Below are positions 1 through 64,000 of a stretch of DNA of 64,000 bases, one piece after another. Location of the stretch: positions 87,992 to 151,991 of the forward strand of contig CAMFII010000011.1 of NCBI GenBank assembly GCA_945952585.1. The letters run 5' to 3'. The translations under genes were made by a program, and so were the position numbers. The stretch is from an uncultured Rhodobacter sp. Its GTDB lineage: Bacteria > Pseudomonadota > Alphaproteobacteria > Rhodobacterales > Rhodobacteraceae. The notes beneath the pieces are model-generated. The model saw nothing but the letters and a program-made list of their open reading frames with translations, ran no database searches and was not told the DNA's origin. Within the stretch, counting starts at the first letter, position 1, and every line of letters begins with the position of its first letter.

Positions 1-2
1 TC

Positions 3-794
3 GCGCTCCTGTTCCAGCCGGCGGAAGAGGATGGCGGCGGCGGCGAGGTGATGGTGAAGGAAGGGGTCATGGACCGCTTCGGCATCGGCCAGGTCTATGG
101 CATCCACAACGCGCCGAACCTGCCCTTCGGCAAGTTCCTGACCGCGCCGGGACCGCTGATGGCGGCGGTCGATACGGCGACGGTGCGGGTGATCGGGCGC
201 GGCGGCCACGGCGCCACCCCGCACGAGACGGTCGACCCGGTGGTGGCGATCGTCGGCATGGTCTCGGCGTTGCAGACGATCATCAGCCGCAACCTTTACA
301 CGCTGGACGACCTGGTGCTGTCGGTGACGCAGATCCATACCGGCTCGGCCTCGAACATCATACCCGAGGATGGCTGGTTCTGCGCCACGATCCGAACCTT
401 CACCCCGGAGGTGCGGGCGATGGTCGAGAAGCGCTTCCGCGAGATCATCGAGGGCCATGCGGCGGCCTACAACGTCAGTGTCGAGATCAAGTACGAGCTG
501 GGCTATCCGCCCACGATCAACCATCCGACTGAGACCGAATTCGCGGCCACGGTCGCGGCGGAGATTTCGGGTGAGGATCTGGTCGATGCCAATTCCCCGC
601 GCGAAATGGGGTCCGAGGATTTCGCCTACATGCTCGAGTCGCGGCCGGGGGCCTACTTGTTCCTTGGCACCGGGCCGGGGGCCAATGGTGGGGCAGGGCT
701 GCACCATCCTGCCTTCGACTTCAATGATGAGGCGGCGCCGGTGGGTGCGAGCTTCTTCGTGAAGCTGGTGGAGCGGGCGCAGCCGGTGGCGTAA
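3..794 (+). CDS. M20 family amidohydrolase (hippurate hydrolase-like), 5' end truncated by window edge
   Basis: Open frame continues to the window start (ALLFQPAEEDGGGGEVMVKEG...); GRGGHGATPHETVDPV, MGSEDFAYM and HHPAFDFNDEA motifs typical of M20D amidohydrolases. Confidence 0.9.
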   Translation, partial: ALLFQPAEEDGGGGEVMVKEGVMDRFGIGQVYGIHNAPNLPFGKFLTAPGPLMAAVDTATVRVIGRGGHGATPHETVDPVVAIVGMVSALQTIISRNLYTLDDLVLSVTQIHTGSASNIIPEDGWFCATIRTFTPEVRAMVEKRFREIIEGHAAAYNVSVEIKYELGYPPTINHPTETEFAATVAAEISGEDLVDANSPREMGSEDFAYMLESRPGAYLFLGTGPGANGGAGLHHPAFDFNDEAAPVGASFFVKLVERAQPVA

Positions 795-951
795 CCGCCT
801 TTCGCACCGTGGTGCTGTCGGCCCCGCGGTGCAAACGCGCCGGTTTCGCGTGGAATTCTGCTGGAAGGCCAATTGTTGCATGCCAGATTTCAGAATTGGC
901 CGGTAACGTGCCCATGCCGTCCAATAGCGGCGGTCTTTAGAGGGGCACGAC

Positions 952-1602
952 ATGAGACTTTTACCATTTCTTCTGGCTGGGGCCGTCGCGCTGCTTGGGG
1001 CGGCTGCTTCGGCAGCCACGGTCAATTACAGCTTCGTGGCAACCGGGGTGACCGGCACCATCAAGCTGACCTATGGATCAAGCGCCGATTCCAAGTATCC
1101 AGACGCGCGCAAGCTGACCGGGGCATCCGGGTCGTTTTCCTACACCCTTGCCGGGGTTGACTACGATTCGACGATCCTCGGGCTTGTTCCCGTGACCCAT
1201 GACATTCCCGAGCCGGAAAACCTGCTGGCCCCGGGCGAGTTCAGCCGCTTTCCGGTGGCCTCGGGTCTCGAACATGGCAGCCTGAGCTTCGACAACCTGA
1301 TCTGGCCTGCGGGTTCGCCGCAGACGGCATCGGACTATCCCTTCCATGGCGGTCCGGTCGACATCTATGGATGGATGTTCGACATTGGCGGCGGGCTGGT
1401 CGTCAACCTATGGAGCGATGGCGTCTACCCCGGCGCCCCGGGCCCGACCTTCGGCGTGGCAATCGCCTCTGCCGACGCGCCGCTGCTCTATCAATTCGAC
1501 GGCGCACACCTCGCTGAGGTTCCGATTCCGGCTGGCGGCCTGATGCTGATCGGCGGAATCGGGGCCCTTGCCGCCGCGCGGCGGCGCAAGGCGGCCGCCT
1601 GA
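952..1602 (+). CDS. secreted protein with VPLPA-CTERM-type sorting signal
   Basis: N-terminal signal peptide (MRLLPFLLAGAVALLGAAASAA) and C-terminal VPIPAGGLMLIGGIGALAAARRRKAAA (motif, TM helix, basic tail). Confidence 0.8.
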   Translation: MRLLPFLLAGAVALLGAAASAATVNYSFVATGVTGTIKLTYGSSADSKYPDARKLTGASGSFSYTLAGVDYDSTILGLVPVTHDIPEPENLLAPGEFSRFPVASGLEHGSLSFDNLIWPAGSPQTASDYPFHGGPVDIYGWMFDIGGGLVVNLWSDGVYPGAPGPTFGVAIASADAPLLYQFDGAHLAEVPIPAGGLMLIGGIGALAAARRRKAAA

Positions 1603-1663
1603 CGTCTCCGGAGTGGCAATCTGCCGGTTCGCGCAGGCCCGATCCCCGTGGGTCGGGCCTTTA

Positions 1664-2071
1664 TCAATGGGGACCGGGTTCCCCGCCCTTGTCCTTGCGC
1701 AGCGCCGGGATCAGGCCGAAGCCAATCTGGCCTGCAAGGCCCAACAGGCCTTCAGGTCGCGTGAGCCCGTAGGCCGCCTGCACCAGGGACTGGCCGAAGA
1801 GAAGTTGGCCCAGGGCAAGTTCTGCGACCATCAGCAGCAGAAAGGCGATCAATCCCATGCCCAGCCGGCTGGCACGGTCCGGCAGGGGCCAGCGTTGCAA
1901 CACAACTCCCGCCGCGAGCCAGCTGACTGTCAGCATCAGGGGCAGTTCCAGCGCGACGGCCGCCACCGGACCTAGGGCCGGCATAAGGATGAGGACGCGA
2001 CCTGTGCCGAGCAGGAAGCCTATGGCGAAAGCAATCGTGGCGTAGACGAATGCGGGGCGAAGGAGGCGCAT
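1664..2071 (-). CDS. small integral membrane protein, unknown function
   Basis: 135 aa, several hydrophobic segments; no competing plausible ORF. Confidence 0.6.
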   Translation of the reverse strand: MRLLRPAFVYATIAFAIGFLLGTGRVLILMPALGPVAAVALELPLMLTVSWLAAGVVLQRWPLPDRASRLGMGLIAFLLLMVAELALGQLLFGQSLVQAAYGLTRPEGLLGLAGQIGFGLIPALRKDKGGEPGPH

Positions 2072-2096
2072 GTGATCTCCGAAAGGGCTGGCGCTT

Positions 2097-2129
2097 TTTG
2101 ATCAAATCAGTATTCTGACTGCGCAGTCA
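2097..2129. promoter_or_regulatory. two palindromes upstream of the aminotransferase: TTTGATCAAA (2097-2106) and TGACTGCGCAGTCA (2116-2129)
   Basis: Perfect palindromes in the intergenic region between divergent genes. Confidence 0.5.
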
Positions 2130-2159
2130 ATACGACTCGCGCAACCGATGGAGTGATCC

Positions 2160-3554
2160 TTGACAGCCCAGAACTTCGCCGCCCAGACCCTTTGGGAGAT
2201 GGACCGCGCTCATGCCTTGCATCCGTGGACCAATTTCGGCCCGTTCGAGGATCAGGGCTCGCTGGTCATCAGTCGAGGCGAGGGCTGTTGGCTTTGGGAT
2301 GCCAACGGACAGAAGTATTTCGACGCGGTGGGCGGGTTGTGGTGCACCAATATCGGCCTTGGCCGGCGCGAGATGGCGCGGGCGATCGCCGATCAGGCGG
2401 AGCGGCTGGCCTTTTCCAACACCTTCGTCGACATGACCAACGATCCCTCGGCGCGACTGGCGGCCAAGTTGGCCGAACTGGCGCCGGGCGATCTGAACCG
2501 GGTGCATTTCACCACCGGCGGGTCGACCGCCGTCGATACCGCGGCGCGGATGGTTCAATACTATCAAAGCTGCATGGGCCGTCCGCAGAAGATGGACATC
2601 GTCGCCCGCGACTACAGCTATCACGGGTCGACCTATCTTTCGCAGTCGGTCGGCAAGCGGCCGGGCGACCGGGTCGACGAGTTCCGCTACAAGACCGACG
2701 GCATCCACCACCTGTCGGTCCCGAACCCCTATCGCCGTCCTGCCGGCATGACCGAGGCCGAGTTCTGCGATTTCCTCGTGAAGGAGTTCGAGGACCTGAT
2801 CGACCGCGTCGGTGCCGACCGCATCGGCGGTTTCTTCGCCGAGCCGATCCAGGCTTCGGGCGGGGTGATCGTGCCGCCCGACGGCTACCTGAAGCGCATG
2901 TGGGAGATCTGCCGCAAGCATGACATCCTGTTCGTCGCCGACGAGGTGGTGACGGCCTTCGGCCGCATCGGTCACTGGTTTGCCTCCTGGGATGAGTTCG
3001 GCGTGCAGCCCGACATCATCTGCACGGCCAAGGGCCTGTCCTCGGGCTATATCCCGATCGGCGCGGTGATCTTCTCGGACCGCGTCTGGAACACGATGGC
3101 GGCGCAGGGCGAACGCTGGTTCACCAGCGGGTTCACCTATTCCGGCCATCCGGTGGCCTGTGCCGCGGCGCTGAAGAATATCGAGATCCTCGAGCGCGAG
3201 GACCTGCTTGGCAACGCGACCCGCGTCGGCGCGGTCTTCGAGGAGCAGCTGGCGACGCTGGAACACCATGCCATCGTCGGGCAGGTGCGGGGCAAGAAGC
3301 TGATGATGTGCGTCGAAAACGTCGCCGACAAGGAGACGAAGGCGCTGCTGCCGGACGAGTTGAATATCGGCAAGCGTATCTCGGATATCTGCGAGGGGAT
3401 GGGGCTGATGGTGCGCCCGATCGGCCACCTGAACGTCATGTCGCCGCCTCTGGTACTGACCGAGGACGATGTCGGCTTCATCACCCGCACGCTCGACAAG
3501 GCCATTGGCAAGGTCACCGACCAGCTGGTGCGCGAGGGCGTGAAGCTCGGCTGA
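2160..3554 (+). CDS. class III PLP-dependent aminotransferase (omega-amino acid/polyamine:pyruvate type)
   Basis: 464 aa; ADEVVTAFGRIGHWF, TAKGLSSGYIPIGAV (PLP Lys) and TYSGHPVACAAALKNIEI motifs; TTG start. Confidence 0.88.
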   Translation: MTAQNFAAQTLWEMDRAHALHPWTNFGPFEDQGSLVISRGEGCWLWDANGQKYFDAVGGLWCTNIGLGRREMARAIADQAERLAFSNTFVDMTNDPSARLAAKLAELAPGDLNRVHFTTGGSTAVDTAARMVQYYQSCMGRPQKMDIVARDYSYHGSTYLSQSVGKRPGDRVDEFRYKTDGIHHLSVPNPYRRPAGMTEAEFCDFLVKEFEDLIDRVGADRIGGFFAEPIQASGGVIVPPDGYLKRMWEICRKHDILFVADEVVTAFGRIGHWFASWDEFGVQPDIICTAKGLSSGYIPIGAVIFSDRVWNTMAAQGERWFTSGFTYSGHPVACAAALKNIEILEREDLLGNATRVGAVFEEQLATLEHHAIVGQVRGKKLMMCVENVADKETKALLPDELNIGKRISDICEGMGLMVRPIGHLNVMSPPLVLTEDDVGFITRTLDKAIGKVTDQLVREGVKLG

Positions 3555-3670
3555 TTTGATCAAATACCGGACTTGACAGGAAGCCCCCGACAGGGCTTCC
3601 TGCGCGGCGACCGGATCCGCGGTGTCTCCGGCCCCGAACGATTCCGCTTATCTCACCAGAGAGGATCGTC

Positions 3671-4639
3671 ATGGCACTGGAAGATGCCAAGAACGAGGTC
3701 GACACCGCTTTCACCCGCAAGGGCCTGCGGGGCTATGCCTTCGAGAATGCCTTCGGCGGCGCCACGAGTTTCCTGCGTCGCACCTATACCAAGGACCTGA
3801 CCGGGGTCGACCTGGCCGTGACCGGCGTGCCCTTCGACCAGGCGGTGACGCATCGGACCGGCACCCGTTTCGGGCCGCGCGCGATCCGCGAGGCGTCGTC
3901 GCTGCAGCCCTATGATCCGCCGTTCGGCTGGCCGACCAACCCGCTGGAAGAGCTGAACATCATCGACTACGGCGACGTCGCCTTCGACTATGCCAAGACC
4001 TCGGACTTCCCCGATACGCTGACCCGGCATATCCGCACCATCCTGGCTGCGGGCGCGGGCACGGTGACGCTTGGCGGCGACCACTTCATCACCTTCCCGA
4101 TCCTGCGCGCCTATGCCGAGAAGTTCGGCCCCGTCGCGGTGATCCATTTCGATGCCCATTCCGACCTCTGGCCGGATGACGACATGACCCGGATCGACCA
4201 TGGCACGATGATGTACAAGGCCGTGAAGACCGGCCTCGTCGATGCCGCGCATTCGGTGCAGATCGGCATCCGCACCACGACCAAGGACTATCTGGGCGTC
4301 AACGTCATCGACGCGCGGACCGTGCATGAGGAGGGCGTGGCCAGCGTGGTCGAGCGGGTCAAGGCCATCGTCGGCGACCGGCCGGTCTATCTGACCTTCG
4401 ACATCGACGCGCTCGACCCTGCCTTCGCGCCTGGCACCGGCACGCCGGTTTGGGGGGGCCTTGCCTCGTGGCAGGCGGCGGCGATGCTGCGCGACCTTGC
4501 GGGGATCAACATCGTCGGCGGCGACGTGGTCGAGGTCTCGCCGCCCTATGACACGACGGGGGCGACGGCGATTGCGGGGGCGCATGTCGCCTATGAGATC
4601 ATCGCGCTTTACGCCTGGAACAAGGAGCAGCGCGGATGA
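3671..4639 (+). CDS. speB: agmatinase / ureohydrolase
   Basis: GGDHFITFPILRA, HFDAHSDLW and TFDIDALDPAFAPGTGTPVWGG ureohydrolase Mn-binding motifs. Confidence 0.92.
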   Translation: MALEDAKNEVDTAFTRKGLRGYAFENAFGGATSFLRRTYTKDLTGVDLAVTGVPFDQAVTHRTGTRFGPRAIREASSLQPYDPPFGWPTNPLEELNIIDYGDVAFDYAKTSDFPDTLTRHIRTILAAGAGTVTLGGDHFITFPILRAYAEKFGPVAVIHFDAHSDLWPDDDMTRIDHGTMMYKAVKTGLVDAAHSVQIGIRTTTKDYLGVNVIDARTVHEEGVASVVERVKAIVGDRPVYLTFDIDALDPAFAPGTGTPVWGGLASWQAAAMLRDLAGINIVGGDVVEVSPPYDTTGATAIAGAHVAYEIIALYAWNKEQRG

Positions 4640-5088
4640 AATGGTTCGGTGTTGCGGTCGTGGCCCTGTTTGCGGTCGCGCTGGCGTTTGATGGATACGT
4701 AAGGTTTGCTTCGTCGGATCCGGCGGTGTGGCATGTCGATCCGCAGACCGCGGCCAAGCCCGCGACGCCGAACTTCTATCTTCTGCGCGACGGCGATGGC
4801 GACGCGGCTCCGGTGTTCCTGCCGCTGCCGCCGGATCAGGCGGCGGTAAAGGTTCAGGCGGTGGCGCTCGCCACGCCCCGGACCAGCGTGCTGGCCGGGC
4901 AGGGCGACTGGGTGACCTATGTCACCCGGTCGGCGCTCTGGGGTTTTCCCGACTACACCTCGGTCCGCGTTCTGCCCGCCGAGGGTGGATCGCAGGTGGT
5001 GATCTTCGCCCGGTCGCGCTTCGGCAAGGGTGACATGGGCGTCAACAAGGCCCGGGTCGAGGACTGGGCGGCAAGGCTCGCCCAGTAA
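4636..5088 (+). CDS. DUF1499-like protein
   Basis: 150 aa, N-terminal TM, WVTYVTRSALWGFPDYTSVRV pattern; overlaps speB stop. Confidence 0.7.
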   Translation: MKWFGVAVVALFAVALAFDGYVRFASSDPAVWHVDPQTAAKPATPNFYLLRDGDGDAAPVFLPLPPDQAAVKVQAVALATPRTSVLAGQGDWVTYVTRSALWGFPDYTSVRVLPAEGGSQVVIFARSRFGKGDMGVNKARVEDWAARLAQ

Positions 5089-5094
5089 CCGGCC

Positions 5095-6396
5095 TTACTT
5101 CTCGGGGATCAGGCCGCGTGGACTGAAGCGCAGCACGAGAAGCAGGATGACCCCCATCGACAGAAGCCGCATATGCGGCGCCGAGTCGACCAGGTGCTGC
5201 TTCAGAGGCCCTTCGGTCATTGCTGACGTCAGTGCGCCCATGATCGCCGGCCCGATGCTTTCCACGATCAGCCAGAGCCAGCCGATCAGCAACCCACCGA
5301 GCACGGTGCCCCAGTTGTTGCCAGACCCGCCGACGATGACCATCACCCAGATCAGGAAGGTGTAGCGCAGCGGGTTGTAGGTGCCCGGAGTCAGCTGCCC
5401 GTCCATCGAGGTCATCATCGCGCCCGCGATCCCGATCAGTGCCGAACCCAGGATGAAGACCTGCAGGTGGCGGCGGGTCACGTCCTTGCCCATCGCTTCG
5501 GCCGCAACCTCGTTGTCGCGGATGGCGCGCATCATCCGGCCCCAGGGCGATTTCAGCGCCCGCTCGGTCAGCCAGATCGCGATCAGCAGCACGCCCGCGA
5601 ACAGCGCGGTGTAGCAGAGCTTTACGAAGATGGTCGAGGTCGAGACTGGATCGAGGCCCCAGTTGGCCGTGAATTCGAGGAAGGCCGGGTTCTGCTGCAG
5701 GTTGACCTCGTAGGGCACCGGCCAGGGCCGCGGCAGCTTCAGGACGTTCTTGACCCCACGGTCGAGCCAGTCCTCGTTCTTCATCACTGCCGTGATGATT
5801 TCGGCAATGCCGAGCGTGGCGATGGCAAGATAATCCGAGCGCAGGCCGAGCGCGGTCTTCCCGATCGCCCAGGCGGCGGCGGCGGCAAAAAGGCCGCCGA
5901 CCGGCCAGGCAATGAGCGAGGGCAGGCCGAAGCCGCCAAGGTTGCCGTAGGTGGCGGGGTTGTTCGCCTCGACCGCGCTGACGGCGGGGTCGAAAACCGC
6001 CCGGAACAGGAAGAAGCCGACGATCAGGATGGCGAGCAGCACGAGGGTGCGCAGGCGGCCGGGAGCTATCCGCTTCCACGACTGAATCGCCGCGGCGATG
6101 GTCGCCGCGCCAATAAGGAGGCCAAGCACGATCCCCGTGCCGCCGGCCGCCCAGGCGTCCGGCGTCGGCTGGGCCGAGGTCAGCACCACGGCCAGACCGC
6201 CAAGCGCGACAAAGCCCATGACGCCGGTGTTGAACAGCCCGGCATAGCCCCATTGCATGTTGACGCCGAGCGCCATGATCGTGGCCAGGAGCGCGGTGTT
6301 CAGGATCGACAGCGACAGGTTCCAGCTGAGGAAGAAGCCTGTCAGCGCGTAAAGCGCCGCCATCCCGGCAAAGAGGTAGAGGTTGCGGGTGATCAT
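5095..6396 (-). CDS. livM: branched-chain amino acid ABC transporter permease LivM
   Basis: Multi-TM; WGRMMRAIRDNEVAAEAMGKDV EAA-like loop; adjacent to livH/F/G/K. Confidence 0.92.
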   Translation of the reverse strand: MITRNLYLFAGMAALYALTGFFLSWNLSLSILNTALLATIMALGVNMQWGYAGLFNTGVMGFVALGGLAVVLTSAQPTPDAWAAGGTGIVLGLLIGAATIAAAIQSWKRIAPGRLRTLVLLAILIVGFFLFRAVFDPAVSAVEANNPATYGNLGGFGLPSLIAWPVGGLFAAAAAWAIGKTALGLRSDYLAIATLGIAEIITAVMKNEDWLDRGVKNVLKLPRPWPVPYEVNLQQNPAFLEFTANWGLDPVSTSTIFVKLCYTALFAGVLLIAIWLTERALKSPWGRMMRAIRDNEVAAEAMGKDVTRRHLQVFILGSALIGIAGAMMTSMDGQLTPGTYNPLRYTFLIWVMVIVGGSGNNWGTVLGGLLIGWLWLIVESIGPAIMGALTSAMTEGPLKQHLVDSAPHMRLLSMGVILLLVLRFSPRGLIPEK

Positions 6397-7403
6397 ATCG
6401 ATTTCCCCTTGAAGATGCCGGTGGGCGCGAACAGGAGCACGATGATCAGGATCGCGAAGCTGACCGCCAGCTTGTAGTCGGTCGACAGAAGCTGCAGCAG
6501 GCTGTCCGGCGCGAGGCTCTCGGGCAGGACATAGGTCGCGACCTTCTTCCAGGCATAGGTGACCATGACCTCGGAAAAGGCGATGACGAAGCCGCCCGCG
6601 ATGGCGCCGATCGGGTTGCCGAGGCCGCCGACGATGGCCGCCGCGAAGATCGGCAGCAGCAGCTGGTAATAGGTGAAGGGGCGGAAGCTCTTGTCGAGGC
6701 CATAGAGGACCCCGGCGATGGTCGCGAGAGCCGCGGCGATGATCCAGGTCACCTGCACCACCCGGTCCGGGTTGATGCCGGAGAGCAGCGCGAGATCCTC
6801 GTTGTCGGAAAAGGCGCGCATCGACTTGCCGGTACGGGTCTTCTGGAGGAACCAGAACAGCAGCGCCACGACGACCACGGCCGTGACCACGGTGATCGCC
6901 TGCGTGGACTTGATCGCGAGCCCCTCGGCCAGCCCCGTCGCCGCCTTGAAATCACCGGCCGAGATCAGGAAGCGCCCGCCATCGGCAAAGTTCTGTTCCT
7001 CGACCCCGATCAGCAGGCGGACGACGCCGTTCATCACGAACATCACGCCGAGCGAAACGATGACGAGGATCGAGGGCGCCGCCTTCTGGCGGCGGTAGAA
7101 GCGGTAGACGACACGGTCGGTCAGCAGGACCACGGCTGCGGTCGCCGCGATGGCGACGGGCAGCGCCAGAAGTGCTGTCGGCAGCACGCCGAAGGTGATG
7201 CCATGTGACTGCAACCACCAGGTCAGCAGGATAGTGATCGCCGTGCCGAAGGCCATCGTGTCGCCATGGGCGAAGTTGGAAAAGCGCAGGATCCCGTAGA
7301 TCAGCGTTACGCCAAGCGCCCCGAGCGCCAGTTGCGAGCCATAGGCCAGCGCCGGGACGGCGACGAAGTTCAGGAAGGTGATGAGGGCGTTCAGAACGTC
7401 CAT
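6393..7403 (-). CDS. livH: branched-chain amino acid ABC transporter permease LivH
   Basis: LGALGVTLIYGILRFSNFAHGD typical of LivH; overlaps livM. Confidence 0.92.
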   Translation of the reverse strand: MDVLNALITFLNFVAVPALAYGSQLALGALGVTLIYGILRFSNFAHGDTMAFGTAITILLTWWLQSHGITFGVLPTALLALPVAIAATAAVVLLTDRVVYRFYRRQKAAPSILVIVSLGVMFVMNGVVRLLIGVEEQNFADGGRFLISAGDFKAATGLAEGLAIKSTQAITVVTAVVVVALLFWFLQKTRTGKSMRAFSDNEDLALLSGINPDRVVQVTWIIAAALATIAGVLYGLDKSFRPFTYYQLLLPIFAAAIVGGLGNPIGAIAGGFVIAFSEVMVTYAWKKVATYVLPESLAPDSLLQLLSTDYKLAVSFAILIIVLLFAPTGIFKGKSI

Positions 7404-7407
7404 TGTC

Positions 7408-7770
7408 TCAGGTCTCCTGCACGCATTGGCCGATCATCGTCTCGGCATGCGGGCCATCAAGCTCTTCCTGGATGGTCACGATCACTGCGCCATCGGGCAA
7501 CAGCGACAGCATGACCGCGATCGAGTCCGGCGAGGCAATTGCAAAGGTCTGCATCTCGGCCGATGGCGGTGCGATGCGCCGCAGCTTGACCTGATCGCCA
7601 TCGATGGACGCGCCATAGCCTTCCGGCGTCGGTGTCAGGATGAAGCTGTCCATGGCCGTCTGACAGGTCTCGCCCGCGATGCAGATCTGATCGATCCTGC
7701 AATCGTAGGTCGCCGGAGAACCGGCCTGCGCTGCGGTGGCGCCAAGACAAAGAAGCACGAGCCAGCGCAT
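7408..7770 (-). CDS. small secreted Cys-containing protein embedded in liv operon
   Basis: Signal peptide MRWLVLLCLGATAAQA; four Cys in mature part; fits tightly between livH and livF. Confidence 0.7.
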   Translation of the reverse strand: MRWLVLLCLGATAAQAGSPATYDCRIDQICIAGETCQTAMDSFILTPTPEGYGASIDGDQVKLRRIAPPSAEMQTFAIASPDSIAVMLSLLPDGAVIVTIQEELDGPHAETMIGQCVQET

Positions 7771-7773
7771 GTC

Positions 7774-8484
7774 TCAGCCCCCCAGGAAGGTGCGGCGCAC
7801 ATCGGGATCGGCCAGCAGCGCCTTCCCTGTGTCGGTGTAGCGGTTGGCGCCCTGCACCAGCACATAGCCGCGATCGGCGATCTCGAGCGCCTGACGGGCG
7901 TTCTGTTCGACCATTAGGATCGAGATGCCGGTGCGGGCGACCTCGATGATCCGGTCGAACAACTCGTCCATGACGATGGGGCTGACGCCGGCCGTCGGTT
8001 CGTCGAGCATCAGCACCTGCGGCTGGGTCATCAGCGCCCGGCCCACGGCGACCTGCTGGCGCTGGCCGCCCGACAACTCACCCGCCGCCTGCCGGCGCTT
8101 GGTCGCAAGGATCGGGAACAGGTGATAGACCTGCTCCATCGTCTGGCGGATGTCGTCGCGGCGCAGAAAGGCGCCCATTTCGAGGTTCTCCTCGACCGTC
8201 ATCGAAGTGAAGATGTTGTGGGTCTGCGGGACAAAGGCCATGCCCTTGGCCACGCGGGCCTGCGGCGTCAGCGAGGTGATGTCCTCGCCGTTCAGCCGCA
8301 CCTTGCCGCCGCGCAGGTTCAGCATCCCGAAGACCGCCTTCATCGCGGTCGACTTGCCGGCGCCGTTCGGACCGACGATCACCGCGATCTGGCCCTTGTC
8401 GACCGAGATCGTGCAGTCGTTGAGGATGTTGACGGCGCCATAGCCGCCGGTCATCGCATCGCCGATGAGGAAGGGTTCAGCCAT
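7774..8484 (-). CDS. livF: branched-chain amino acid ABC transporter ATP-binding protein LivF
   Basis: GPNGAGKST Walker A, LSGGQRQQVAVGRAL signature, LMLDEPTAG Walker B; start taken at MAEPFLIGD rather than the longer ORF because the upstream part is a palindromic repeat. Confidence 0.92.
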   Translation of the reverse strand: MAEPFLIGDAMTGGYGAVNILNDCTISVDKGQIAVIVGPNGAGKSTAMKAVFGMLNLRGGKVRLNGEDITSLTPQARVAKGMAFVPQTHNIFTSMTVEENLEMGAFLRRDDIRQTMEQVYHLFPILATKRRQAAGELSGGQRQQVAVGRALMTQPQVLMLDEPTAGVSPIVMDELFDRIIEVARTGISILMVEQNARQALEIADRGYVLVQGANRYTDTGKALLADPDVRRTFLGG

Positions 8485-8495
8485 GGACGGCCCCC

Positions 8496-8515
8496 GAATT
8501 TTCTGGCGAAAATTC
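8496..8515. repeat. AT-rich palindrome GAATTTTC-TGGC-GAAAATTC (first of a pair)
   Basis: 8-bp perfect arms, 4-nt loop, in livG-livF gap. Confidence 0.9.
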
Positions 8516-8537
8516 TCCGCCCGATCCGCAATGTCCT

Positions 8538-8557
8538 GAATTTTCGCGAGAAAATTC
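8538..8557. repeat. AT-rich palindrome GAATTTTC-GCGA-GAAAATTC (second of a pair)
   Basis: 8-bp perfect arms, 4-nt loop, 13 nt after livG stop. Confidence 0.9.
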
Positions 8558-8570
8558 GTGCAGCTCGCGC

Positions 8571-9362
8571 TCACGCATGCGCGGCTTCCTCCTTGACCTT
8601 GTTCTTCAGGCCGCGACCCAGATAGGCCTCGATCACGCGCTCGTCGCTTTTCACGACATCGACCGGGCCCTGGGCCAGCACCTTGCCCTCGGCCATGACG
8701 ATCACGGGATCGCAGAGGCGGGCGATGAAATCCATGTCGTGCTCGATGACGCAGAAGGTATAGCCGCGCTCCTTGTTCAGCCGCACGATGGCGTCGCCGA
8801 TGGTGTTCAGGAGCGTCCGGTTCACGCCGGCGCCGACCTCGTCGAGGAACACGATCTTGGCATCGACCATCATCGTCCGGCCGAGTTCCAGGAGCTTCTT
8901 CTGCCCACCCGAAATGTTCGCCGCCTTCTGGTCGGCCAGGTGGCTGATGGTCAGGAAGTCGAGCACCTCGTCTGCCTTTTCGCGCAGGCGCTTCTCCTCG
9001 GCGGCGATGCGGCTGCGCGAGAAGACGGCATTCCAGATCGTCTCGCCATGCTGGGAAGCGGGAACCATCATCAGGTTCTCGCGCACGGTCATCGAGCCGA
9101 ATTCATGGGCGATCTGGAAGGTGCGCAGGAGGCCCTTGTGGAACAGCTCGTGCGGCGAAAGCCCGGTGATGTCCTCGCCATCCATCACCACACGGCCCGA
9201 GGTGGGCTTCAGCCGGCCGGCGATGACGTTGAACAGCGTGGTCTTGCCGGCGCCGTTCGGGCCGATCAACCCGGTGATCGAGCCGGTCTCGATCCGGATC
9301 GAAGCCCCGTCCACCGCGTGGAATCCGCCGAAATGCTTGTGCAGATCCTCGACGACGATCAT
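8571..9362 (-). CDS. livG: branched-chain amino acid ABC transporter ATP-binding protein LivG
   Basis: GPNGAGKTTLFNVI Walker A, ISGGQKKLLELGRTMM signature. Confidence 0.92.
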   Translation of the reverse strand: MIVVEDLHKHFGGFHAVDGASIRIETGSITGLIGPNGAGKTTLFNVIAGRLKPTSGRVVMDGEDITGLSPHELFHKGLLRTFQIAHEFGSMTVRENLMMVPASQHGETIWNAVFSRSRIAAEEKRLREKADEVLDFLTISHLADQKAANISGGQKKLLELGRTMMVDAKIVFLDEVGAGVNRTLLNTIGDAIVRLNKERGYTFCVIEHDMDFIARLCDPVIVMAEGKVLAQGPVDVVKSDERVIEAYLGRGLKNKVKEEAAHA

Positions 9363-9429
9363 GCGATTTCCCCCGGTATCCCTGCCTCGTTCCCGCGGGT
9401 CGCGCGGTCGGGCGGGTTTTTGTTATGGC

Positions 9430-9458
9430 AACGGCCCGGGCCTATGCGCCGGGCCGTT
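9430..9458 (-). terminator. stem-loop between livK and livG
   Basis: 10-bp arms AACGGCCCGG/CCGGGCCGTT; no clear U-tract, so terminator or processing hairpin. Confidence 0.45.
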
Positions 9459-9492
9459 CCCTCTTGTCAACTGCTGATCGGCAAAGCCGGGA

Positions 9493-10680
9493 TCAACGGA
9501 AGCCGACGGTCACGTTCTTGCCGTCCTGGACGACGATCTCGCGGTAACGACCGGCGCTTTCGCCCGGGCCGACCAGGGTGACGGCCGTCGCGCCCTCGTA
9601 GTCGATCGGTTTGCCGGCGGCGAGCAGTTCCAGGCCCTTGGCCAGTTCGCCGGGATAGATCTTTTCGCCCGGACCGTTGGCGATTTCCATGACCTTTTCC
9701 TTGTAGACCTTGGGATCGGTCGAATTGGCGGCCTGCATGGCGAGCAGGATCAGCGCGGCGGCATCATAGCTCTCGGGCGAATAGGCCGAGGTGCCGTCCA
9801 TGTTGATCTTCTTCATCATCTCTTCGAAGGTCTTGGCGCCCGCAGAGTCCGAGCCGGCGATCTGGCCGAAGGAGCCGTTCAGGCCCGGGCCGATGGCGGT
9901 CGGAAGCGAGTCGCCGATCATGCCGCCCGGCAGACCGAAGGTCGAGAAGGCGCCCGAGTCGAGCGAGGCCTGGATGATGCCCTTGCCGCCCTGGTCAAGG
10001 TAGCCGGCCACGACGAGGATATCGCCGCCAGCGGCTGCCAGCGCCGCGACTTCGGCCGAGTAGTCGGCCTTGCCGTCGTCGTGAGGCACGTTGATCGTGA
10101 CCTTGCCGCCCTTGGCTTCGAAGCTCTTGGCGATCGATTCGGCCAGGCCCTTGCCGTAGTCGTTGTTGGTATAGGTCAGGGCGATCGACTTGATGCCTTT
10201 TTCGGTCAGGATGTCGGCCATCACTTCGCCTTCGCGCGCATCCGACGGCGCGGTGCGGAAGAAGAGGCCGTCATCCTCGGCGGTCGAGAGCGCCGGCGAG
10301 GTCGCCGAAGGCGAGATCATGACCATGCCGTTCGGCCGGGCGACGTTCTGCAGTATCGCGCCGGTCACGCCCGAGCAGTCGCCGCCGACGATGCCATTGA
10401 CCTTCTCGGTCGTGATGAGCTTTTCGGCCGCTGCGGTCGCGGCAGCGGTGTCGATGGCGCAGGTGGTGTCGCCCTTCAGCGTCACGACGGTGTCACCGCC
10501 CAGAAGCTTGCCGGAATCCGAGACTTCCTTCGCTGCCATCTCGCTTGCCGCGTACATGGCAGGGGTCAGCGATTCGATCGGGCCGGTAAAGCCGATCAGT
10601 ACGCCCAGTTTGACTTCCTCTGCCGAGGCAGCGCCCGCCAGCAGCGCCAGTGCGGCGGTGGCGGTGAGAAGTTTCTTCAT
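9493..10680 (-). CDS. livK: branched-chain amino acid ABC transporter substrate-binding protein
   Basis: Signal peptide MKKLLTATAALALLAGAASA; periplasmic-binding LGVLIGFTGPIESLTPAMYAASEMA; start at 10680. Confidence 0.9.
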   Translation of the reverse strand: MKKLLTATAALALLAGAASAEEVKLGVLIGFTGPIESLTPAMYAASEMAAKEVSDSGKLLGGDTVVTLKGDTTCAIDTAAATAAAEKLITTEKVNGIVGGDCSGVTGAILQNVARPNGMVMISPSATSPALSTAEDDGLFFRTAPSDAREGEVMADILTEKGIKSIALTYTNNDYGKGLAESIAKSFEAKGGKVTINVPHDDGKADYSAEVAALAAAGGDILVVAGYLDQGGKGIIQASLDSGAFSTFGLPGGMIGDSLPTAIGPGLNGSFGQIAGSDSAGAKTFEEMMKKINMDGTSAYSPESYDAAALILLAMQAANSTDPKVYKEKVMEIANGPGEKIYPGELAKGLELLAAGKPIDYEGATAVTLVGPGESAGRYREIVVQDGKNVTVGFR

Positions 10681-10759
10681 GTTGTTGCTCCCTGTCTGGA
10701 TCATTGTCCGGACCGAAAGCTAGAGCGGCAAAATGAAAAAGAAAAGCGTCCTGTGATGC

Positions 10760-10781
10760 GATCTGACCAATTGGTCAGATC
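10760..10781. promoter_or_regulatory. 22-bp perfect palindrome GATCTGACCAATTGGTCAGATC
   Basis: No mismatch, no spacer; upstream of livK start, overlaps glxA stop codon. Confidence 0.7.
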
Positions 10782-11800
10782 GACAGGCGCGTGAGACCCG
10801 GCGTGGGGGCGGCCCCCTGCGTGCCGCGTTCGCGGTAGGGCGTCGTATTGTAGTGGGCCCGGTAGCATTTCGAGAAATGCGACGGGCTGGCGAAACCGCA
10901 GGCGAGGGCGACGTTGATGACGCTCATGTCGGTTTGCATCAGCAGGTTGCGCGCCTTCTGCAGCCGCAACTCCATGTAGTAACGCTTTGGGCTGCGGTTC
11001 AAGTAGCGGCGGAACAAGCGTTCGAGCTGACGCGTGGACATGCCGACATCCTCGGCCAGGTCGGCGGGGCTGATCGGGTCCTCGATGTTGTTTTCCATCA
11101 TCTGGATGACCTGGCTCAGCTTCGGATGGCGCACGCCGATCCGGGTCGGGATCGACAGACGCTGCGTGTCCTGGTCGGTGCGGATCGAGGTGTAGATCAG
11201 CTGGTCGGCCACGGTGTTGGCCAGTTCGTCGCCATGATCGGCGGCGATCAGTTTCAGCATCAGGTCGATCGACGAGGTGCCGCCCGCCGTCGTCATCCGG
11301 CTGCCGTCGACGACGAAAATCGACTTCGTCAGCTTCACATCCTCGAATTCCTCAAGGAAGCCATCCTGGTTTTCCCAGTGGATGGTCGCTTTCTTGCCGT
11401 CGAGCAGCCCGGCCTTGGCCATGGCCCAGCCGCCGGTGCAGATCCCGCCAATCATCATCCCGCGCCGTGCCTCGCGCCGGAGCCAGGAAATCACGGCCTT
11501 GGACGTCACCTTCTGCACGTCGATGCCGCCGCAGACCAGAAGCGTGTCCTCGCGGTCGAGTTCGATCAGCCCTGCATCGAGCTTGAACGAGGCGCCGTTC
11601 GAGCAGGAGACGTTCTCGCCGCCTTCGCCGATCAGGATCCAATCGAACAGCTTCTTGCCCGCGACGCGATTGGCAATCCGCAAGGGCTCCACGGCGCCGG
11701 CAAAGGACATCATCGTGAACTTGTCGAGCAGCAGAAAGACGAAGCGGCGGGGCCGGCTGGCCTCGCGCGGGCGGACTTCTGCATGACGGACGGGCAACAT
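10775..11800 (-). CDS. GlxA family (DJ-1/PfpI + AraC HTH) transcriptional regulator
   Basis: N-terminal GATase1-like domain ([18 protein letters not shown]), C-terminal AraC HTH ([40 protein letters not shown]). Confidence 0.9.
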
Positions 11801-12038
11801 CGTTTTGCGACCTGAATGTGTCGTTCGTGGCCAATCAATCAGGGAAACCGCCGCTCCGCAAGGGGCGGTGCGCTGCTGTTTCAGGGTTGAAACATTCGCT
11901 GGCTTCGGGCCGCCGGACAGGTATCGATCCCTTCATCCCTGCCCTGCGGCATTCTGCATTGCAGCGGGATCGGGGCCTTTCAATCCCGTCGGGCTTTCCT
12001 TATACGCACCTGCGACCGCTAACAGAGGGAGAAAAGCC

Positions 12039-13409
12039 ATGACCAAGGGCTGGAGCAAATCGGACTGGCGCGCGAAGCCGCGGATCCAGATGCCCGACTA
12101 TCCCGATCAGGACGCTCTGAAGGCGGTCGAGGCGCAGCTGGCGAAGTTTCCGCCGCTGGTTTTTGCCGGCGAGGCGCGCAAACTGAAGAAGCAGCTCGCG
12201 CTTGCGGCCGAGGGCAAGGCCTTCCTGCTGCAGGGCGGCGACTGCGCCGAGAGCTTTGCCGAATTCAGCGCCGACAACATCCGCGACACCTTCCGGGTGA
12301 TGCTGCAGATGGCAGTGGTGCTGACCTACGGCGCCAAGGTGCCGGTCATCAAGGTCGGCCGGATGGCGGGCCAGTTCGCCAAGCCGCGCTCGGCCGCGAC
12401 CGAGGTCGTGGGCGGGCAGGAGCTGCCGAGCTACCGTGGCGACATCATCAACGGCTTCGATTTCACCCCCGATGCCCGCGTGCCGGATCCCGCGCGGATG
12501 CTGCAGGCCTACACGCAGGCCGCGGCCAGCCTGAACCTGCTCCGCGCCTTCTCGACCGGCGGTTTCGCCGACATCCACCGCGTGCACAGCTGGACCCTCG
12601 GCTTTGCCGAGCACGACAAGGCCGAGCGGTACCGCGAGTTGTCCAACCACATCTCGGACGCGCTCGACTTCATGAACGCGGCCGGGATCACCTCGGACAC
12701 CGCGCCGTCGCTGTCGACCGTGGATTTCTACACCAGCCACGAGGCGCTGCTGCTGGAATACGAAGAGGCGTTCTGCCGGATCGACTCGATCACCGGCCAG
12801 CCCGTCGCGGGCTCGGGCCACATGATCTGGATCGGCGACCGCACCCGGCAGCCCGATGGCGCGCATGTCGAGTTCTGCCGCGGCGTGCTGAACCCGATCG
12901 GCCTGAAATGCGGTCCGTCTACCACGGCTGACGACCTGAAAGTGCTGATGGCCAAGCTGAACCCGCAGAACGAGCCGGGTCGGCTGACGCTGATCGCGCG
13001 CTTCGGTGCCGGCAAGGTCGGGGAGAACCTGCCGCGTCTCATCAAGGCGGTGCGCGAAGAAGGCGCCAACGTCGTCTGGTCCTGCGACCCGATGCACGGC
13101 AACACGATCAAGGCGGCTTCGGGCTACAAGACCCGGCCGTTCGACTCGGTCCTGCGCGAGGTGCGGGAATTCTTTGGGGTCCACAAGGCCGAGGGCACAA
13201 TCCCCGGTGGCGTGCACTTCGAGATGACCGGCAAGGACGTGACCGAATGCACTGGCGGTCTGCGCGCGGTGAAGGACGAGGATCTGTCCGACCGTTACCA
13301 CACCGCCTGCGACCCGCGGCTGAACGCCTCGCAATCGCTGGAGTTGGCCTTCCTCGTCGCCGAGGAACTGTCGAGCTTCCGCGAGGGCGCGCGCCGGGTC
13401 GCGCTCTGA
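12039..13409 (+). CDS. class II 3-deoxy-7-phosphoheptulonate synthase (DAHP synthase)
   Basis: [60 protein letters not shown] motifs; start at [11 protein letters not shown]. Confidence 0.95.
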
Positions 13410-13433
13410 GACAGGACGAAAAAAAGGAAGAAG

Positions 13434-13457
13434 CGGGCGCCTCACGGCGCCCGTTTT
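13434..13457 (+). terminator. rho-independent terminator after DAHP synthase
   Basis: CGGGCGCC-TCAC-GGCGCCCG followed by TTTT. Confidence 0.85.
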
Positions 13458-13475
13458 CATTTGACGGGCCGAGGA

Positions 13476-14165
13476 TCAGCGCATCCCGTCGTCAGACTTG
13501 ACCAGCCGAAGATGTGACCGCTGTCGCGCGGGCTTGCTGGCGCTCCGGAAGGGGGCGGGCGCCTCTGCCAGTTCGCGGACGGGGTCGGTCCGCCGGTCCG
13601 CAGGCGGGGCGCGGTCGATCGGGACGGCAGGCCAGGCGACGGGGGTCAACGGCTCGGCCACCTCGCGGGTTACGCTGAAGCGGCGGGGGCTGCGGCCGAT
13701 CAGGCCAAGTGTCACCAGGCAACCAAGCGCACGGTCGCAGCTACCGGTGTCGCCCATGACCGGCAAGAGCAGCATCCGCGCCTCGATCGCCGGGCGGCCG
13801 AGGCCGCGATCCCCCGCCAGCGCCAGGGTCAGGATCGACGGGGAGGCAAAGACCGCCTCGGTCGCCTGCATGACCCCGTCCCGGGCGGCGGGCTCGAACA
13901 ACGCGGTCAGCGGCATCCCGCGCACTTCCATCCCCAGAAGCTGCACGAGATGCATGCCCGCAAGGCGGAAGCGGGCGACGCCATGGGCGACGCGTTCGAT
14001 CAGGAAGACATGCTCCAGCGACCGCTCCATCCCGCGCGGATCAAGCGATGCGCGCGCCGGCGGCTCGCTGCCCGAGCGCAGGCCTTCCCAGTAGGCGCGC
14101 ACCTCCTGCAGGGGCTGGAACGCCGTCCCCATGCCGAAATCGCCCATCCGCCGATCCTTCTTCAT
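13476..14165 (-). CDS. PAS-domain (PAS_5-like) protein
   Basis: LRSGSEPPARASLDPRGMERSLEHVFLIERV...FRLAGMHLVQLLGMEVRGMPLTALF is typical of alphaproteobacterial PAS_5 proteins; start chosen at MKKDRRMGDF. Confidence 0.7.
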   Translation of the reverse strand: MKKDRRMGDFGMGTAFQPLQEVRAYWEGLRSGSEPPARASLDPRGMERSLEHVFLIERVAHGVARFRLAGMHLVQLLGMEVRGMPLTALFEPAARDGVMQATEAVFASPSILTLALAGDRGLGRPAIEARMLLLPVMGDTGSCDRALGCLVTLGLIGRSPRRFSVTREVAEPLTPVAWPAVPIDRAPPADRRTDPVRELAEAPAPFRSASKPARQRSHLRLVKSDDGMR

Positions 14166-14398
14166 CGCATCCGCTCCCCGGCTGGTCCGAAGTCGCCGCC
14201 TGCCCGGTCGGTCGCTCCGGTTGTTCCCATCGGCCTGCTCTGCTACTTCCCGAAGGACGGCGAGGCGGTCGGGGGCGGCATCCCTTTTGGTTACCCGATT
14301 GTAAACTACACCGGAATTGCGCCGGAGCGGAGTGAAATCCTCGCATTTGGTTAAACCGCCGGCGCCCATGCCGTCGGAGGGGGCAGGGAGCGCAGACG

Positions 14399-15292
14399 AT
14401 GGTCACTTCGATGACGGGTTTTGCCAGCCGGAAGGGGCAGGGTGCCGGGGCGAGCTGGGCCTGGGACATCCGATCGGTCAATGGCAAGGGCCTGGACCTG
14501 CGCCTGCGCCTGCCCGACTGGATCGAGGGGCTGGAGGTGCCTGTCCGGGCCGAACTTGGCAAGCGTCTTCATCGCGGCAATGTCAGCCTGACGCTCAAGG
14601 CGGCGCGCGAGGCAGGGGCCGAAGGCGTGCGCCTGAACCCGCCGGTGCTGGATGCGGTGCTCTCCGCTTTGGCCGAGGTCGAGGAGCGAGCGGCGTTGAA
14701 GGGCGTCACCGTTTCGCCCCCGACCGCCGCCGAGGTGCTTTCGCTGCGCGGGGTGATGGATCCCGGCGGCGGGGACGAGGACGAGGCGGGTGTCCTGCGC
14801 GAGGCGCTGCTGGCCGATCTTGGACCGCTGCTTGATGCCTTCGCCGCCGCGCGGGCGGCCGAGGGCGCGGCGCTGGCCCGCGTGATTGCCGGACAGATCG
14901 ACCGGATCGAGGCGCTGACCACCGATGCGGCACGCGAGGCCGAAGCCCGGCGCGACGGCATGGCCGCGACCCTGCGCGAAAACCTCGCCCGGGTCCTGGC
15001 GAACAGCGAGGGCGCCGATGAAACCCGCGTGGCGCAGGAACTGGCGATGCTGGCTGTCAAGGCTGACGTGACCGAAGAGATCGACCGCCTGCGCGCCCAT
15101 ATCGCCGCCGCCCGGGCGCTGCTGGCCGAAAAGGGCGCGGTCGGGCGCAAGTTCGACTTCCTGATGCAGGAGTTCAACCGCGAGGCCAACACTCTGTGTT
15201 CAAAGGCGCAGGCGATCGAGCTGACCCGCATCGGGCTTGACCTCAAGACGGTCATAGATCAGATGCGCGAACAGGTTCAGAACGTGGAATAA
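14399..15292 (+). CDS. yicC: YicC family protein (endoribonuclease-related)
   Basis: MTGFASRKGQGAGASWAWDIRSVNGKGLDLRLRLP and GRKFDFLMQEFNREANTLCSKAQAIELTRIGLDLKTVIDQMREQVQNVE. Confidence 0.93.
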   Translation: MVTSMTGFASRKGQGAGASWAWDIRSVNGKGLDLRLRLPDWIEGLEVPVRAELGKRLHRGNVSLTLKAAREAGAEGVRLNPPVLDAVLSALAEVEERAALKGVTVSPPTAAEVLSLRGVMDPGGGDEDEAGVLREALLADLGPLLDAFAAARAAEGAALARVIAGQIDRIEALTTDAAREAEARRDGMAATLRENLARVLANSEGADETRVAQELAMLAVKADVTEEIDRLRAHIAAARALLAEKGAVGRKFDFLMQEFNREANTLCSKAQAIELTRIGLDLKTVIDQMREQVQNVE

Positions 15293-15295
15293 GTC

Positions 15296-15928
15296 ATGGC
15301 ACGGCGCGGATTTCTTCTGATTCTCTCCTCGCCCTCGGGGGCCGGAAAGTCGAGCCTGACCAAACGGCTGATGGCCTGGGACCCGTCCTTGAGCTTTTCC
15401 GTCTCGGCCACAACCCGCGCGCCCCGTCCGGGCGAAGTCGACGGCCGCGACTACTACTTCCGCTCGCGGCCCGAGTTCGAGGCGCTGATCGCCTCGGGGC
15501 AGATGCTGGAACATGCCGAGGTGTTCGGCAACCTCTATGGCAGCCCCCGCGGCCCGGTCGAAGAGGCGATGCTGGCCGGGCGGGACACGGTCTTTGACAT
15601 CGACTGGCAAGGCGGCCAGCAGATCCGCCAGGCGATGCGCGACGACGTGGTGTCGATCTTCATCCTGCCGCCCTCGATCGCCGAGCTTGAGAACCGCCTG
15701 CGCGGACGGGCTCAGGACAGTGACGAGGTCATCGCGGGGCGCATGGCGAAAAGCCGTGACGAGATCAGCCATTGGGCGGAATATGACTATGTGCTGGTCA
15801 ACCACGACCTCGACGCGGCCGAGGACGAGTTGAAGGCGATCGTGCGGGCCGAGCGGCTCAAGCGGTTCCGCCAGCCGGGCCTGAGCGATTTCGTCCGCGG
15901 ATTGAACAGGGAGTTTGAGCAGCGATGA
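15296..15928 (+). CDS. gmk: guanylate kinase
   Basis: [19 protein letters not shown]-loop; [19 protein letters not shown]. Confidence 0.95.
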
Positions 15929-16443
15929 TTTTCGAACTTGACGGCATTGCCCCGCTGATCGCCGCCGATGCCTGGGTGGCGCCGACCGCCTGCCTGATCG
16001 GCAAGGTGGTGGTCGAGGCCGAAGCCTCGGTCTGGTTCGGGGTGACCGCGCGCGGCGACAACGAGGAAATCCGCATCGGCCTCGGCTCGAACGTGCAGGA
16101 GAACTGCGTGCTTCACACCGACATGGGCTTTCCCCTGACCGTCGGCGCGGATTGCACCATCGGCCACAAGGCGATGCTGCATGGCTGCACGATCGGCGAC
16201 GGCAGCCTGATCGGCATGGGGGCCATCGTGCTGAACGGCGCGAAGATCGGGCGCGGCTGCCTGATCGGGGCCGGGGCGCTTGTCACCGAGGGCAAGGAAA
16301 TTCCTGACGGCAGCCTGGTCATGGGCGCGCCGGGCAAGGTGGTACGTTCGCTCGACGAGGCGGCGCAGGCAAAGCTGCTCCTGTCGGCCGAGGGGTACCG
16401 CAAGAATGCCCGCCGTTTCGCGACAGGCATGAAGCGCGTCTGA
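15925..16443 (+). CDS. gamma carbonic anhydrase family protein (left-handed beta-helix)
   Basis: Hexapeptide repeats; [25 protein letters not shown]. Confidence 0.9.
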
Positions 16444-16562
16444 CCGACCGGGCCCGCTCGGTCGGCAAATCCACTGATCTAACGGAGAAATCACGCGGTT
16501 TGCGCTCCGCGTGACGTGGCGCTTGCGCGCGACTAACACGCGGCTGTTTCGCCATCCTGTAT

Positions 16563-16611
16563 CGAATTCCTGTGACTGGTCGGCCCCGTCGGGGCGCTTG
16601 CAGGGAATTCG
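16563..16611 (+). promoter_or_regulatory. 5'-UTR stem-loop that can sequester the Shine-Dalgarno of the downstream dehydrogenase
   Basis: CGAATTCC(TG)...(CA)gGGAATTCG outer stem with inner GCCCC-GTC-GGGGC; AGGGA lies in the 3' arm, 4 nt before ATG at 16615. Confidence 0.5.
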
Positions 16612-16614
16612 TCC

Positions 16615-17727
16615 ATGACCTTTGCTTCTCCTGTTGTGCTCAACACAGTTTCGATGACGAGACACCGGGTTCGGGGGCATGAAGAGGTCATCGAGTTTCG
16701 GCACGACCGGGCGGGGCTGCACGGGTTCATCGCGATCCACGACACGACGCTCGGCCCGGCTTTTGGGGGTTGCCGGATGATGGCCTATCCGACGCCCGAC
16801 GCGGCGCGAACGGATGCCCTGAAGCTTTCCGCTGCGATGACGCGCAAATCGGCGCTGGCCGACCTGCCGTTCGGTGGCGGGAAATGCGTGGTCATCGGCG
16901 ATCCGGCCCGGCAGAAATCCGAGACGCTGCTCCTGCGTCTGGCGGACGTGATCGACCAGATGGGCGGGCGCTACCTGACTGCGGATGATGTCGGGACAAC
17001 GGTCCGCGACATGGAGGTGATGCGCCGCGTCACGCCCTATGCGCGCGGGCTTCCGGATATGGCGGGAGAGCCCTGTCCAGCCGCTGCATATGGCACTTTC
17101 CTGTCGCTTCTGGCCGCGGCACGGGCCCGTTTCGGCGTCACCGATCTTTCCGGCATGACCGTTGCTGTGCAAGGGCTTGGGAGCTTGGGGTTCCGGCTGT
17201 GCCGCTACCTGAAGGAGGCAGGCGCCCAGCTGCTTGTCAGCGACATCCGCCGCCATGTCGTTGACCGGGCCGAGGCGCTGTTCGACGCCTTGCCCGTCCC
17301 CGCCGACCGCATCCTGCAGGCGCCGGTCGACATCCTTTCGCCCAATGCACTTGGCGGCGTCCTGACCGAAGCCAGTATCGGCGAGGTCCGGGCGCCTATG
17401 ATCGTCGGTGGCGCGAACAACCAGCTGCGCCACGATGGACTGGCGCAGCCGCTGCACGACAGGGGCACCCTGTTCATCCCCGATTACGTCGCCAATGCCG
17501 GTGGGGTGATCGACGTCGCCCTTGAAGGGCCTGGCTACAGCCCCGAGCGGGTGCTGAAGGCCTGCGGTCGCATCGCGGACATGACGTCGCTCCTCCTCGC
17601 GCGTGCCGAGGCCAGTGGGGAGGCGCCGCTGACGGTCGCCGAGCTGCTCGTGCGCGAGCGGCTCGGGCGCGGACCGGCGCATGGGAAGGTTAGTGGGATC
17701 GGGCGGGAGGGCGCAGCATGGCACTGA
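16615..17727 (+). CDS. Glu/Leu/Phe/Val dehydrogenase (leucine dehydrogenase-like)
   Basis: LPFGGGKCVVIGDP catalytic motif, VAVQGLGSLGFRLCRYLKEAGAQLLVSDI Rossmann motif. Confidence 0.9.
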   Translation: MTFASPVVLNTVSMTRHRVRGHEEVIEFRHDRAGLHGFIAIHDTTLGPAFGGCRMMAYPTPDAARTDALKLSAAMTRKSALADLPFGGGKCVVIGDPARQKSETLLLRLADVIDQMGGRYLTADDVGTTVRDMEVMRRVTPYARGLPDMAGEPCPAAAYGTFLSLLAAARARFGVTDLSGMTVAVQGLGSLGFRLCRYLKEAGAQLLVSDIRRHVVDRAEALFDALPVPADRILQAPVDILSPNALGGVLTEASIGEVRAPMIVGGANNQLRHDGLAQPLHDRGTLFIPDYVANAGGVIDVALEGPGYSPERVLKACGRIADMTSLLLARAEASGEAPLTVAELLVRERLGRGPAHGKVSGIGREGAAWH

Positions 17728-18620
17728 TTGAAACCCGGTATGGCGCTGCCTCGGCTTCCGTGCCGGCCCCGCTGCTGGCGGTCGGCTCGATGGTGTCGAT
17801 CCAGATGGCTGCGGCCCTGGCCCAGCCCGTGATTCAGGCGATGGGCCCCTTCGCGCTGACCAGCCTGCGCCTTGCCGCAGCGGCGACGATCCTGCTGCTG
17901 CTGACGCGGCCCTGGACGACATGGCAGGGCATGCGGTCGGCCGGGAGTGCCTTCGCGCTCGGGGCGGCTCTTGCGGGGTATTCGGTCTGCTTCTTTGCCG
18001 CGACGGCCTGGCTGCCGCTCGGGATGGTCACGACGATCTCTTTCCTCGGACCGCTCGGACTCTCGCTGATTGCGACCCGGCGGGTCCTTGACGGCATGAT
18101 TGCGCTTCTGGCGGCAGCGAGCGTCGCCATACTGGTTTGGCCTCAGGACCAGGGCTGGGTCACGGCACCTGTGGGATTGGCGCTCGCCCTCGCTTCGGCC
18201 CTGTGCTGGGCGGCCTACATCGTTCTGACCCAGAAGGTAGGGGCCGCGTTCTCGGGCATGCAGGGCCTTGCGATCGCCGTGACCGCCGCAGCCCTCATCG
18301 CAGCGCCGGTGGGTCTGGGCACGCTGACGGAATGGCCGGATCTGCGATGGATCGCGGTGGCTTGTGCCCTTGGTCTGCTTTCCCCGTTGATGACGACGGG
18401 TCTCGAGATGCTGGCCCTGCGTCGCATGGGCAAGCGCCCCTTCGGTATCCTGATGAGCCTGGAGCCGGCGATTGGCGTCGGGGTCGGGCTGGTGGTTCTG
18501 GAGCAGGTTCCGGGCATGGCGCAGGGGCTGGGTGTGCTGGGGGTCATTGTGGCAAGTGCCCTGACCGTCCTCCTTCCGGCGCCAGCGCCGAGGGAGATCC
18601 CGCGCGCCGATCCGGCCTAA
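17718..18620 (+). CDS. EamA/DMT family exporter (RhtA-like)
   Basis: About 10 hydrophobic segments, two EamA-like repeats; overlaps the dehydrogenase gene. Confidence 0.85.
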   Translation: MALIETRYGAASASVPAPLLAVGSMVSIQMAAALAQPVIQAMGPFALTSLRLAAAATILLLLTRPWTTWQGMRSAGSAFALGAALAGYSVCFFAATAWLPLGMVTTISFLGPLGLSLIATRRVLDGMIALLAAASVAILVWPQDQGWVTAPVGLALALASALCWAAYIVLTQKVGAAFSGMQGLAIAVTAAALIAAPVGLGTLTEWPDLRWIAVACALGLLSPLMTTGLEMLALRRMGKRPFGILMSLEPAIGVGVGLVVLEQVPGMAQGLGVLGVIVASALTVLLPAPAPREIPRADPA

Positions 18621-19210
18621 TCTGCGATTGAGTTATAGAGCCGGTAGTCTTCGGCCTGCACGTCTGCCAGCTTGGCCTCTGTCTCGGGTGACAGGTGCAA
18701 GTCGGCCTGGGGCGAGACATTGACCCGGGGCAGGGTGATCGCGCAGTTCAGCCGGTCCTCGAGGAAATGCACGAAGCTGTCGATTTCCTCGTAGCGGAAC
18801 AGCCGGTCGACGCCCTCGCCCTGGCGTGGGCGCAGGAAGCGTTCCTGCGAGCCGACATCGGCGAAGCCGGGGCGCGGATCGCTGCAATAGGCGCGGGCGA
18901 AGTCCTCGAAGGTCATGGCGCGGGTGCTCTTGTCCTGGTCCGGCACATCCTCGCGCTGGCGGAACCGGAACCAGCTGCCCAGCCAATCGCGCGGTTCGCG
19001 CATCAGGGCCACGACGGTGAAGCGATGGCCCGAGGCGGCTTCCAGATAGGGACCGATGAAGCGGTGATAGCGATGGACCGTCGTATGTTTCAGCAGCGGC
19101 GGGCGTTCGATGGCCAGTGCGGCGAGGGGCTGCAGGGCTGATTCGATTGCGGTGGACCCTGTCTTGGGCGTGGCGAGGAAGGCGAGGCGCTGTTCCCAGA
19201 AGACAAGCAT
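18617..19210 (-). CDS. sulfotransferase-family-like protein
   Basis: FLATPKTGSTAIESAL resembles PAPS 5'-phosphosulfate binding loop; LMREPRDWLGSW. Confidence 0.7.
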   Translation of the reverse strand: MLVFWEQRLAFLATPKTGSTAIESALQPLAALAIERPPLLKHTTVHRYHRFIGPYLEAASGHRFTVVALMREPRDWLGSWFRFRQREDVPDQDKSTRAMTFEDFARAYCSDPRPGFADVGSQERFLRPRQGEGVDRLFRYEEIDSFVHFLEDRLNCAITLPRVNVSPQADLHLSPETEAKLADVQAEDYRLYNSIAD

Positions 19211-19338
19211 TTCAGTCCTTTCGAAGTCACCGCAGCCTGTCGCGGCGGCCGTAAACTAACGCTTAACCATCTTGGGAAAAAGTCGGCAATGAGGAAAATG
19301 CGGATTGATTTGTTCCCGGTTTGATCTCATAGATACGA

Positions 19339-19353
19339 GAACAAGGCAGGAAC
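19339..19353. promoter_or_regulatory. LexA/SOS box (alphaproteobacterial type) upstream of recA
   Basis: GAAC-AAGGCAG-GAAC, i.e. GTTC-N7-GTTC on the other strand, about 50 bp upstream of recA start. Confidence 0.85.
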
Positions 19354-19403
19354 AAACCGGGCAATTGCCGCTGAATGCGGCCTGTGGAATAAGGGTCTTC
19401 GAA

Positions 19404-20474
<1,071 letters not shown>

Positions 20475-20497
20475 TCTTTGGCACAGGATGAAGATGG

Positions 20498-20525
20498 GGC
20501 CGGGCTTTCTGCCCGGCCTTTTCAT
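20498..20525 (+). terminator. rho-independent terminator of recA
   Basis: GGCCGGGC-TTTCT-GCCCGGCC-TTTTCATT. Confidence 0.88.
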
Positions 20526-20550
20526 TTGCGCCTGGCTCGTCGGGAGCGCG

Positions 20551-20596
20551 CAAAATCCCTCGAAGGATTTTGCCAAATCCCTTCTAAGGGATTTGG
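20551..20596. repeat. adjacent palindromes CAAAATCC-CTCGAA-GGATTTTG and CCAAATCCCTT-CT-AAGGGATTTGG
   Basis: Perfect arms (8 bp, 11 bp), no spacer, in recA-alaS gap. Confidence 0.88.
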
Positions 20597-20724
20597 TCCA
20601 GCGTCCTGCACTCAGCCAATTTTCGTTGATGACCCGAGGGAAGGTGGACAGGGGGGCCATGGGGGGCTAAACGGAACGCCGATCATTCACCGGCCTCAGC
20701 CGACCGAGGGGACACGACCGCGCC

Positions 20725-23382
20725 ATGACCTCCCTGAACGAGATCCGTTCCACCTTCCTCGACTACTTCGCCAAGAACGGCCACCGCGTTGTCGACTCGA
20801 GCCCGCTCGTGCCGCGGAACGACCCGACGCTGATGTTCACGAACTCGGGCATGGTGCAGTTCAAGAACCTGTTCACCGGCACCGAGACGCGCGACTACAA
20901 GCGCGCCACGACCGCGCAGAAATGCGTCCGCGCCGGGGGCAAGCACAACGACCTCGACAACGTCGGCTACACCGCCCGGCACCTGACCTTCTTCGAGATG
21001 CTCGGCAACTTCTCGTTCGGGGATTACTTCAAGGACAAGGCGATCCCCTTCGCCTGGGAACTGCTGACCAAGGACTTCGGCATCCCGAAGGACAAGCTGA
21101 CCGTCACCGTCTATCACGACGACGATCAGGCGTTTGACCTGTGGAAGAAGGTCGCGGGCCTGCCGGACGAGCGGATCATCCGCATCCCGACCAATGACAA
21201 CTTCTGGATGATGGGTCCGACCGGACCCTGCGGTCCCTGCACCGAGATCTTCTACGACCACGGCCCCGAGGTCTGGGGCGGCCCGCCCGGCAGCCCCGAG
21301 CAGGACGGCGATCGCTTCGTCGAGATCTGGAACAACGTCTTCATGCAGTTCGAGCAGTTCGAGGACGGCAGCCGCAAGCCACTGCCGAACCCCTCGATCG
21401 ACACCGGCATGGGGCTGGAACGCTTCGGCGCCGTGCTGATGGGCGCTCATGACGTGTTCTCTACCGACACGCTGCGCAAGCTCGTGGAAGCCAGTGCCCA
21501 TGCGACCGGCACCGACCCCGATGGCGAGCAGAAGTTCCACCACCGCGTGATCGCCGACCACCTGCGCTCGACCTCGTTCCTGATCGCCGACGGGGTGATG
21601 CCCTCGAACGAAGGTCGCGGCTACGTGCTCCGCCGCATCATGCGCCGCGCCATGCGCCACGCGCATCAGGCCGGGGCCAAGGACCCGGTGATGTACAAGC
21701 TCGTCGGCACGCTCGTGGCCGAGATGGGCGCGCAGTACAAGGAACTGGGCCAGGCCCGCGCGCTGATCGAGGAGACGCTGAAACTCGAGGAAACCCGCTT
21801 CAAGCAGACGCTGGAACGCGGCCTGCGGCTCCTCGACGACGAGCTGGCGAAGCTGCCCGAAGGCGCTGCGTTGCCGGGCGAGGCGGCGTTCCGCCTCTAT
21901 GACACCTACGGCTTCCCGCTCGACCTGACGCAGGACGCGCTGCGCGAAAAGAACCGCGAAGTCGATGCCGCTGGCTTCGAGGCCGCGATGGCGGAACAGA
22001 AGGCCAAGGCCCGCGCCAGCTGGGCCGGCACCGGCGAGACCAAGGACGCGGCGATCTGGTTCGATCTCGCGCATGCCCATGGCTCGACCGAGTTCCTGGG
22101 CTATGACACCGAGGTGGCCGAGGGGCAGGTCCTGGCGCTCGTAATGGGCGGCAAGGCGATCGACAAGGCCGGGATCGGCACCGAGGTCCAGGTCGTCGTC
22201 AACCAGACGCCGTTCTACGCGGAAAGCGGCGGCCAAGTCGGCGATGCCGGCGTCATCGTGACCGAGACCGGCAAGGCCCGCGTGACGGACACCAAGAAAT
22301 CGGCCGGCATCTGGATCCATCAGGCGGTGGTCGAGGAGGGCTCGCTTTCCAAGGGGCAGGCGGCCCGGCTTGAGGTCGATCACGCCCGCCGCAGCCAGAT
22401 CCGCGCCAACCACTCGGCCACGCACCTTCTGCACGAGGCCCTGCGCGAGGCGCTCGGGACCCATGTGGCGCAGCGTGGCTCGCTCAACGCGCCTGACCGG
22501 CTGCGTTTCGACTTCAGCCATGCCAAGGCGCTGACCGAGGCGGAACTGGCGAAGGTCGAGGGCGAGGTCAACGACTTCATCCGCCAGAACACGGCGGTCG
22601 AAACCCGGATCATGTCGCCCGACGAGGCCCGCGCCCTCGGCGCGCAGGCGCTCTTCGGTGAGAAATACGGCGACGAGGTCCGCGTGGTCTCGATGGGCCG
22701 GACCGAGAACTCGGGCAAGGGCTTCAGGGGCGACGCCTATTCGCTGGAACTTTGTGGCGGCACCCATGTCGCGCGCACCGGGGATATCGGCGCCTTCCTG
22801 CTTCTGGGTGACAGCGCCTCGTCCGCCGGGGTCCGCCGGATCGAGGCGCTGACGGGGCAGGCTGCGCTCGACCACCTGCGCGCGCAAGAGGCACGACTTC
22901 TCGACATCGCCGGCGCGCTCAAGGCCCCGGCGGCGGACGTGGTCGACCGGGTCAAGGCGCTGGTCGACGAGCGCCGCGCCCTGCAGAACGAGGTCGTGCA
23001 GCTTCGGCGCGAGCTTGCCATGGGCGGCGGTGGTTCGGCCGGCCCCGAGGCGAAAGAGATCGGCGGCGTGAAGTTCGTGGCGCAGGTGTTGTCCGGCGTT
23101 TCGGGCAAGGACCTGCCGGGGCTGATTGACGCGCTGAAGGACAAGATTGGCTCGGGTGCGGTCCTGCTGATTGCCGATGCCGGCGGCAAGGCAGCCGTGG
23201 CCGCCGGCGTGACCGGCGACCTGACGGGCAAGCTGTCCGCCGTCGACCTCGCCCGTGCGGCGGCCGAGAAGCTCGGCGGCAAGGGCGGCGGTGGCCGCCC
23301 CGACATGGCTCAGGCGGGCGGCGCCTCGGCCGAGAACGCCCCGGCGGCCATCGCCGCCGTCGAAGCCCTGATTGGAGCCTGA
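20725..23382 (+). CDS. alaS: alanyl-tRNA synthetase
   Basis: 885 aa; [59 protein letters not shown] motifs. Confidence 0.98.
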
Positions 23383-23385
23383 AAG

Positions 23386-23673
23386 ATGCCCGGAGCTTTC
23401 TGGATCGCCCATGTCGAAGTGACCGACCCCGAGGCCTATGGCCGCTATGCCAAGGGCGCGACCGAGGCGATCGCGGCCCATGGCGGGGTCTTCCTCGCCC
23501 GGGGCAGCCGCTATGTGCAGCTCGAGGGGCGGGATCGCGCCCGCAACGTCGTGGCGAAGTTCCCGAGCGTCGAGGCTGCGGTGGCCTGCTACAACTCGCC
23601 CGAATACCAGGCGGCGCTCGTGCATGCGAAGGGCGCGGCCGAGCGCGATCTCGTCGTGGTGGAAGAAATCTGA
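23386..23673 (+). CDS. DUF1330 family protein
   Basis: 95 aa; FWIAHVEVTDPEAYGRYAKGATEAIAAHGGVFLARGS. Confidence 0.88.
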   Translation: MPGAFWIAHVEVTDPEAYGRYAKGATEAIAAHGGVFLARGSRYVQLEGRDRARNVVAKFPSVEAAVACYNSPEYQAALVHAKGAAERDLVVVEEI

Positions 23674-23808
23674 CCGTTTCTGCGGCATTCGTGGCAGGCG
23701 GTAAACAATCCCCCAAATTGCCACGAAAGCATCAGACAGAGGTCGGCATCCGGCCCAAGGCTCGTCGTGAACGGTTGGTTAATCGGCTCCAGATCTGATT
23801 TCTGGAGA

Positions 23809-24513
23809 ATGACCATGCTGAAAATCCTCTGTGCAACGACTGCCCTCGCGCTGATGGCTATCCCGGCTTCCGCTGCCACGATGAAGGCGGTGTATTCGGG
23901 AAAAGTGAATTATGGCTATGATCAGACGGGTGTTTTCGGCTCTGCCGGGGCCGACCTGTCCGGCCTCGACTATGTGCTGACCTATGTCTATGACACCTCC
24001 AAGGGCTGGCGCTGGACCGGCACGGGCTATGACCAGATCTATGGCGGTGCGGGCTACGGAAACGAGTCGCCGATCGTGGCGGCCACACTCAAGATCAACG
24101 GCCATAGCACGAGTTTTTCCGGAGATTACTTCGGCATGGCCTATGCCTATTCCGATCAGTCGAGCTATTCCTACCGTTATGACTATGCCTACAATTACAG
24201 CTACGACGGCTCGCACTTTGCCTATGACTACATCTATAGCTATGGCGAATATGGCCAGGGCTCGTCGGGCAATCTGGAAGACATCGCCGACCTGACCGGC
24301 ACCTGGTGGGGCTACAGCTACTTCCAGAAATACGACTACGACTACAGCAACTGGTCGGCCTCGACCTACACCTATGGCAGCCTCGGCCCGAGCCAGGTGA
24401 CCGTGTCGCCCTACGAACCGGCCGCCGTTCCGCTTCCGGCCTCGGCGCTGCTCCTCGTCTCGGGCTTCGGCGGTCTTGCCGCGATGCGCACACTCCGCCG
24501 TCGCGCCGCCTGA
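23809..24513 (+). CDS. VPLPA-CTERM secreted protein with Tyr/Asp/Ser-rich central region
   Basis: Signal peptide MTMLKILCATTALALMAIPASA; C-terminal VPLPASALLLVSGFGGLAAMRTLRRRAA. Confidence 0.85.
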   Translation: MTMLKILCATTALALMAIPASAATMKAVYSGKVNYGYDQTGVFGSAGADLSGLDYVLTYVYDTSKGWRWTGTGYDQIYGGAGYGNESPIVAATLKINGHSTSFSGDYFGMAYAYSDQSSYSYRYDYAYNYSYDGSHFAYDYIYSYGEYGQGSSGNLEDIADLTGTWWGYSYFQKYDYDYSNWSASTYTYGSLGPSQVTVSPYEPAAVPLPASALLLVSGFGGLAAMRTLRRRAA

Positions 24514-24533
24514 TCGCACTCAGCGCGCCATGC

Positions 24534-24568
24534 AACGCCCGCCGACCTGTAGCGGTCCGGCGGGCGTT
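24534..24568 (+). terminator. stem-loop terminator after VPLPA-CTERM gene
   Basis: AACGCCCGCCG...CGGCGGGCGTT then TCTCGCTTCTT. Confidence 0.7.
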
Positions 24569-24770
24569 CTCGCTTCTTGGCCGGGACACGCCTGCGTTTC
24601 CCGCACGGGCGCTTGCCCGAGCCCAGAGTTTCAGCATTTGCGTCGCGCCCCGGCCACAAGCGCGTGAGTCTGCCGATCCTGTCGCGCAATCCCCTGAATT
24701 CATGCTACTGTCCGAAAAAAAGAAGACCGAGGCAGAGCATGATTCCCAAACTGAAGCCGAGGGCACGCTG

Positions 24771-25565
24771 ATGTGCCGTTGGGCCGCCTATACCGGTGCG
24801 CCGATCTTCCTGGAGGAGATCGTCAGCCGCCCACGCCATTCGCTAATCCACCAGAGCCATTGCGCGACCGAGTGCAAGACGGCGATCAATGCCGACGGCT
24901 TCGGCATCGCCTGGTATGGTGAACGCCCCGAGCCGGGGCTTTACCGCGACGTGATGCCGGCCTGGTCGGACCCGAACCTGCGCTCGATCACCTCGCAGGT
25001 GCGCTCGGGCCTGTTCCTGGCCCATGTCCGCGCCTCGACGGGCACGGCAACGAGCCGCAACAACTGCCACCCCTTCACCCACGGCCGCTGGAGCTTCATG
25101 CATAATGGCCAGGTCGGGGGCTGGGAGGTGATCCGCCGCGATGCCGACATGCTGATCCCCGACGAGCTCTATCCGCACCGCAAGGGCGCGACCGACAGTG
25201 AGGCGCTGTTCCTAATTGCCGTGGCCGAGGGGCTGGACGACGATCCTCAGGGCGCGATGGAGCGGGCGGTCGCAAGGCTCGAGGCCCTGAGCCGCCAGAA
25301 GGGCGAAGGCACGCCGATGCGCCTGACCGCGGCTCTATCCGACGGCCAGCGCCTCTACGCGATCCGCTATGCCACCGACGAGCAGGCGCCCACGCTCTAC
25401 CACCGCTGGTCCGACACGCGCCGAGGCAGGGCGGTGGTGTCTGAGCCTTTGGAAGACGGCGAGACGGGCTGGGAAACCGTCCCGCAGGGATCGTTCTGCG
25501 TCTTCGAGGGTCCCAAGGCGCAGGTCCGCGCCTTCCTGCCGTCGCCACTCAGCAGCGCGGCCTGA
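24771..25565 (+). CDS. class II glutamine amidotransferase (YafJ-like)
   Basis: MCRWAAYTGAPIFLEEIV (N-terminal Cys), NADGFGIAWYG, FMHNGQVGGW. Confidence 0.92.
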   Translation: MCRWAAYTGAPIFLEEIVSRPRHSLIHQSHCATECKTAINADGFGIAWYGERPEPGLYRDVMPAWSDPNLRSITSQVRSGLFLAHVRASTGTATSRNNCHPFTHGRWSFMHNGQVGGWEVIRRDADMLIPDELYPHRKGATDSEALFLIAVAEGLDDDPQGAMERAVARLEALSRQKGEGTPMRLTAALSDGQRLYAIRYATDEQAPTLYHRWSDTRRGRAVVSEPLEDGETGWETVPQGSFCVFEGPKAQVRAFLPSPLSSAA

Positions 25566-25591
25566 CGCTGACCGGCATCCGTCGGGTCGGC

Positions 25592-25834
25592 TCAACGGCC
25601 GTGATAGGCATGTGCCTGGCGGATCATCTCGTCCAGCGGTGCGCGCGGGTCGCAGATGATTCCCATGTCGCGCAGGAGATGCGGCGACAGCTGCGAGAAA
25701 CGGTCCACTGCCTGGGCAAGCTCCCGCTCCTTGCGGTCGCGATGGATGGCACCGGCAATCCGGGCAAGCGCGGTGGCCAGGCTTCCGCCGGCGCGCGGGG
25801 CGATCGACAGCGGGGGGGTGGTGGTCGAGAACAT
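25592..25834 (-). CDS. DUF1127-like small protein
   Basis: RFSQLSPHLLRDMGI resembles the DUF1127 C-terminal helix pattern. Confidence 0.7.
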   Translation of the reverse strand: MFSTTTPPLSIAPRAGGSLATALARIAGAIHRDRKERELAQAVDRFSQLSPHLLRDMGIICDPRAPLDEMIRQAHAYHGR

Positions 25835-25957
25835 GGTCCGTCTCCTTTCGGGGTGATCCGCATCTTGCGGTATGGACCAAGCCTCTCACGACCGCGGTTC
25901 CCGATCCTGAAGGTTGGCTGAAACTTCGGTGAATTTCCGGCGGCGATTGCTGAATGC

Positions 25958-27559
25958 TTGACAGGGTTCCGGCCTCTGCCACCCTTTTGCGAAACATCGG
26001 GGGACGCCGTGGAAAGCGGGTCGGCGAACACGATCCAGCTGGATGATGCCATGCTCGACATGGCCGCCGGGACCTTGTCCCGGAACGGAGCCATTGTTGC
26101 GCTTCGGCCGAAATCCTTCCAGTTGCTCTGCCATCTTGCCGCGCGCGGGGGGCAGGTCGTGACGAAATCCGACCTCATGGATGCCATCTGGCCGGATGTC
26201 TTCGTGACCGAGGATTCCCTGACCCAGGCCGTCCGCGACGTGCGGACCGCACTCAAGGACGACGCCGGACGGCGCCTGCAGACCATCCGCGGGCGGGGCT
26301 ATCTGCTCGATACCGCCTCACCGTCCCCGGCGGCAAAGCCGGCCGCCGGAACCCCGTTGCCGCGTATCGCGGTGTTGCCCTTCACCCTTCGCCCCCTGCG
26401 CGAGGATCTTCTGCCGCGGATCGAGATGCTGGCCGAGGAAATCGCGGCGGGTCTCGCCCGCTATCGCACGCTGCGCGTGATCTCATCGGCCTCGGCGCGG
26501 CGGGCCGCCATGGAATTCGACCATCCCGAGGAAATCGCCTCGCGGCTCGGGGCCGACTATCTGATCGATGGCACGGCATTGGCCGGACCGGACGGGTTCC
26601 AGCTGCGCCTCACGCTGATCAGGTCCGAGTCCGACGCTATGGTCTGGAGCGAGACCTTCGACTGTCAGGGCGATGCGATCCTGGATGCCCAGTCCGGGAT
26701 CGTGCCGCGTGTGCTCGCTCACTTGGTCTCGGGAATCGAGACCGAGGGACATGCCCGCGCGCTGACACGCGCGACGGAGAGCCTGACCGCTTACGATCAC
26801 TTTGCCCGCGGTCAGGCGTTGTGGAGCAGCGATGATCCGGAACTCACCCGGCATTCGCTGATGCATTACGAGGCCGCCGTGGCCGCCGACCCGGAGTTCG
26901 GCTTGGCCTGGACACATCTGGGTTGGGCAGAACTGGCCCTGAACGACTATTCGCTCGCACCGCCAGAGGTCATGCGGCGCGCGGTCGAGCGGGCACGGCG
27001 CGGCGTTGCGCTTGCGCCTTATGACGGCCGGACGCATACCGGACTGGGCTACATACAGGCGTTGAGCGGCGATTTCTCCAGCGCAACGGCCAATGTCGCG
27101 GTCGGGTTGCGGCTCAATCCCTCCAGCGTGGATTGTCTGATGGATCACGCCACGGTCTCGCTTGCGCGGGGCAGGCCGATCGAGGCGCTCGTCCTTCTGG
27201 ACGAGGTGAAGGACCTTTGCCCCATGCGGGTCAGCTACGATGCGCACATGCGGGGCGAGGCGCTGTTCATGCTCGGCCGCTATTCCGAAGCAGCCGATGC
27301 CTTCCTCGGCACAACCAACCTGTCGAACCGCCGGCGGACCTTCCTCGCGGCGATGCTGGCCAAGGCGGGCAGATCGACGGAGGCTGTTGCCCAACTGGAC
27401 GCAATCGCGCGCTCTGACCCGGATTGGGACCATCTGGGAAACGCCCGGCTTGGCTATCGCTACGAGACCCCGTCGGACAGCGCGCATCTGGAAGAGGCGA
27501 TCCGGCTGGCGCTGGAGATCTGGAAGGGGAAACCCGAGAACCCTGAAGACAAGGGATAG
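25958..27559 (+). CDS. winged-helix (OmpR/CadC-type) transcriptional regulator with TPR region
   Basis: wHTH LRPKSFQLLCHLAARGGQVVTKSDLMDAIWPDVFVTEDSLTQAVRDVRTAL...TIRGRGYLL; TPR-like C-terminal half; exact start uncertain. Confidence 0.85.
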   Translation: MTGFRPLPPFCETSGDAVESGSANTIQLDDAMLDMAAGTLSRNGAIVALRPKSFQLLCHLAARGGQVVTKSDLMDAIWPDVFVTEDSLTQAVRDVRTALKDDAGRRLQTIRGRGYLLDTASPSPAAKPAAGTPLPRIAVLPFTLRPLREDLLPRIEMLAEEIAAGLARYRTLRVISSASARRAAMEFDHPEEIASRLGADYLIDGTALAGPDGFQLRLTLIRSESDAMVWSETFDCQGDAILDAQSGIVPRVLAHLVSGIETEGHARALTRATESLTAYDHFARGQALWSSDDPELTRHSLMHYEAAVAADPEFGLAWTHLGWAELALNDYSLAPPEVMRRAVERARRGVALAPYDGRTHTGLGYIQALSGDFSSATANVAVGLRLNPSSVDCLMDHATVSLARGRPIEALVLLDEVKDLCPMRVSYDAHMRGEALFMLGRYSEAADAFLGTTNLSNRRRTFLAAMLAKAGRSTEAVAQLDAIARSDPDWDHLGNARLGYRYETPSDSAHLEEAIRLALEIWKGKPENPEDKG

Positions 27560-27793
27560 ACCCGTAAGCAGGGCCAGGTGAGTAGCAGGTTGCAGGGTCG
27601 CGAGCTGCGTTCGTGGAAGCAGGCGCGTATTCGCGTCAACCCGTTAGATCGGCTTGACCGTGACGCGTCAGAACCAAAGTCATTCCTGGCTTCGCCGATA
27701 TGCGAGGGTGGCAGGGGACCGTCCAGATTTGACTTGAGATCCTGACCGGCGAAACGGCACGCGAACTCGGCAAGGCCGAGTTCGCAGTCCGCA

Positions 27794-29614
27794 TCACCCC
27801 GCCGCCCGGCTCTGCCGTTTCCGCTCGTTGGAATCGAGGAACCGCTTGCGCAGGCGCACGATCTTCGGCGTGACCTCGACCAGTTCGTCATCGTCGATAT
27901 AGGCGATCGACTCCTCGAGGCTCATGCGGACCGGCGTGGTCAAGCGCACGGCTTCGTCGGTGCCCGAGGCGCGGATGTTGGTCAGCTTCTTGCCCTTCAG
28001 CGGGTTTACTTCCAGGTCGTTGTCGCGGGAATGCTCGCCGATGATCATCCCCTCGTAGACCGCTTCCTGCGCGCCGATGAAGAGCTTGCCGCGCTCTTCG
28101 AGGTTCCACAGCGCATAGGCGACCGAGATGCCGTTCTCCATCGAGATCAGCACGCCCTGACGGCGGCCCTGGATCGGGCCCTTGTGCGGCGCCCAGTCGT
28201 GGAAGATGCGGTTCAGCACGCCCGTGCCGCGCGTGTCGGTCAGAAACTGGCCCTGATAGCCGATCAGCCCGCGCGACGGGACATGGGCGACGATCCGGGT
28301 CTTGCCGACGCCGGCCGGTTTCATCTCCACGAGGTCGCCCTTACGCTCGCCGGTCAGCTTGTCGATCACGGCGCCCGAATATTCGTCATCGACGTCGATG
28401 ATGACTTCCTCGATCGGCTCCAGCCGCTGGCCGTCCTCTTCCTTGAAGATCACGCGGGGACGCGAGATCGACAGCTCGAACCCTTCGCGGCGCATGTTCT
28501 CGATCAGGACGCCCATCTGCAACTCGCCGCGGCCCGAGACCTCGAAAGCCTCGCCGCCGGGCGTGTCGGCGACCTTGATCGCGACGTTGGTCTCGGCCTC
28601 CTTCATCAACCGCTCGCGGATGACGCGCGACTGCACCTTGTTGCCGTCGCGGCCCGCCAGCGGGCTGTCATTGATGCCGAAGGTCACGGTGATGGTCGGC
28701 GGGTCGATCGGCTGGGCGGGGAGCGCGGTGTCGACCTCGAGCGCGCAGAGCGTATCGGCCACGGTCGCCTTGGTCATGCCGGCGAGCGTGACGATGTCGC
28801 CGGCAACCGCCTCGTCGATGGCGGTCTGGTTCAGGCCGCGGAAGGCGAGGATCTTGGTGACGCGGAACTGCTCGATCCGCTCGCCGGTGCGCGACAGTGC
28901 CTTGAGCGTTGTGCCAACGGTCAGCGTGCCGCTTTCGACGCGTCCCGTCAGGATGCGGCCGATGAACGGGTCGGCCGACAGGGTCGTCGCCAGCATCCGG
29001 AAAGGCTCCGACTGATGGGCCAACTGCTTCGGCGCAGGAACGTGGCGAACGATCAGGTCGAACAGCGCATCGAGGTTCTTGCGGGGACCGTCGAGGCTCT
29101 CATCCGCCCAACCCGAACGGCCGCTCGCATAAAGATGCGGGAAGTCGAGTTGCTCGTCGGTCGCGCCGAGGTTGGCGAAGAGGTCGAAGACCTCGTTCAG
29201 CGCGCGGTCGGGCTCGGCGTCGGGCTTGTCGACCTTGTTCAGCACCACGATCGGCCGCAGGCCAAGCGCCAGCGCCTTGGAGGTCACGAATTTCGTCTGC
29301 GGCATCGGGCCTTCGGCGGCATCGACCAGCAGGACCACGCCGTCGACCATGTTCAGGATGCGCTCGACCTCGCCGCCGAAATCGGCGTGGCCGGGGGTGT
29401 CGACGATGTTGATCCGGGTGTCGCCATGCTCGACGCTGGTACATTTGGCGAGGATGGTGATCCCGCGCTCGCGTTCGATGTCGTTCGAATCCATCGCGCG
29501 TTCTGTCACCGACTGGTTCTCGCGGAAGGAACCGGACTGCTTCAGCAGCTCGTCGACGAGGGTGGTCTTGCCATGGTCGACATGCGCGATGATGGCGATG
29601 TTGCGAAGCTCCAT
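27794..29614 (-). CDS. typA: translational GTPase TypA/BipA
   Basis: [52 protein letters not shown]. Confidence 0.97.
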
Positions 29615-29713
29615 CGGGAGGGTCTCTTTCAGATCGGAAGGTTGCGCGGGCGATACCTCAGCCAAGCCGGAAAGGCCAGCGGAAGATTTCGCAATCGCAG
29701 AAGGGCCGCCGCG

Positions 29714-30328
29714 TCAGGTGGCGATATAGCGGTCGCGGCGGTGGTTGATGGCGATGATAAGGTTCAGAACGACCACACCCGGCAGCGACCAGAGCACCCG
29801 GTCGAGCGGCAGGATCATCAGAGCGACGAGGAACAGCGCCGCGTCGAAGCCCATCTGCAGCCAGCCGGCGCGGAAGCCGGTCCGGTCCTGCACCATCAGC
29901 GCCACGATGCCGATGCCGCCAAGGCTCGATCCGTGGCGGAACAGGATCAACAGGCCCACGCCGGACAGGACGCCGAACAGGATGCCGGCCAGCAGCGGGT
30001 CGACCGATCCAAGTGAGAGATAGTGCGGCAGGAGGGCAGAGAAGCCTGACAGGAGCGCGACCGAGAGGAAACTCTTGACCGTGAAGTCAAGGCCGATCCG
30101 GCGGTAGCCGAGCCAGTAGAAGGGCAGGTTGATGACGAAGAACACCGAAGCAAAGGCGATGCCGGTCGTGTAGGAGATCACCAGCGCCAGCCCAGCCGTC
30201 TGCCCGGTGATGAAGCCCGCATTGCGCAGAAATTGCAGGCCAAGTGCGCAAAGGATCGTGCCGGTCAGCAGGCCCTGCGCATCGTCCAGCGGACCGTGGC
30301 GGACGGGGTCGTGTTCAGGCAGCGACAT
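29714..30328 (-). CDS. YitT family membrane protein (copy A)
   Basis: [27 protein letters not shown]-term [11 protein letters not shown]; start at [11 protein letters not shown]. Confidence 0.85.
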
Positions 30329-30917
30329 AGCGGTCGCGGCGGTGGTTGATCGCAAGGAACAGGTTGAAGACCGCAGCGCCGATGAAGCTGTAGACTAGGA
30401 GCGTCGGCTCGATCATCACGGCCGCCACGGCAAAGATCGCCATGTCGACGACAAGCTGGAAGTAGCCCGCCGGGAAGCCGGTCTTGTCCTGCAGCATCAG
30501 GCCCAGGATCGACAATCCGCCGAAGCTGCCGCCGTGGCGCACGACCGAAAGGGCCGAGAAGCCGAAAAGTGTGCCGAACAGCATCGCGGCGAAGGCGGGC
30601 TCGATATGGCCGAACTCGATCCAGCGCGGCAGGATCGCCGTGGCGAGCGTCAACAGCCCGACCGAAATCGCCGTCTTGAGCGCAAAGCGCGCGCCCATCC
30701 GCACATAGCCGAGCCAGAGGAAGGGCAGGCTGATGGTGAAATAGACCAGCGGGAAAGACAGGCCGGTCGCATAGGAAATCAGCGCCGCGACTCCGGTCGT
30801 CTGGCCCGCGACGAAGCCCATATGGGTCATGATCTGCAAGCCCACGGCGCCGACGCAGACGCCGAAAGCGATGCCTTGAATGTCTTCCATCAGCGTGTGG
30901 TGGCGCGGGTCGGTCAT
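30315..30917 (-). CDS. YitT family membrane protein (copy B)
   Basis: MTHMGFVAGQTTGVAALISYATGLSF; C-term [11 protein letters not shown]; overlaps copy A by 14 bp. Confidence 0.85.
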   Translation of the reverse strand: MTDPRHHTLMEDIQGIAFGVCVGAVGLQIMTHMGFVAGQTTGVAALISYATGLSFPLVYFTISLPFLWLGYVRMGARFALKTAISVGLLTLATAILPRWIEFGHIEPAFAAMLFGTLFGFSALSVVRHGGSFGGLSILGLMLQDKTGFPAGYFQLVVDMAIFAVAAVMIEPTLLVYSFIGAAVFNLFLAINHRRDRYVAA

Positions 30918-31004
30918 GGCGGGTCTCCGGGGAATGCCGGCAGATACCACGCCCCATTATTTAAGTCAATAATGCTGACCTAGATTTACCTGTGGCAATG
31001 CAAA

Positions 31005-31024
31005 GGGGCGTCCGAAGACGCCCC
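31005..31024 (-). terminator. rho-independent-type terminator of icd with TTCG loop
   Basis: minus strand GGGGCGTC-TTCG-GACGCCCC-TTTGCATT. Confidence 0.8.
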
Positions 31025-31034
31025 TCGCCATCGC

Positions 31035-31053
31035 GATTTTTCTACGAAAAATC
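31035..31053. repeat. AT-rich palindrome GATTTTTC-TAC-GAAAAATC
   Basis: 8-bp perfect arms; identical 19-mer recurs at 56787-56805. Confidence 0.92.
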
Positions 31054-31054
31054 A

Positions 31055-31073
31055 GAAATTTCGTAGAAATTTC
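31055..31073. repeat. AT-rich palindrome GAAATTTC-GTA-GAAATTTC
   Basis: 8-bp perfect arms, 1 nt from its partner, 8 nt after icd stop. Confidence 0.9.
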
Positions 31074-31081
31074 GTCGGGCG

Positions 31082-32296
31082 TCAGCCCTTGAGCGCCTTG
31101 TTCAGGTACTCGTCGACCTTCTCGAGATAGCCCATGGTCGAGAGCCACTTCTGGTCCGGTCCGACCAGCAGGGCAAGGTCCTTGGTCATCCAGCCATCCT
31201 CGACCGCATCGACCGTCACCTTCTCCAGCGTCTCGGCGAAGCGGAGGAGCTGCGCGTTGTCGTCAAGCTTGGCGCGGTGCTTCAGGCCGCCGGTCCAAGC
31301 GTAGATCGAGGCAACGGAGTTGGTCGAGGTTTCCTTGCCCTTCTGGTGCTCGCGGTAGTGGCGGGTCACGGTGCCGTGGGCGGCTTCCGCCTCGACCGTC
31401 TTGCCATCCGGCGTCATCAGGACCGAGGTCATCAGGCCGAGCGAGCCGAAGCCCTGCGCGACGGTGTCGGACTGCACGTCGCCGTCGTAGTTCTTGCAGG
31501 CCCAGACATAGCCACCCGACCATTTCAGCGCCGAGGCCACCATGTCGTCGATCAGGCGGTGCTCGTAGGTGATCCCGGCCTTCTTGAAGGCATCGGCGAA
31601 CTCTTCCTCGTAGACCTTCTGGAAGATGTCCTTGAAGCGGCCGTCATAGGCCTTGAGGATGGTGTTCTTGGTCGACAGGTACACCGGCCAGCCGAGGTTC
31701 AACCCGTAGTTCAGCGAGGCGCGGGCGAAGTCGGTGATCGAATCGTCAAGGTTGTACATGCCCATGTAGACGCCGGAGGAGGGCGCGTCATAGACGTCCT
31801 TCTCGATCACGGTGCCGTCCTCGCCCACGAACTTCATCGTGAGCTTGCCCTTGCCGGGGAAGCGGAAGTCGGTGGCGCGGTACTGGTCGCCGAAGGCGTG
31901 GCGGCCGACGACGATCGGCTTGGTCCAGCCGGGGACAAGGCGCGGCACGTTGCGGCAGATGATCGGCTGGCGGAAGATCACGCCACCGAGGATGTTGCGG
32001 ATCGTGCCGTTCGGCGATTTCCACATCTGCTTCAGGCCGAATTCCTCGACCCGGGCCTCGTCCGGGGTGATCGTCGCGCATTTGACGCCGACGCCGTATT
32101 TCTTGATCGCGTTGGCCGCATCGACGGTGATCTGGTCGTTGGTGGCGTCGCGCGCCTCGATGCCGAGGTCGTAGTACTTCAGGTCCACGTCGAGATAGGG
32201 CAGGATCAGTTTCTTCTTGATGAAGTCCCAGATGATCCGGGTCATCTCGTCGCCGTCGAGTTCGACGACGGGGTTCGCTACCTTGATCTTCGACAT
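31082..32296 (-). CDS. icd: NADP-dependent isocitrate dehydrogenase
   Basis: 404 aa; [62 protein letters not shown]. Confidence 0.97.
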
Positions 32297-32364
32297 GGGT
32301 GCCCCTTGCGGTTTGAGATTCGACTGGGGGTCACATAGCGGAATTCAGCCGGCTTGGGAAGTAT

Positions 32365-32382
32365 GGTATGCAATGGCATACC
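32365..32382. promoter_or_regulatory. inverted repeat GGTATGC-AATG-GCATACC upstream of icd
   Basis: 7-bp perfect arms between icd start and the HD-domain gene stop. Confidence 0.55.
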
Positions 32383-32403
32383 GAAATGTCGCGGAGTGCG
32401 GGC

Positions 32404-33000
32404 TTAGTCGCCGAAGAAGCTGCGGGTCCGGGCGCGGACCCAGTCCCACAGCCTTGGCGCGCCGCGGGCCACCTTGGCGCCGACGCGGGTTTCAAGCTGT
32501 TCGGCGGTGACATTGTAGGTGATCCAGGTGCCGCCACCGGACACGAGGTTCTGCATCACCGGCTGGACCCGGTCGAGCGACTTGGCGAAGACGGCATCGG
32601 GCGTCTCGGCTGCCTCGAACTCGGCCCAGAGCGCGCGGAACTCGGCGGCCTGATCGGCCGGGAGGAGGCCGAAGATCCGCTCGGCCGCCGCCGCCTCGGC
32701 CGCGACGACTGCGACCGATCCATGCGCCTCGCCATTGGCGGAGTGGATCGGCACGTCGCCCACGTCGATCTCGACCAGATCATGGAGGAGGAGCATGCGG
32801 ATCACCCGGTCGATCTGCACACCCGGCCCGGCCTGATCGGCCAGCACCATGGCGTAGAGCGCCAGATGCCACGAATGCTCGCCCGAGTTCTCTGGCCGCG
32901 AGCCGTCGCCAAGCGTGGTCGCGCGCAGGACCGTCTTCAGTCGGTCGGCTTCATTCAGAAAGGCGAACTGCGCCGCGAGACGGTCGTGGTCCGCGGTCAA
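32404..33000 (-). CDS. HD domain hydrolase (5'-deoxynucleotidase YfbR-like)
   Basis: RPENSGEHSWHLALYAMVLAD and LLLHDLVEIDVGD HD motifs. Confidence 0.88.
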   Translation of the reverse strand: MTADHDRLAAQFAFLNEADRLKTVLRATTLGDGSRPENSGEHSWHLALYAMVLADQAGPGVQIDRVIRMLLLHDLVEIDVGDVPIHSANGEAHGSVAVVAAEAAAAERIFGLLPADQAAEFRALWAEFEAAETPDAVFAKSLDRVQPVMQNLVSGGGTWITYNVTAEQLETRVGAKVARGAPRLWDWVRARTRSFFGD

Positions 33001-33260
33001 TGCCCGACGCTCAGGTCTCTGGGCGCCTCGGGCGCCGCCCCGCCGGTTTCGGCCGCGGTGATCGCGGCTTCGAGGAATTTCCGACCGCGCCCTTCGGCCA
33101 GGCGCAGGCGAATCGAGGTGAGATAGGCTTCCTGCAGCGTCGTCGACGACGCGCCGAGGACGCGGCTCACGTCGACATAGAGCCGGTCGTTGCCGAACTT
33201 CTCCATCGCCTCGATCGTGTCGCGGGCCAGGTTGTCTGCCAGATCGTCGATCAGTGCCAT
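32997..33260 (-). CDS. small conserved-looking protein, unknown function
   Basis: 87 aa; overlaps HD gene by 4 bp, consistent codon usage. Confidence 0.65.
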   Translation of the reverse strand: MALIDDLADNLARDTIEAMEKFGNDRLYVDVSRVLGASSTTLQEAYLTSIRLRLAEGRGRKFLEAAITAAETGGAAPEAPRDLSVGH

Positions 33261-33270
33261 GGGCCGGTCC

Positions 33271-33930
33271 TCAGCGGGTGCCTTCGGTCAGGCGGCGCTT
33301 CACATAGTCGCTGACCGTCTGGATCATCGGCTTCATATGCGCTTCCTCGTCCTTGAAGAAGTGGTCCGCCCCCTCGATCTGCGAATGGGTGATCTTGATG
33401 CCCTTCTGCTCGTGCAGCTTGTTGACGAGCGAGGTCGTGTCCTTGGGCGGCGCCACCCGGTCGGCGGTGCCATTGATGATGAGGCCCGAGGACGGGCAGG
33501 GCGCGAGGAACGAGAAGTCGTACATGTTGGCGGGCGGGCTGACCGAGACGAAGCCGGTGATCTCCGGACGGCGCATGAGAAGCTGCATGCCGATCCAGGC
33601 CCCGAAGGAGAAACCTGCGACCCAGCAATGCTTGGCGTTCTGGTTCAGCGCCTGCAGGTAGTCGAGCGCCGAGGCTGCATCGCTCAGTTCGCCGATCCCC
33701 TGATCATATTCGCCCTGGCTGCGGCCCACGCCGCGGAAGTTGAAGCGCAGGACGGTGAAGCCGAGATTGTAGAAGGCGTAGTGCAGGTTGTAGACGACCT
33801 TGTTGTTCATCGTGCCGCCGAACTGCGGATGGGGGTGCAGCACGATGGCGATCGGTGCATCGCGGTCCTTCTGCGGGTGGTAACGGCCTTCGAGGCGCCC
33901 CTCGGGGCCTGCAAAGATCACTTCGGGCAT
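33271..33930 (-). CDS. alpha/beta hydrolase (dienelactone hydrolase-like)
   Basis: VLHPHPQFGGTMNNKVVYNL, FNFRGVGRSQGEYD, VAGFSFGAWIG; start at MPEVIFAGPEG since the longer ORF overlaps iscR. Confidence 0.88.
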   Translation of the reverse strand: MPEVIFAGPEGRLEGRYHPQKDRDAPIAIVLHPHPQFGGTMNNKVVYNLHYAFYNLGFTVLRFNFRGVGRSQGEYDQGIGELSDAASALDYLQALNQNAKHCWVAGFSFGAWIGMQLLMRRPEITGFVSVSPPANMYDFSFLAPCPSSGLIINGTADRVAPPKDTTSLVNKLHEQKGIKITHSQIEGADHFFKDEEAHMKPMIQTVSDYVKRRLTEGTR

Positions 33931-33985
33931 CGTGTCGCCTGTCTCTTTCTCATCCGATGAATTGTTGACAAATTCGCTCGGATTA

Positions 33986-34002
33986 TTTAGAACCATTCCA
34001 GA
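33986..34002. promoter_or_regulatory. Irr/ICE-like box TTTAGAA-CCA-TTCCAGA upstream of iscR
   Basis: Matches TTTAGAA-N3-TTCTAAA with 2 mismatches; preceded by TTGACA at 33965-33970. Confidence 0.6.
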
Positions 34003-34083
34003 TTCCGGCGGGGCCGGAGCGGGTCGAGGTGAGTTAAGCAGCCTTGGCCCATCCGTCAATTGATCACGTTGCGGGGCGCGACA

Positions 34084-34542
34084 ATGAAACTCTCGACCAA
34101 GGGACGTTACGCGATGATGGCGCTGGCCGATCTGGCGCTGGCCCGGCCTGACGACCTCGTGTCGCTGGCGGCGATTTCCAAGCGTCAGGACATCTCGCTT
34201 CCGTATCTCGAGCAGCTCTTCGTGAAGCTGCGCAGGGCGGGTCTGGTCGAGGCAGCGCGGGGGCCGGGCGGTGGCTACAAGCTGGCGCGCACGCCCGAGG
34301 ACATCCGGGTGTCCGAGGTGCTGGAGGCGGTCGACGAGACGGTCAGCGCGCTCCATACCGGGGCGGGGGCCACGGGCGGCGTCTCGGGCACGCGGGCGCA
34401 GTCGATGACAAACCGGCTGTGGGAAGGGCTGTCGGCGCATGTCTATGTCTTCCTGCACCAGACGACGCTGGCGGACGTGATCGGTAACGGCATGAAACCC
34501 TGCCCGGCGGTGCCGGCGCTGTTCGCGGTGGTGGACGAGTAA
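34084..34542 (+). CDS. iscR: Rrf2 family transcriptional regulator IscR
   Basis: MKLSTKGRYAMMALADLAL, ISLPYLEQLFVKLRRAGLVEAARGPGGGYKLAR; first gene of suf cluster. Confidence 0.92.
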   Translation: MKLSTKGRYAMMALADLALARPDDLVSLAAISKRQDISLPYLEQLFVKLRRAGLVEAARGPGGGYKLARTPEDIRVSEVLEAVDETVSALHTGAGATGGVSGTRAQSMTNRLWEGLSAHVYVFLHQTTLADVIGNGMKPCPAVPALFAVVDE

Positions 34543-34611
34543 GGAAGGGGGCTGTCTGCCCCCTCTTGGCCTGACGGCCAATTCACCCCCGAGGATATTT
34601 GAGAGCAGAAA

Positions 34612-35679
34612 ATGAGCATGGGGTCGGGCATGTCATCCCGCGTCTATCTCGACTGGAACGCGACGACGCCGCTGCGCCCCGAGGCGCGGGCGGCGATGGT
34701 CGCGGCGATGGATGTAGTGGGCAATCCCTCGTCCGTGCATGCCGAGGGCCGGGCGGCCAAGGGGCTGATGGAGCGGGCCCGGGCGCAGGTGGCGGCGGCG
34801 CTTGGCGCCGAGGGGGCGGACATCGTCTTCGTCTCGGGCGCGACCGAGGCGGCGGCTTTGGCCTGCGCCGGGCGGGGCCTCGTCTGTGCCGATGTCGAGC
34901 ATGAGGCGGTCAGCGCTTGGTGCGATCCGCGTCTGGCCGTGGATCGGGAGGGCCGGGTAGAGGTGATCGCTGCCGCTGGAACCGCGCTGCAACTGGCGAA
35001 CTCCGAAACCGGGGTGATCCAGGACCTGCCCGAGGGGATTGCGGTCAGCGACCTGACGCAGGCCTTCGGCAAGATTCCCTTCGCCTTCAACTGGCTGGGC
35101 TGCGCCATGGGATTCGTCTCGGCGCACAAACTGGGCGGCCCGAAGGGCATTGGCGCCCTGGTGATCCGGCGTGGCCTTGACGTGGCTTCGCAACTGAAGG
35201 GCGGCGGGCAGGAGATGGGGCGACGCGCGGGCACAGAGAACCTGATCGGCATCGCCGGATTCGGCGCGGCGGCCGAAGCGGCGGCGCGCGATCTGGCCGA
35301 CGGCGTCTGGGAGCCGGTCGAGCAATTTAGAAATATTCTAGATGACGCATTGTCGGCTCCGGAATTTAGGACTATTTCAGTCGGAAAAGGCGCGCGGCGC
35401 CTGCCCAATACGCTTTGCCTCGTCACGCCCGGCTGGAAGGGCGAGACGCAGGTGATGCAGATGGACCTGGCCGGCTTCGCGGTTTCTGCCGGATCGGCCT
35501 GTTCCTCGGGCAAGGTGCGCGCCAGCCGGGTGCTGCGGGCGATGGGATATGACGAGACCGAGGCTTCCTCGGCGTTGCGCATCTCTCTGGGTCCGGAGGT
35601 GACGGAGGCCGAGGTGATGCGCTTTGCCGAAACCTGGCGCGCAGCCTGGCGGCGGTTCGAGGCGCGGCGAGCGTCGTGA
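34612..35679 (+). CDS. cysteine desulfurase (NifS/IscS-like)
   Basis: [29 protein letters not shown] (PLP Lys), [16 protein letters not shown] (Cys loop). Confidence 0.9.
35326..35342. promoter_or_regulatory. Irr/ICE-like box TTTAGAA-ATA-TTCTAGA inside cysteine desulfurase CDS
   Basis: 1 mismatch from TTTAGAA-N3-TTCTAAA; second weaker copy TTTAGGACTATTTCAGT at 35365-35381. Confidence 0.55.
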
Positions 35680-35729
35680 ATGTGGGTTCAGGCCTCTCCA
35701 GGGGCCGGAAAGACGGAAAGGAACGCGGC

Positions 35730-37247
35730 ATGGGCGCGCTCGAAACCGAAGTGCAGGCCGACCTGAGGGAAGGCGTCGATCGCGAGACGATCGAGACGGT
35801 CAAGGCGATGTCCGGGACCTACAAATACGGCTGGGACACCGAGATCGAGACCGAATATGCGCCGAAGGGCGTGAACGAGGACATCGTCCGTCTCATCAGC
35901 CAGAAGAACGGCGAACCGGACTGGATGCTCGACTGGCGTCTGGCCGCCTATCGCCGGTGGGTGCAGATGGAAGAGCCGCGTTGGGCGATGCTCAACTATC
36001 CCGAGATCGACTACCAGGACCAGTATTACTACGCCAAGCCCAAGAGCATGGCCACGAAGCCGAAGAGCCTGGACGAGGTCGATCCGAAGCTGCTCGCCAC
36101 CTACGAAAAGCTCGGTATCCCGCTGAAGGAACAGATGATTTTGGCGGGCGTCGAGGGCAGTGAGACGCGCAAGGTCGCGGTCGATGCGGTGTTCGATAGT
36201 GTTTCGGTCGGGACGACCTTCAAGGAAGAGCTGAAGAAGGCCGGCGTGATCTTCTGCGCCATTTCCGAGGCGATCCGGGAATATCCCGACCTCGTGAAGA
36301 AGTATCTCGGCTCGGTCGTGCCGCAGTCGGACAACTTCTTTGCGACGCTGAACTCGGCGGTCTTTTCGGACGGCTCCTTCGTCTACATCCCCGAGGGCGT
36401 GCGCTGCCCGATGGAGCTGTCGACCTATTTCCGCATCAATGCCGAGAATACCGGTCAGTTCGAGCGGACGCTCATCATCGCCGACAAGGGGTCCTATGTC
36501 AGCTACCTCGAAGGCTGCACGGCGCCGAAGCGCGACACCCACCAACTGCATGCGGCGGTGGTCGAGATCGTCATTCTGGACGATGCCGAGGTGAAGTATT
36601 CGACCGTCCAGAACTGGTATCCGGGCGATGCCGAGGGCAGGGGCGGGATTTACAACTTCGTCACCAAGCGCGCCGATTGCCGGGGGGCGCGGTCGAAGGT
36701 GATGTGGACGCAGGTCGAGACGGGGTCGGCGATCACCTGGAAATATCCCTCCTGCATCCTGCGGGGCGAGGAAGCCCAAGGCGAATTCTATTCGATCGCG
36801 ATCGCCAACAATGCCCAGCAGGCCGATACCGGCACCAAGATGGTGCACCTCGGCAAGAACACCAAGTCGCGCATCGTCTCCAAGGGGATCAGCGCAGGCC
36901 GGGCGCAGAACACCTATCGCGGGCTCGTCTCGATGCACCCGCGCGCCAGCGGCAGCCGCAACTACACCCAGTGCGACAGCCTGCTGATCGGCGACAAATG
37001 CGGGGCGCATACCGTTCCCTATATCGAGGTCAAGAACAACTCCTCGCGCTGCGAGCATGAGGCGACGACCTCGAAGGTGGACGAGGACCAGCTGTTCTAC
37101 TGCCGCTCGCGCGGCATGGACGAGGAACAGGCGGTGGCGCTGGTGGTGAACGGCTTCGTCAAGGATGTGCTCCAGACGCTGCCGATGGAGTTTGCCATGG
37201 AAGCGCAGGCGCTGGTGGCAATCAGCCTGGAAGGCTCGGTCGGCTGA
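35730..37247 (+). CDS. sufB: Fe-S cluster assembly protein SufB
   Basis: [68 protein letters not shown]. Confidence 0.96.
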
Positions 37248-37302
37248 GGATTTGCGAGCGCAGGCGGCCATAGCCCCGCGCCGGTATCGGATGGGAAGAA
37301 AG

Positions 37303-38057
<755 letters not shown>

Positions 38058-38058
<1 letters not shown>

Positions 38059-39338
38059 TGGCGGTGCCGCAGGCGAAAGCCGACGCGCTGGCGGCGCGGA
38101 TCGCCGGGCTGTCCTTTCCTCGCGAGGGCTGGCTGGGCGCAGCCCGGGCCGAGGCGCTGACGCGGCTGTCGGCGATGGGGCTGCCGGGCAAGCGCGATGA
38201 GTACTGGCGCTACACCGATCCCACCGACCTGATCCGGCCGGACGCGCCGCAGGCCGCGCTGTTCGATGCGGGCGACGAGCCCCCGGCCTTCGACGCGATC
38301 GAGCGGGTGAACCTTGTCTTCGTGGACGGCGTCTTCGATGCCGCCGCTTCCGACGATCCGGCGCTTGCGGGGGTGGAGATCACCCGGTTGGCGCAGGCGC
38401 CCGACCTGCATTGGGCGCGCGATCTCTACGGCGTGCTCGAAGCGCGCGGCCAGACGCCGGTGCAGCGCCCGCTCGCCGCGCTGGCCACTGCCTTTGCCAC
38501 CGACGGCCTGCTGATCCGGGTCACGGGCGAGGCGGCGCGGCCGGTTGCCCTGATCTATCGCCATGCCGATGAAAGCTCGGACGCGATCCTGCACCATTGC
38601 ATCCGCCTCGATCCCGGTGCGGAACTGACGCTTCTGGAAAGCGGTCCCGGCGCGGCCCGCTTCACCACGGCGATGGAGGTCGAGGTTGCCGATGGCGCCC
38701 GTTTCCACCATGTGCGCGTTCAGGGGCGCGACCATGAGCGCCGCGCGGCGACGCATGTCTTTGCCCGCGTCGGTGCCGAGAGCCTGTTCAAGTCCTTCAC
38801 CTTGACCGCCAACGGGGTGCTGACCCGCAACGAGGTGGTGGTGGAACTGACCGGCGACGACAGCGTGGCACATGTCGCGGGCGCCGCGATGGGCGACGGC
38901 GCCTTCCACCATGACGACACCGTGTTCATCACTCATGCCGCCGAGCGCTGCGAAAGCCGGCAGGTGTTCAAGAAGGTGCTGAAACACGGCGCGGTCGGCG
39001 TCTTCCAGGGCAAGATCCTAGTGAAACCGGGTGCGCAGAAGACCGACGGTTACCAGATCAGCCAATCGCTGCTTCTGGACGAGACCAGCCAGTTCCTCGC
39101 CAAGCCGGAGCTGGAGATCTACGCCGATGACGTGAAATGCTCGCATGGCTCGACCAGCGGGGCCATCGACGAGACGGCTTTGTTCTACCTGCGCTCGCGC
39201 GGGGTGCCTCTGCGGACGGCACAGTCGCTGCTTGTGCTGGCTTTCCTTGCCGAAGCGATCGCCGAGATCGAGGACACGGCAATTGGCGAGGACATTCGCC
39301 AGCGCCTGGAAAACTGGCTGGCGCGGCACGAGGACTGA
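38058..39338 (+). CDS. sufD: Fe-S cluster assembly protein SufD
   Basis: KRDEYWRYTDPTDLIRP; KPELEIYADDVKCSHGSTSGAIDETALFYLRSRGVP. Confidence 0.94.
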
Positions 39339-39346
39339 CCCCCCGA

Positions 39347-39826
39347 ATGGCGATCGCCACCGATATCGTGCAAAGCTGGCGCAGTCCGCGCGCCGTTCTT
39401 AGGCGTCGCCTCGACACCGCGCGCGAGGCGGATGCGCTGGCGGTCCTGATGATGGCCTGCGGGCTGATCTTCGTGTCGCAATGGCCGGGCCTTGCCCGGG
39501 CGGCGCATCTTGACCCCTCTATCCCGCTCGATGCCCGGCTGGGCGGGGCGATGATGGGGGCGGTGTTCCTGCTGCCGCCGCTGGCCTACGGTCTTGCCGC
39601 ATTGAGCCACCTCGTCGCCCGCGCACTTGGCGGCAAGGGCGACTGGCTTGGGGCGCGGATGGCGCTGTTCTGGGCGCTTCTGGCGGTCAGTCCGCTCATG
39701 CTCCTGCAGGGGCTGGTGGCAGGTTTCATCGGTCACGGCCCGGCCCTGACCCTTGTCGGAGCGATTGTCGGGGTGGTTTTCCTGATGCAATGGGGCCTGG
39801 GCCTGATCGAGGCGGAGCGCGGCTGA
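39347..39826 (+). CDS. integral membrane protein in suf operon (Yip1-like)
   Basis: 159 aa, several TM segments; tightly packed between sufD and next gene. Confidence 0.75.
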   Translation: MAIATDIVQSWRSPRAVLRRRLDTAREADALAVLMMACGLIFVSQWPGLARAAHLDPSIPLDARLGGAMMGAVFLLPPLAYGLAALSHLVARALGGKGDWLGARMALFWALLAVSPLMLLQGLVAGFIGHGPALTLVGAIVGVVFLMQWGLGLIEAERG

Positions 39827-40407
39827 TGTTGTGGTCCCTGGGCGATCTCTGGAGCGAGGCTCAACTCACGCTGTCCAATCCGCGCCTGGGCGCGCGGCGG
39901 ATCCTGGCGCTGAACCTGCCCGCGGGCGCACGCTGGACGGCGGTGGCGATCGTGGCAATCGTCTCAACGATACTCCTCTATCTGATGCTGCGCCTCACGC
40001 CGGATGACGGGGATGTACCCTTAGCCCCGATCTTGGATATGCCACTTCTGGCCGCGCTGATTCAGGTTTGCGCCCTTGTTCTAGGGGCAGGCGTCCTGGC
40101 CTTCGTTGGCCGGATGCGCGGCGGACGGGGCAGTTTCGCGGACGCGCTGCTTCTCTTTTGCTGGTTGCAGGTGCTGATCCTCGGCCTTGAAGTCATCCAG
40201 ATCTTGGCCTTTGTCCTGCTGCCGCCTCTCGGCAATCTGATCAGCCTGGGTATTGTCGGTGCCTATTTCTGGCTACTGACCAACTTCACGATGGAACTGC
40301 ACGGCTTCAGGTCGTGGGTTGCGGTTCTGGGCGGAATAATTCTGACGATCATCGCGGCGTTCCTTTTTCTGTCGTTGGCCGGGATGACGCTGGTCGTCTT
40401 GTCCTAG
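39826..40407 (+). CDS. Yip1-family-like integral membrane protein in suf operon
   Basis: MLWSLGDLWSEAQLTLSNPRLGARRIL; multi-TM; TGATG overlap with previous gene. Confidence 0.75.
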   Translation: MLWSLGDLWSEAQLTLSNPRLGARRILALNLPAGARWTAVAIVAIVSTILLYLMLRLTPDDGDVPLAPILDMPLLAALIQVCALVLGAGVLAFVGRMRGGRGSFADALLLFCWLQVLILGLEVIQILAFVLLPPLGNLISLGIVGAYFWLLTNFTMELHGFRSWVAVLGGIILTIIAAFLFLSLAGMTLVVLS

Positions 40408-40417
40408 GGGGCTGACC

Positions 40418-41638
<1,221 letters not shown>

Positions 41639-41734
41639 GGAGCCGGCAAAGCGGAAAGCGCCTTCGGTTTGGCGGAAATGCGATTGCCCGAATCGCATGT
41701 CAGGCGTCCCATCTCCGAAACCAGGGAGGTCAGA

Positions 41735-42613
41735 ATGCGCTTTACCCATACGATCGTGATTGCCACTGCTCTCGCCGGCCCGGCTTTTGCCGAAGATGTG
41801 ACAGTGATCGATGCCAAGGCCCTGTTTCCCGAGGGCCCGGTCCTGCAAGACGGCAAGCTTTACTACGCGCAATATTCCGGAAATGTCGCCTCGGTCTGGG
41901 ATGGCAAGACCAAGACCGATTTCTGGAAGGAGGATGGCTGCGGACCCTCCGCGGTGGTCCCTATGGGAGAGAATTTTGGCATCACCTGCTATGACAGCGG
42001 CAAGCTCGAGGTGATCAGCCATGACGGCAAACCCGTTGCGAGCTACGACAAGACACCAGACGGACAGCCCCTGCTAGGCCCCAACGACGGAGCACCTGAC
42101 GGCAAGGGCGGGGCCTATTTCACACTGTCCGGCCCCTGGACACCCGGACCGGTGGTCGGACGGATCGTGCACATCGCCGCGGACGGCACGATTTCCGAGG
42201 TTGCCAATGACCTCAACTACGCCAATGGCATCGTGATCGGCGCGGATGGGCGGCTTTACGTGAACGAAAGCTATGCCGGCACGGTGACGAGCTTTGCGGT
42301 GGCGGCAGACGGTACGCTGTCCGACCGCAAGAGCTTCGTGCACCTCTACCAGTTGGGCGAGGATCCTGGTGTGTTCCCGGACGGGATCAAGGTCGGGCCG
42401 AACGGGAATTTCTTCATCGGTCTCAATTCTGTGGCAGCCGTTCTTGAAGTCGCGCCCGACGGCAGCAAGGTTCTGGCACGCCATGTCTTCGAGAGCCAGG
42501 GCACGCCGAACATGACCTTTTCGGCTGATGGCAAGACCATGTATGTGATGGCCGTCGACAACGAGGCGGGGGTGCCCTACGAGGGCCGGGTCCTGGCGAC
42601 AACCCTGCCGTAA
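41735..42613 (+). CDS. secreted SMP-30/gluconolactonase-like beta-propeller protein
   Basis: Signal peptide MRFTHTIVIATALAGPAFA; LGPNDGAPDGKGGAYFT, LNYANGIVIGADGRLYVNES. Confidence 0.85.
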   Translation: MRFTHTIVIATALAGPAFAEDVTVIDAKALFPEGPVLQDGKLYYAQYSGNVASVWDGKTKTDFWKEDGCGPSAVVPMGENFGITCYDSGKLEVISHDGKPVASYDKTPDGQPLLGPNDGAPDGKGGAYFTLSGPWTPGPVVGRIVHIAADGTISEVANDLNYANGIVIGADGRLYVNESYAGTVTSFAVAADGTLSDRKSFVHLYQLGEDPGVFPDGIKVGPNGNFFIGLNSVAAVLEVAPDGSKVLARHVFESQGTPNMTFSADGKTMYVMAVDNEAGVPYEGRVLATTLP

Positions 42614-42658
42614 TCCGGGTTGCGGTGCGCGGCGTTCTGGCCTATAGCCACGTCGCAC

Positions 42659-42735
42659 GCACCCGTAGCTCAGCTGGATAGAGCGTTGCCCTCCGAAGGC
42701 AAAGGCCACACGTTCGAATCGTGTCGGGTGCGCCA
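42659..42735 (+). tRNA. tRNA-Arg (anticodon CCG), CCA encoded
   Basis: 77-nt cloverleaf: GCACCCG acceptor, GCTCAGCTGGATAGAGC D-arm, TTGCC-CTCCGAA-GGCAA anticodon arm, GTTCGAATC T-loop, CGGGTGC-G-CCA. Confidence 0.97.
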
Positions 42736-42906
42736 ATCTTCATAGTATTGGCTGTGGGTTGACTCGGATCGGTTCGGGCGGTGTCCGACGGTGCGCGCCT
42801 GTCCCGAACTAAGCGCAGCTGCTGGGGTGGGTGCGTGGGTTGTTCGAGAGCCCGATTGCCCCATGCTTTCGTCTCAGATCGTGCAGGCAACGGTGCTTCA
42901 GTTCGT

Positions 42907-44877
42907 TCACTGGGCGATCCTCGTCACCCGCAGATAGTCGAACTCGGCCGTGAAGCCGGAGCCGCCCGTGGCCACCAGGCCGATCCTGGCGTCGTCGCCC
43001 AGCCGATGCTTCCATGTCGCGCCACGGTCCCAGGTCAGCCCGTCGCGGCTGGTGAACGCCGTGAAGAGCGTCTCGGGACCGCGCCGCTGCACGGCGATGC
43101 GAAGCCAGGTCCAATCCCGACCCGGCGGTCCGGCGATGCTGTTGCCATAGGTCGGGTATTTCTCGGGAACCGGCGAGACCCCGCGCCCGAACTCGGTCTG
43201 CCAGCTGGTCTTCACCCGCTTGACCACGAGCTTGATGAAATTGCCGCCGTCGCCAAGGACGGCGATCCCGGCCTCGAGCCCGTGCGGGCAACAGGCCGGA
43301 CCGCGCGACGCGAAACGAAGACGTGTCTCGATGAGGACATCGCCCGGTAGCAGCGTCCCGGCCAGAACTGGCACCGCATCGGGCGCCGTTCCGACCTTTC
43401 CCTCCCGCGTGCCGAGCCTGAGCACACCGTCCTTCAGCGACATTGCGCCTTCGCCCGAAGCCACCCAATCCGGCGGCAGCGCGGCGGAGTCGAACTCGTC
43501 CGACAGGGGCGAGAGGACCGGACCGGGTTGCGGCTCTTCGACCGGCACGGTCATGCGGGCCCGTGGGGCAAGTTGATCCGGACGGGCGGCCGGCACGGAT
43601 TCCGGGCCGTCCGAGGGGCCTGCGCCCCCGTTGACCACTGGCCAGCCCTTCACCCAGTCGAGCGCGTCCAGCATCGGCGTGCGCTTCGTGAACCCAACCA
43701 TTCCGGCAAAGTAGGGATCGGCTTCGTCAACCGCGTGGTACATCGTCCACCAGTCGCCGGCCCGGTCCTGAAAGACCGCGTTATGGCCCGGGCCGATCCA
43801 GCGGTTGCCGTTCTGCACCAGCACGGGCGTTCCTCCGACGGTTTCGTCCAGCAGCGATGCCCCCTGCCGGTCGATGAAGGGTCCCGTCGGGTTCGTCGAG
43901 CGGCCGACGACCACGCTGTATCCGGTCTGCGGCCCGTTGCAGCAGTTGGTCGCCGAGGCGAACAGGTAGTAGACGCCATCGACCTGTACGACCTCGGCCC
44001 CCTCGAAGCTCCAGCGGTTGCCGATGGTGATCGGGATGGCGCTGTCCGCCGGAGCGGTCAGGGCGCCGTCCTCTCCCACGAGAAGTTTCCGCCCCTCTAT
44101 CCCGCCCGAGGCGCCGCCATAGAAGATGTGATACTGGCCAGCCGCGTCGGAAAAGACTTCGGGGTCAATCGTCCAGAAACTGGTCTTGCAACTGCCTCCG
44201 GGACGGCGAGGCGGGACGAGGGGGGCATCCGCAGCCTTCCAGGGTCCCAGGGGCGTGTCACCGACGGCATAGCCGATGGACGAGCCCGGCTTGCAGTCCT
44301 TGCCGCTGCCCTGGTCCTCGACTGTCGCCGTCATCGTGTAGAACAGGTAGAAACGGCCGCCGATGCGCTCGACCTCGGGCGCCCAGAGGTCCGCCCCCGG
44401 CGCGAGCGCGGGCGGCAGCGGGGCGGTCGCCGTGGCGGGATCATCGTCGAAGGCGTCACCCGCATAGTCCCAGTGAACCAGATCGAGAGAGCGGAACATC
44501 GGGATCTGGTGCCACCCCAGGGTGCCATGCCAGCGTCGCCCGCCGCCCTGCGCGATTTCATCTGCGCGCAGCGGACCGCCGGTGCAGTAAAGGTACCAAT
44601 AAGGGTCGCCCTCCGGCCCCTCCAGCACATCCGGGTCCGAACAGTTCTCGACCTCCCCAAGGCTGGCGCTGACGAGCGGAAGCGGGTTCCTGTAGGTGTT
44701 CAGCGCCGGGGGGGCGTCGGCTTGGGCCGGCCAAGGGTTGGACAGGGCACAGAGGACAAGGATGGCCGCAGCCCGCCATGCTGCCCTTAGGCCAGGGCGC
44801 ATCGTCATTCCCGTTCGGGGTATTCTTGCGGCCGTGGCAATGGCCGGCGCGCTTTCGATAGGACGTGAACCTCTCAT
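42907..44877 (-). CDS. secreted glycoside hydrolase family 43-like protein with C-terminal DUF1349-like domain
   Basis: NTYRNPLPLVSASLGEVENCSDPDVLEGPEGDPYWYLYCTGG, DLWAPEVERIGGRFYLFYT, IGPGHNAVFQDRAGDWWTMYHAVD; start among MRGSRP (44877) or MTMRPGL (44808) uncertain. Confidence 0.85.
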   Translation of the reverse strand: MRGSRPIESAPAIATAARIPRTGMTMRPGLRAAWRAAAILVLCALSNPWPAQADAPPALNTYRNPLPLVSASLGEVENCSDPDVLEGPEGDPYWYLYCTGGPLRADEIAQGGGRRWHGTLGWHQIPMFRSLDLVHWDYAGDAFDDDPATATAPLPPALAPGADLWAPEVERIGGRFYLFYTMTATVEDQGSGKDCKPGSSIGYAVGDTPLGPWKAADAPLVPPRRPGGSCKTSFWTIDPEVFSDAAGQYHIFYGGASGGIEGRKLLVGEDGALTAPADSAIPITIGNRWSFEGAEVVQVDGVYYLFASATNCCNGPQTGYSVVVGRSTNPTGPFIDRQGASLLDETVGGTPVLVQNGNRWIGPGHNAVFQDRAGDWWTMYHAVDEADPYFAGMVGFTKRTPMLDALDWVKGWPVVNGGAGPSDGPESVPAARPDQLAPRARMTVPVEEPQPGPVLSPLSDEFDSAALPPDWVASGEGAMSLKDGVLRLGTREGKVGTAPDAVPVLAGTLLPGDVLIETRLRFASRGPACCPHGLEAGIAVLGDGGNFIKLVVKRVKTSWQTEFGRGVSPVPEKYPTYGNSIAGPPGRDWTWLRIAVQRRGPETLFTAFTSRDGLTWDRGATWKHRLGDDARIGLVATGGSGFTAEFDYLRVTRIAQ

Positions 44878-45227
44878 GCAGGTTCCCTCATGGTCTGGAC
44901 GGCAACGGGCCAGCACGGATGAGCTGCGAAGCAGGAAGGCTGCCACAGGTTTCGACCTTGCCCCGTTTGCCTGCCGGTATTGCCAACTTTCCGTCCGTAC
45001 CTCGTCGGAGCGTCCGCTGGTTTCAAAGCCCAGCCAATGAAGGCATATTTCGCCGCTGGCTTCCCTGCGGCAAGCGAAAAGCCGAACCGCGCGGACAGCC
45101 GATCTGCCATCGGCTGCGTGGACAGGCCCGCGCCGCAAAAATGGTCAATTCAAGATAAAAGATGCCGATAGGCAAGCTGCGGACCCGGCGCTAGGATCAT
45201 CCTGCTTCAGCTACAGGGGAGAAGATC

Positions 45228-46871
45228 TTGGTAAATGTAACGTTTGACAAACCACGCCGGCCGGCAATCTGCGCTTGGGCGCTGGCGGGGGTTCTCGTGG
45301 CGTCGGCGACGTCCGCCTGGGCAGAGGTTCCGGCCGCCGTCGTCGACTCCCTGGGCGCACCCGACAAGATTGAGACTGGCCTTGGGCCGCTCGAGTTCAA
45401 GGACGGGGTGCCCACCGAAGAGACTGCAAAGAAAGCCTTCGACTATCTGGACTTCAGCCAGGCGCTGAGCGTCTACAACAACAGCTTCCGCGGCGCCTCG
45501 GCCCTTGCGATCGTCAAGGGCTTCGAAGGCATCGGCGCAATGCCGGGCGATGTCGTCATCTTTGAAAAGTTCATGGATGCGAATTCGCTCTTCCTGACGG
45601 CCAATGCCGACACGGTCTATTACCTGACCGGCCTCGACCTGAGCAAAGGCCCGGTCGTGGTCGAACAGCCGCCGGGCGCGGTCGGCACGATCAACGACAT
45701 GTGGTTCTCGTGGATCATCGACATCGGCGGCCCGGGACCGGATCGCGGCCTTGGCGGCAAGTACCTGATTGTCGGTCCCGACTATGACGGTCCTCTGCCC
45801 GAAGGCGGCTACTTCATCGCCCATTCCAAGACCAACCTCGCGCTCTACGCGGCCCGGGCCTACCTCGTGGACGGCAAGCCCGAGCCGGCGGTCGAGAACA
45901 TCAAGAAGACGATGAAGGTCTATCCGTACCAGCCGGGCTCTTACGGGACCAGCATCGCGCAGGCGCTGGACGGAACCGTGCGGATCGCCGGCGAGCCGAA
46001 GATTCCGGAGACGAAGTTCATCGACGGCAGCGGCCTGAAGTTCAACACGATCCCGCCGAGCGACTACAGCTTCTTCGAGATGATCAACGAGAACGTGCAG
46101 AGCGAGCCGGCGACCAGCTACGACACCGAGCTGGCTGGCCAGCTCGCCGCGATCGGCATCGTGCATGGCAAGCCCTTCAAACCCGACGAGCGCATGAAGA
46201 AGATCCTGACCGACGCCGCCGCCTTCGGGCAGGCCACCGGTCGGGCGCTGAACTGGAATTACGCGCTGAAGCACCCGGACTGGGCCTATTACGAGGGCTC
46301 GCAATGGGGGTCGATGCTGTGGGAAGGCGGCGCGAACTTTGAAACCCCGCCGCCGCTGTTCGAGGAGGGGATGTTCAAGCCGCTGCCGCCGACCGGTGCG
46401 CGGACGCTCGATTCCCGGACGGCCTTCTACTACGGCTACACGCTCGACTCGCCGGGCATGATCATGCGTATCCCGGGCGTCGGCTCGCAGTACCTGATGA
46501 GCTTCGCGGATGCGGACGGAAAGCAGTTCGACGGTTCGAAGACCTACAAGGTCGTGCTGCCGCCGAAGATCCCGGCCGAAGCCTTCTGGTCGCTGACGCT
46601 CTACGACAACCAGACCCGGTCGATGCTGCAGACGCCGCAGAACTATCCCCGCGCCGGCAGCCAGGCCTACCCGTCCCCGGCCGCCGAAGCCGCTGCCGAT
46701 GGCACGACCACGATCTGGTTCGGCCCGAAGCAGCCCAAAGGGGTTGAGCGCGGCAACTGGATCCAGACCGACCCGGACAAGGGCTGGTTCACGATCCTGC
46801 GCCTCTACAGCCCGCTTCCGTCGTTCTTCGACAAGAGCTGGCGCATCGGCGAGATCGAAGAGGTCAAGTAA
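45228..46871 (+). CDS. secreted DUF1254/DUF1214 family protein
   Basis: LYDNQTRSMLQTPQNYPRAGSQ and FFDKSWRIGEIEEVK patterns; signal peptide. Confidence 0.88.
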   Translation: MVNVTFDKPRRPAICAWALAGVLVASATSAWAEVPAAVVDSLGAPDKIETGLGPLEFKDGVPTEETAKKAFDYLDFSQALSVYNNSFRGASALAIVKGFEGIGAMPGDVVIFEKFMDANSLFLTANADTVYYLTGLDLSKGPVVVEQPPGAVGTINDMWFSWIIDIGGPGPDRGLGGKYLIVGPDYDGPLPEGGYFIAHSKTNLALYAARAYLVDGKPEPAVENIKKTMKVYPYQPGSYGTSIAQALDGTVRIAGEPKIPETKFIDGSGLKFNTIPPSDYSFFEMINENVQSEPATSYDTELAGQLAAIGIVHGKPFKPDERMKKILTDAAAFGQATGRALNWNYALKHPDWAYYEGSQWGSMLWEGGANFETPPPLFEEGMFKPLPPTGARTLDSRTAFYYGYTLDSPGMIMRIPGVGSQYLMSFADADGKQFDGSKTYKVVLPPKIPAEAFWSLTLYDNQTRSMLQTPQNYPRAGSQAYPSPAAEAAADGTTTIWFGPKQPKGVERGNWIQTDPDKGWFTILRLYSPLPSFFDKSWRIGEIEEVK

Positions 46872-46921
46872 GCCGATCGCGCTTGTGGGGCAGGCGCCGC
46901 GTCTGCCCCCGCCAAGAAAGC

Positions 46922-46954
46922 AAAGACCGCTCCGTTTGACGGGGCGGTCTTTTC
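46922..46954 (+). terminator. rho-independent terminator after DUF1254 gene
   Basis: AAAGACCGC...GCGGTCTTTTCC with inner CCGT/ACGG. Confidence 0.8.
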
Positions 46955-46975
46955 CTTTGATCGCCGCTGGCCGGA

Positions 46976-47827
46976 TCAGGCAGACCAGGCCTTGGTCACC
47001 TGACGCTGTTCCCCCAGACCCTCGATGCCAAGCGTCATCACCTGTCCCGGCTTCAGATAGACCGGCTCGGGCTTCCGGCCCATGCCGACGCCGGGCGGGG
47101 TGCCGGTCGAGATGATGTCGCCGGGCTGCAGCGACATGAACTGGCTGATGTAATGGACCAGATGGCGCACGCCATAGACCATCGTCCTGGTCGAGCCGTC
47201 CTGGCATTTCTGGCCATCGACCTCGAGCCACATCCGCAGGTTCTGGGGATCGGGCACCTCGTCTGCCGTCACCAGCCACGGACCGGTCGGGCCGAAGGTG
47301 TCCGCCGACTTGCCCTTGACCCATTGCCCGGCGCGCTCGATCTGGAAGGCGCGCTCGGAGATGTCGTTGATGACGCAGTAGCCCGCGACATGGTCAAGCG
47401 CATCAGCCTCGTCGATATAGACGCCGCCCTTGCCGATGACCACGCCCAGCTCGACCTCCCAGTCGGTCTTGACCGAGTTGCGGGGGATGATGACGTCGTC
47501 ATTCGGCCCACAGATGGCGGAGGTGGCCTTCATGAACAGAACCGGCTCCGGCGGTACCGGCAGGTTCGACTCGGCCGCGTGGTCGGCGTAGTTCAGGCCG
47601 ACGCAGATGAACTTGCCCACGCGGCCCACGCAGGGACCGAGCCGCGGTGAGCCGGTGACGACCGGCAGGCTTTCCGGATTGATGGCCCGGATCCGCGCCA
47701 ACCCCTCGGGCGTCAGCGCCTCGCCGGAAATGTCCGGGACATGGGCGGACAGATCGCGCAGATGGCCGCGCGCGTCCAGAATCCCGGGTTTCTCAGCCCC
47801 GACGGGGCCATAGCGAAAGAGTTTCAT
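46976..47827 (-). CDS. fumarylacetoacetate hydrolase family protein (candidate 2,4-diketo-3-deoxy-L-fuconate hydrolase)
   Basis: FICVGLNYADHAAESNLPVPPEPVLFMKATSAICGPNDDVIIPR, DWEVELGVVIGKGG; specific function from context. Confidence 0.88.
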   Translation of the reverse strand: MKLFRYGPVGAEKPGILDARGHLRDLSAHVPDISGEALTPEGLARIRAINPESLPVVTGSPRLGPCVGRVGKFICVGLNYADHAAESNLPVPPEPVLFMKATSAICGPNDDVIIPRNSVKTDWEVELGVVIGKGGVYIDEADALDHVAGYCVINDISERAFQIERAGQWVKGKSADTFGPTGPWLVTADEVPDPQNLRMWLEVDGQKCQDGSTRTMVYGVRHLVHYISQFMSLQPGDIISTGTPPGVGMGRKPEPVYLKPGQVMTLGIEGLGEQRQVTKAWSA

Positions 47828-47835
47828 GCTTTACC

Positions 47836-48570
47836 TCAGGTATTGGTCCAGCCGCCGTCGATGGCGATGGCCTGGCCGGTGACAAAGGCACTTTCATCGC
47901 TTGCCAGGTAGACCGCAAGGGCGGCGATTTCTTCTGCCCGACCCAGCCGGCCCATGGGCTGGCGGGCGACGAAGGCCTTGTGCGCCGCCTCGTAATCGCC
48001 GGTCGCGGCAAGGCGGCCGCGCAGCGACGGGCTGTCCACGGTGCCGGGGCAGATCGCATTGCAGCGGATACCGCGGGTAACGAAATCCGCGGCAACCGAC
48101 TTCGTCAGCCCGATGGTCGCGGCCTTCGTCATCCCGTAGACGAAACGGTTCGGCGCCGCGATCAGTGAAGACACAGCCGAAGCGATGTTGATGATCGACC
48201 CGCCACCGTTGTCCAGCATCGCCGGCAGGAACGCCTTGGTCACGCGATAGAGCGCCCGGGTGTTGAGGTTGATCGAGAAATCGAAGGCGGCATCGTCGCA
48301 ATCGAGGATCGTGCCGCTGTGAACGAAGCCTGCGCAGTTGAACAGGATGTCGACCGCGCCGATCCGCGCCGCCATCGCGGCAACCGCCGTGGCATCGGTC
48401 ACGTCGAAGGCATGCGTCTCGATCCCATCCTCCTTCAACGGGCGAAGCGCCTCCGCCGAGAGGTCGGTCGCGATCACCCGCGCGCCTTCCGCCGCGAAGG
48501 CCTGGACGGTCGCAAGCCCGATCCCGGCGCCCGACGCGGTGCAAAAAGCGGTTTTTCCCTTCAGTCTCAC
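47836..48570 (-). CDS. SDR family oxidoreductase (candidate 2-keto-3-deoxy-L-fuconate dehydrogenase)
   Basis: TASGAGIGLATVQAFAAEGARVIATD, NIASAVSSL, YGMTKAATIGLTKSVA; specific function from context. Confidence 0.9.
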   Translation of the reverse strand: MRLKGKTAFCTASGAGIGLATVQAFAAEGARVIATDLSAEALRPLKEDGIETHAFDVTDATAVAAMAARIGAVDILFNCAGFVHSGTILDCDDAAFDFSINLNTRALYRVTKAFLPAMLDNGGGSIINIASAVSSLIAAPNRFVYGMTKAATIGLTKSVAADFVTRGIRCNAICPGTVDSPSLRGRLAATGDYEAAHKAFVARQPMGRLGRAEEIAALAVYLASDESAFVTGQAIAIDGGWTNT

Positions 48571-48580
48571 GGCGTTCTCC

Positions 48581-50119
48581 CTACATCACCGCACCCATGG
48601 CCCAGGGCACGAATTCCGCGCCGCCGAAGCCGAGCTCTTCCGATTTTGTCTTTTCCCCCGAGGCGACCCGAAGGAAAAGTTCAAATATTTCCTGCCCCTT
48701 CGCCTCGATGCTCACGCCATCTGTGATGATGTCGCCGCAATTGATGTCCATGTCTTCGGACATGCGGGCATACATTTCGGAATTGGTGGCAAGCTTGATG
48801 CAGGGCGTGGGCTTGTAGCCCGATACGGATCCGCGCCCGGTGGTAAAGGCGATCAGGTTTGCGCCGGAGGCAATCTGGCCAGTCACCGAGGTCGGATCGT
48901 AACCGGGGCTGTCCATGAAGACGAAGCCGCGCTCGGTGATCGGCTCGGCGAATTTGTAGACCTGCGTCAGCGGCGCGGCGCCCCCCTTGGCGACGGCGCC
49001 AAGGGACTTTTCGAGAATGGTCGTCAACCCGCCTTTCTTGTTGCCAGGCGAGGGGTTGTTGTCCATTTCTCCACCGTTGCGCGAAGTATATTCTTCCCAC
49101 CAGCGGATGCGGTCGACGATCTTCTGGCCGACTTCGGGCGTCACGGCGCGCCGGGTCAGGAGATGTTCGGCGCCATAGATCTCGGAGGTTTCCGACAGGA
49201 TCGTCGTGCCGCCATGGGCAACTAGAAGGTCCGAGGCATAGCCCAAAGCCGGGTTGGCGGTAATCCCGGAATATCCATCAGAACCACCGCATTGCAGGCC
49301 GATCATCAAGTGCTCCAGCCCTGCGGGGCTGCGGACGGCCTTGTTGGCGTCTTCCGCCATCTCGCGCAGGATCGAGAGCCCGCGTTCAATGGTCTTCCGC
49401 GTGCCGCCGGTCTGCTGGATGGTCATGTAACGGAAGGTGCCCGTCTCTTTCATCCGGGCGCGGCCGACGAGATCGGGGATCTGCATGACCTCGCAGCCCA
49501 GACCGACCAGCAGGATCGCCGCGAAGTTCGGATTGCGGGCATAACCGGCGAGGGTGCGGAACAACGTGTCATAGCCCTCGTCCTTGCCCGACATGCCGCA
49601 GCCGGTACCGTGGACGATCGGCACGACGCCATCGACATTCGGATAGTCAGCCAGCCAGCCTTCGCGCTCCACGGCCTCGGCGATGAAGCGGGCGACCGAG
49701 CCCGAGCAGTTCACCGAGGTCAGGATGCCGATGTAGTTGCGGGTGCCCACCGAGCCGTCGGGGCGATGGTAGCCCAGGAAGGTCCGCGTCTCGGTCGGCT
49801 TGGGCAGGGGGCGAACCTCGGTCGAAAAGGCGAAGTCCTGCTCGTGCATCCCCATGCCAAGGTTGTGGCTATGGACATGCTCGCCCGCCGCGATCGGCCG
49901 GGTGGCGACTCCGATGATCTGACCATAGCGCAGGACATTCTCGCCTTCGGCGATCGGCCGAGTGGCGATCTTGTGCCCGCGCGAGATCGGTCCGGCCAGC
50001 GGCGCGCCGACCTCGTCAACCGTCACGCCCGAGCCCAGATCTCGCAGCGCGATCACCACGTTGTCCTCGGGAGAAAGCCGGATTATGTCAGATGAAACAG
50101 GGGACGCGGTGAGGGTCAT
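48581..50119 (-). CDS. UxaA family (altronate/galactarate-type) dehydratase, candidate L-fuconate dehydratase
   Basis: N-terminal SAF domain plus GYHRPDGSVGTRNYIGILTSVNCSGSV and LQCGGSDGYSGITANPALGYASDLLVAHGGTTILSETSEIYGAE. Confidence 0.92.
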   Translation of the reverse strand: MTLTASPVSSDIIRLSPEDNVVIALRDLGSGVTVDEVGAPLAGPISRGHKIATRPIAEGENVLRYGQIIGVATRPIAAGEHVHSHNLGMGMHEQDFAFSTEVRPLPKPTETRTFLGYHRPDGSVGTRNYIGILTSVNCSGSVARFIAEAVEREGWLADYPNVDGVVPIVHGTGCGMSGKDEGYDTLFRTLAGYARNPNFAAILLVGLGCEVMQIPDLVGRARMKETGTFRYMTIQQTGGTRKTIERGLSILREMAEDANKAVRSPAGLEHLMIGLQCGGSDGYSGITANPALGYASDLLVAHGGTTILSETSEIYGAEHLLTRRAVTPEVGQKIVDRIRWWEEYTSRNGGEMDNNPSPGNKKGGLTTILEKSLGAVAKGGAAPLTQVYKFAEPITERGFVFMDSPGYDPTSVTGQIASGANLIAFTTGRGSVSGYKPTPCIKLATNSEMYARMSEDMDINCGDIITDGVSIEAKGQEIFELFLRVASGEKTKSEELGFGGAEFVPWAMGAVM

Positions 50120-50189
50120 CTTCGGTTTGTCCCGGGAGTTTGGGCCAGTCCTGACGCGGCGGCGGGGCTTGACAGAAGGGGCCGAGGGG

Positions 50190-50208
50190 CTAACATGTTA
50201 GCATGCTA
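50190..50208 (+). promoter_or_regulatory. putative GntR operator CTAACATGTTAGCATGCTA overlapping gntR start
   Basis: Contains palindromes GCTAACATGTTAGC (50189-50202) and TAGCATGCTA (50199-50208); similar sites at 52831 and 60741. Confidence 0.7.
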
Positions 50209-50949
50209 CCCGTGAATGATCCTGAGACGCAAGAGGCAATCCCGCCGGAAGCGTTGCTGACGCCCCTGTCGGCCTTCGAGGGCTCACTGGGCCAGAAAGT
50301 CTATCTGTCGCTCAAGCAGGCCATCATAGCGCTGGTGTTCAGGCCCGGCGAGGCGCTGCGCAAGCCCGAAATCTGTGACCGTCTGGGGGTGTCGCGCTCC
50401 CCGGTCTCCGAGGCGGTGGCGCGGCTGGCGGGCGAGGGATTGGTCGAGGTCGTCCCGCAAGCCGGGACCTTCGTTGCCCGTTTTTCCATGCAGGAAATCC
50501 GCGAGGGCGCCTTCCTGCGCGAGGCGCTGGAGCTTGCCGCGGTCGAGATGGTCGCCAAGACCATCACCGACGAACAGATTGCGCTGTTGAAGCGGAACCT
50601 GCGGGTGCAGGAGGTGCTGGTCGCCGACGGGGATCAGGCCGGTTTCTACGAGATGGACAGCCAGATGCATGAGCTGATCCTGTCCTTCACCGGCTATCGC
50701 CGTCTGGCGCCCATCGCCGAAACCCTGTGGGTTCAGGTCAACCGGGCCCGCCAGCTGGTCCTGCCGCGTCCGGGCCGGTTGCAGGCGACGATCAAGGAAC
50801 ACAAGGCGATCATCGCGGCACTCGAGGCGCGCGAGCCCTATGGCGCCCGCGCGGCGACGCGGACGCACCTGCGCCAGCTCATCAGCCTGCTGGAAGAGAC
50901 GGCGAAGCAGAAGCCCGAGTTGTTCGCCGATCCGGTTCAGAAGCCGTAG
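50203..50949 (+). CDS. GntR family transcriptional regulator (FCD subfamily)
   Basis: wHTH ALRKPEICDRLGVSRSPVSEAVARLAGEGLVEVVPQAGTFVARFS plus helical FCD domain. Confidence 0.93.
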   Translation: MLPVNDPETQEAIPPEALLTPLSAFEGSLGQKVYLSLKQAIIALVFRPGEALRKPEICDRLGVSRSPVSEAVARLAGEGLVEVVPQAGTFVARFSMQEIREGAFLREALELAAVEMVAKTITDEQIALLKRNLRVQEVLVADGDQAGFYEMDSQMHELILSFTGYRRLAPIAETLWVQVNRARQLVLPRPGRLQATIKEHKAIIAALEAREPYGARAATRTHLRQLISLLEETAKQKPELFADPVQKP

Positions 50950-51776
50950 AACTCGGCTGCGGTTCCGCCAAAGATCCGGTCCCGCGCCGACTGGGGCAGA
51001 TGCGCCGTCAGCTCCAGCGCCGCCTGGCGCCACCCGGCATAGCTGGAGGCCAGCAGGCAGACCGGCCAGTCTGATCCCCACATCACCCGCTCCGGTCCGA
51101 AAACCGAAATGATGTGATCCACATAGGGCTTGAGGTCCTGCACCGTCCAGTCGGGCCGCGCCTCGGTGACCAGTGCCGAGAACTTGCAGAAGGCCGCGGT
51201 TTCCCCGGCAAGGCGGGCCATCCCATCGGCCCAGTCGGCAAAGGCCGCGGGGGAGGTGTCGCGGATCTGCGGTTTCATGCAGTGGTCGATCACCACGCGC
51301 ATCTCCGGGTAACGCCGGAGTAGGGCCAGGAAATGCCCGAGATGGCGCGGAAAGCCGAGCGCGTCGAAGGTCAGGCCGTTCTCGATCACGGCACGATAGC
51401 CCCACTGAACTTCGTCCCGGTGCATCCAGGCGTCGTCGGGCAAGTCCTGGATCATCGGGCGCACGCCCCTGAACTTCGGATGCCCGGCCAGTCGCCGCAG
51501 CACGGCCGCGTCGCCGGGGCGGTCGAAATCCACCCAGCCGACCACGCCCGCGACCGTGTCGCCTGCATCGGCGAGACCCAGCATGTACTCGGTCTCGTCC
51601 ACCGTCGGGGCCGCCTGCACCAGGACCGTCCGCTCCACCCCGGCCTGGGCCAGCAGCGGCGCAAGGTCGGCGGGGCCCCAGACCCGGTTGAGCGTGGCGT
51701 TGTCCTTGGGCATCCAGCCGTAATCGCCGCGGCCGGGGTTCCAGAAATGCTGATGGGCGTCGATCTGCATGGTCAT
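50937..51776 (-). CDS. amidohydrolase family 2 (candidate L-fucono-lactonase)
   Basis: MQIDAHQHFWNPGRGDYGWM, HCMKPQI, MWGSDWPVC. Confidence 0.9.
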   Translation of the reverse strand: MTMQIDAHQHFWNPGRGDYGWMPKDNATLNRVWGPADLAPLLAQAGVERTVLVQAAPTVDETEYMLGLADAGDTVAGVVGWVDFDRPGDAAVLRRLAGHPKFRGVRPMIQDLPDDAWMHRDEVQWGYRAVIENGLTFDALGFPRHLGHFLALLRRYPEMRVVIDHCMKPQIRDTSPAAFADWADGMARLAGETAAFCKFSALVTEARPDWTVQDLKPYVDHIISVFGPERVMWGSDWPVCLLASSYAGWRQAALELTAHLPQSARDRIFGGTAAEFYGF

Positions 51777-51782
51777 GCCCGC

Positions 51783-52811
51783 TCAGACCGGCGCATCGGG
51801 ATGGAGCAGCCCCGCCGCGCGGAAGTCGGCCCACAGCGCCTCGGGAAGGGTGGCCCGGGCAGCGGCGGCATTGCTTTCGACCTCGGCCACCGCCTGCCCG
51901 CCAGGAATGACCGAGACGACAGCGGGATGACGCAGAGGGAACTGGAAGGCCGCGTCGATCATCCGCACGTTGTGGCGGGTGCAGATCTCCTGGATCCGGG
52001 TGACCCGCTCCAGCACCCAGTCGGGGGCGGGGGCGTATTTGTAGAAGGCGCCGGGACGTGGTCCGGTGGCAAGGACGCCGGAATTGTAGGGCGCGCCGAT
52101 GACCACGCCGATGCCGCGCGACTGGGCCAGCGGCAGGAAGCTGTCGAGCGAGGTCTGGTCGAGAAGCGTGTAGGGGCCGGCGAGCAGGAAGATATCGAAA
52201 TCGCCGCGCTCGGCCAGCGTCTGGCACGGTTCCCATTCGTTCACGCCCGCGCCGAAGGCCTTGATCACGCCTTCGTCCCGCAGACGTATCAGCGCGCGAT
52301 AGCCGCCAGACAGGAATTCCTCGATGCGGGCATCCATCTTGTCCTTGCCGCCCTGCGAGTAGATGTCGAGGTCGTGGGCATAAAGGATGTCGACCCGGTC
52401 GAGGCCGAGCCGCTCCAGGCTGATCTCAAAGCTCTTCAGCACGCCGTCATAGCTGTAGTCGAAGACCTCCTTGCGGGCGGGCACGTCAAAGAACTTGCCG
52501 ATGGCGTCGGGTTTTTCGCCGGGGGCGCAGGTGCGCAGCAGGCGTCCGACCTTGGTCGACAGCACATATTCGTCGCGCGGCTTGGTCCGCAGAAAGCGGT
52601 TGAGGCGCGTCTCGGACAGGCCCATGCCGTAAAGCGGCGCCGTGTCGAAATAGCGGATGCCTGCATCCCAGGCGCGGGCGAGGATCTCGTCCGCGGCCTC
52701 GTCGGAGATGGCGCGGTACAGGTTTCCGATGGGGGCGGTACCGAATCCGAGCGTGGTGAAGCTCAGCCCGCCATTCCCGATCCGGTCCCAGTGTCGTGTC
52801 GTCAAAGCCAT
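51783..52811 (-). CDS. aldo/keto reductase (candidate L-fucose/D-threo-aldose 1-dehydrogenase)
   Basis: GLGFGTAPIGNLYRAISDEAADEIL-like start, IRYFDTAPLYGMGLSETRLNRFL, VDILYAHDLD. Confidence 0.9.
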   Translation of the reverse strand: MALTTRHWDRIGNGGLSFTTLGFGTAPIGNLYRAISDEAADEILARAWDAGIRYFDTAPLYGMGLSETRLNRFLRTKPRDEYVLSTKVGRLLRTCAPGEKPDAIGKFFDVPARKEVFDYSYDGVLKSFEISLERLGLDRVDILYAHDLDIYSQGGKDKMDARIEEFLSGGYRALIRLRDEGVIKAFGAGVNEWEPCQTLAERGDFDIFLLAGPYTLLDQTSLDSFLPLAQSRGIGVVIGAPYNSGVLATGPRPGAFYKYAPAPDWVLERVTRIQEICTRHNVRMIDAAFQFPLRHPAVVSVIPGGQAVAEVESNAAAARATLPEALWADFRAAGLLHPDAPV

Positions 52812-52830
52812 GAAGTCCTCCCTGATCGAC

Positions 52831-52849
52831 TGACATGCTAGTATGATTT
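52831..52849 (-). promoter_or_regulatory. putative GntR operator (RC AAATCATACTAGCATGTCA)
   Basis: Between divergent AKR and SgcQ/BtpA genes; similar to sites at 50190 and 60741. Confidence 0.6.
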
Positions 52850-52917
52850 CGCTTGGTGTGCACCCGCTTCGCGTCTAGTCTCGACAGGAAGAGGGCTGCG
52901 GCTCCGGGGGAGGAAAA

Positions 52918-53721
52918 GTGAACAATTTCAGACGTGTCTTCGGATCCGGGAAGCCGGTCATCGCAATGGTGCATCTTGGCGCGTTGCCGGGTGCGCCGCT
53001 GTTCGATTCGGAAGCGGGGCTTGAGGGGCTGGTGGCCGGGGCGCGGGCCGACCTGCTTGCGCTGCAGGCGGCGGGCTTCGATGCGGTGATGTTCGGCAAC
53101 GAGAACGACCGCCCCTACGAGTTCAAGGTCGACACGGCTTCGACCGCGACCATGGCCTATGTGATCGGGCGGCTGCGGGGCGAGATCACTGTGCCTTTCG
53201 GGGTGAATGTGCTCTGGGACCCGATGAGCTCGGTGGCGCTCGCCGCCGCCACCGGGGCGAGTTTCGTGCGCGAGATCTTCACCGGCACCTATGCCAGCGA
53301 CATGGGGCCGTGGACGCCCGATGCCGGCGCGGCACTCCGCTATCGCACAAGGGTCAGGCGGGGGGACCTTGCCATGCTCTATAACGTCTCCGCAGAGTTT
53401 GCGCACAGCCTTGACCGCCGCCCGTTGCCCGACCGGGCACGAAGCGCGGTCTTTTCCTCGATCCCAGACGCAGTGCTGGTTTCCGGCCAAATCACGGGAG
53501 AGGCTGCGGAATTGTCGGATCTAGAAGGGGTGAAGCGCGTCCTGCCGGACACGCCGGTGCTCGCCAATACCGGGGTGAAGCACGCCACGGTCGCGGACGT
53601 GCTGCGGGTGGCCGATGGCTGCATCGTCGGTTCGGCGCTCAAGGTCGACGGCCATACCTGGAATGCGGTCGATCCGGAACGGGCCAAGGACTTCATGGCG
53701 CGGGTGAGGGCGGTCAGGTGA
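52918..53721 (+). CDS. BtpA/SgcQ family TIM-barrel protein
   Basis: KPVIAMVHLGALPGAPLF, FDAVMFGNENDRPYEFKVD, TGVKHATVADVLRVADGCIVGSALKVDG; GTG start. Confidence 0.88.
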   Translation: MNNFRRVFGSGKPVIAMVHLGALPGAPLFDSEAGLEGLVAGARADLLALQAAGFDAVMFGNENDRPYEFKVDTASTATMAYVIGRLRGEITVPFGVNVLWDPMSSVALAAATGASFVREIFTGTYASDMGPWTPDAGAALRYRTRVRRGDLAMLYNVSAEFAHSLDRRPLPDRARSAVFSSIPDAVLVSGQITGEAAELSDLEGVKRVLPDTPVLANTGVKHATVADVLRVADGCIVGSALKVDGHTWNAVDPERAKDFMARVRAVR

Positions 53722-54812
53722 AAGAGCGGCTGCGGCGAGACCTGACGGAGTTGATGCTGATCCCCGGCCTTTCGGGGCATGAGGAGCGGGTGGCGGCGCG
53801 CATCCGTGAGGGGCTGGCAGAGGCGGGGATCACCTCGCGCGTCGACCGGCTTGGCAACGTGATCGCGACGCTGCCGGGTGACCCTGCCGCACCCTCGGTG
53901 ATGATCTTTACCCATATGGATCAACTGGGTTTTTTCGTCCGCAAGGTCGAGCCGGACGGCCTGATCCGGGTCGAGCGGATGGGCGGCGTGGCGGAACGCG
54001 CGATGGCGGCGCAGCCGGTGCTGCTCTGCGTCGGGCCGGGACGTGACGTTCCGGGCATCATCATGAACAAGGCCCATCACGCCACGACGCCCGAGGAGAA
54101 ATACAGGGTCCTGACCGCGCCCGAGATCCGCATCGACACCGGCCACGGCAGCAAGGCGGCGGTCGAAGCGGCAGGCATCAGCATCGGAACGCCCGTCGTC
54201 TATCGTCCGCAGGTCCTGCCGCTGGCGGGCGAGCGCATCGCCGGCACCTCGGTCGATGACCGGGCAGGCTGCGCGGTGCTGCTCGAGGTGGCGCGCGGCC
54301 TGGCAGGGCGGGCAGGCGGGCCAACGGTGCATCTCGTCTTTTCGGTGCAGGAGGAATTCAACCTGCGCGGCGCCGTGGTCGCGGCCCAGGTGCTGAAGCC
54401 GGATATCGCGCTGCAGATCGACCTGATGCTGGCCACCGACACGCCCGACATGGCCGACCGGGGGGAGATGGTATTGGGCGGCGGACCCGGGATCAGCCTT
54501 TATTCCTTCCATGGGCGTGGCACCTTGAACGGGGTGATCCCGCACCCGGCGCTGGTGAAGCTGTTCGAAGCGGCGGCGGTCAGGGAAAGGCTGCCGCTCC
54601 AGCGCTCGGCGCAGGTCGGGGTCCTGACAGACCTGTCCTATGTCCAGCTGGTTGGTGAAGGCGTCGCGAGCCTCGATCTGGGTTTCCCGATGCGGCATTC
54701 GCATTCGGCAGTGGAATGCTGCGATCTTGAAGATCTTGCCGGCCTGACACGGTTGATCCTGGCTGGCGTGGCAAGGATCAGGCCGGATTTTCGTCTTGAG
54801 ATAGATGGTTAG
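53718..54812 (+). CDS. M42 family metallopeptidase-like protein (FrvX/SgcX-like)
   Basis: LMLIPGLSGHEERVAARIREGL, DDRAGCAVLLEVARGL, VFSVQEEFNLRGAVVAA, FPMRHSHSAVECCDLEDL. Confidence 0.9.
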   Translation: MKERLRRDLTELMLIPGLSGHEERVAARIREGLAEAGITSRVDRLGNVIATLPGDPAAPSVMIFTHMDQLGFFVRKVEPDGLIRVERMGGVAERAMAAQPVLLCVGPGRDVPGIIMNKAHHATTPEEKYRVLTAPEIRIDTGHGSKAAVEAAGISIGTPVVYRPQVLPLAGERIAGTSVDDRAGCAVLLEVARGLAGRAGGPTVHLVFSVQEEFNLRGAVVAAQVLKPDIALQIDLMLATDTPDMADRGEMVLGGGPGISLYSFHGRGTLNGVIPHPALVKLFEAAAVRERLPLQRSAQVGVLTDLSYVQLVGEGVASLDLGFPMRHSHSAVECCDLEDLAGLTRLILAGVARIRPDFRLEIDG

Positions 54813-54815
54813 GAG

Positions 54816-56300
54816 ATGACCTTCACCCTTGGCGTCGATATCGGAACCTTCGAGTCGAAGGGAGTGATCGTCGATGAGGCCGGCCGCATCATCGCCTCAG
54901 CGAGCTGCCCGCATGAAATGATCGTTCCGCGTCCAGGCTGGGCCGAGCACCGCGCCGAAGAGGATTGGTGGGGAGATTTCATCAGGATTGTCAGGCAGTT
55001 GCTTCTGGAGTCGAATGTAAAGTCTGAGGAGATCAAGGCCGTCGCAACCTCGGCCATAGGTCCCTGCATGTTGCCGGTCGATCGGGCAGGCAAGCCGCTG
55101 ACGAATGGCGTGCTGTACGGCGTGGACACGCGGGCGAGTGTCGAGATCGCGGAGATCACCGAACGTCTGGGCGCGGACGAGATCCTCCGGCGCGGCGGCA
55201 ATGCCCTGACATCGCAATCGGTCGGACCGAAGATCCTGTGGCTGAGAAGGAACTTTCCAGAAGTTTTGGAAAATACTTTCTGGATAATGACTTCCACGAC
55301 GTATCTGACCTATCGCCTGACCGGCGAGATCGTCATGGATCACTACACGGCCGCGAATTATTCGCCCCTCTACGACATCGCGACGCAGGACTGGCGGGAC
55401 GATCTCGACTGGATCTGCCCGCGTTCAAAGCTGCCGCGACTGCTTTGGTCGGCCGAGATCGCGGGCCGGATAAGCGAGGTTGCCGCCAAGGAGACCGGCC
55501 TTGCAGTCGGAACGCCGGTGACGTGTGGGACGATCGACGCGGCGGCAGAAGCGGTGAGCGTCGGTGTGCGCCAACCGGGCGATCTGATGCTGATGTATGG
55601 CTCGACGGTTTTTGTCATCCTGATTGCCGAGCGGCGTCTGACCGACGCCCGCCTCTGGCACGCGCCCTGGCTTTTTCCGGGGCAGTTTTCGGCCATGGCC
55701 GGGCTTGCAACCAGCGGGACGCTGACACACTGGTTCCGGGATGAGCTGGCGCGCGATCTTGTTCAACAGACTGCCTTCGCGGTACTCGCGAGTGAAGCCG
55801 CCGCATCGCCTCCGGGTGCCAAGGGATTGATCGTTCTTCCATATTTCTCGGGAGAGCGGACGCCGATCCACGATCCCGTGGCCAAGGGCGTCATCTTCGG
55901 ACTGAACCTGACGCATAACCGCGGCGACCTCTATCGGGCAACGCTCGAAGGCATCGCCTGTGCCACCCGCGCCATCACCGACACCTATGCCGAGGCGGGG
56001 CAACCGGTCGCCCGTGTGCGGGCGGTAGGCGGAGGCACGAAGAACGCGATCTGGCTGCAGGCGACCTCGGACCTGACCGGGCTGGATCAGACCCTGTGCG
56101 AGGTGACGAGCGGCGCGGCCTATGGCGACGCCTTCCTTGCGCGATTGGCCATCGGTGAAGCGAGGGCTGCGGATATCGACCGCTGGAACGCGGCAGAGCG
56201 CCAGATCACGGCTTCAAAGCACCCGGCCTACGAGAAACTCTATCCGCTGTTCCGGCGCCTTTATGCGCAGACCCGCGACCTGGCGGCGGAGCTTGGTTGA
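54816..56300 (+). CDS. FGGY family carbohydrate kinase
   Basis: FTLGVDIGTFESKGVIVDEAGRI, YGSTVFVIL, RVRAVGGGTKNAIWLQATSDLTG. Confidence 0.92.
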   Translation: MTFTLGVDIGTFESKGVIVDEAGRIIASASCPHEMIVPRPGWAEHRAEEDWWGDFIRIVRQLLLESNVKSEEIKAVATSAIGPCMLPVDRAGKPLTNGVLYGVDTRASVEIAEITERLGADEILRRGGNALTSQSVGPKILWLRRNFPEVLENTFWIMTSTTYLTYRLTGEIVMDHYTAANYSPLYDIATQDWRDDLDWICPRSKLPRLLWSAEIAGRISEVAAKETGLAVGTPVTCGTIDAAAEAVSVGVRQPGDLMLMYGSTVFVILIAERRLTDARLWHAPWLFPGQFSAMAGLATSGTLTHWFRDELARDLVQQTAFAVLASEAAASPPGAKGLIVLPYFSGERTPIHDPVAKGVIFGLNLTHNRGDLYRATLEGIACATRAITDTYAEAGQPVARVRAVGGGTKNAIWLQATSDLTGLDQTLCEVTSGAAYGDAFLARLAIGEARAADIDRWNAAERQITASKHPAYEKLYPLFRRLYAQTRDLAAELG

Positions 56301-56333
56301 GGCGGCACGTGAGGGATGGCGGACAACCTTCGG

Positions 56334-56774
56334 TCAGATCACGCCTTTGCGCAGGATGAAACAGCCATAAGGGCCGGGATCCGAAGTGCGGATGATGCAG
56401 AAGGCGCGCTTCGCCGCGTCGTAGAAGGAAAAGCGTTCGAGCGCGGCCATCGTGACCGGTCGGCCTTGCGCCTTGTCGATTACGCCCTGCATCCGCGCGA
56501 AAACCGGCATTTGTGCTGCCGGGTCGTCAACCACCTCCATTCGCCAGACCGGTGCCGGCACGAAGGTATCAAGCGGGAACAGCGTCAGAATCGCCTCGGT
56601 CGCCTGGGGAATGTCGCAGCCCGCCATGTCGATGAGGCGCCCGTAGGTGGTTTCCTTGGCGATGGTCACCGCCGGATGGTTTATGTCGCAGATCACCAGA
56701 TCATCGCCATGCCCCATCTGCATCAATGCATGCAGCAGATCGGCGGTCAGGCGGCGGTCGATGGTCTTCAGCAC
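56334..56774 (-). CDS. RbsD/FucU family sugar mutarotase (copy 1)
   Basis: MLKTIDRRLTADLLHALMQMGHGDDLVICDINHPA; GTG start. Confidence 0.9.
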   Translation of the reverse strand: MLKTIDRRLTADLLHALMQMGHGDDLVICDINHPAVTIAKETTYGRLIDMAGCDIPQATEAILTLFPLDTFVPAPVWRMEVVDDPAAQMPVFARMQGVIDKAQGRPVTMAALERFSFYDAAKRAFCIIRTSDPGPYGCFILRKGVI

Positions 56775-56776
56775 GG

Positions 56777-56786
56777 CCCCCCCCCC
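56777..56786 (-). repeat. G10 homopolymer (C10 on + strand) 2 nt upstream of the mutarotase start codon
   Basis: Direct reading: ...GATTTTTCGTAGAAAAATC-GGGGGGGGGG-CC-GTG on minus strand. Confidence 0.95.
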
Positions 56787-56805
56787 GATTTTTCTACGAA
56801 AAATC
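56787..56805. repeat. AT-rich palindrome GATTTTTC-TAC-GAAAAATC (identical to 31035-31053)
   Basis: Exact 19-mer match. Confidence 0.95.
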
Positions 56806-56817
56806 ATGCAGGATACT

Positions 56818-56836
56818 GAATTTTCGTAGAAAATTC
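56818..56836. repeat. AT-rich palindrome GAATTTTC-GTA-GAAAATTC
   Basis: 8-bp perfect arms, 6 nt after the permease stop codon. Confidence 0.93.
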
Positions 56837-56842
56837 GACCGG

Positions 56843-57760
56843 TCATTTCACCGCGCCCGCCGCCATGCCCTTGATGATGTAGCGTTCCAGCAGCACGCCG
56901 ATGATGATGAGCGGGATGATCGCGGCAAAGCTGAGCGCGGCCATAGACCACCAGCTGATGCCCTGGCTGCCGGTCTGGCTCGCTACCATCACTGGCAGGG
57001 TGTTGGCATGAGTCGAGGTCAGGAGCGCGGCGAAGAAATACTCGTTCCAGGTCAGGACCAGCGACAGGATGAAGGCCGCGACCATGCCGGGCAGGGCGAT
57101 CGGCAGGACGATGGTCAGGAAGGCGCCCCAGATCGACAGGCCATCGACCAGCGCCGCCTCTTCCAGTTCGTGCGGGATGCCGGCGAACTGGTCGCGCATG
57201 ATCCAGATGACGATGGGAAGGACCGAGAGGGTGTAAAGCAGTATCAGCCCGATCCGCGTGTCGAGCAGCGCCAGTTCCTTGTAGAGGACAAGGAAGGGCA
57301 GGGCGAGCACGACCGGCGGCAGGATCAGCTGGCTGAGGAAGAAGAAGCTGATGTCGGGGTTCCGCATCCACAGGAACTTGTAGGAAAACCGCGACAAGCC
57401 ATAGGCGGCAAGGCTGCCAAGCGCCACCGCGGCCGCCGAAGAGGTCAGCGAAATCACCGTCGAGTTCATGAATCGCACCATGAACTCCTGCCGGACCGTT
57501 GACTCGCTGCCGATCGTGTCGGGTGAAAGGCCGAGCGATTTCCAGCCCAGCCATTTCGGGGTGAAGTCGACCCAGGGGATCAGCGAGCCCTTCATCACAT
57601 CCGGCGCCATCTTGAAGCTCGTCGTGATGGTCCAGAAGATCGGGAACAGGCAGATCGCCGCCCAGATGAGCAGCATCCCGTAGATCGCCAGGCGCGAGGC
57701 ATACCAGCCAAGCCGGGCAGGGCGGTCATGCGGATGGTCGTGGAAGATCTGATCGGTCAT
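56843..57760 (-). CDS. carbohydrate ABC transporter permease (MalG type)
   Basis: EEAALVDGLSIWGAFLTIVLPIALPGMVAAFI EAA loop. Confidence 0.93.
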   Translation of the reverse strand: MTDQIFHDHPHDRPARLGWYASRLAIYGMLLIWAAICLFPIFWTITTSFKMAPDVMKGSLIPWVDFTPKWLGWKSLGLSPDTIGSESTVRQEFMVRFMNSTVISLTSSAAAVALGSLAAYGLSRFSYKFLWMRNPDISFFFLSQLILPPVVLALPFLVLYKELALLDTRIGLILLYTLSVLPIVIWIMRDQFAGIPHELEEAALVDGLSIWGAFLTIVLPIALPGMVAAFILSLVLTWNEYFFAALLTSTHANTLPVMVASQTGSQGISWWSMAALSFAAIIPLIIIGVLLERYIIKGMAAGAVK

Positions 57761-57761
57761 G

Positions 57762-58868
57762 TCAGTATTTCGGCCTCATCCAGCGGTCGGCGACCTTCAT
57801 CAGCACGGTCATGAAGATGATGATGAGCACGAGATAGACCATGGCCAGCAGCGTTCCGTAGCCCACGTTCGAGCGGTCGCGGTATTCGCGGTAGATGAAG
57901 CTCGTCACGCTGTCCGTCGCGCCGCCGGGCCCGCCCGAGGTCAGGTTGATTATGATGTCGGCGAGCTTCAGCTTGAAGATGATGCGGATCAGGATCGCGG
58001 TGATCGACACCGGCAGCATCAGCGGGAAGGTCACCTCCCAGAAGCCGCGCCAGGGGCTTGCGCCGTCCACGCGAGCGGCTTCCTGCACGTCCTTGGGGAT
58101 CGCCTGCAGGCCGGCGAGGATCATGATCATCATGAAGGGGATGTAGGTCCAGGCATCGAGGACCATGATGGTGAACCGCGCCATTTCCGGCGAAGAGAAG
58201 AAGGTGGGATTGTCCCAGCCGAGGAACCGCGCCAGGCGGGCGATCGGACCGAAGCGCAGCTCGAGCATGGATTTGCCGACCATCCAGCTGACCGCGACCG
58301 GCGACAGCATCAGCGGCAGCAGGAAGGCGACGCGGAAGAACTTCCGGCCGCGGATCTGCGCGTTCAGAAGCAGCGCGAGACCGAAGGCGATGGCATATTC
58401 GACGATGATCGCCAGCAGGTAGCGGATCATGTTGCCGAGCGCGTTCCAGTAGAACGGGTCGGCCCACATCTGGCGGACATTGTCGAGCCCGTTGAACTGG
58501 CGCCCGTCGGGCGAGGAGAGGTTCCAGTTCGAGAAGGCGATGATGAGGCCGAAGATCAGCGGGAAGACCACCAGCGAGATCACGAAAAGCGCTGCCGGCA
58601 GGACGAACAACACCCGCTTGCCCTGCTCTCCCCGGACCAGAACCTGCGACCAGCAGAGGCAGACCGAGAACAGGATGTAGGCGTAAAGCGTCGGCCGCCA
58701 GTTCGGCAAACCGAGGGAAATCGTTCCGCTCTGGTCAAGCGTCTGGACGAGCGCAGTGCCCGCCAGGAGGGCGAGGGAGGCCCAGACGATCGCCTTGCCG
58801 AAGGCGCGGCGGCCGGGAGAAATGTCGTCGTTCGTGACGACATGAAGCAGGTCACCGGTTTCGGCCAA
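57762..58868 (-). CDS. carbohydrate ABC transporter permease (MalF type)
   Basis: KDVQEAARVDGASPWRGFWEVTFPLMLPVSITAILI EAA loop. Confidence 0.93.
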   Translation of the reverse strand: MAETGDLLHVVTNDDISPGRRAFGKAIVWASLALLAGTALVQTLDQSGTISLGLPNWRPTLYAYILFSVCLCWSQVLVRGEQGKRVLFVLPAALFVISLVVFPLIFGLIIAFSNWNLSSPDGRQFNGLDNVRQMWADPFYWNALGNMIRYLLAIIVEYAIAFGLALLLNAQIRGRKFFRVAFLLPLMLSPVAVSWMVGKSMLELRFGPIARLARFLGWDNPTFFSSPEMARFTIMVLDAWTYIPFMMIMILAGLQAIPKDVQEAARVDGASPWRGFWEVTFPLMLPVSITAILIRIIFKLKLADIIINLTSGGPGGATDSVTSFIYREYRDRSNVGYGTLLAMVYLVLIIIFMTVLMKVADRWMRPKY

Positions 58869-58930
58869 GGCGGGATCTCCGGAAGGCAGGACGGGCCGGC
58901 GAGGGGATCGCCGGCCCGCGATTGGTCAGC

Positions 58931-60577
58931 TCACATGCCGAGCGAGGCCTTGTAGAGCTTGATCTGGTTCTCGCGGCCGATCTGGTCGGTGATCTTCTCC
59001 CAGGCGGCGGCGATGGCATCGGCGGTTTCCTGCGCCGACTTGTACTGGCCGGCATATCCCTTGGCCAGTTCGTCCTCGGCGACCGAGTAGTACTGGAAGA
59101 TACCGGGGATGCGCGGCTCGATCGCGGCGTTCGGATGGTTGTAGCTGTCGCGGTTCGAGCCGAGATAGTCCTCTATATAGGCCCGGTCGTAGCCTGCCGC
59201 TTCCCATTCGTCGAAGTTGAAGTGCGAGTTGCGGTAGGGCTGGAAGCCCGAGGGATAGGCCGCCATCCAGAGCGAGATGTCCTTGCCGCCCAGATGCGCC
59301 GCTGCCGACCAGGCCGCCTTGCGCTTCTTCTCGTCACCCGAAACGTTCTTGGTCACGTAGATGCCCCAGCCGAGATAGGCGAGGTTCGGGGCGAAGTTCT
59401 CCTTCTCTTCCCAGGCGCCGGCCTTGTGGTTGTAGACCTTCTTGGCACCGGGGTTGATGTCGAAGCTGACGACATCGCCTACGACCGACGTGTCGGAGGT
59501 GCGGGCCATCGAGCCCACGTCGCCCCACCATGTCAGCGCGCCGCCGGTTCCGGCGAGGAACTGCTGGAAGGCGGTCGTGCCAGGGTCGGCGTTGATCTGG
59601 TCCGGCGGGTAGGCTCCGGCAGCGATCAGGTCCATCACGTCCTGGATCGCCTGCACCCAGCCGGGGTTGTTCACGCGCGGCTTCATCGTGTCCGGGTCGA
59701 ACAGGAAGGCCCGGTCGTCGGGATGCTTCACATAGGCGGTGGCGCGGTCTTCCAGGAAGTAGAAGCCGAAGCCGCCCCAGCCCTTCAGCGGGTCAAGGAA
59801 GCCGTAGGCGGGCTGTCCCGTCAGCGGGTCAGTCTTGCCCTTGAGCGCGATGGACATCGCGTTGACCTCGTCCCAGTGCCGCGGCATCTCGGCCAGGCCC
59901 GAGATCGAGCCCTCGCCGACGTAGTCCTTGCGGTAGGACAGCGTGTGGCAGTCGCCGTCGATGTTGATCCGGTAGGTCTTGCCGTCCCAGGTGCCGACCG
60001 GCGGCTTGAGATAGGCCACGAGGTCGTCCGCCTCGATCTGGGTCGCGACCCAGTCCGGCATCGGGTCGAGCAGGCCCTGGCCGGCGGTGTCGCCTTCGAA
60101 GGGGGCGCCCATCTCGATGATGTCGAAGTCCACGGTGCCGGTGGCGATCGACTGCTGGAGCCGCGGATTGTAGTCGGCCTGGGCCAGGTCGATCCAGTTG
60201 ATCTTGGCGCCGGTATAGGTCTCCCAGGGCTTCAGGAAGCCGCGGAACAGGAAGTTGTGCAGGTTCTGGTTGTTGAGCCCCATGAAGGTCAGTTCGACGC
60301 CGACGAACTCGCCCTCGGCCACGTTGGCCTTGGTCGGGCCAAGGCACATCTCGCCGACCTTTTGCCAGTCGGCATCGGTAGGCGATCCGGCGCCGACGCC
60401 CGGAATCTTCAGGATTTCCGCCCGCAGGTTGTCCTGGGCGAGGGCAGGGCGCGCGCCTGCGCCAAGGCCAAGCCCGCCAAGTGCCGCAAGGCCACCGAGC
60501 CCGGCAGCCCCCTTCAGGACGCCCCGGCGGGTCATCGCGGACCGCGCCATGAGGGCGTTGTAGATCTCTACTTTCAT
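58931..60577 (-). CDS. extracellular sugar-binding protein of ABC transporter, Tat-like signal
   Basis: MTRRGVLKGAAGLGGLAALGGLGLGAGARPALA; family 1 SBP-like; upstream of permeases. Confidence 0.88.
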   Translation of the reverse strand: MKVEIYNALMARSAMTRRGVLKGAAGLGGLAALGGLGLGAGARPALAQDNLRAEILKIPGVGAGSPTDADWQKVGEMCLGPTKANVAEGEFVGVELTFMGLNNQNLHNFLFRGFLKPWETYTGAKINWIDLAQADYNPRLQQSIATGTVDFDIIEMGAPFEGDTAGQGLLDPMPDWVATQIEADDLVAYLKPPVGTWDGKTYRINIDGDCHTLSYRKDYVGEGSISGLAEMPRHWDEVNAMSIALKGKTDPLTGQPAYGFLDPLKGWGGFGFYFLEDRATAYVKHPDDRAFLFDPDTMKPRVNNPGWVQAIQDVMDLIAAGAYPPDQINADPGTTAFQQFLAGTGGALTWWGDVGSMARTSDTSVVGDVVSFDINPGAKKVYNHKAGAWEEKENFAPNLAYLGWGIYVTKNVSGDEKKRKAAWSAAAHLGGKDISLWMAAYPSGFQPYRNSHFNFDEWEAAGYDRAYIEDYLGSNRDSYNHPNAAIEPRIPGIFQYYSVAEDELAKGYAGQYKSAQETADAIAAAWEKITDQIGRENQIKLYKASLGM

Positions 60578-60740
60578 CGGTTGTGACCTCCCTATTGTCA
60601 CGCGCAGGCGTTTTGCCAGACAGGCACGCAGGCCCCCCTCGACCGGGGTGGTTTTCCTCTGCGTTGTTGACCTGTTGCCGAGTCCGGCCTCCTCCGGACA
60701 CCGCAAAACCTTCTCAGGCGGGCAGGCGCAAGTCAAGCAT

Positions 60741-60759
60741 CTAACATTTTAGCATGTCA
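60741..60759 (+). promoter_or_regulatory. putative GntR operator CTAACATTTTAGCATGTCA
   Basis: Between divergent SBP and ATPase genes; similar to 50190 and 52831 sites. Confidence 0.6.
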
Positions 60760-60820
60760 ATTCGGTGGACAGGTCAGATGCCCTGCGCTAGGCAGGAGGC
60801 GGAGGATCCAAGGGGGGACC

Positions 60821-61879
60821 ATGGCCGAAGTCACGATCCGCGACCTGCGCAAGTCCTATGGCGGGCTGGAGGTGCTGCATGGCGTCAATATCGCCATTGC
60901 CGACGGGCAGTTCGTAGTCCTCGTCGGCCCGTCGGGCTGCGGCAAGTCCACGCTGCTGCGGATGCTGGCCGGGCTGGAAAGCATCACCTCGGGCACGATC
61001 CAGATCGGCGAACGTGTGGTGAACAACCTGGCGCCCTCGGATCGCGACATCGCGATGGTGTTCCAGAACTACGCGCTCTACCCCCACAAGACCGTGGCGG
61101 CGAACATGGGGTTCCCGCTGAAGATGCGCGGCATGGCGAAGGCTGAAATCGCTGAGCGGGTCAGCAGGGCGGCCGATATCCTGGGCCTGAAGCCCTATCT
61201 CGACCGCTATCCCCGCGCCCTGTCGGGCGGCCAGCGGCAACGGGTGGCGATGGGGCGGGCGATCGTGCGCGATCCGCAGGTCTTCCTCTTCGACGAGCCG
61301 CTTTCGAACCTCGACGCCAAGTTGCGGGTCCAGATGCGGACGGAAATCCGCGAGCTACACCAAAGGCTTAAGACGACCACGGTCTATGTTACCCACGACC
61401 AGATCGAAGCGATGACCATGGCCGACCGCATCGTGGTGATGCGCGACGGCCATATCGCCCAGCAGGGCGCGCCTTTGGAGCTGTACGACCGGCCAGCCAA
61501 CACCTTTGTCGCCGGGTTCATCGGCTCGCCGTCCATGAACCTCTTGCCCGGGGTGGTGGCGTCCGGGGGAGGGGCGGTCGATATCGAAGGTGCGACGATC
61601 GCCGTTCCGGCGCGGTCGGGCATAGAGCCTGGGCGCAAGGTGATCGTTGGAATTCGCCCAGAGCATCTTGAGATTGCGCCGTCCGGCCTCACGGCGGATG
61701 TCGTCGTGATCGAGCCGACCGGCTCGGAAACCCATGTGGTCCTTCGCCTGGGCTCGCGCGAGCTGACGGCGGTCTTCCGCGAGCGCCATGCTTTCCGGCC
61801 GGGCGACAAGGTTACGCTTGCGCCCGATCCCGCTCTCATCCACCTCTTTGACGAGGCGACCGGTGAGAGGATCGGATGA
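60821..61879 (+). CDS. sugar ABC transporter ATP-binding protein (UgpC/MsmK type)
   Basis: GPSGCGKSTLLRMLAGLE, LSGGQRQRVAMGRAIVRDPQVFLFDEPLSNLDAKLR, TOBE-like C-term. Confidence 0.95.
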   Translation: MAEVTIRDLRKSYGGLEVLHGVNIAIADGQFVVLVGPSGCGKSTLLRMLAGLESITSGTIQIGERVVNNLAPSDRDIAMVFQNYALYPHKTVAANMGFPLKMRGMAKAEIAERVSRAADILGLKPYLDRYPRALSGGQRQRVAMGRAIVRDPQVFLFDEPLSNLDAKLRVQMRTEIRELHQRLKTTTVYVTHDQIEAMTMADRIVVMRDGHIAQQGAPLELYDRPANTFVAGFIGSPSMNLLPGVVASGGGAVDIEGATIAVPARSGIEPGRKVIVGIRPEHLEIAPSGLTADVVVIEPTGSETHVVLRLGSRELTAVFRERHAFRPGDKVTLAPDPALIHLFDEATGERIG

Positions 61880-62517
61880 CACGCACGCTGCTTTGCTATG
61901 GCGACAGCAATACCCACGGCACCATGCCGATGGCCGGGATCGAAGAGATGGGCCGCTTCGGCGCCGGCATCCGCTGGCCGCACCTTCTTGCCGCCAAGCT
62001 CCCGGGCTGGGTCGTGATCGAGGAAGGCCTGCCAGGGCGAACGACCGTTCACAATGATCCGATCGAAGGCCCGCATCGCAATGGCCTGTCGGTGCTGCCC
62101 GCAATCCTGGAAAGCCATCGGCCGATTGACGTGGTGCTGCTGATGCTGGGCACCAACGACCTGAAATGCCGCTTTTCGGTGAATGCCTCGGACATCGGGC
62201 ATTCGCTGGAACGTCTCGTGCGGGCCGTGCAGATTTCGCAATGCGGACCGGGGGCAGGGGCACCGCAGGTGCTGCTGGTGGCCCCGCCGCCGATTCTCGA
62301 GACCGGCTGCCTAGCGGGGATGTTCGAAGGCGGGGCGGCAAAGTCGCTCGGCCTGTCTGACCGCATTGCCGAGGCCGCCGCGCGGATGGGCGTGGCCTTC
62401 CTCGATGCCGCCGATGTCGTCGCTGTGTCCGAAATCGACGGCATCCATTACGACGAACCGGCGCAGGAAGCACTGGCCACCGCCTTTGCCGAGGCGATCA
62501 CCCGGCATTTCGGCTGA
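61876..62517 (+). CDS. SGNH/GDSL hydrolase family protein
   Basis: TLLCYGDSNTHGTMP block I, MLGTNDLK block III, DGIHYDEPAQEALA block V. Confidence 0.9.
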   Translation: MTRTLLCYGDSNTHGTMPMAGIEEMGRFGAGIRWPHLLAAKLPGWVVIEEGLPGRTTVHNDPIEGPHRNGLSVLPAILESHRPIDVVLLMLGTNDLKCRFSVNASDIGHSLERLVRAVQISQCGPGAGAPQVLLVAPPPILETGCLAGMFEGGAAKSLGLSDRIAEAAARMGVAFLDAADVVAVSEIDGIHYDEPAQEALATAFAEAITRHFG

Positions 62518-62533
62518 CGACAGGGAGAGGACA

Positions 62534-62986
62534 ATGCTGAAAGGGATCGACAACCGACTGAATGCGGAAGTGCTTCATTGCCTCAGGGCGATGGGCCACG
62601 GCGACATGCTGGTGCTGACCGACACGAACTTCCCGTCGGATTCGGTCGCGGCACAGACGGTGGTCGGATCGCTTCTGCGGATGGAGAACCTGACCTCGGC
62701 GCAGGCGACCCAGGCGATCCTGTCGGTCCTTCCGCTTGATACCTTTGTCGACGACTTCGCCCTGCGGATGGAGATCGTCGGAAAACCGAATGAAATTCCG
62801 CCGGTACAGTCCGAAGTTCAGGCAGAGATCGACCGTGCCGAAGGCCGGCCGCGTCCGATGCAGAGCATCGAGCGGTTTGCGTTCTACGATCTGGCGAAGA
62901 CCGCCTATGCGGTGATCCAGACGGGCGAACGGCGGTTTTACGGATGCTTCATCTTCCGCAAGGGCGTGATCCCGCCAGAGGCGTAA
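62534..62986 (+). CDS. RbsD/FucU family sugar mutarotase (copy 2)
   Basis: MLKGIDNRLNAEVLHCLRAMGHGDMLVLTDTNFPS; FYGCFIFRKGVIPPEA. Confidence 0.9.
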   Translation: MLKGIDNRLNAEVLHCLRAMGHGDMLVLTDTNFPSDSVAAQTVVGSLLRMENLTSAQATQAILSVLPLDTFVDDFALRMEIVGKPNEIPPVQSEVQAEIDRAEGRPRPMQSIERFAFYDLAKTAYAVIQTGERRFYGCFIFRKGVIPPEA

Positions 62987-62989
62987 GTC

Positions 62990-63910
62990 ATGGGGCGCGT
63001 CGTCATCCTTGGGGTCTTCGTCGCCGACACCGCCTACCGCGCCGAGCGTCAGCCGAAGATGGGCGAGACGATCCTGGGCCAGGGTTTCAAGCTGGGTCCA
63101 GGCGGAAAGGGATCGAACCAGGCCGTGGCCGCCGCCAGGGCCGGGGCCGAGACCCACATGATCACCCGGCTGGGCCGCGACACCTTCGCGCAAATGGCGC
63201 TGGACACATGGAAATCCGCTGGCGTGACCCCGGCAGTGACCCAGCATGACGACGGCTATACCGGCGCCGCGTACATCTTTGTCGAGGCTGCCACCGGCAA
63301 CAATGCGATCATCGTCGCACCGGGCGTGGCGGGCGACATCTCGGCTGCTGATATCGAGGCGCGCGCCGAACTGATCGGCGGCGCTTCGGTTTTCGTCACC
63401 CAGCTGGAACAACCGGTTGCCGCAGCGCAGCGCGCACTGGAAATTGCAAGGGCAGGGGGCGCGACCACGATCTTGAACCCTGCCCCGGCCGCGCCCTTGC
63501 CGGACGGCCTGCTTTCGCTTTGCGACTACGTCACGCCGAACGAATCCGAGGCCGAGGCGCTGACCGGGCTGCCCGTCACCAATCCCGAAGAGGCGCTCGC
63601 CGCCGCCAAGGCCTTGCGCGCGCGCGGGGCTGGCGCGGCGATCATCACGCTCGGCAGCCAGGGCGCGCTGTTCCACGATGGGGTGCGGACCGCGCATGTG
63701 CCGGCCTTCACCGCCGGACCCGTCGTCGAGACGACCGGCGCCGGTGATGCGTTCAACGGCGGATTTGCCGCCGCGCTTGCGCGCGGTGCCGATCCGCTGG
63801 ACGCCGTGCGCTTCGGCTGCGCAACGGCCGGAATATCGGTGACGCGGCCGGGGACGGCACCGTCGATGCCGAGCCTTGACGAGGTCAATGCGCTGCTCGC
63901 AACGTCCTGA
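62990..63910 (+). CDS. PfkB family carbohydrate kinase (ribokinase-like)
   Basis: GPGGKGSNQAVAAARAGAETHMITRLGRD, ETTGAGDAFNGGFAAAL. Confidence 0.93.
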   Translation: MGRVVILGVFVADTAYRAERQPKMGETILGQGFKLGPGGKGSNQAVAAARAGAETHMITRLGRDTFAQMALDTWKSAGVTPAVTQHDDGYTGAAYIFVEAATGNNAIIVAPGVAGDISAADIEARAELIGGASVFVTQLEQPVAAAQRALEIARAGGATTILNPAPAAPLPDGLLSLCDYVTPNESEAEALTGLPVTNPEEALAAAKALRARGAGAAIITLGSQGALFHDGVRTAHVPAFTAGPVVETTGAGDAFNGGFAAALARGADPLDAVRFGCATAGISVTRPGTAPSMPSLDEVNALLATS

Positions 63911-64000
63911 AATGATTGCGAGGCATGGGCAGAGGGGACAGGATTTTGTGGATTCATGCCGAAGCGCGCATTTGAGCCCGTGAGAGGTTAGGGCAGGGAG

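What the first reader, a model, noticed from the sequence alone, without database searches (positions are those of the whole stretch)
35326..35381. Irr/ICE-like boxes written into the coding sequence of the suf cysteine desulfurase
TTTAGAAATATTCTAGA (35326-35342) is one mismatch from the TTTAGAA-N3-TTCTAAA dyad; 39 bp on is a weaker copy TTTAGGACTATTTCAGT (35365-35381). The codons used here (TTT AGA AAT ATT CTA GAT ... TTG ... TTT AGG ACT ATT TCA) look very atypical against the surrounding GC-rich codons. This suggests the DNA is constrained as a binding site while still encoding [23 protein letters not shown] dual-use site could drive an internal iron-regulated promoter for sufBCD, or act as a downstream roadblock or looping partner with the iscR-promoter box.
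Basis: partly seen in the sequence, partly recalled or inferred. Interest (0 to 1): 0.75.

Follow-up and report, generated by a model that had tools for sequence, protein, structure and literature searches.

The report
Iron-control promoter hidden inside iscS gene
Inside a gene for making iron-sulfur clusters sits a short stretch of DNA that also works as a switch (binding sites for two iron-sensing proteins plus a start point for reading the next genes); this switch was already shown by experiment in a related bacterium, and here it is found kept almost letter for letter across most of the family.

Summary
TTTAGAAATATTCTAGA (35326-35342) is one mismatch from the ICE dyad and one of only three such sites (two mismatches or fewer) in the 3.9 Mb genome; the others are the iscR promoter and mbfA. 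It is the orthologue of a published element: promoter P3 inside R. sphaeroides iscS (Nie, Remes and Klug 2019, PMC6956336). There an identical box (TTAGAAATATTCTAGA) lies about 50 nt upstream of a dRNA-seq start site and its fragment binds Irr in EMSA; an IscR site (GACTATTTCTGTCGG) lies at the start. So the "weaker second copy" is not a second ICE box (5 of 14 mismatches, chance level) but the -10/start region with an IscR box, GACTATTTCAGTCGG (35370-35384).

New here: in 187 Rhodobacteraceae iscS genes the Irr box is kept (two mismatches or fewer) in 166 and exact in 150. Spacing to the IscR block is fixed at 44 bp (154/154). The two blocks are the gene's strongest peaks of synonymous conservation; AGA/CTA codons, about 1% elsewhere, reach about 90% here. 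The composite was absent from about 390 other Alphaproteobacteria. Roadblock or looping is not needed. In R. sphaeroides P3 alone showed no net iron response in wild type, so "iron-regulated promoter" needs care.

The parts
35326..35342 (+). Irr box / iron control element (ICE), palindromic, inside iscS codons 239-244; centred at about -50 of the inferred P3 start site
   Evidence: identical core to the R. sphaeroides P3 Irr box TTAGAAATATTCTAGA in an EMSA-positive fragment; kept with <=2 mismatches in 166/187 orthologues
35350..35355 (+). inferred -35 element TTGTCG of internal promoter P3
   Evidence: TTG at about -34 as reported for R. sphaeroides P3; TTG at this position or 1 bp on in 122 of 154 orthologues. 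A generic sigma-70 consensus scan found no promoter here
35370..35384 (+). IscR box GACTATTTCAGTCGG covering the -10 region to the inferred start site; the second reported 'copy' overlaps it
   Evidence: one mismatch to the R. sphaeroides site GACTATTTCTGTCGG in an EMSA-positive fragment; block at codons 254-258 within 3 mismatches of its consensus in 169/187 orthologues and at fixed spacing
35384..35384 (+). inferred transcription start of P3, by homology (A 35374 = -10, TTG 35350 = -34)
   Evidence: inference applied to the window sequence
34612..35679 (+). iscS, NifS/IscS-type cysteine desulfurase, host gene of the element
   Evidence: ORF; NCBIfam NifS/IscS hits below the equivalog cut-offs; PDB relatives
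34084..34542 (+). iscR, Rrf2-family regulator, first gene of the operon
   Evidence: TIGR02010 141.8 bits, under its cut-off; TIGR00738 over its cut-off
33966..34002 (+). iscR promoter P2 elements: IscR-type site within TTGACAAATTCGCTCGG (33966-33982) and second Irr box TTTAGAACCATTCCAGA (33986-34002)
   Evidence: conserved in relatives; in R. sphaeroides Irr did not bind the corresponding promoter fragment
35730..37247 (+). sufB, first gene downstream of the internal promoter (leader of about 345 nt)
   Evidence: ORF; distance read

Best explanation
The stretch 35326-35384 is the orthologue of the R. sphaeroides isc-suf internal promoter P3, written into the coding sequence of iscS. Irr binds the palindrome at 35326-35342, just upstream of the -35 element. 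RNA polymerase uses a TTG -35 element (35350) and a -10 region around 35374 to start near 35384, giving extra suf transcripts without iscR and iscS. IscR binds GACTATTTCAGTCGG over the -10/start region and represses. Irr restrains the promoter under low iron, and IscR restrains it in both iron states. Selection on the binding sites holds otherwise rare codons fixed. Shown here: the sequence elements, fixed geometry and synonymous constraint, and presence of irr and iscR in this genome. Shown elsewhere (R. sphaeroides): start site, promoter activity, Irr and IscR binding. Inferred: that the same happens in this organism.
For: Irr box core identical to, and IscR box one mismatch from, the sites in EMSA-positive fragments of R. 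sphaeroides P3; TTG at -34, A at -10 and box at about -50 all fit one start site at about 35384. Irr box kept in 166/187 orthologues, exact in 150, spacing to the IscR block 44 bp in 154/154. The two strongest 7-codon peaks of synonymous conservation in the gene are codons 238-244 and 253-259. Third-position identity 0.92 in the box, 0.78 in the block, 0.34 between, 0.48 in the rest, at median protein identity 71%. AGA/CTA about 1% elsewhere, about 90% here. Rigid composite in 181/298 Rhodobacteraceae genomes (nearly all from different genera), reversed-pattern control 0. The genome encodes Irr, over the NF045678/NF045677 cut-offs. Its third box lies just upstream of mbfA, a proven Irr target in R. 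sphaeroides.
Against: No expression or binding data exist for this organism. A generic sigma-70 scan found no promoter, although R. sphaeroides P3 is itself described only by a TTG and an A. About a fifth of the orthologues with both blocks (32 of 154) lack a TTG at the expected -35 place, most of these having CTG instead. The likeness of the P3 block to the IscR site of the iscR promoter is moderate (r = 0.64, permutation p = 0.012). 21 orthologues lost the box, most of them with irr still present. In R. sphaeroides the effects of Irr and IscR on P3 are only 2-3 fold.
Confidence: 0.9

Rival explanations
1. The box is a roadblock or a looping partner: Irr bound inside iscS stops transcription coming from the iscR promoter, or bridges to the iscR-promoter Irr box.
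For: Two Irr-like boxes lie 1.34 kb apart in one operon and both are conserved in relatives.
Against: A mapped promoter with the same geometry exists at the orthologous site. Irr did not bind the iscR-promoter fragment in R. sphaeroides. The conserved 44 bp geometry links the box to a local promoter, not to a distant site.
Confidence: 0.05
2. The conservation is at protein level: the residues [FLIV]-R-N-I-L-[DE] and T-I-x-V-G are needed by the enzyme and the codons follow.
For: Arg 240 and the hydrophobic pattern remain in orthologues that lost the box.
Against: Synonymous choice itself is fixed: AGA and CTA are about 1% elsewhere and about 90% here, while orthologues without the box mostly use CGC, CTG and Asp at 241. 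The first base of codon 239, outside the palindrome core, varies freely (TTT, CTT, ATT, GTT).
Confidence: 0.02
3. Two tandem ICE boxes (35326 and 35365) bind Irr cooperatively.
For: The second stretch has a TTTAG left half in this species.
Against: 5 of 14 mismatches, at chance level; the left half is not conserved in relatives; the conserved part matches an IscR site in the R. sphaeroides orthologue.
Confidence: 0.03

Closest known systems
R. sphaeroides isc-suf promoter P3 inside iscS (Nie, Remes and Klug 2019, PMC6956336)
   Same: Same gene, identical Irr box core, IscR box with one base different, same -34 TTG, -10 A and about -50 box position; upstream of the suf genes.
   Different: Other species; no experimental data here. 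The held main text describes gene-order conservation but I found no mention of conservation of P3 itself or of codon constraint; supplements were not readable.
Irr box / iron control element (ICE) of Alphaproteobacteria, e.g. mbfA and ccpA in R. sphaeroides (PMC3413700)
   Same: Same palindrome and regulator family; the ccpA start site lies about 40 nt downstream of its box, a similar distance.
   Different: Those boxes are described in upstream promoter regions; this one lies inside an open reading frame and is held there by codon choice.
IscR site at the iscR promoter (P2)
   Same: Consensus GACGAATTCGCTCGG of P2 lines up with GACTATTTTTGTCGG of P3.
   Different: Order is reversed: at P2 IscR site upstream then Irr box, at P3 Irr box upstream then IscR site; the P3 sequence is also coding.

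Membership tests
Irr box / ICE | Palindrome near TTTAGAA-N3-TTCTAAA | tested here: met
   1 mismatch; 150/187 orthologues match TTAGAA-N3-TTCTAGA exactly
Irr box / ICE | Irr regulator encoded in the genome | tested here: met
   L201 1435-1866, over NF045678 and NF045677 cut-offs
Irr box / ICE | Box retained only where Irr exists | tested here: inconclusive
   Good genomes: 0/14 without Irr versus 164/249 with Irr carry the composite (Fisher p 6e-7), but only about 4 changes of Irr on the tree and 2 independent pairs, so relatedness is not excluded
Irr box / ICE | Irr binds the site | not testable with these tools
   Shown by EMSA only for the R. sphaeroides orthologue
R. sphaeroides iscS-internal promoter P3 | Irr box about 50 nt, TTG about 34 nt and A 10 nt upstream of the start, in iscS upstream of sufB | tested here: met
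   Coordinates 35334, 35350 and 35374 fit a start at 35384
R. sphaeroides iscS-internal promoter P3 | Transcription starts there | not testable with these tools
   No RNA data for this organism
IscR site of Rhodobacteraceae | Sequence like the P3 IscR site GACTATTTCTGTCGG and the P2 site | tested here: met
   GACTATTTCAGTCGG at 35370-35384, one mismatch to the published P3 site; P2-P3 motif r = 0.64, p = 0.012
IscR site of Rhodobacteraceae | IscR binds the site | not testable with these tools
   Shown by EMSA only for the R. sphaeroides P3 fragment

The most novel reading that the evidence does not exclude
A composite Irr-IscR promoter fixed inside a coding sequence is a general feature of Rhodobacteraceae rather than a quirk of R. 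sphaeroides, and the DNA site has shaped the enzyme: position 241 is almost always Asn with the box (149/166) but mostly Asp where the box is lost (17/21).
Probability: 0.6. Interest if true: 0.5.

Novelty: new member of a known kind. Interest (0 to 1): 0.38.

Why it matters
It turns a single-species result into a family-wide rule and gives a clean case of a transcription-factor site held inside a bacterial gene by codon choice. The roughly 15 changes of box state counted on the gene tree, many with the IscR/-10 block kept, make a natural test of what Irr adds to this promoter.

Tried and rejected
Second ICE copy: rejected, chance-level match and unconserved left half. Pure protein constraint: rejected by codon usage. 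Roadblock or looping: no support found. Irr presence explaining box presence: raw association strong (0/14 versus 164/249), but the tree test had only 2 independent pairs on supported branches, so not claimed. Most box losses keep irr, so loss of Irr is not the usual cause. A P3-block PWM scan over iscR promoters gave few strong hits; the anchored motif comparison was more informative. A generic promoter scan found nothing. A literature search for ICE returned mostly unrelated papers, and searches for later reports on P3 or on bacterial coding-region sites found none that report this in their listed titles and abstracts.

Full report
Observation. The reported dyad is exact: TTTAGAAATATTCTAGA at 35326-35342, one mismatch from TTTAGAA-N3-TTCTAAA. 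The window has two sites at 3 mismatches or fewer where shuffles give 0.15. The whole 3.9 Mb genome has three at 2 mismatches or fewer: the iscR promoter, this site, and one 12 bp upstream of a gene that scores 560 bits with the NCBIfam model of MbfA, the membrane ferritin whose promoter Irr binds in R. sphaeroides (PMC3413700). The second reported copy, TTTAGGACTATTTCAGT, has 5 of 14 mismatches; at that level the plus strand of the window has 12 sites and a Markov model gives 18. It is not a second ICE box.

What is already known. Nie, Remes and Klug 2019 (PMC6956336) mapped promoter P3 inside R. sphaeroides iscS by dRNA-seq and reporter fusions. They name a putative Irr site TTAGAAATATTCTAGA about 50 nt upstream of the start, a TTG near -34, an A at -10, and an IscR-like motif GACTATTTCTGTCGG at the start, and show Irr and IscR binding to the fragment by EMSA. 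P3 was the strongest sense promoter. IscR represses it 2.5-2.8 fold in both iron states. In wild type P3 alone had no significant iron response; without Irr it rose 2-fold in low iron. Irr bound P3 but not the iscR promoter fragment (also PMC3413700). The window carries the same elements: box core identical, TTG at 35350, A at 35374, GACTATTTCAGTCGG at 35370-35384, all consistent with a start at 35384. The second "copy" is therefore the -10/start region with the IscR box.

Conservation (new here). iscS was taken from the window and related genomes and reduced to 187 distinct sequences, with median pairwise protein identity of 71% among those with the box. Measured against TTAGAA-N3-TTCTAGA at the homologous codons, 150 match exactly and 166 within 2 mismatches. 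The downstream block matches ACTATTTTTGTCGG within 3 mismatches in 169. Where both are present the start-to-start distance is 44 bp in 154 of 154. These sequences were chosen among the closer relatives of the window, so the rates are not family averages. A less biased scan with a rigid composite pattern found it in 181 of 298 Rhodobacteraceae genomes, nearly all from different genera, with none for the reversed control. The exact composite was in 0 of about 390 Alphaproteobacteria outside the family, and in 2 of the 5 family members in that sample.

Constraint is on DNA. Comparing codon identity with what codon usage predicts, the highest 7-codon windows of the gene are 238-244 and 253-259. 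Third-position identity is 0.92 in the box, 0.78 in the block, 0.34 between them and 0.48 elsewhere. AGA is 1.2% of Arg codons elsewhere and 89% at codon 240; CTA is 1.2% of Leu codons elsewhere and 91% at codon 243. The first base of codon 239, outside the palindrome core, varies freely (F, L, I, V) while its last two bases are fixed. The -35 TTG sits at the same place or 1 bp on in 122 of 154; 25 have CTG near it.

Losses. 21 of the 187 lack the Irr box; 15 of these keep the downstream block within 3 mismatches. They mostly use CGC and CTG, with Asp at codon 241 in 17 of 21, against Asn in 149 of 166 with the box. A parsimony count on a gene tree gives 15 changes of box state. Irr is missing, judged by no match stronger than 1e-40, in 19 of 298 genomes. 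Among good-quality genomes, 0 of 14 without Irr and 164 of 249 with Irr carry the composite (Fisher p 6e-7). Two Irr-less genomes have a box one or two changes from consensus, as in decay (L205, L212), and two incomplete ones (G172, G214) have it intact. Only about 4 changes of Irr and 2 independent pairs were available, so this association cannot be separated from relatedness. Most losers still encode Irr.

IscR motif. At iscR promoters, sequence anchored on the Irr box gives TTGAC.AATTC..TCGG upstream of it; its best alignment to the P3 region pairs GACGAATTCGCTCGG with GACTATTTTTGTCGG (r = 0.64; permutation p = 0.012). This supports, moderately, that the P3 block is an IscR site; the published EMSA is the stronger evidence. 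The order of sites is reversed between the two promoters.

Verdict. That promoter is known in R. sphaeroides; this is its orthologue. The added value is the family-wide, codon-level conservation and the pattern of losses. Literature coverage was limited to open-licence papers, supplements could not be read, and I cannot exclude an earlier report of this conservation.

Noticed in passing
window 33966-34002: iscR promoter has an IscR-type site (TTGACAAATTCGCTCGG) followed by an Irr-like box; an Irr-like box within 2 mismatches of TTAGAA-N3-TTCTAAA is present upstream of iscR in 151 of 179 relatives although Irr did not bind this promoter in R. sphaeroides EMSA. What keeps it conserved is unclear.
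   Followed up: partly
L001 1501-1517 (own genome C2:90962-90978): Third Irr box of the genome, 12 bp upstream of an mbfA gene read on the opposite strand.
   Followed up: yes
L093 and L104 (Paracoccus): Both lack an Irr orthologue, the iscS Irr box and an adjacent iscR, yet L093 keeps ACCATTTTTGTCGG, close to the downstream block.
   Followed up: partly
G187 C1 and C67: One genome carries two iscS copies, each with an intact composite element.
   Followed up: no
L064: A contig labelled Sphingomonadales MAG carries a Rhodobacteraceae-like iscR-iscS (65% identity); possible misbinning.
   Followed up: no
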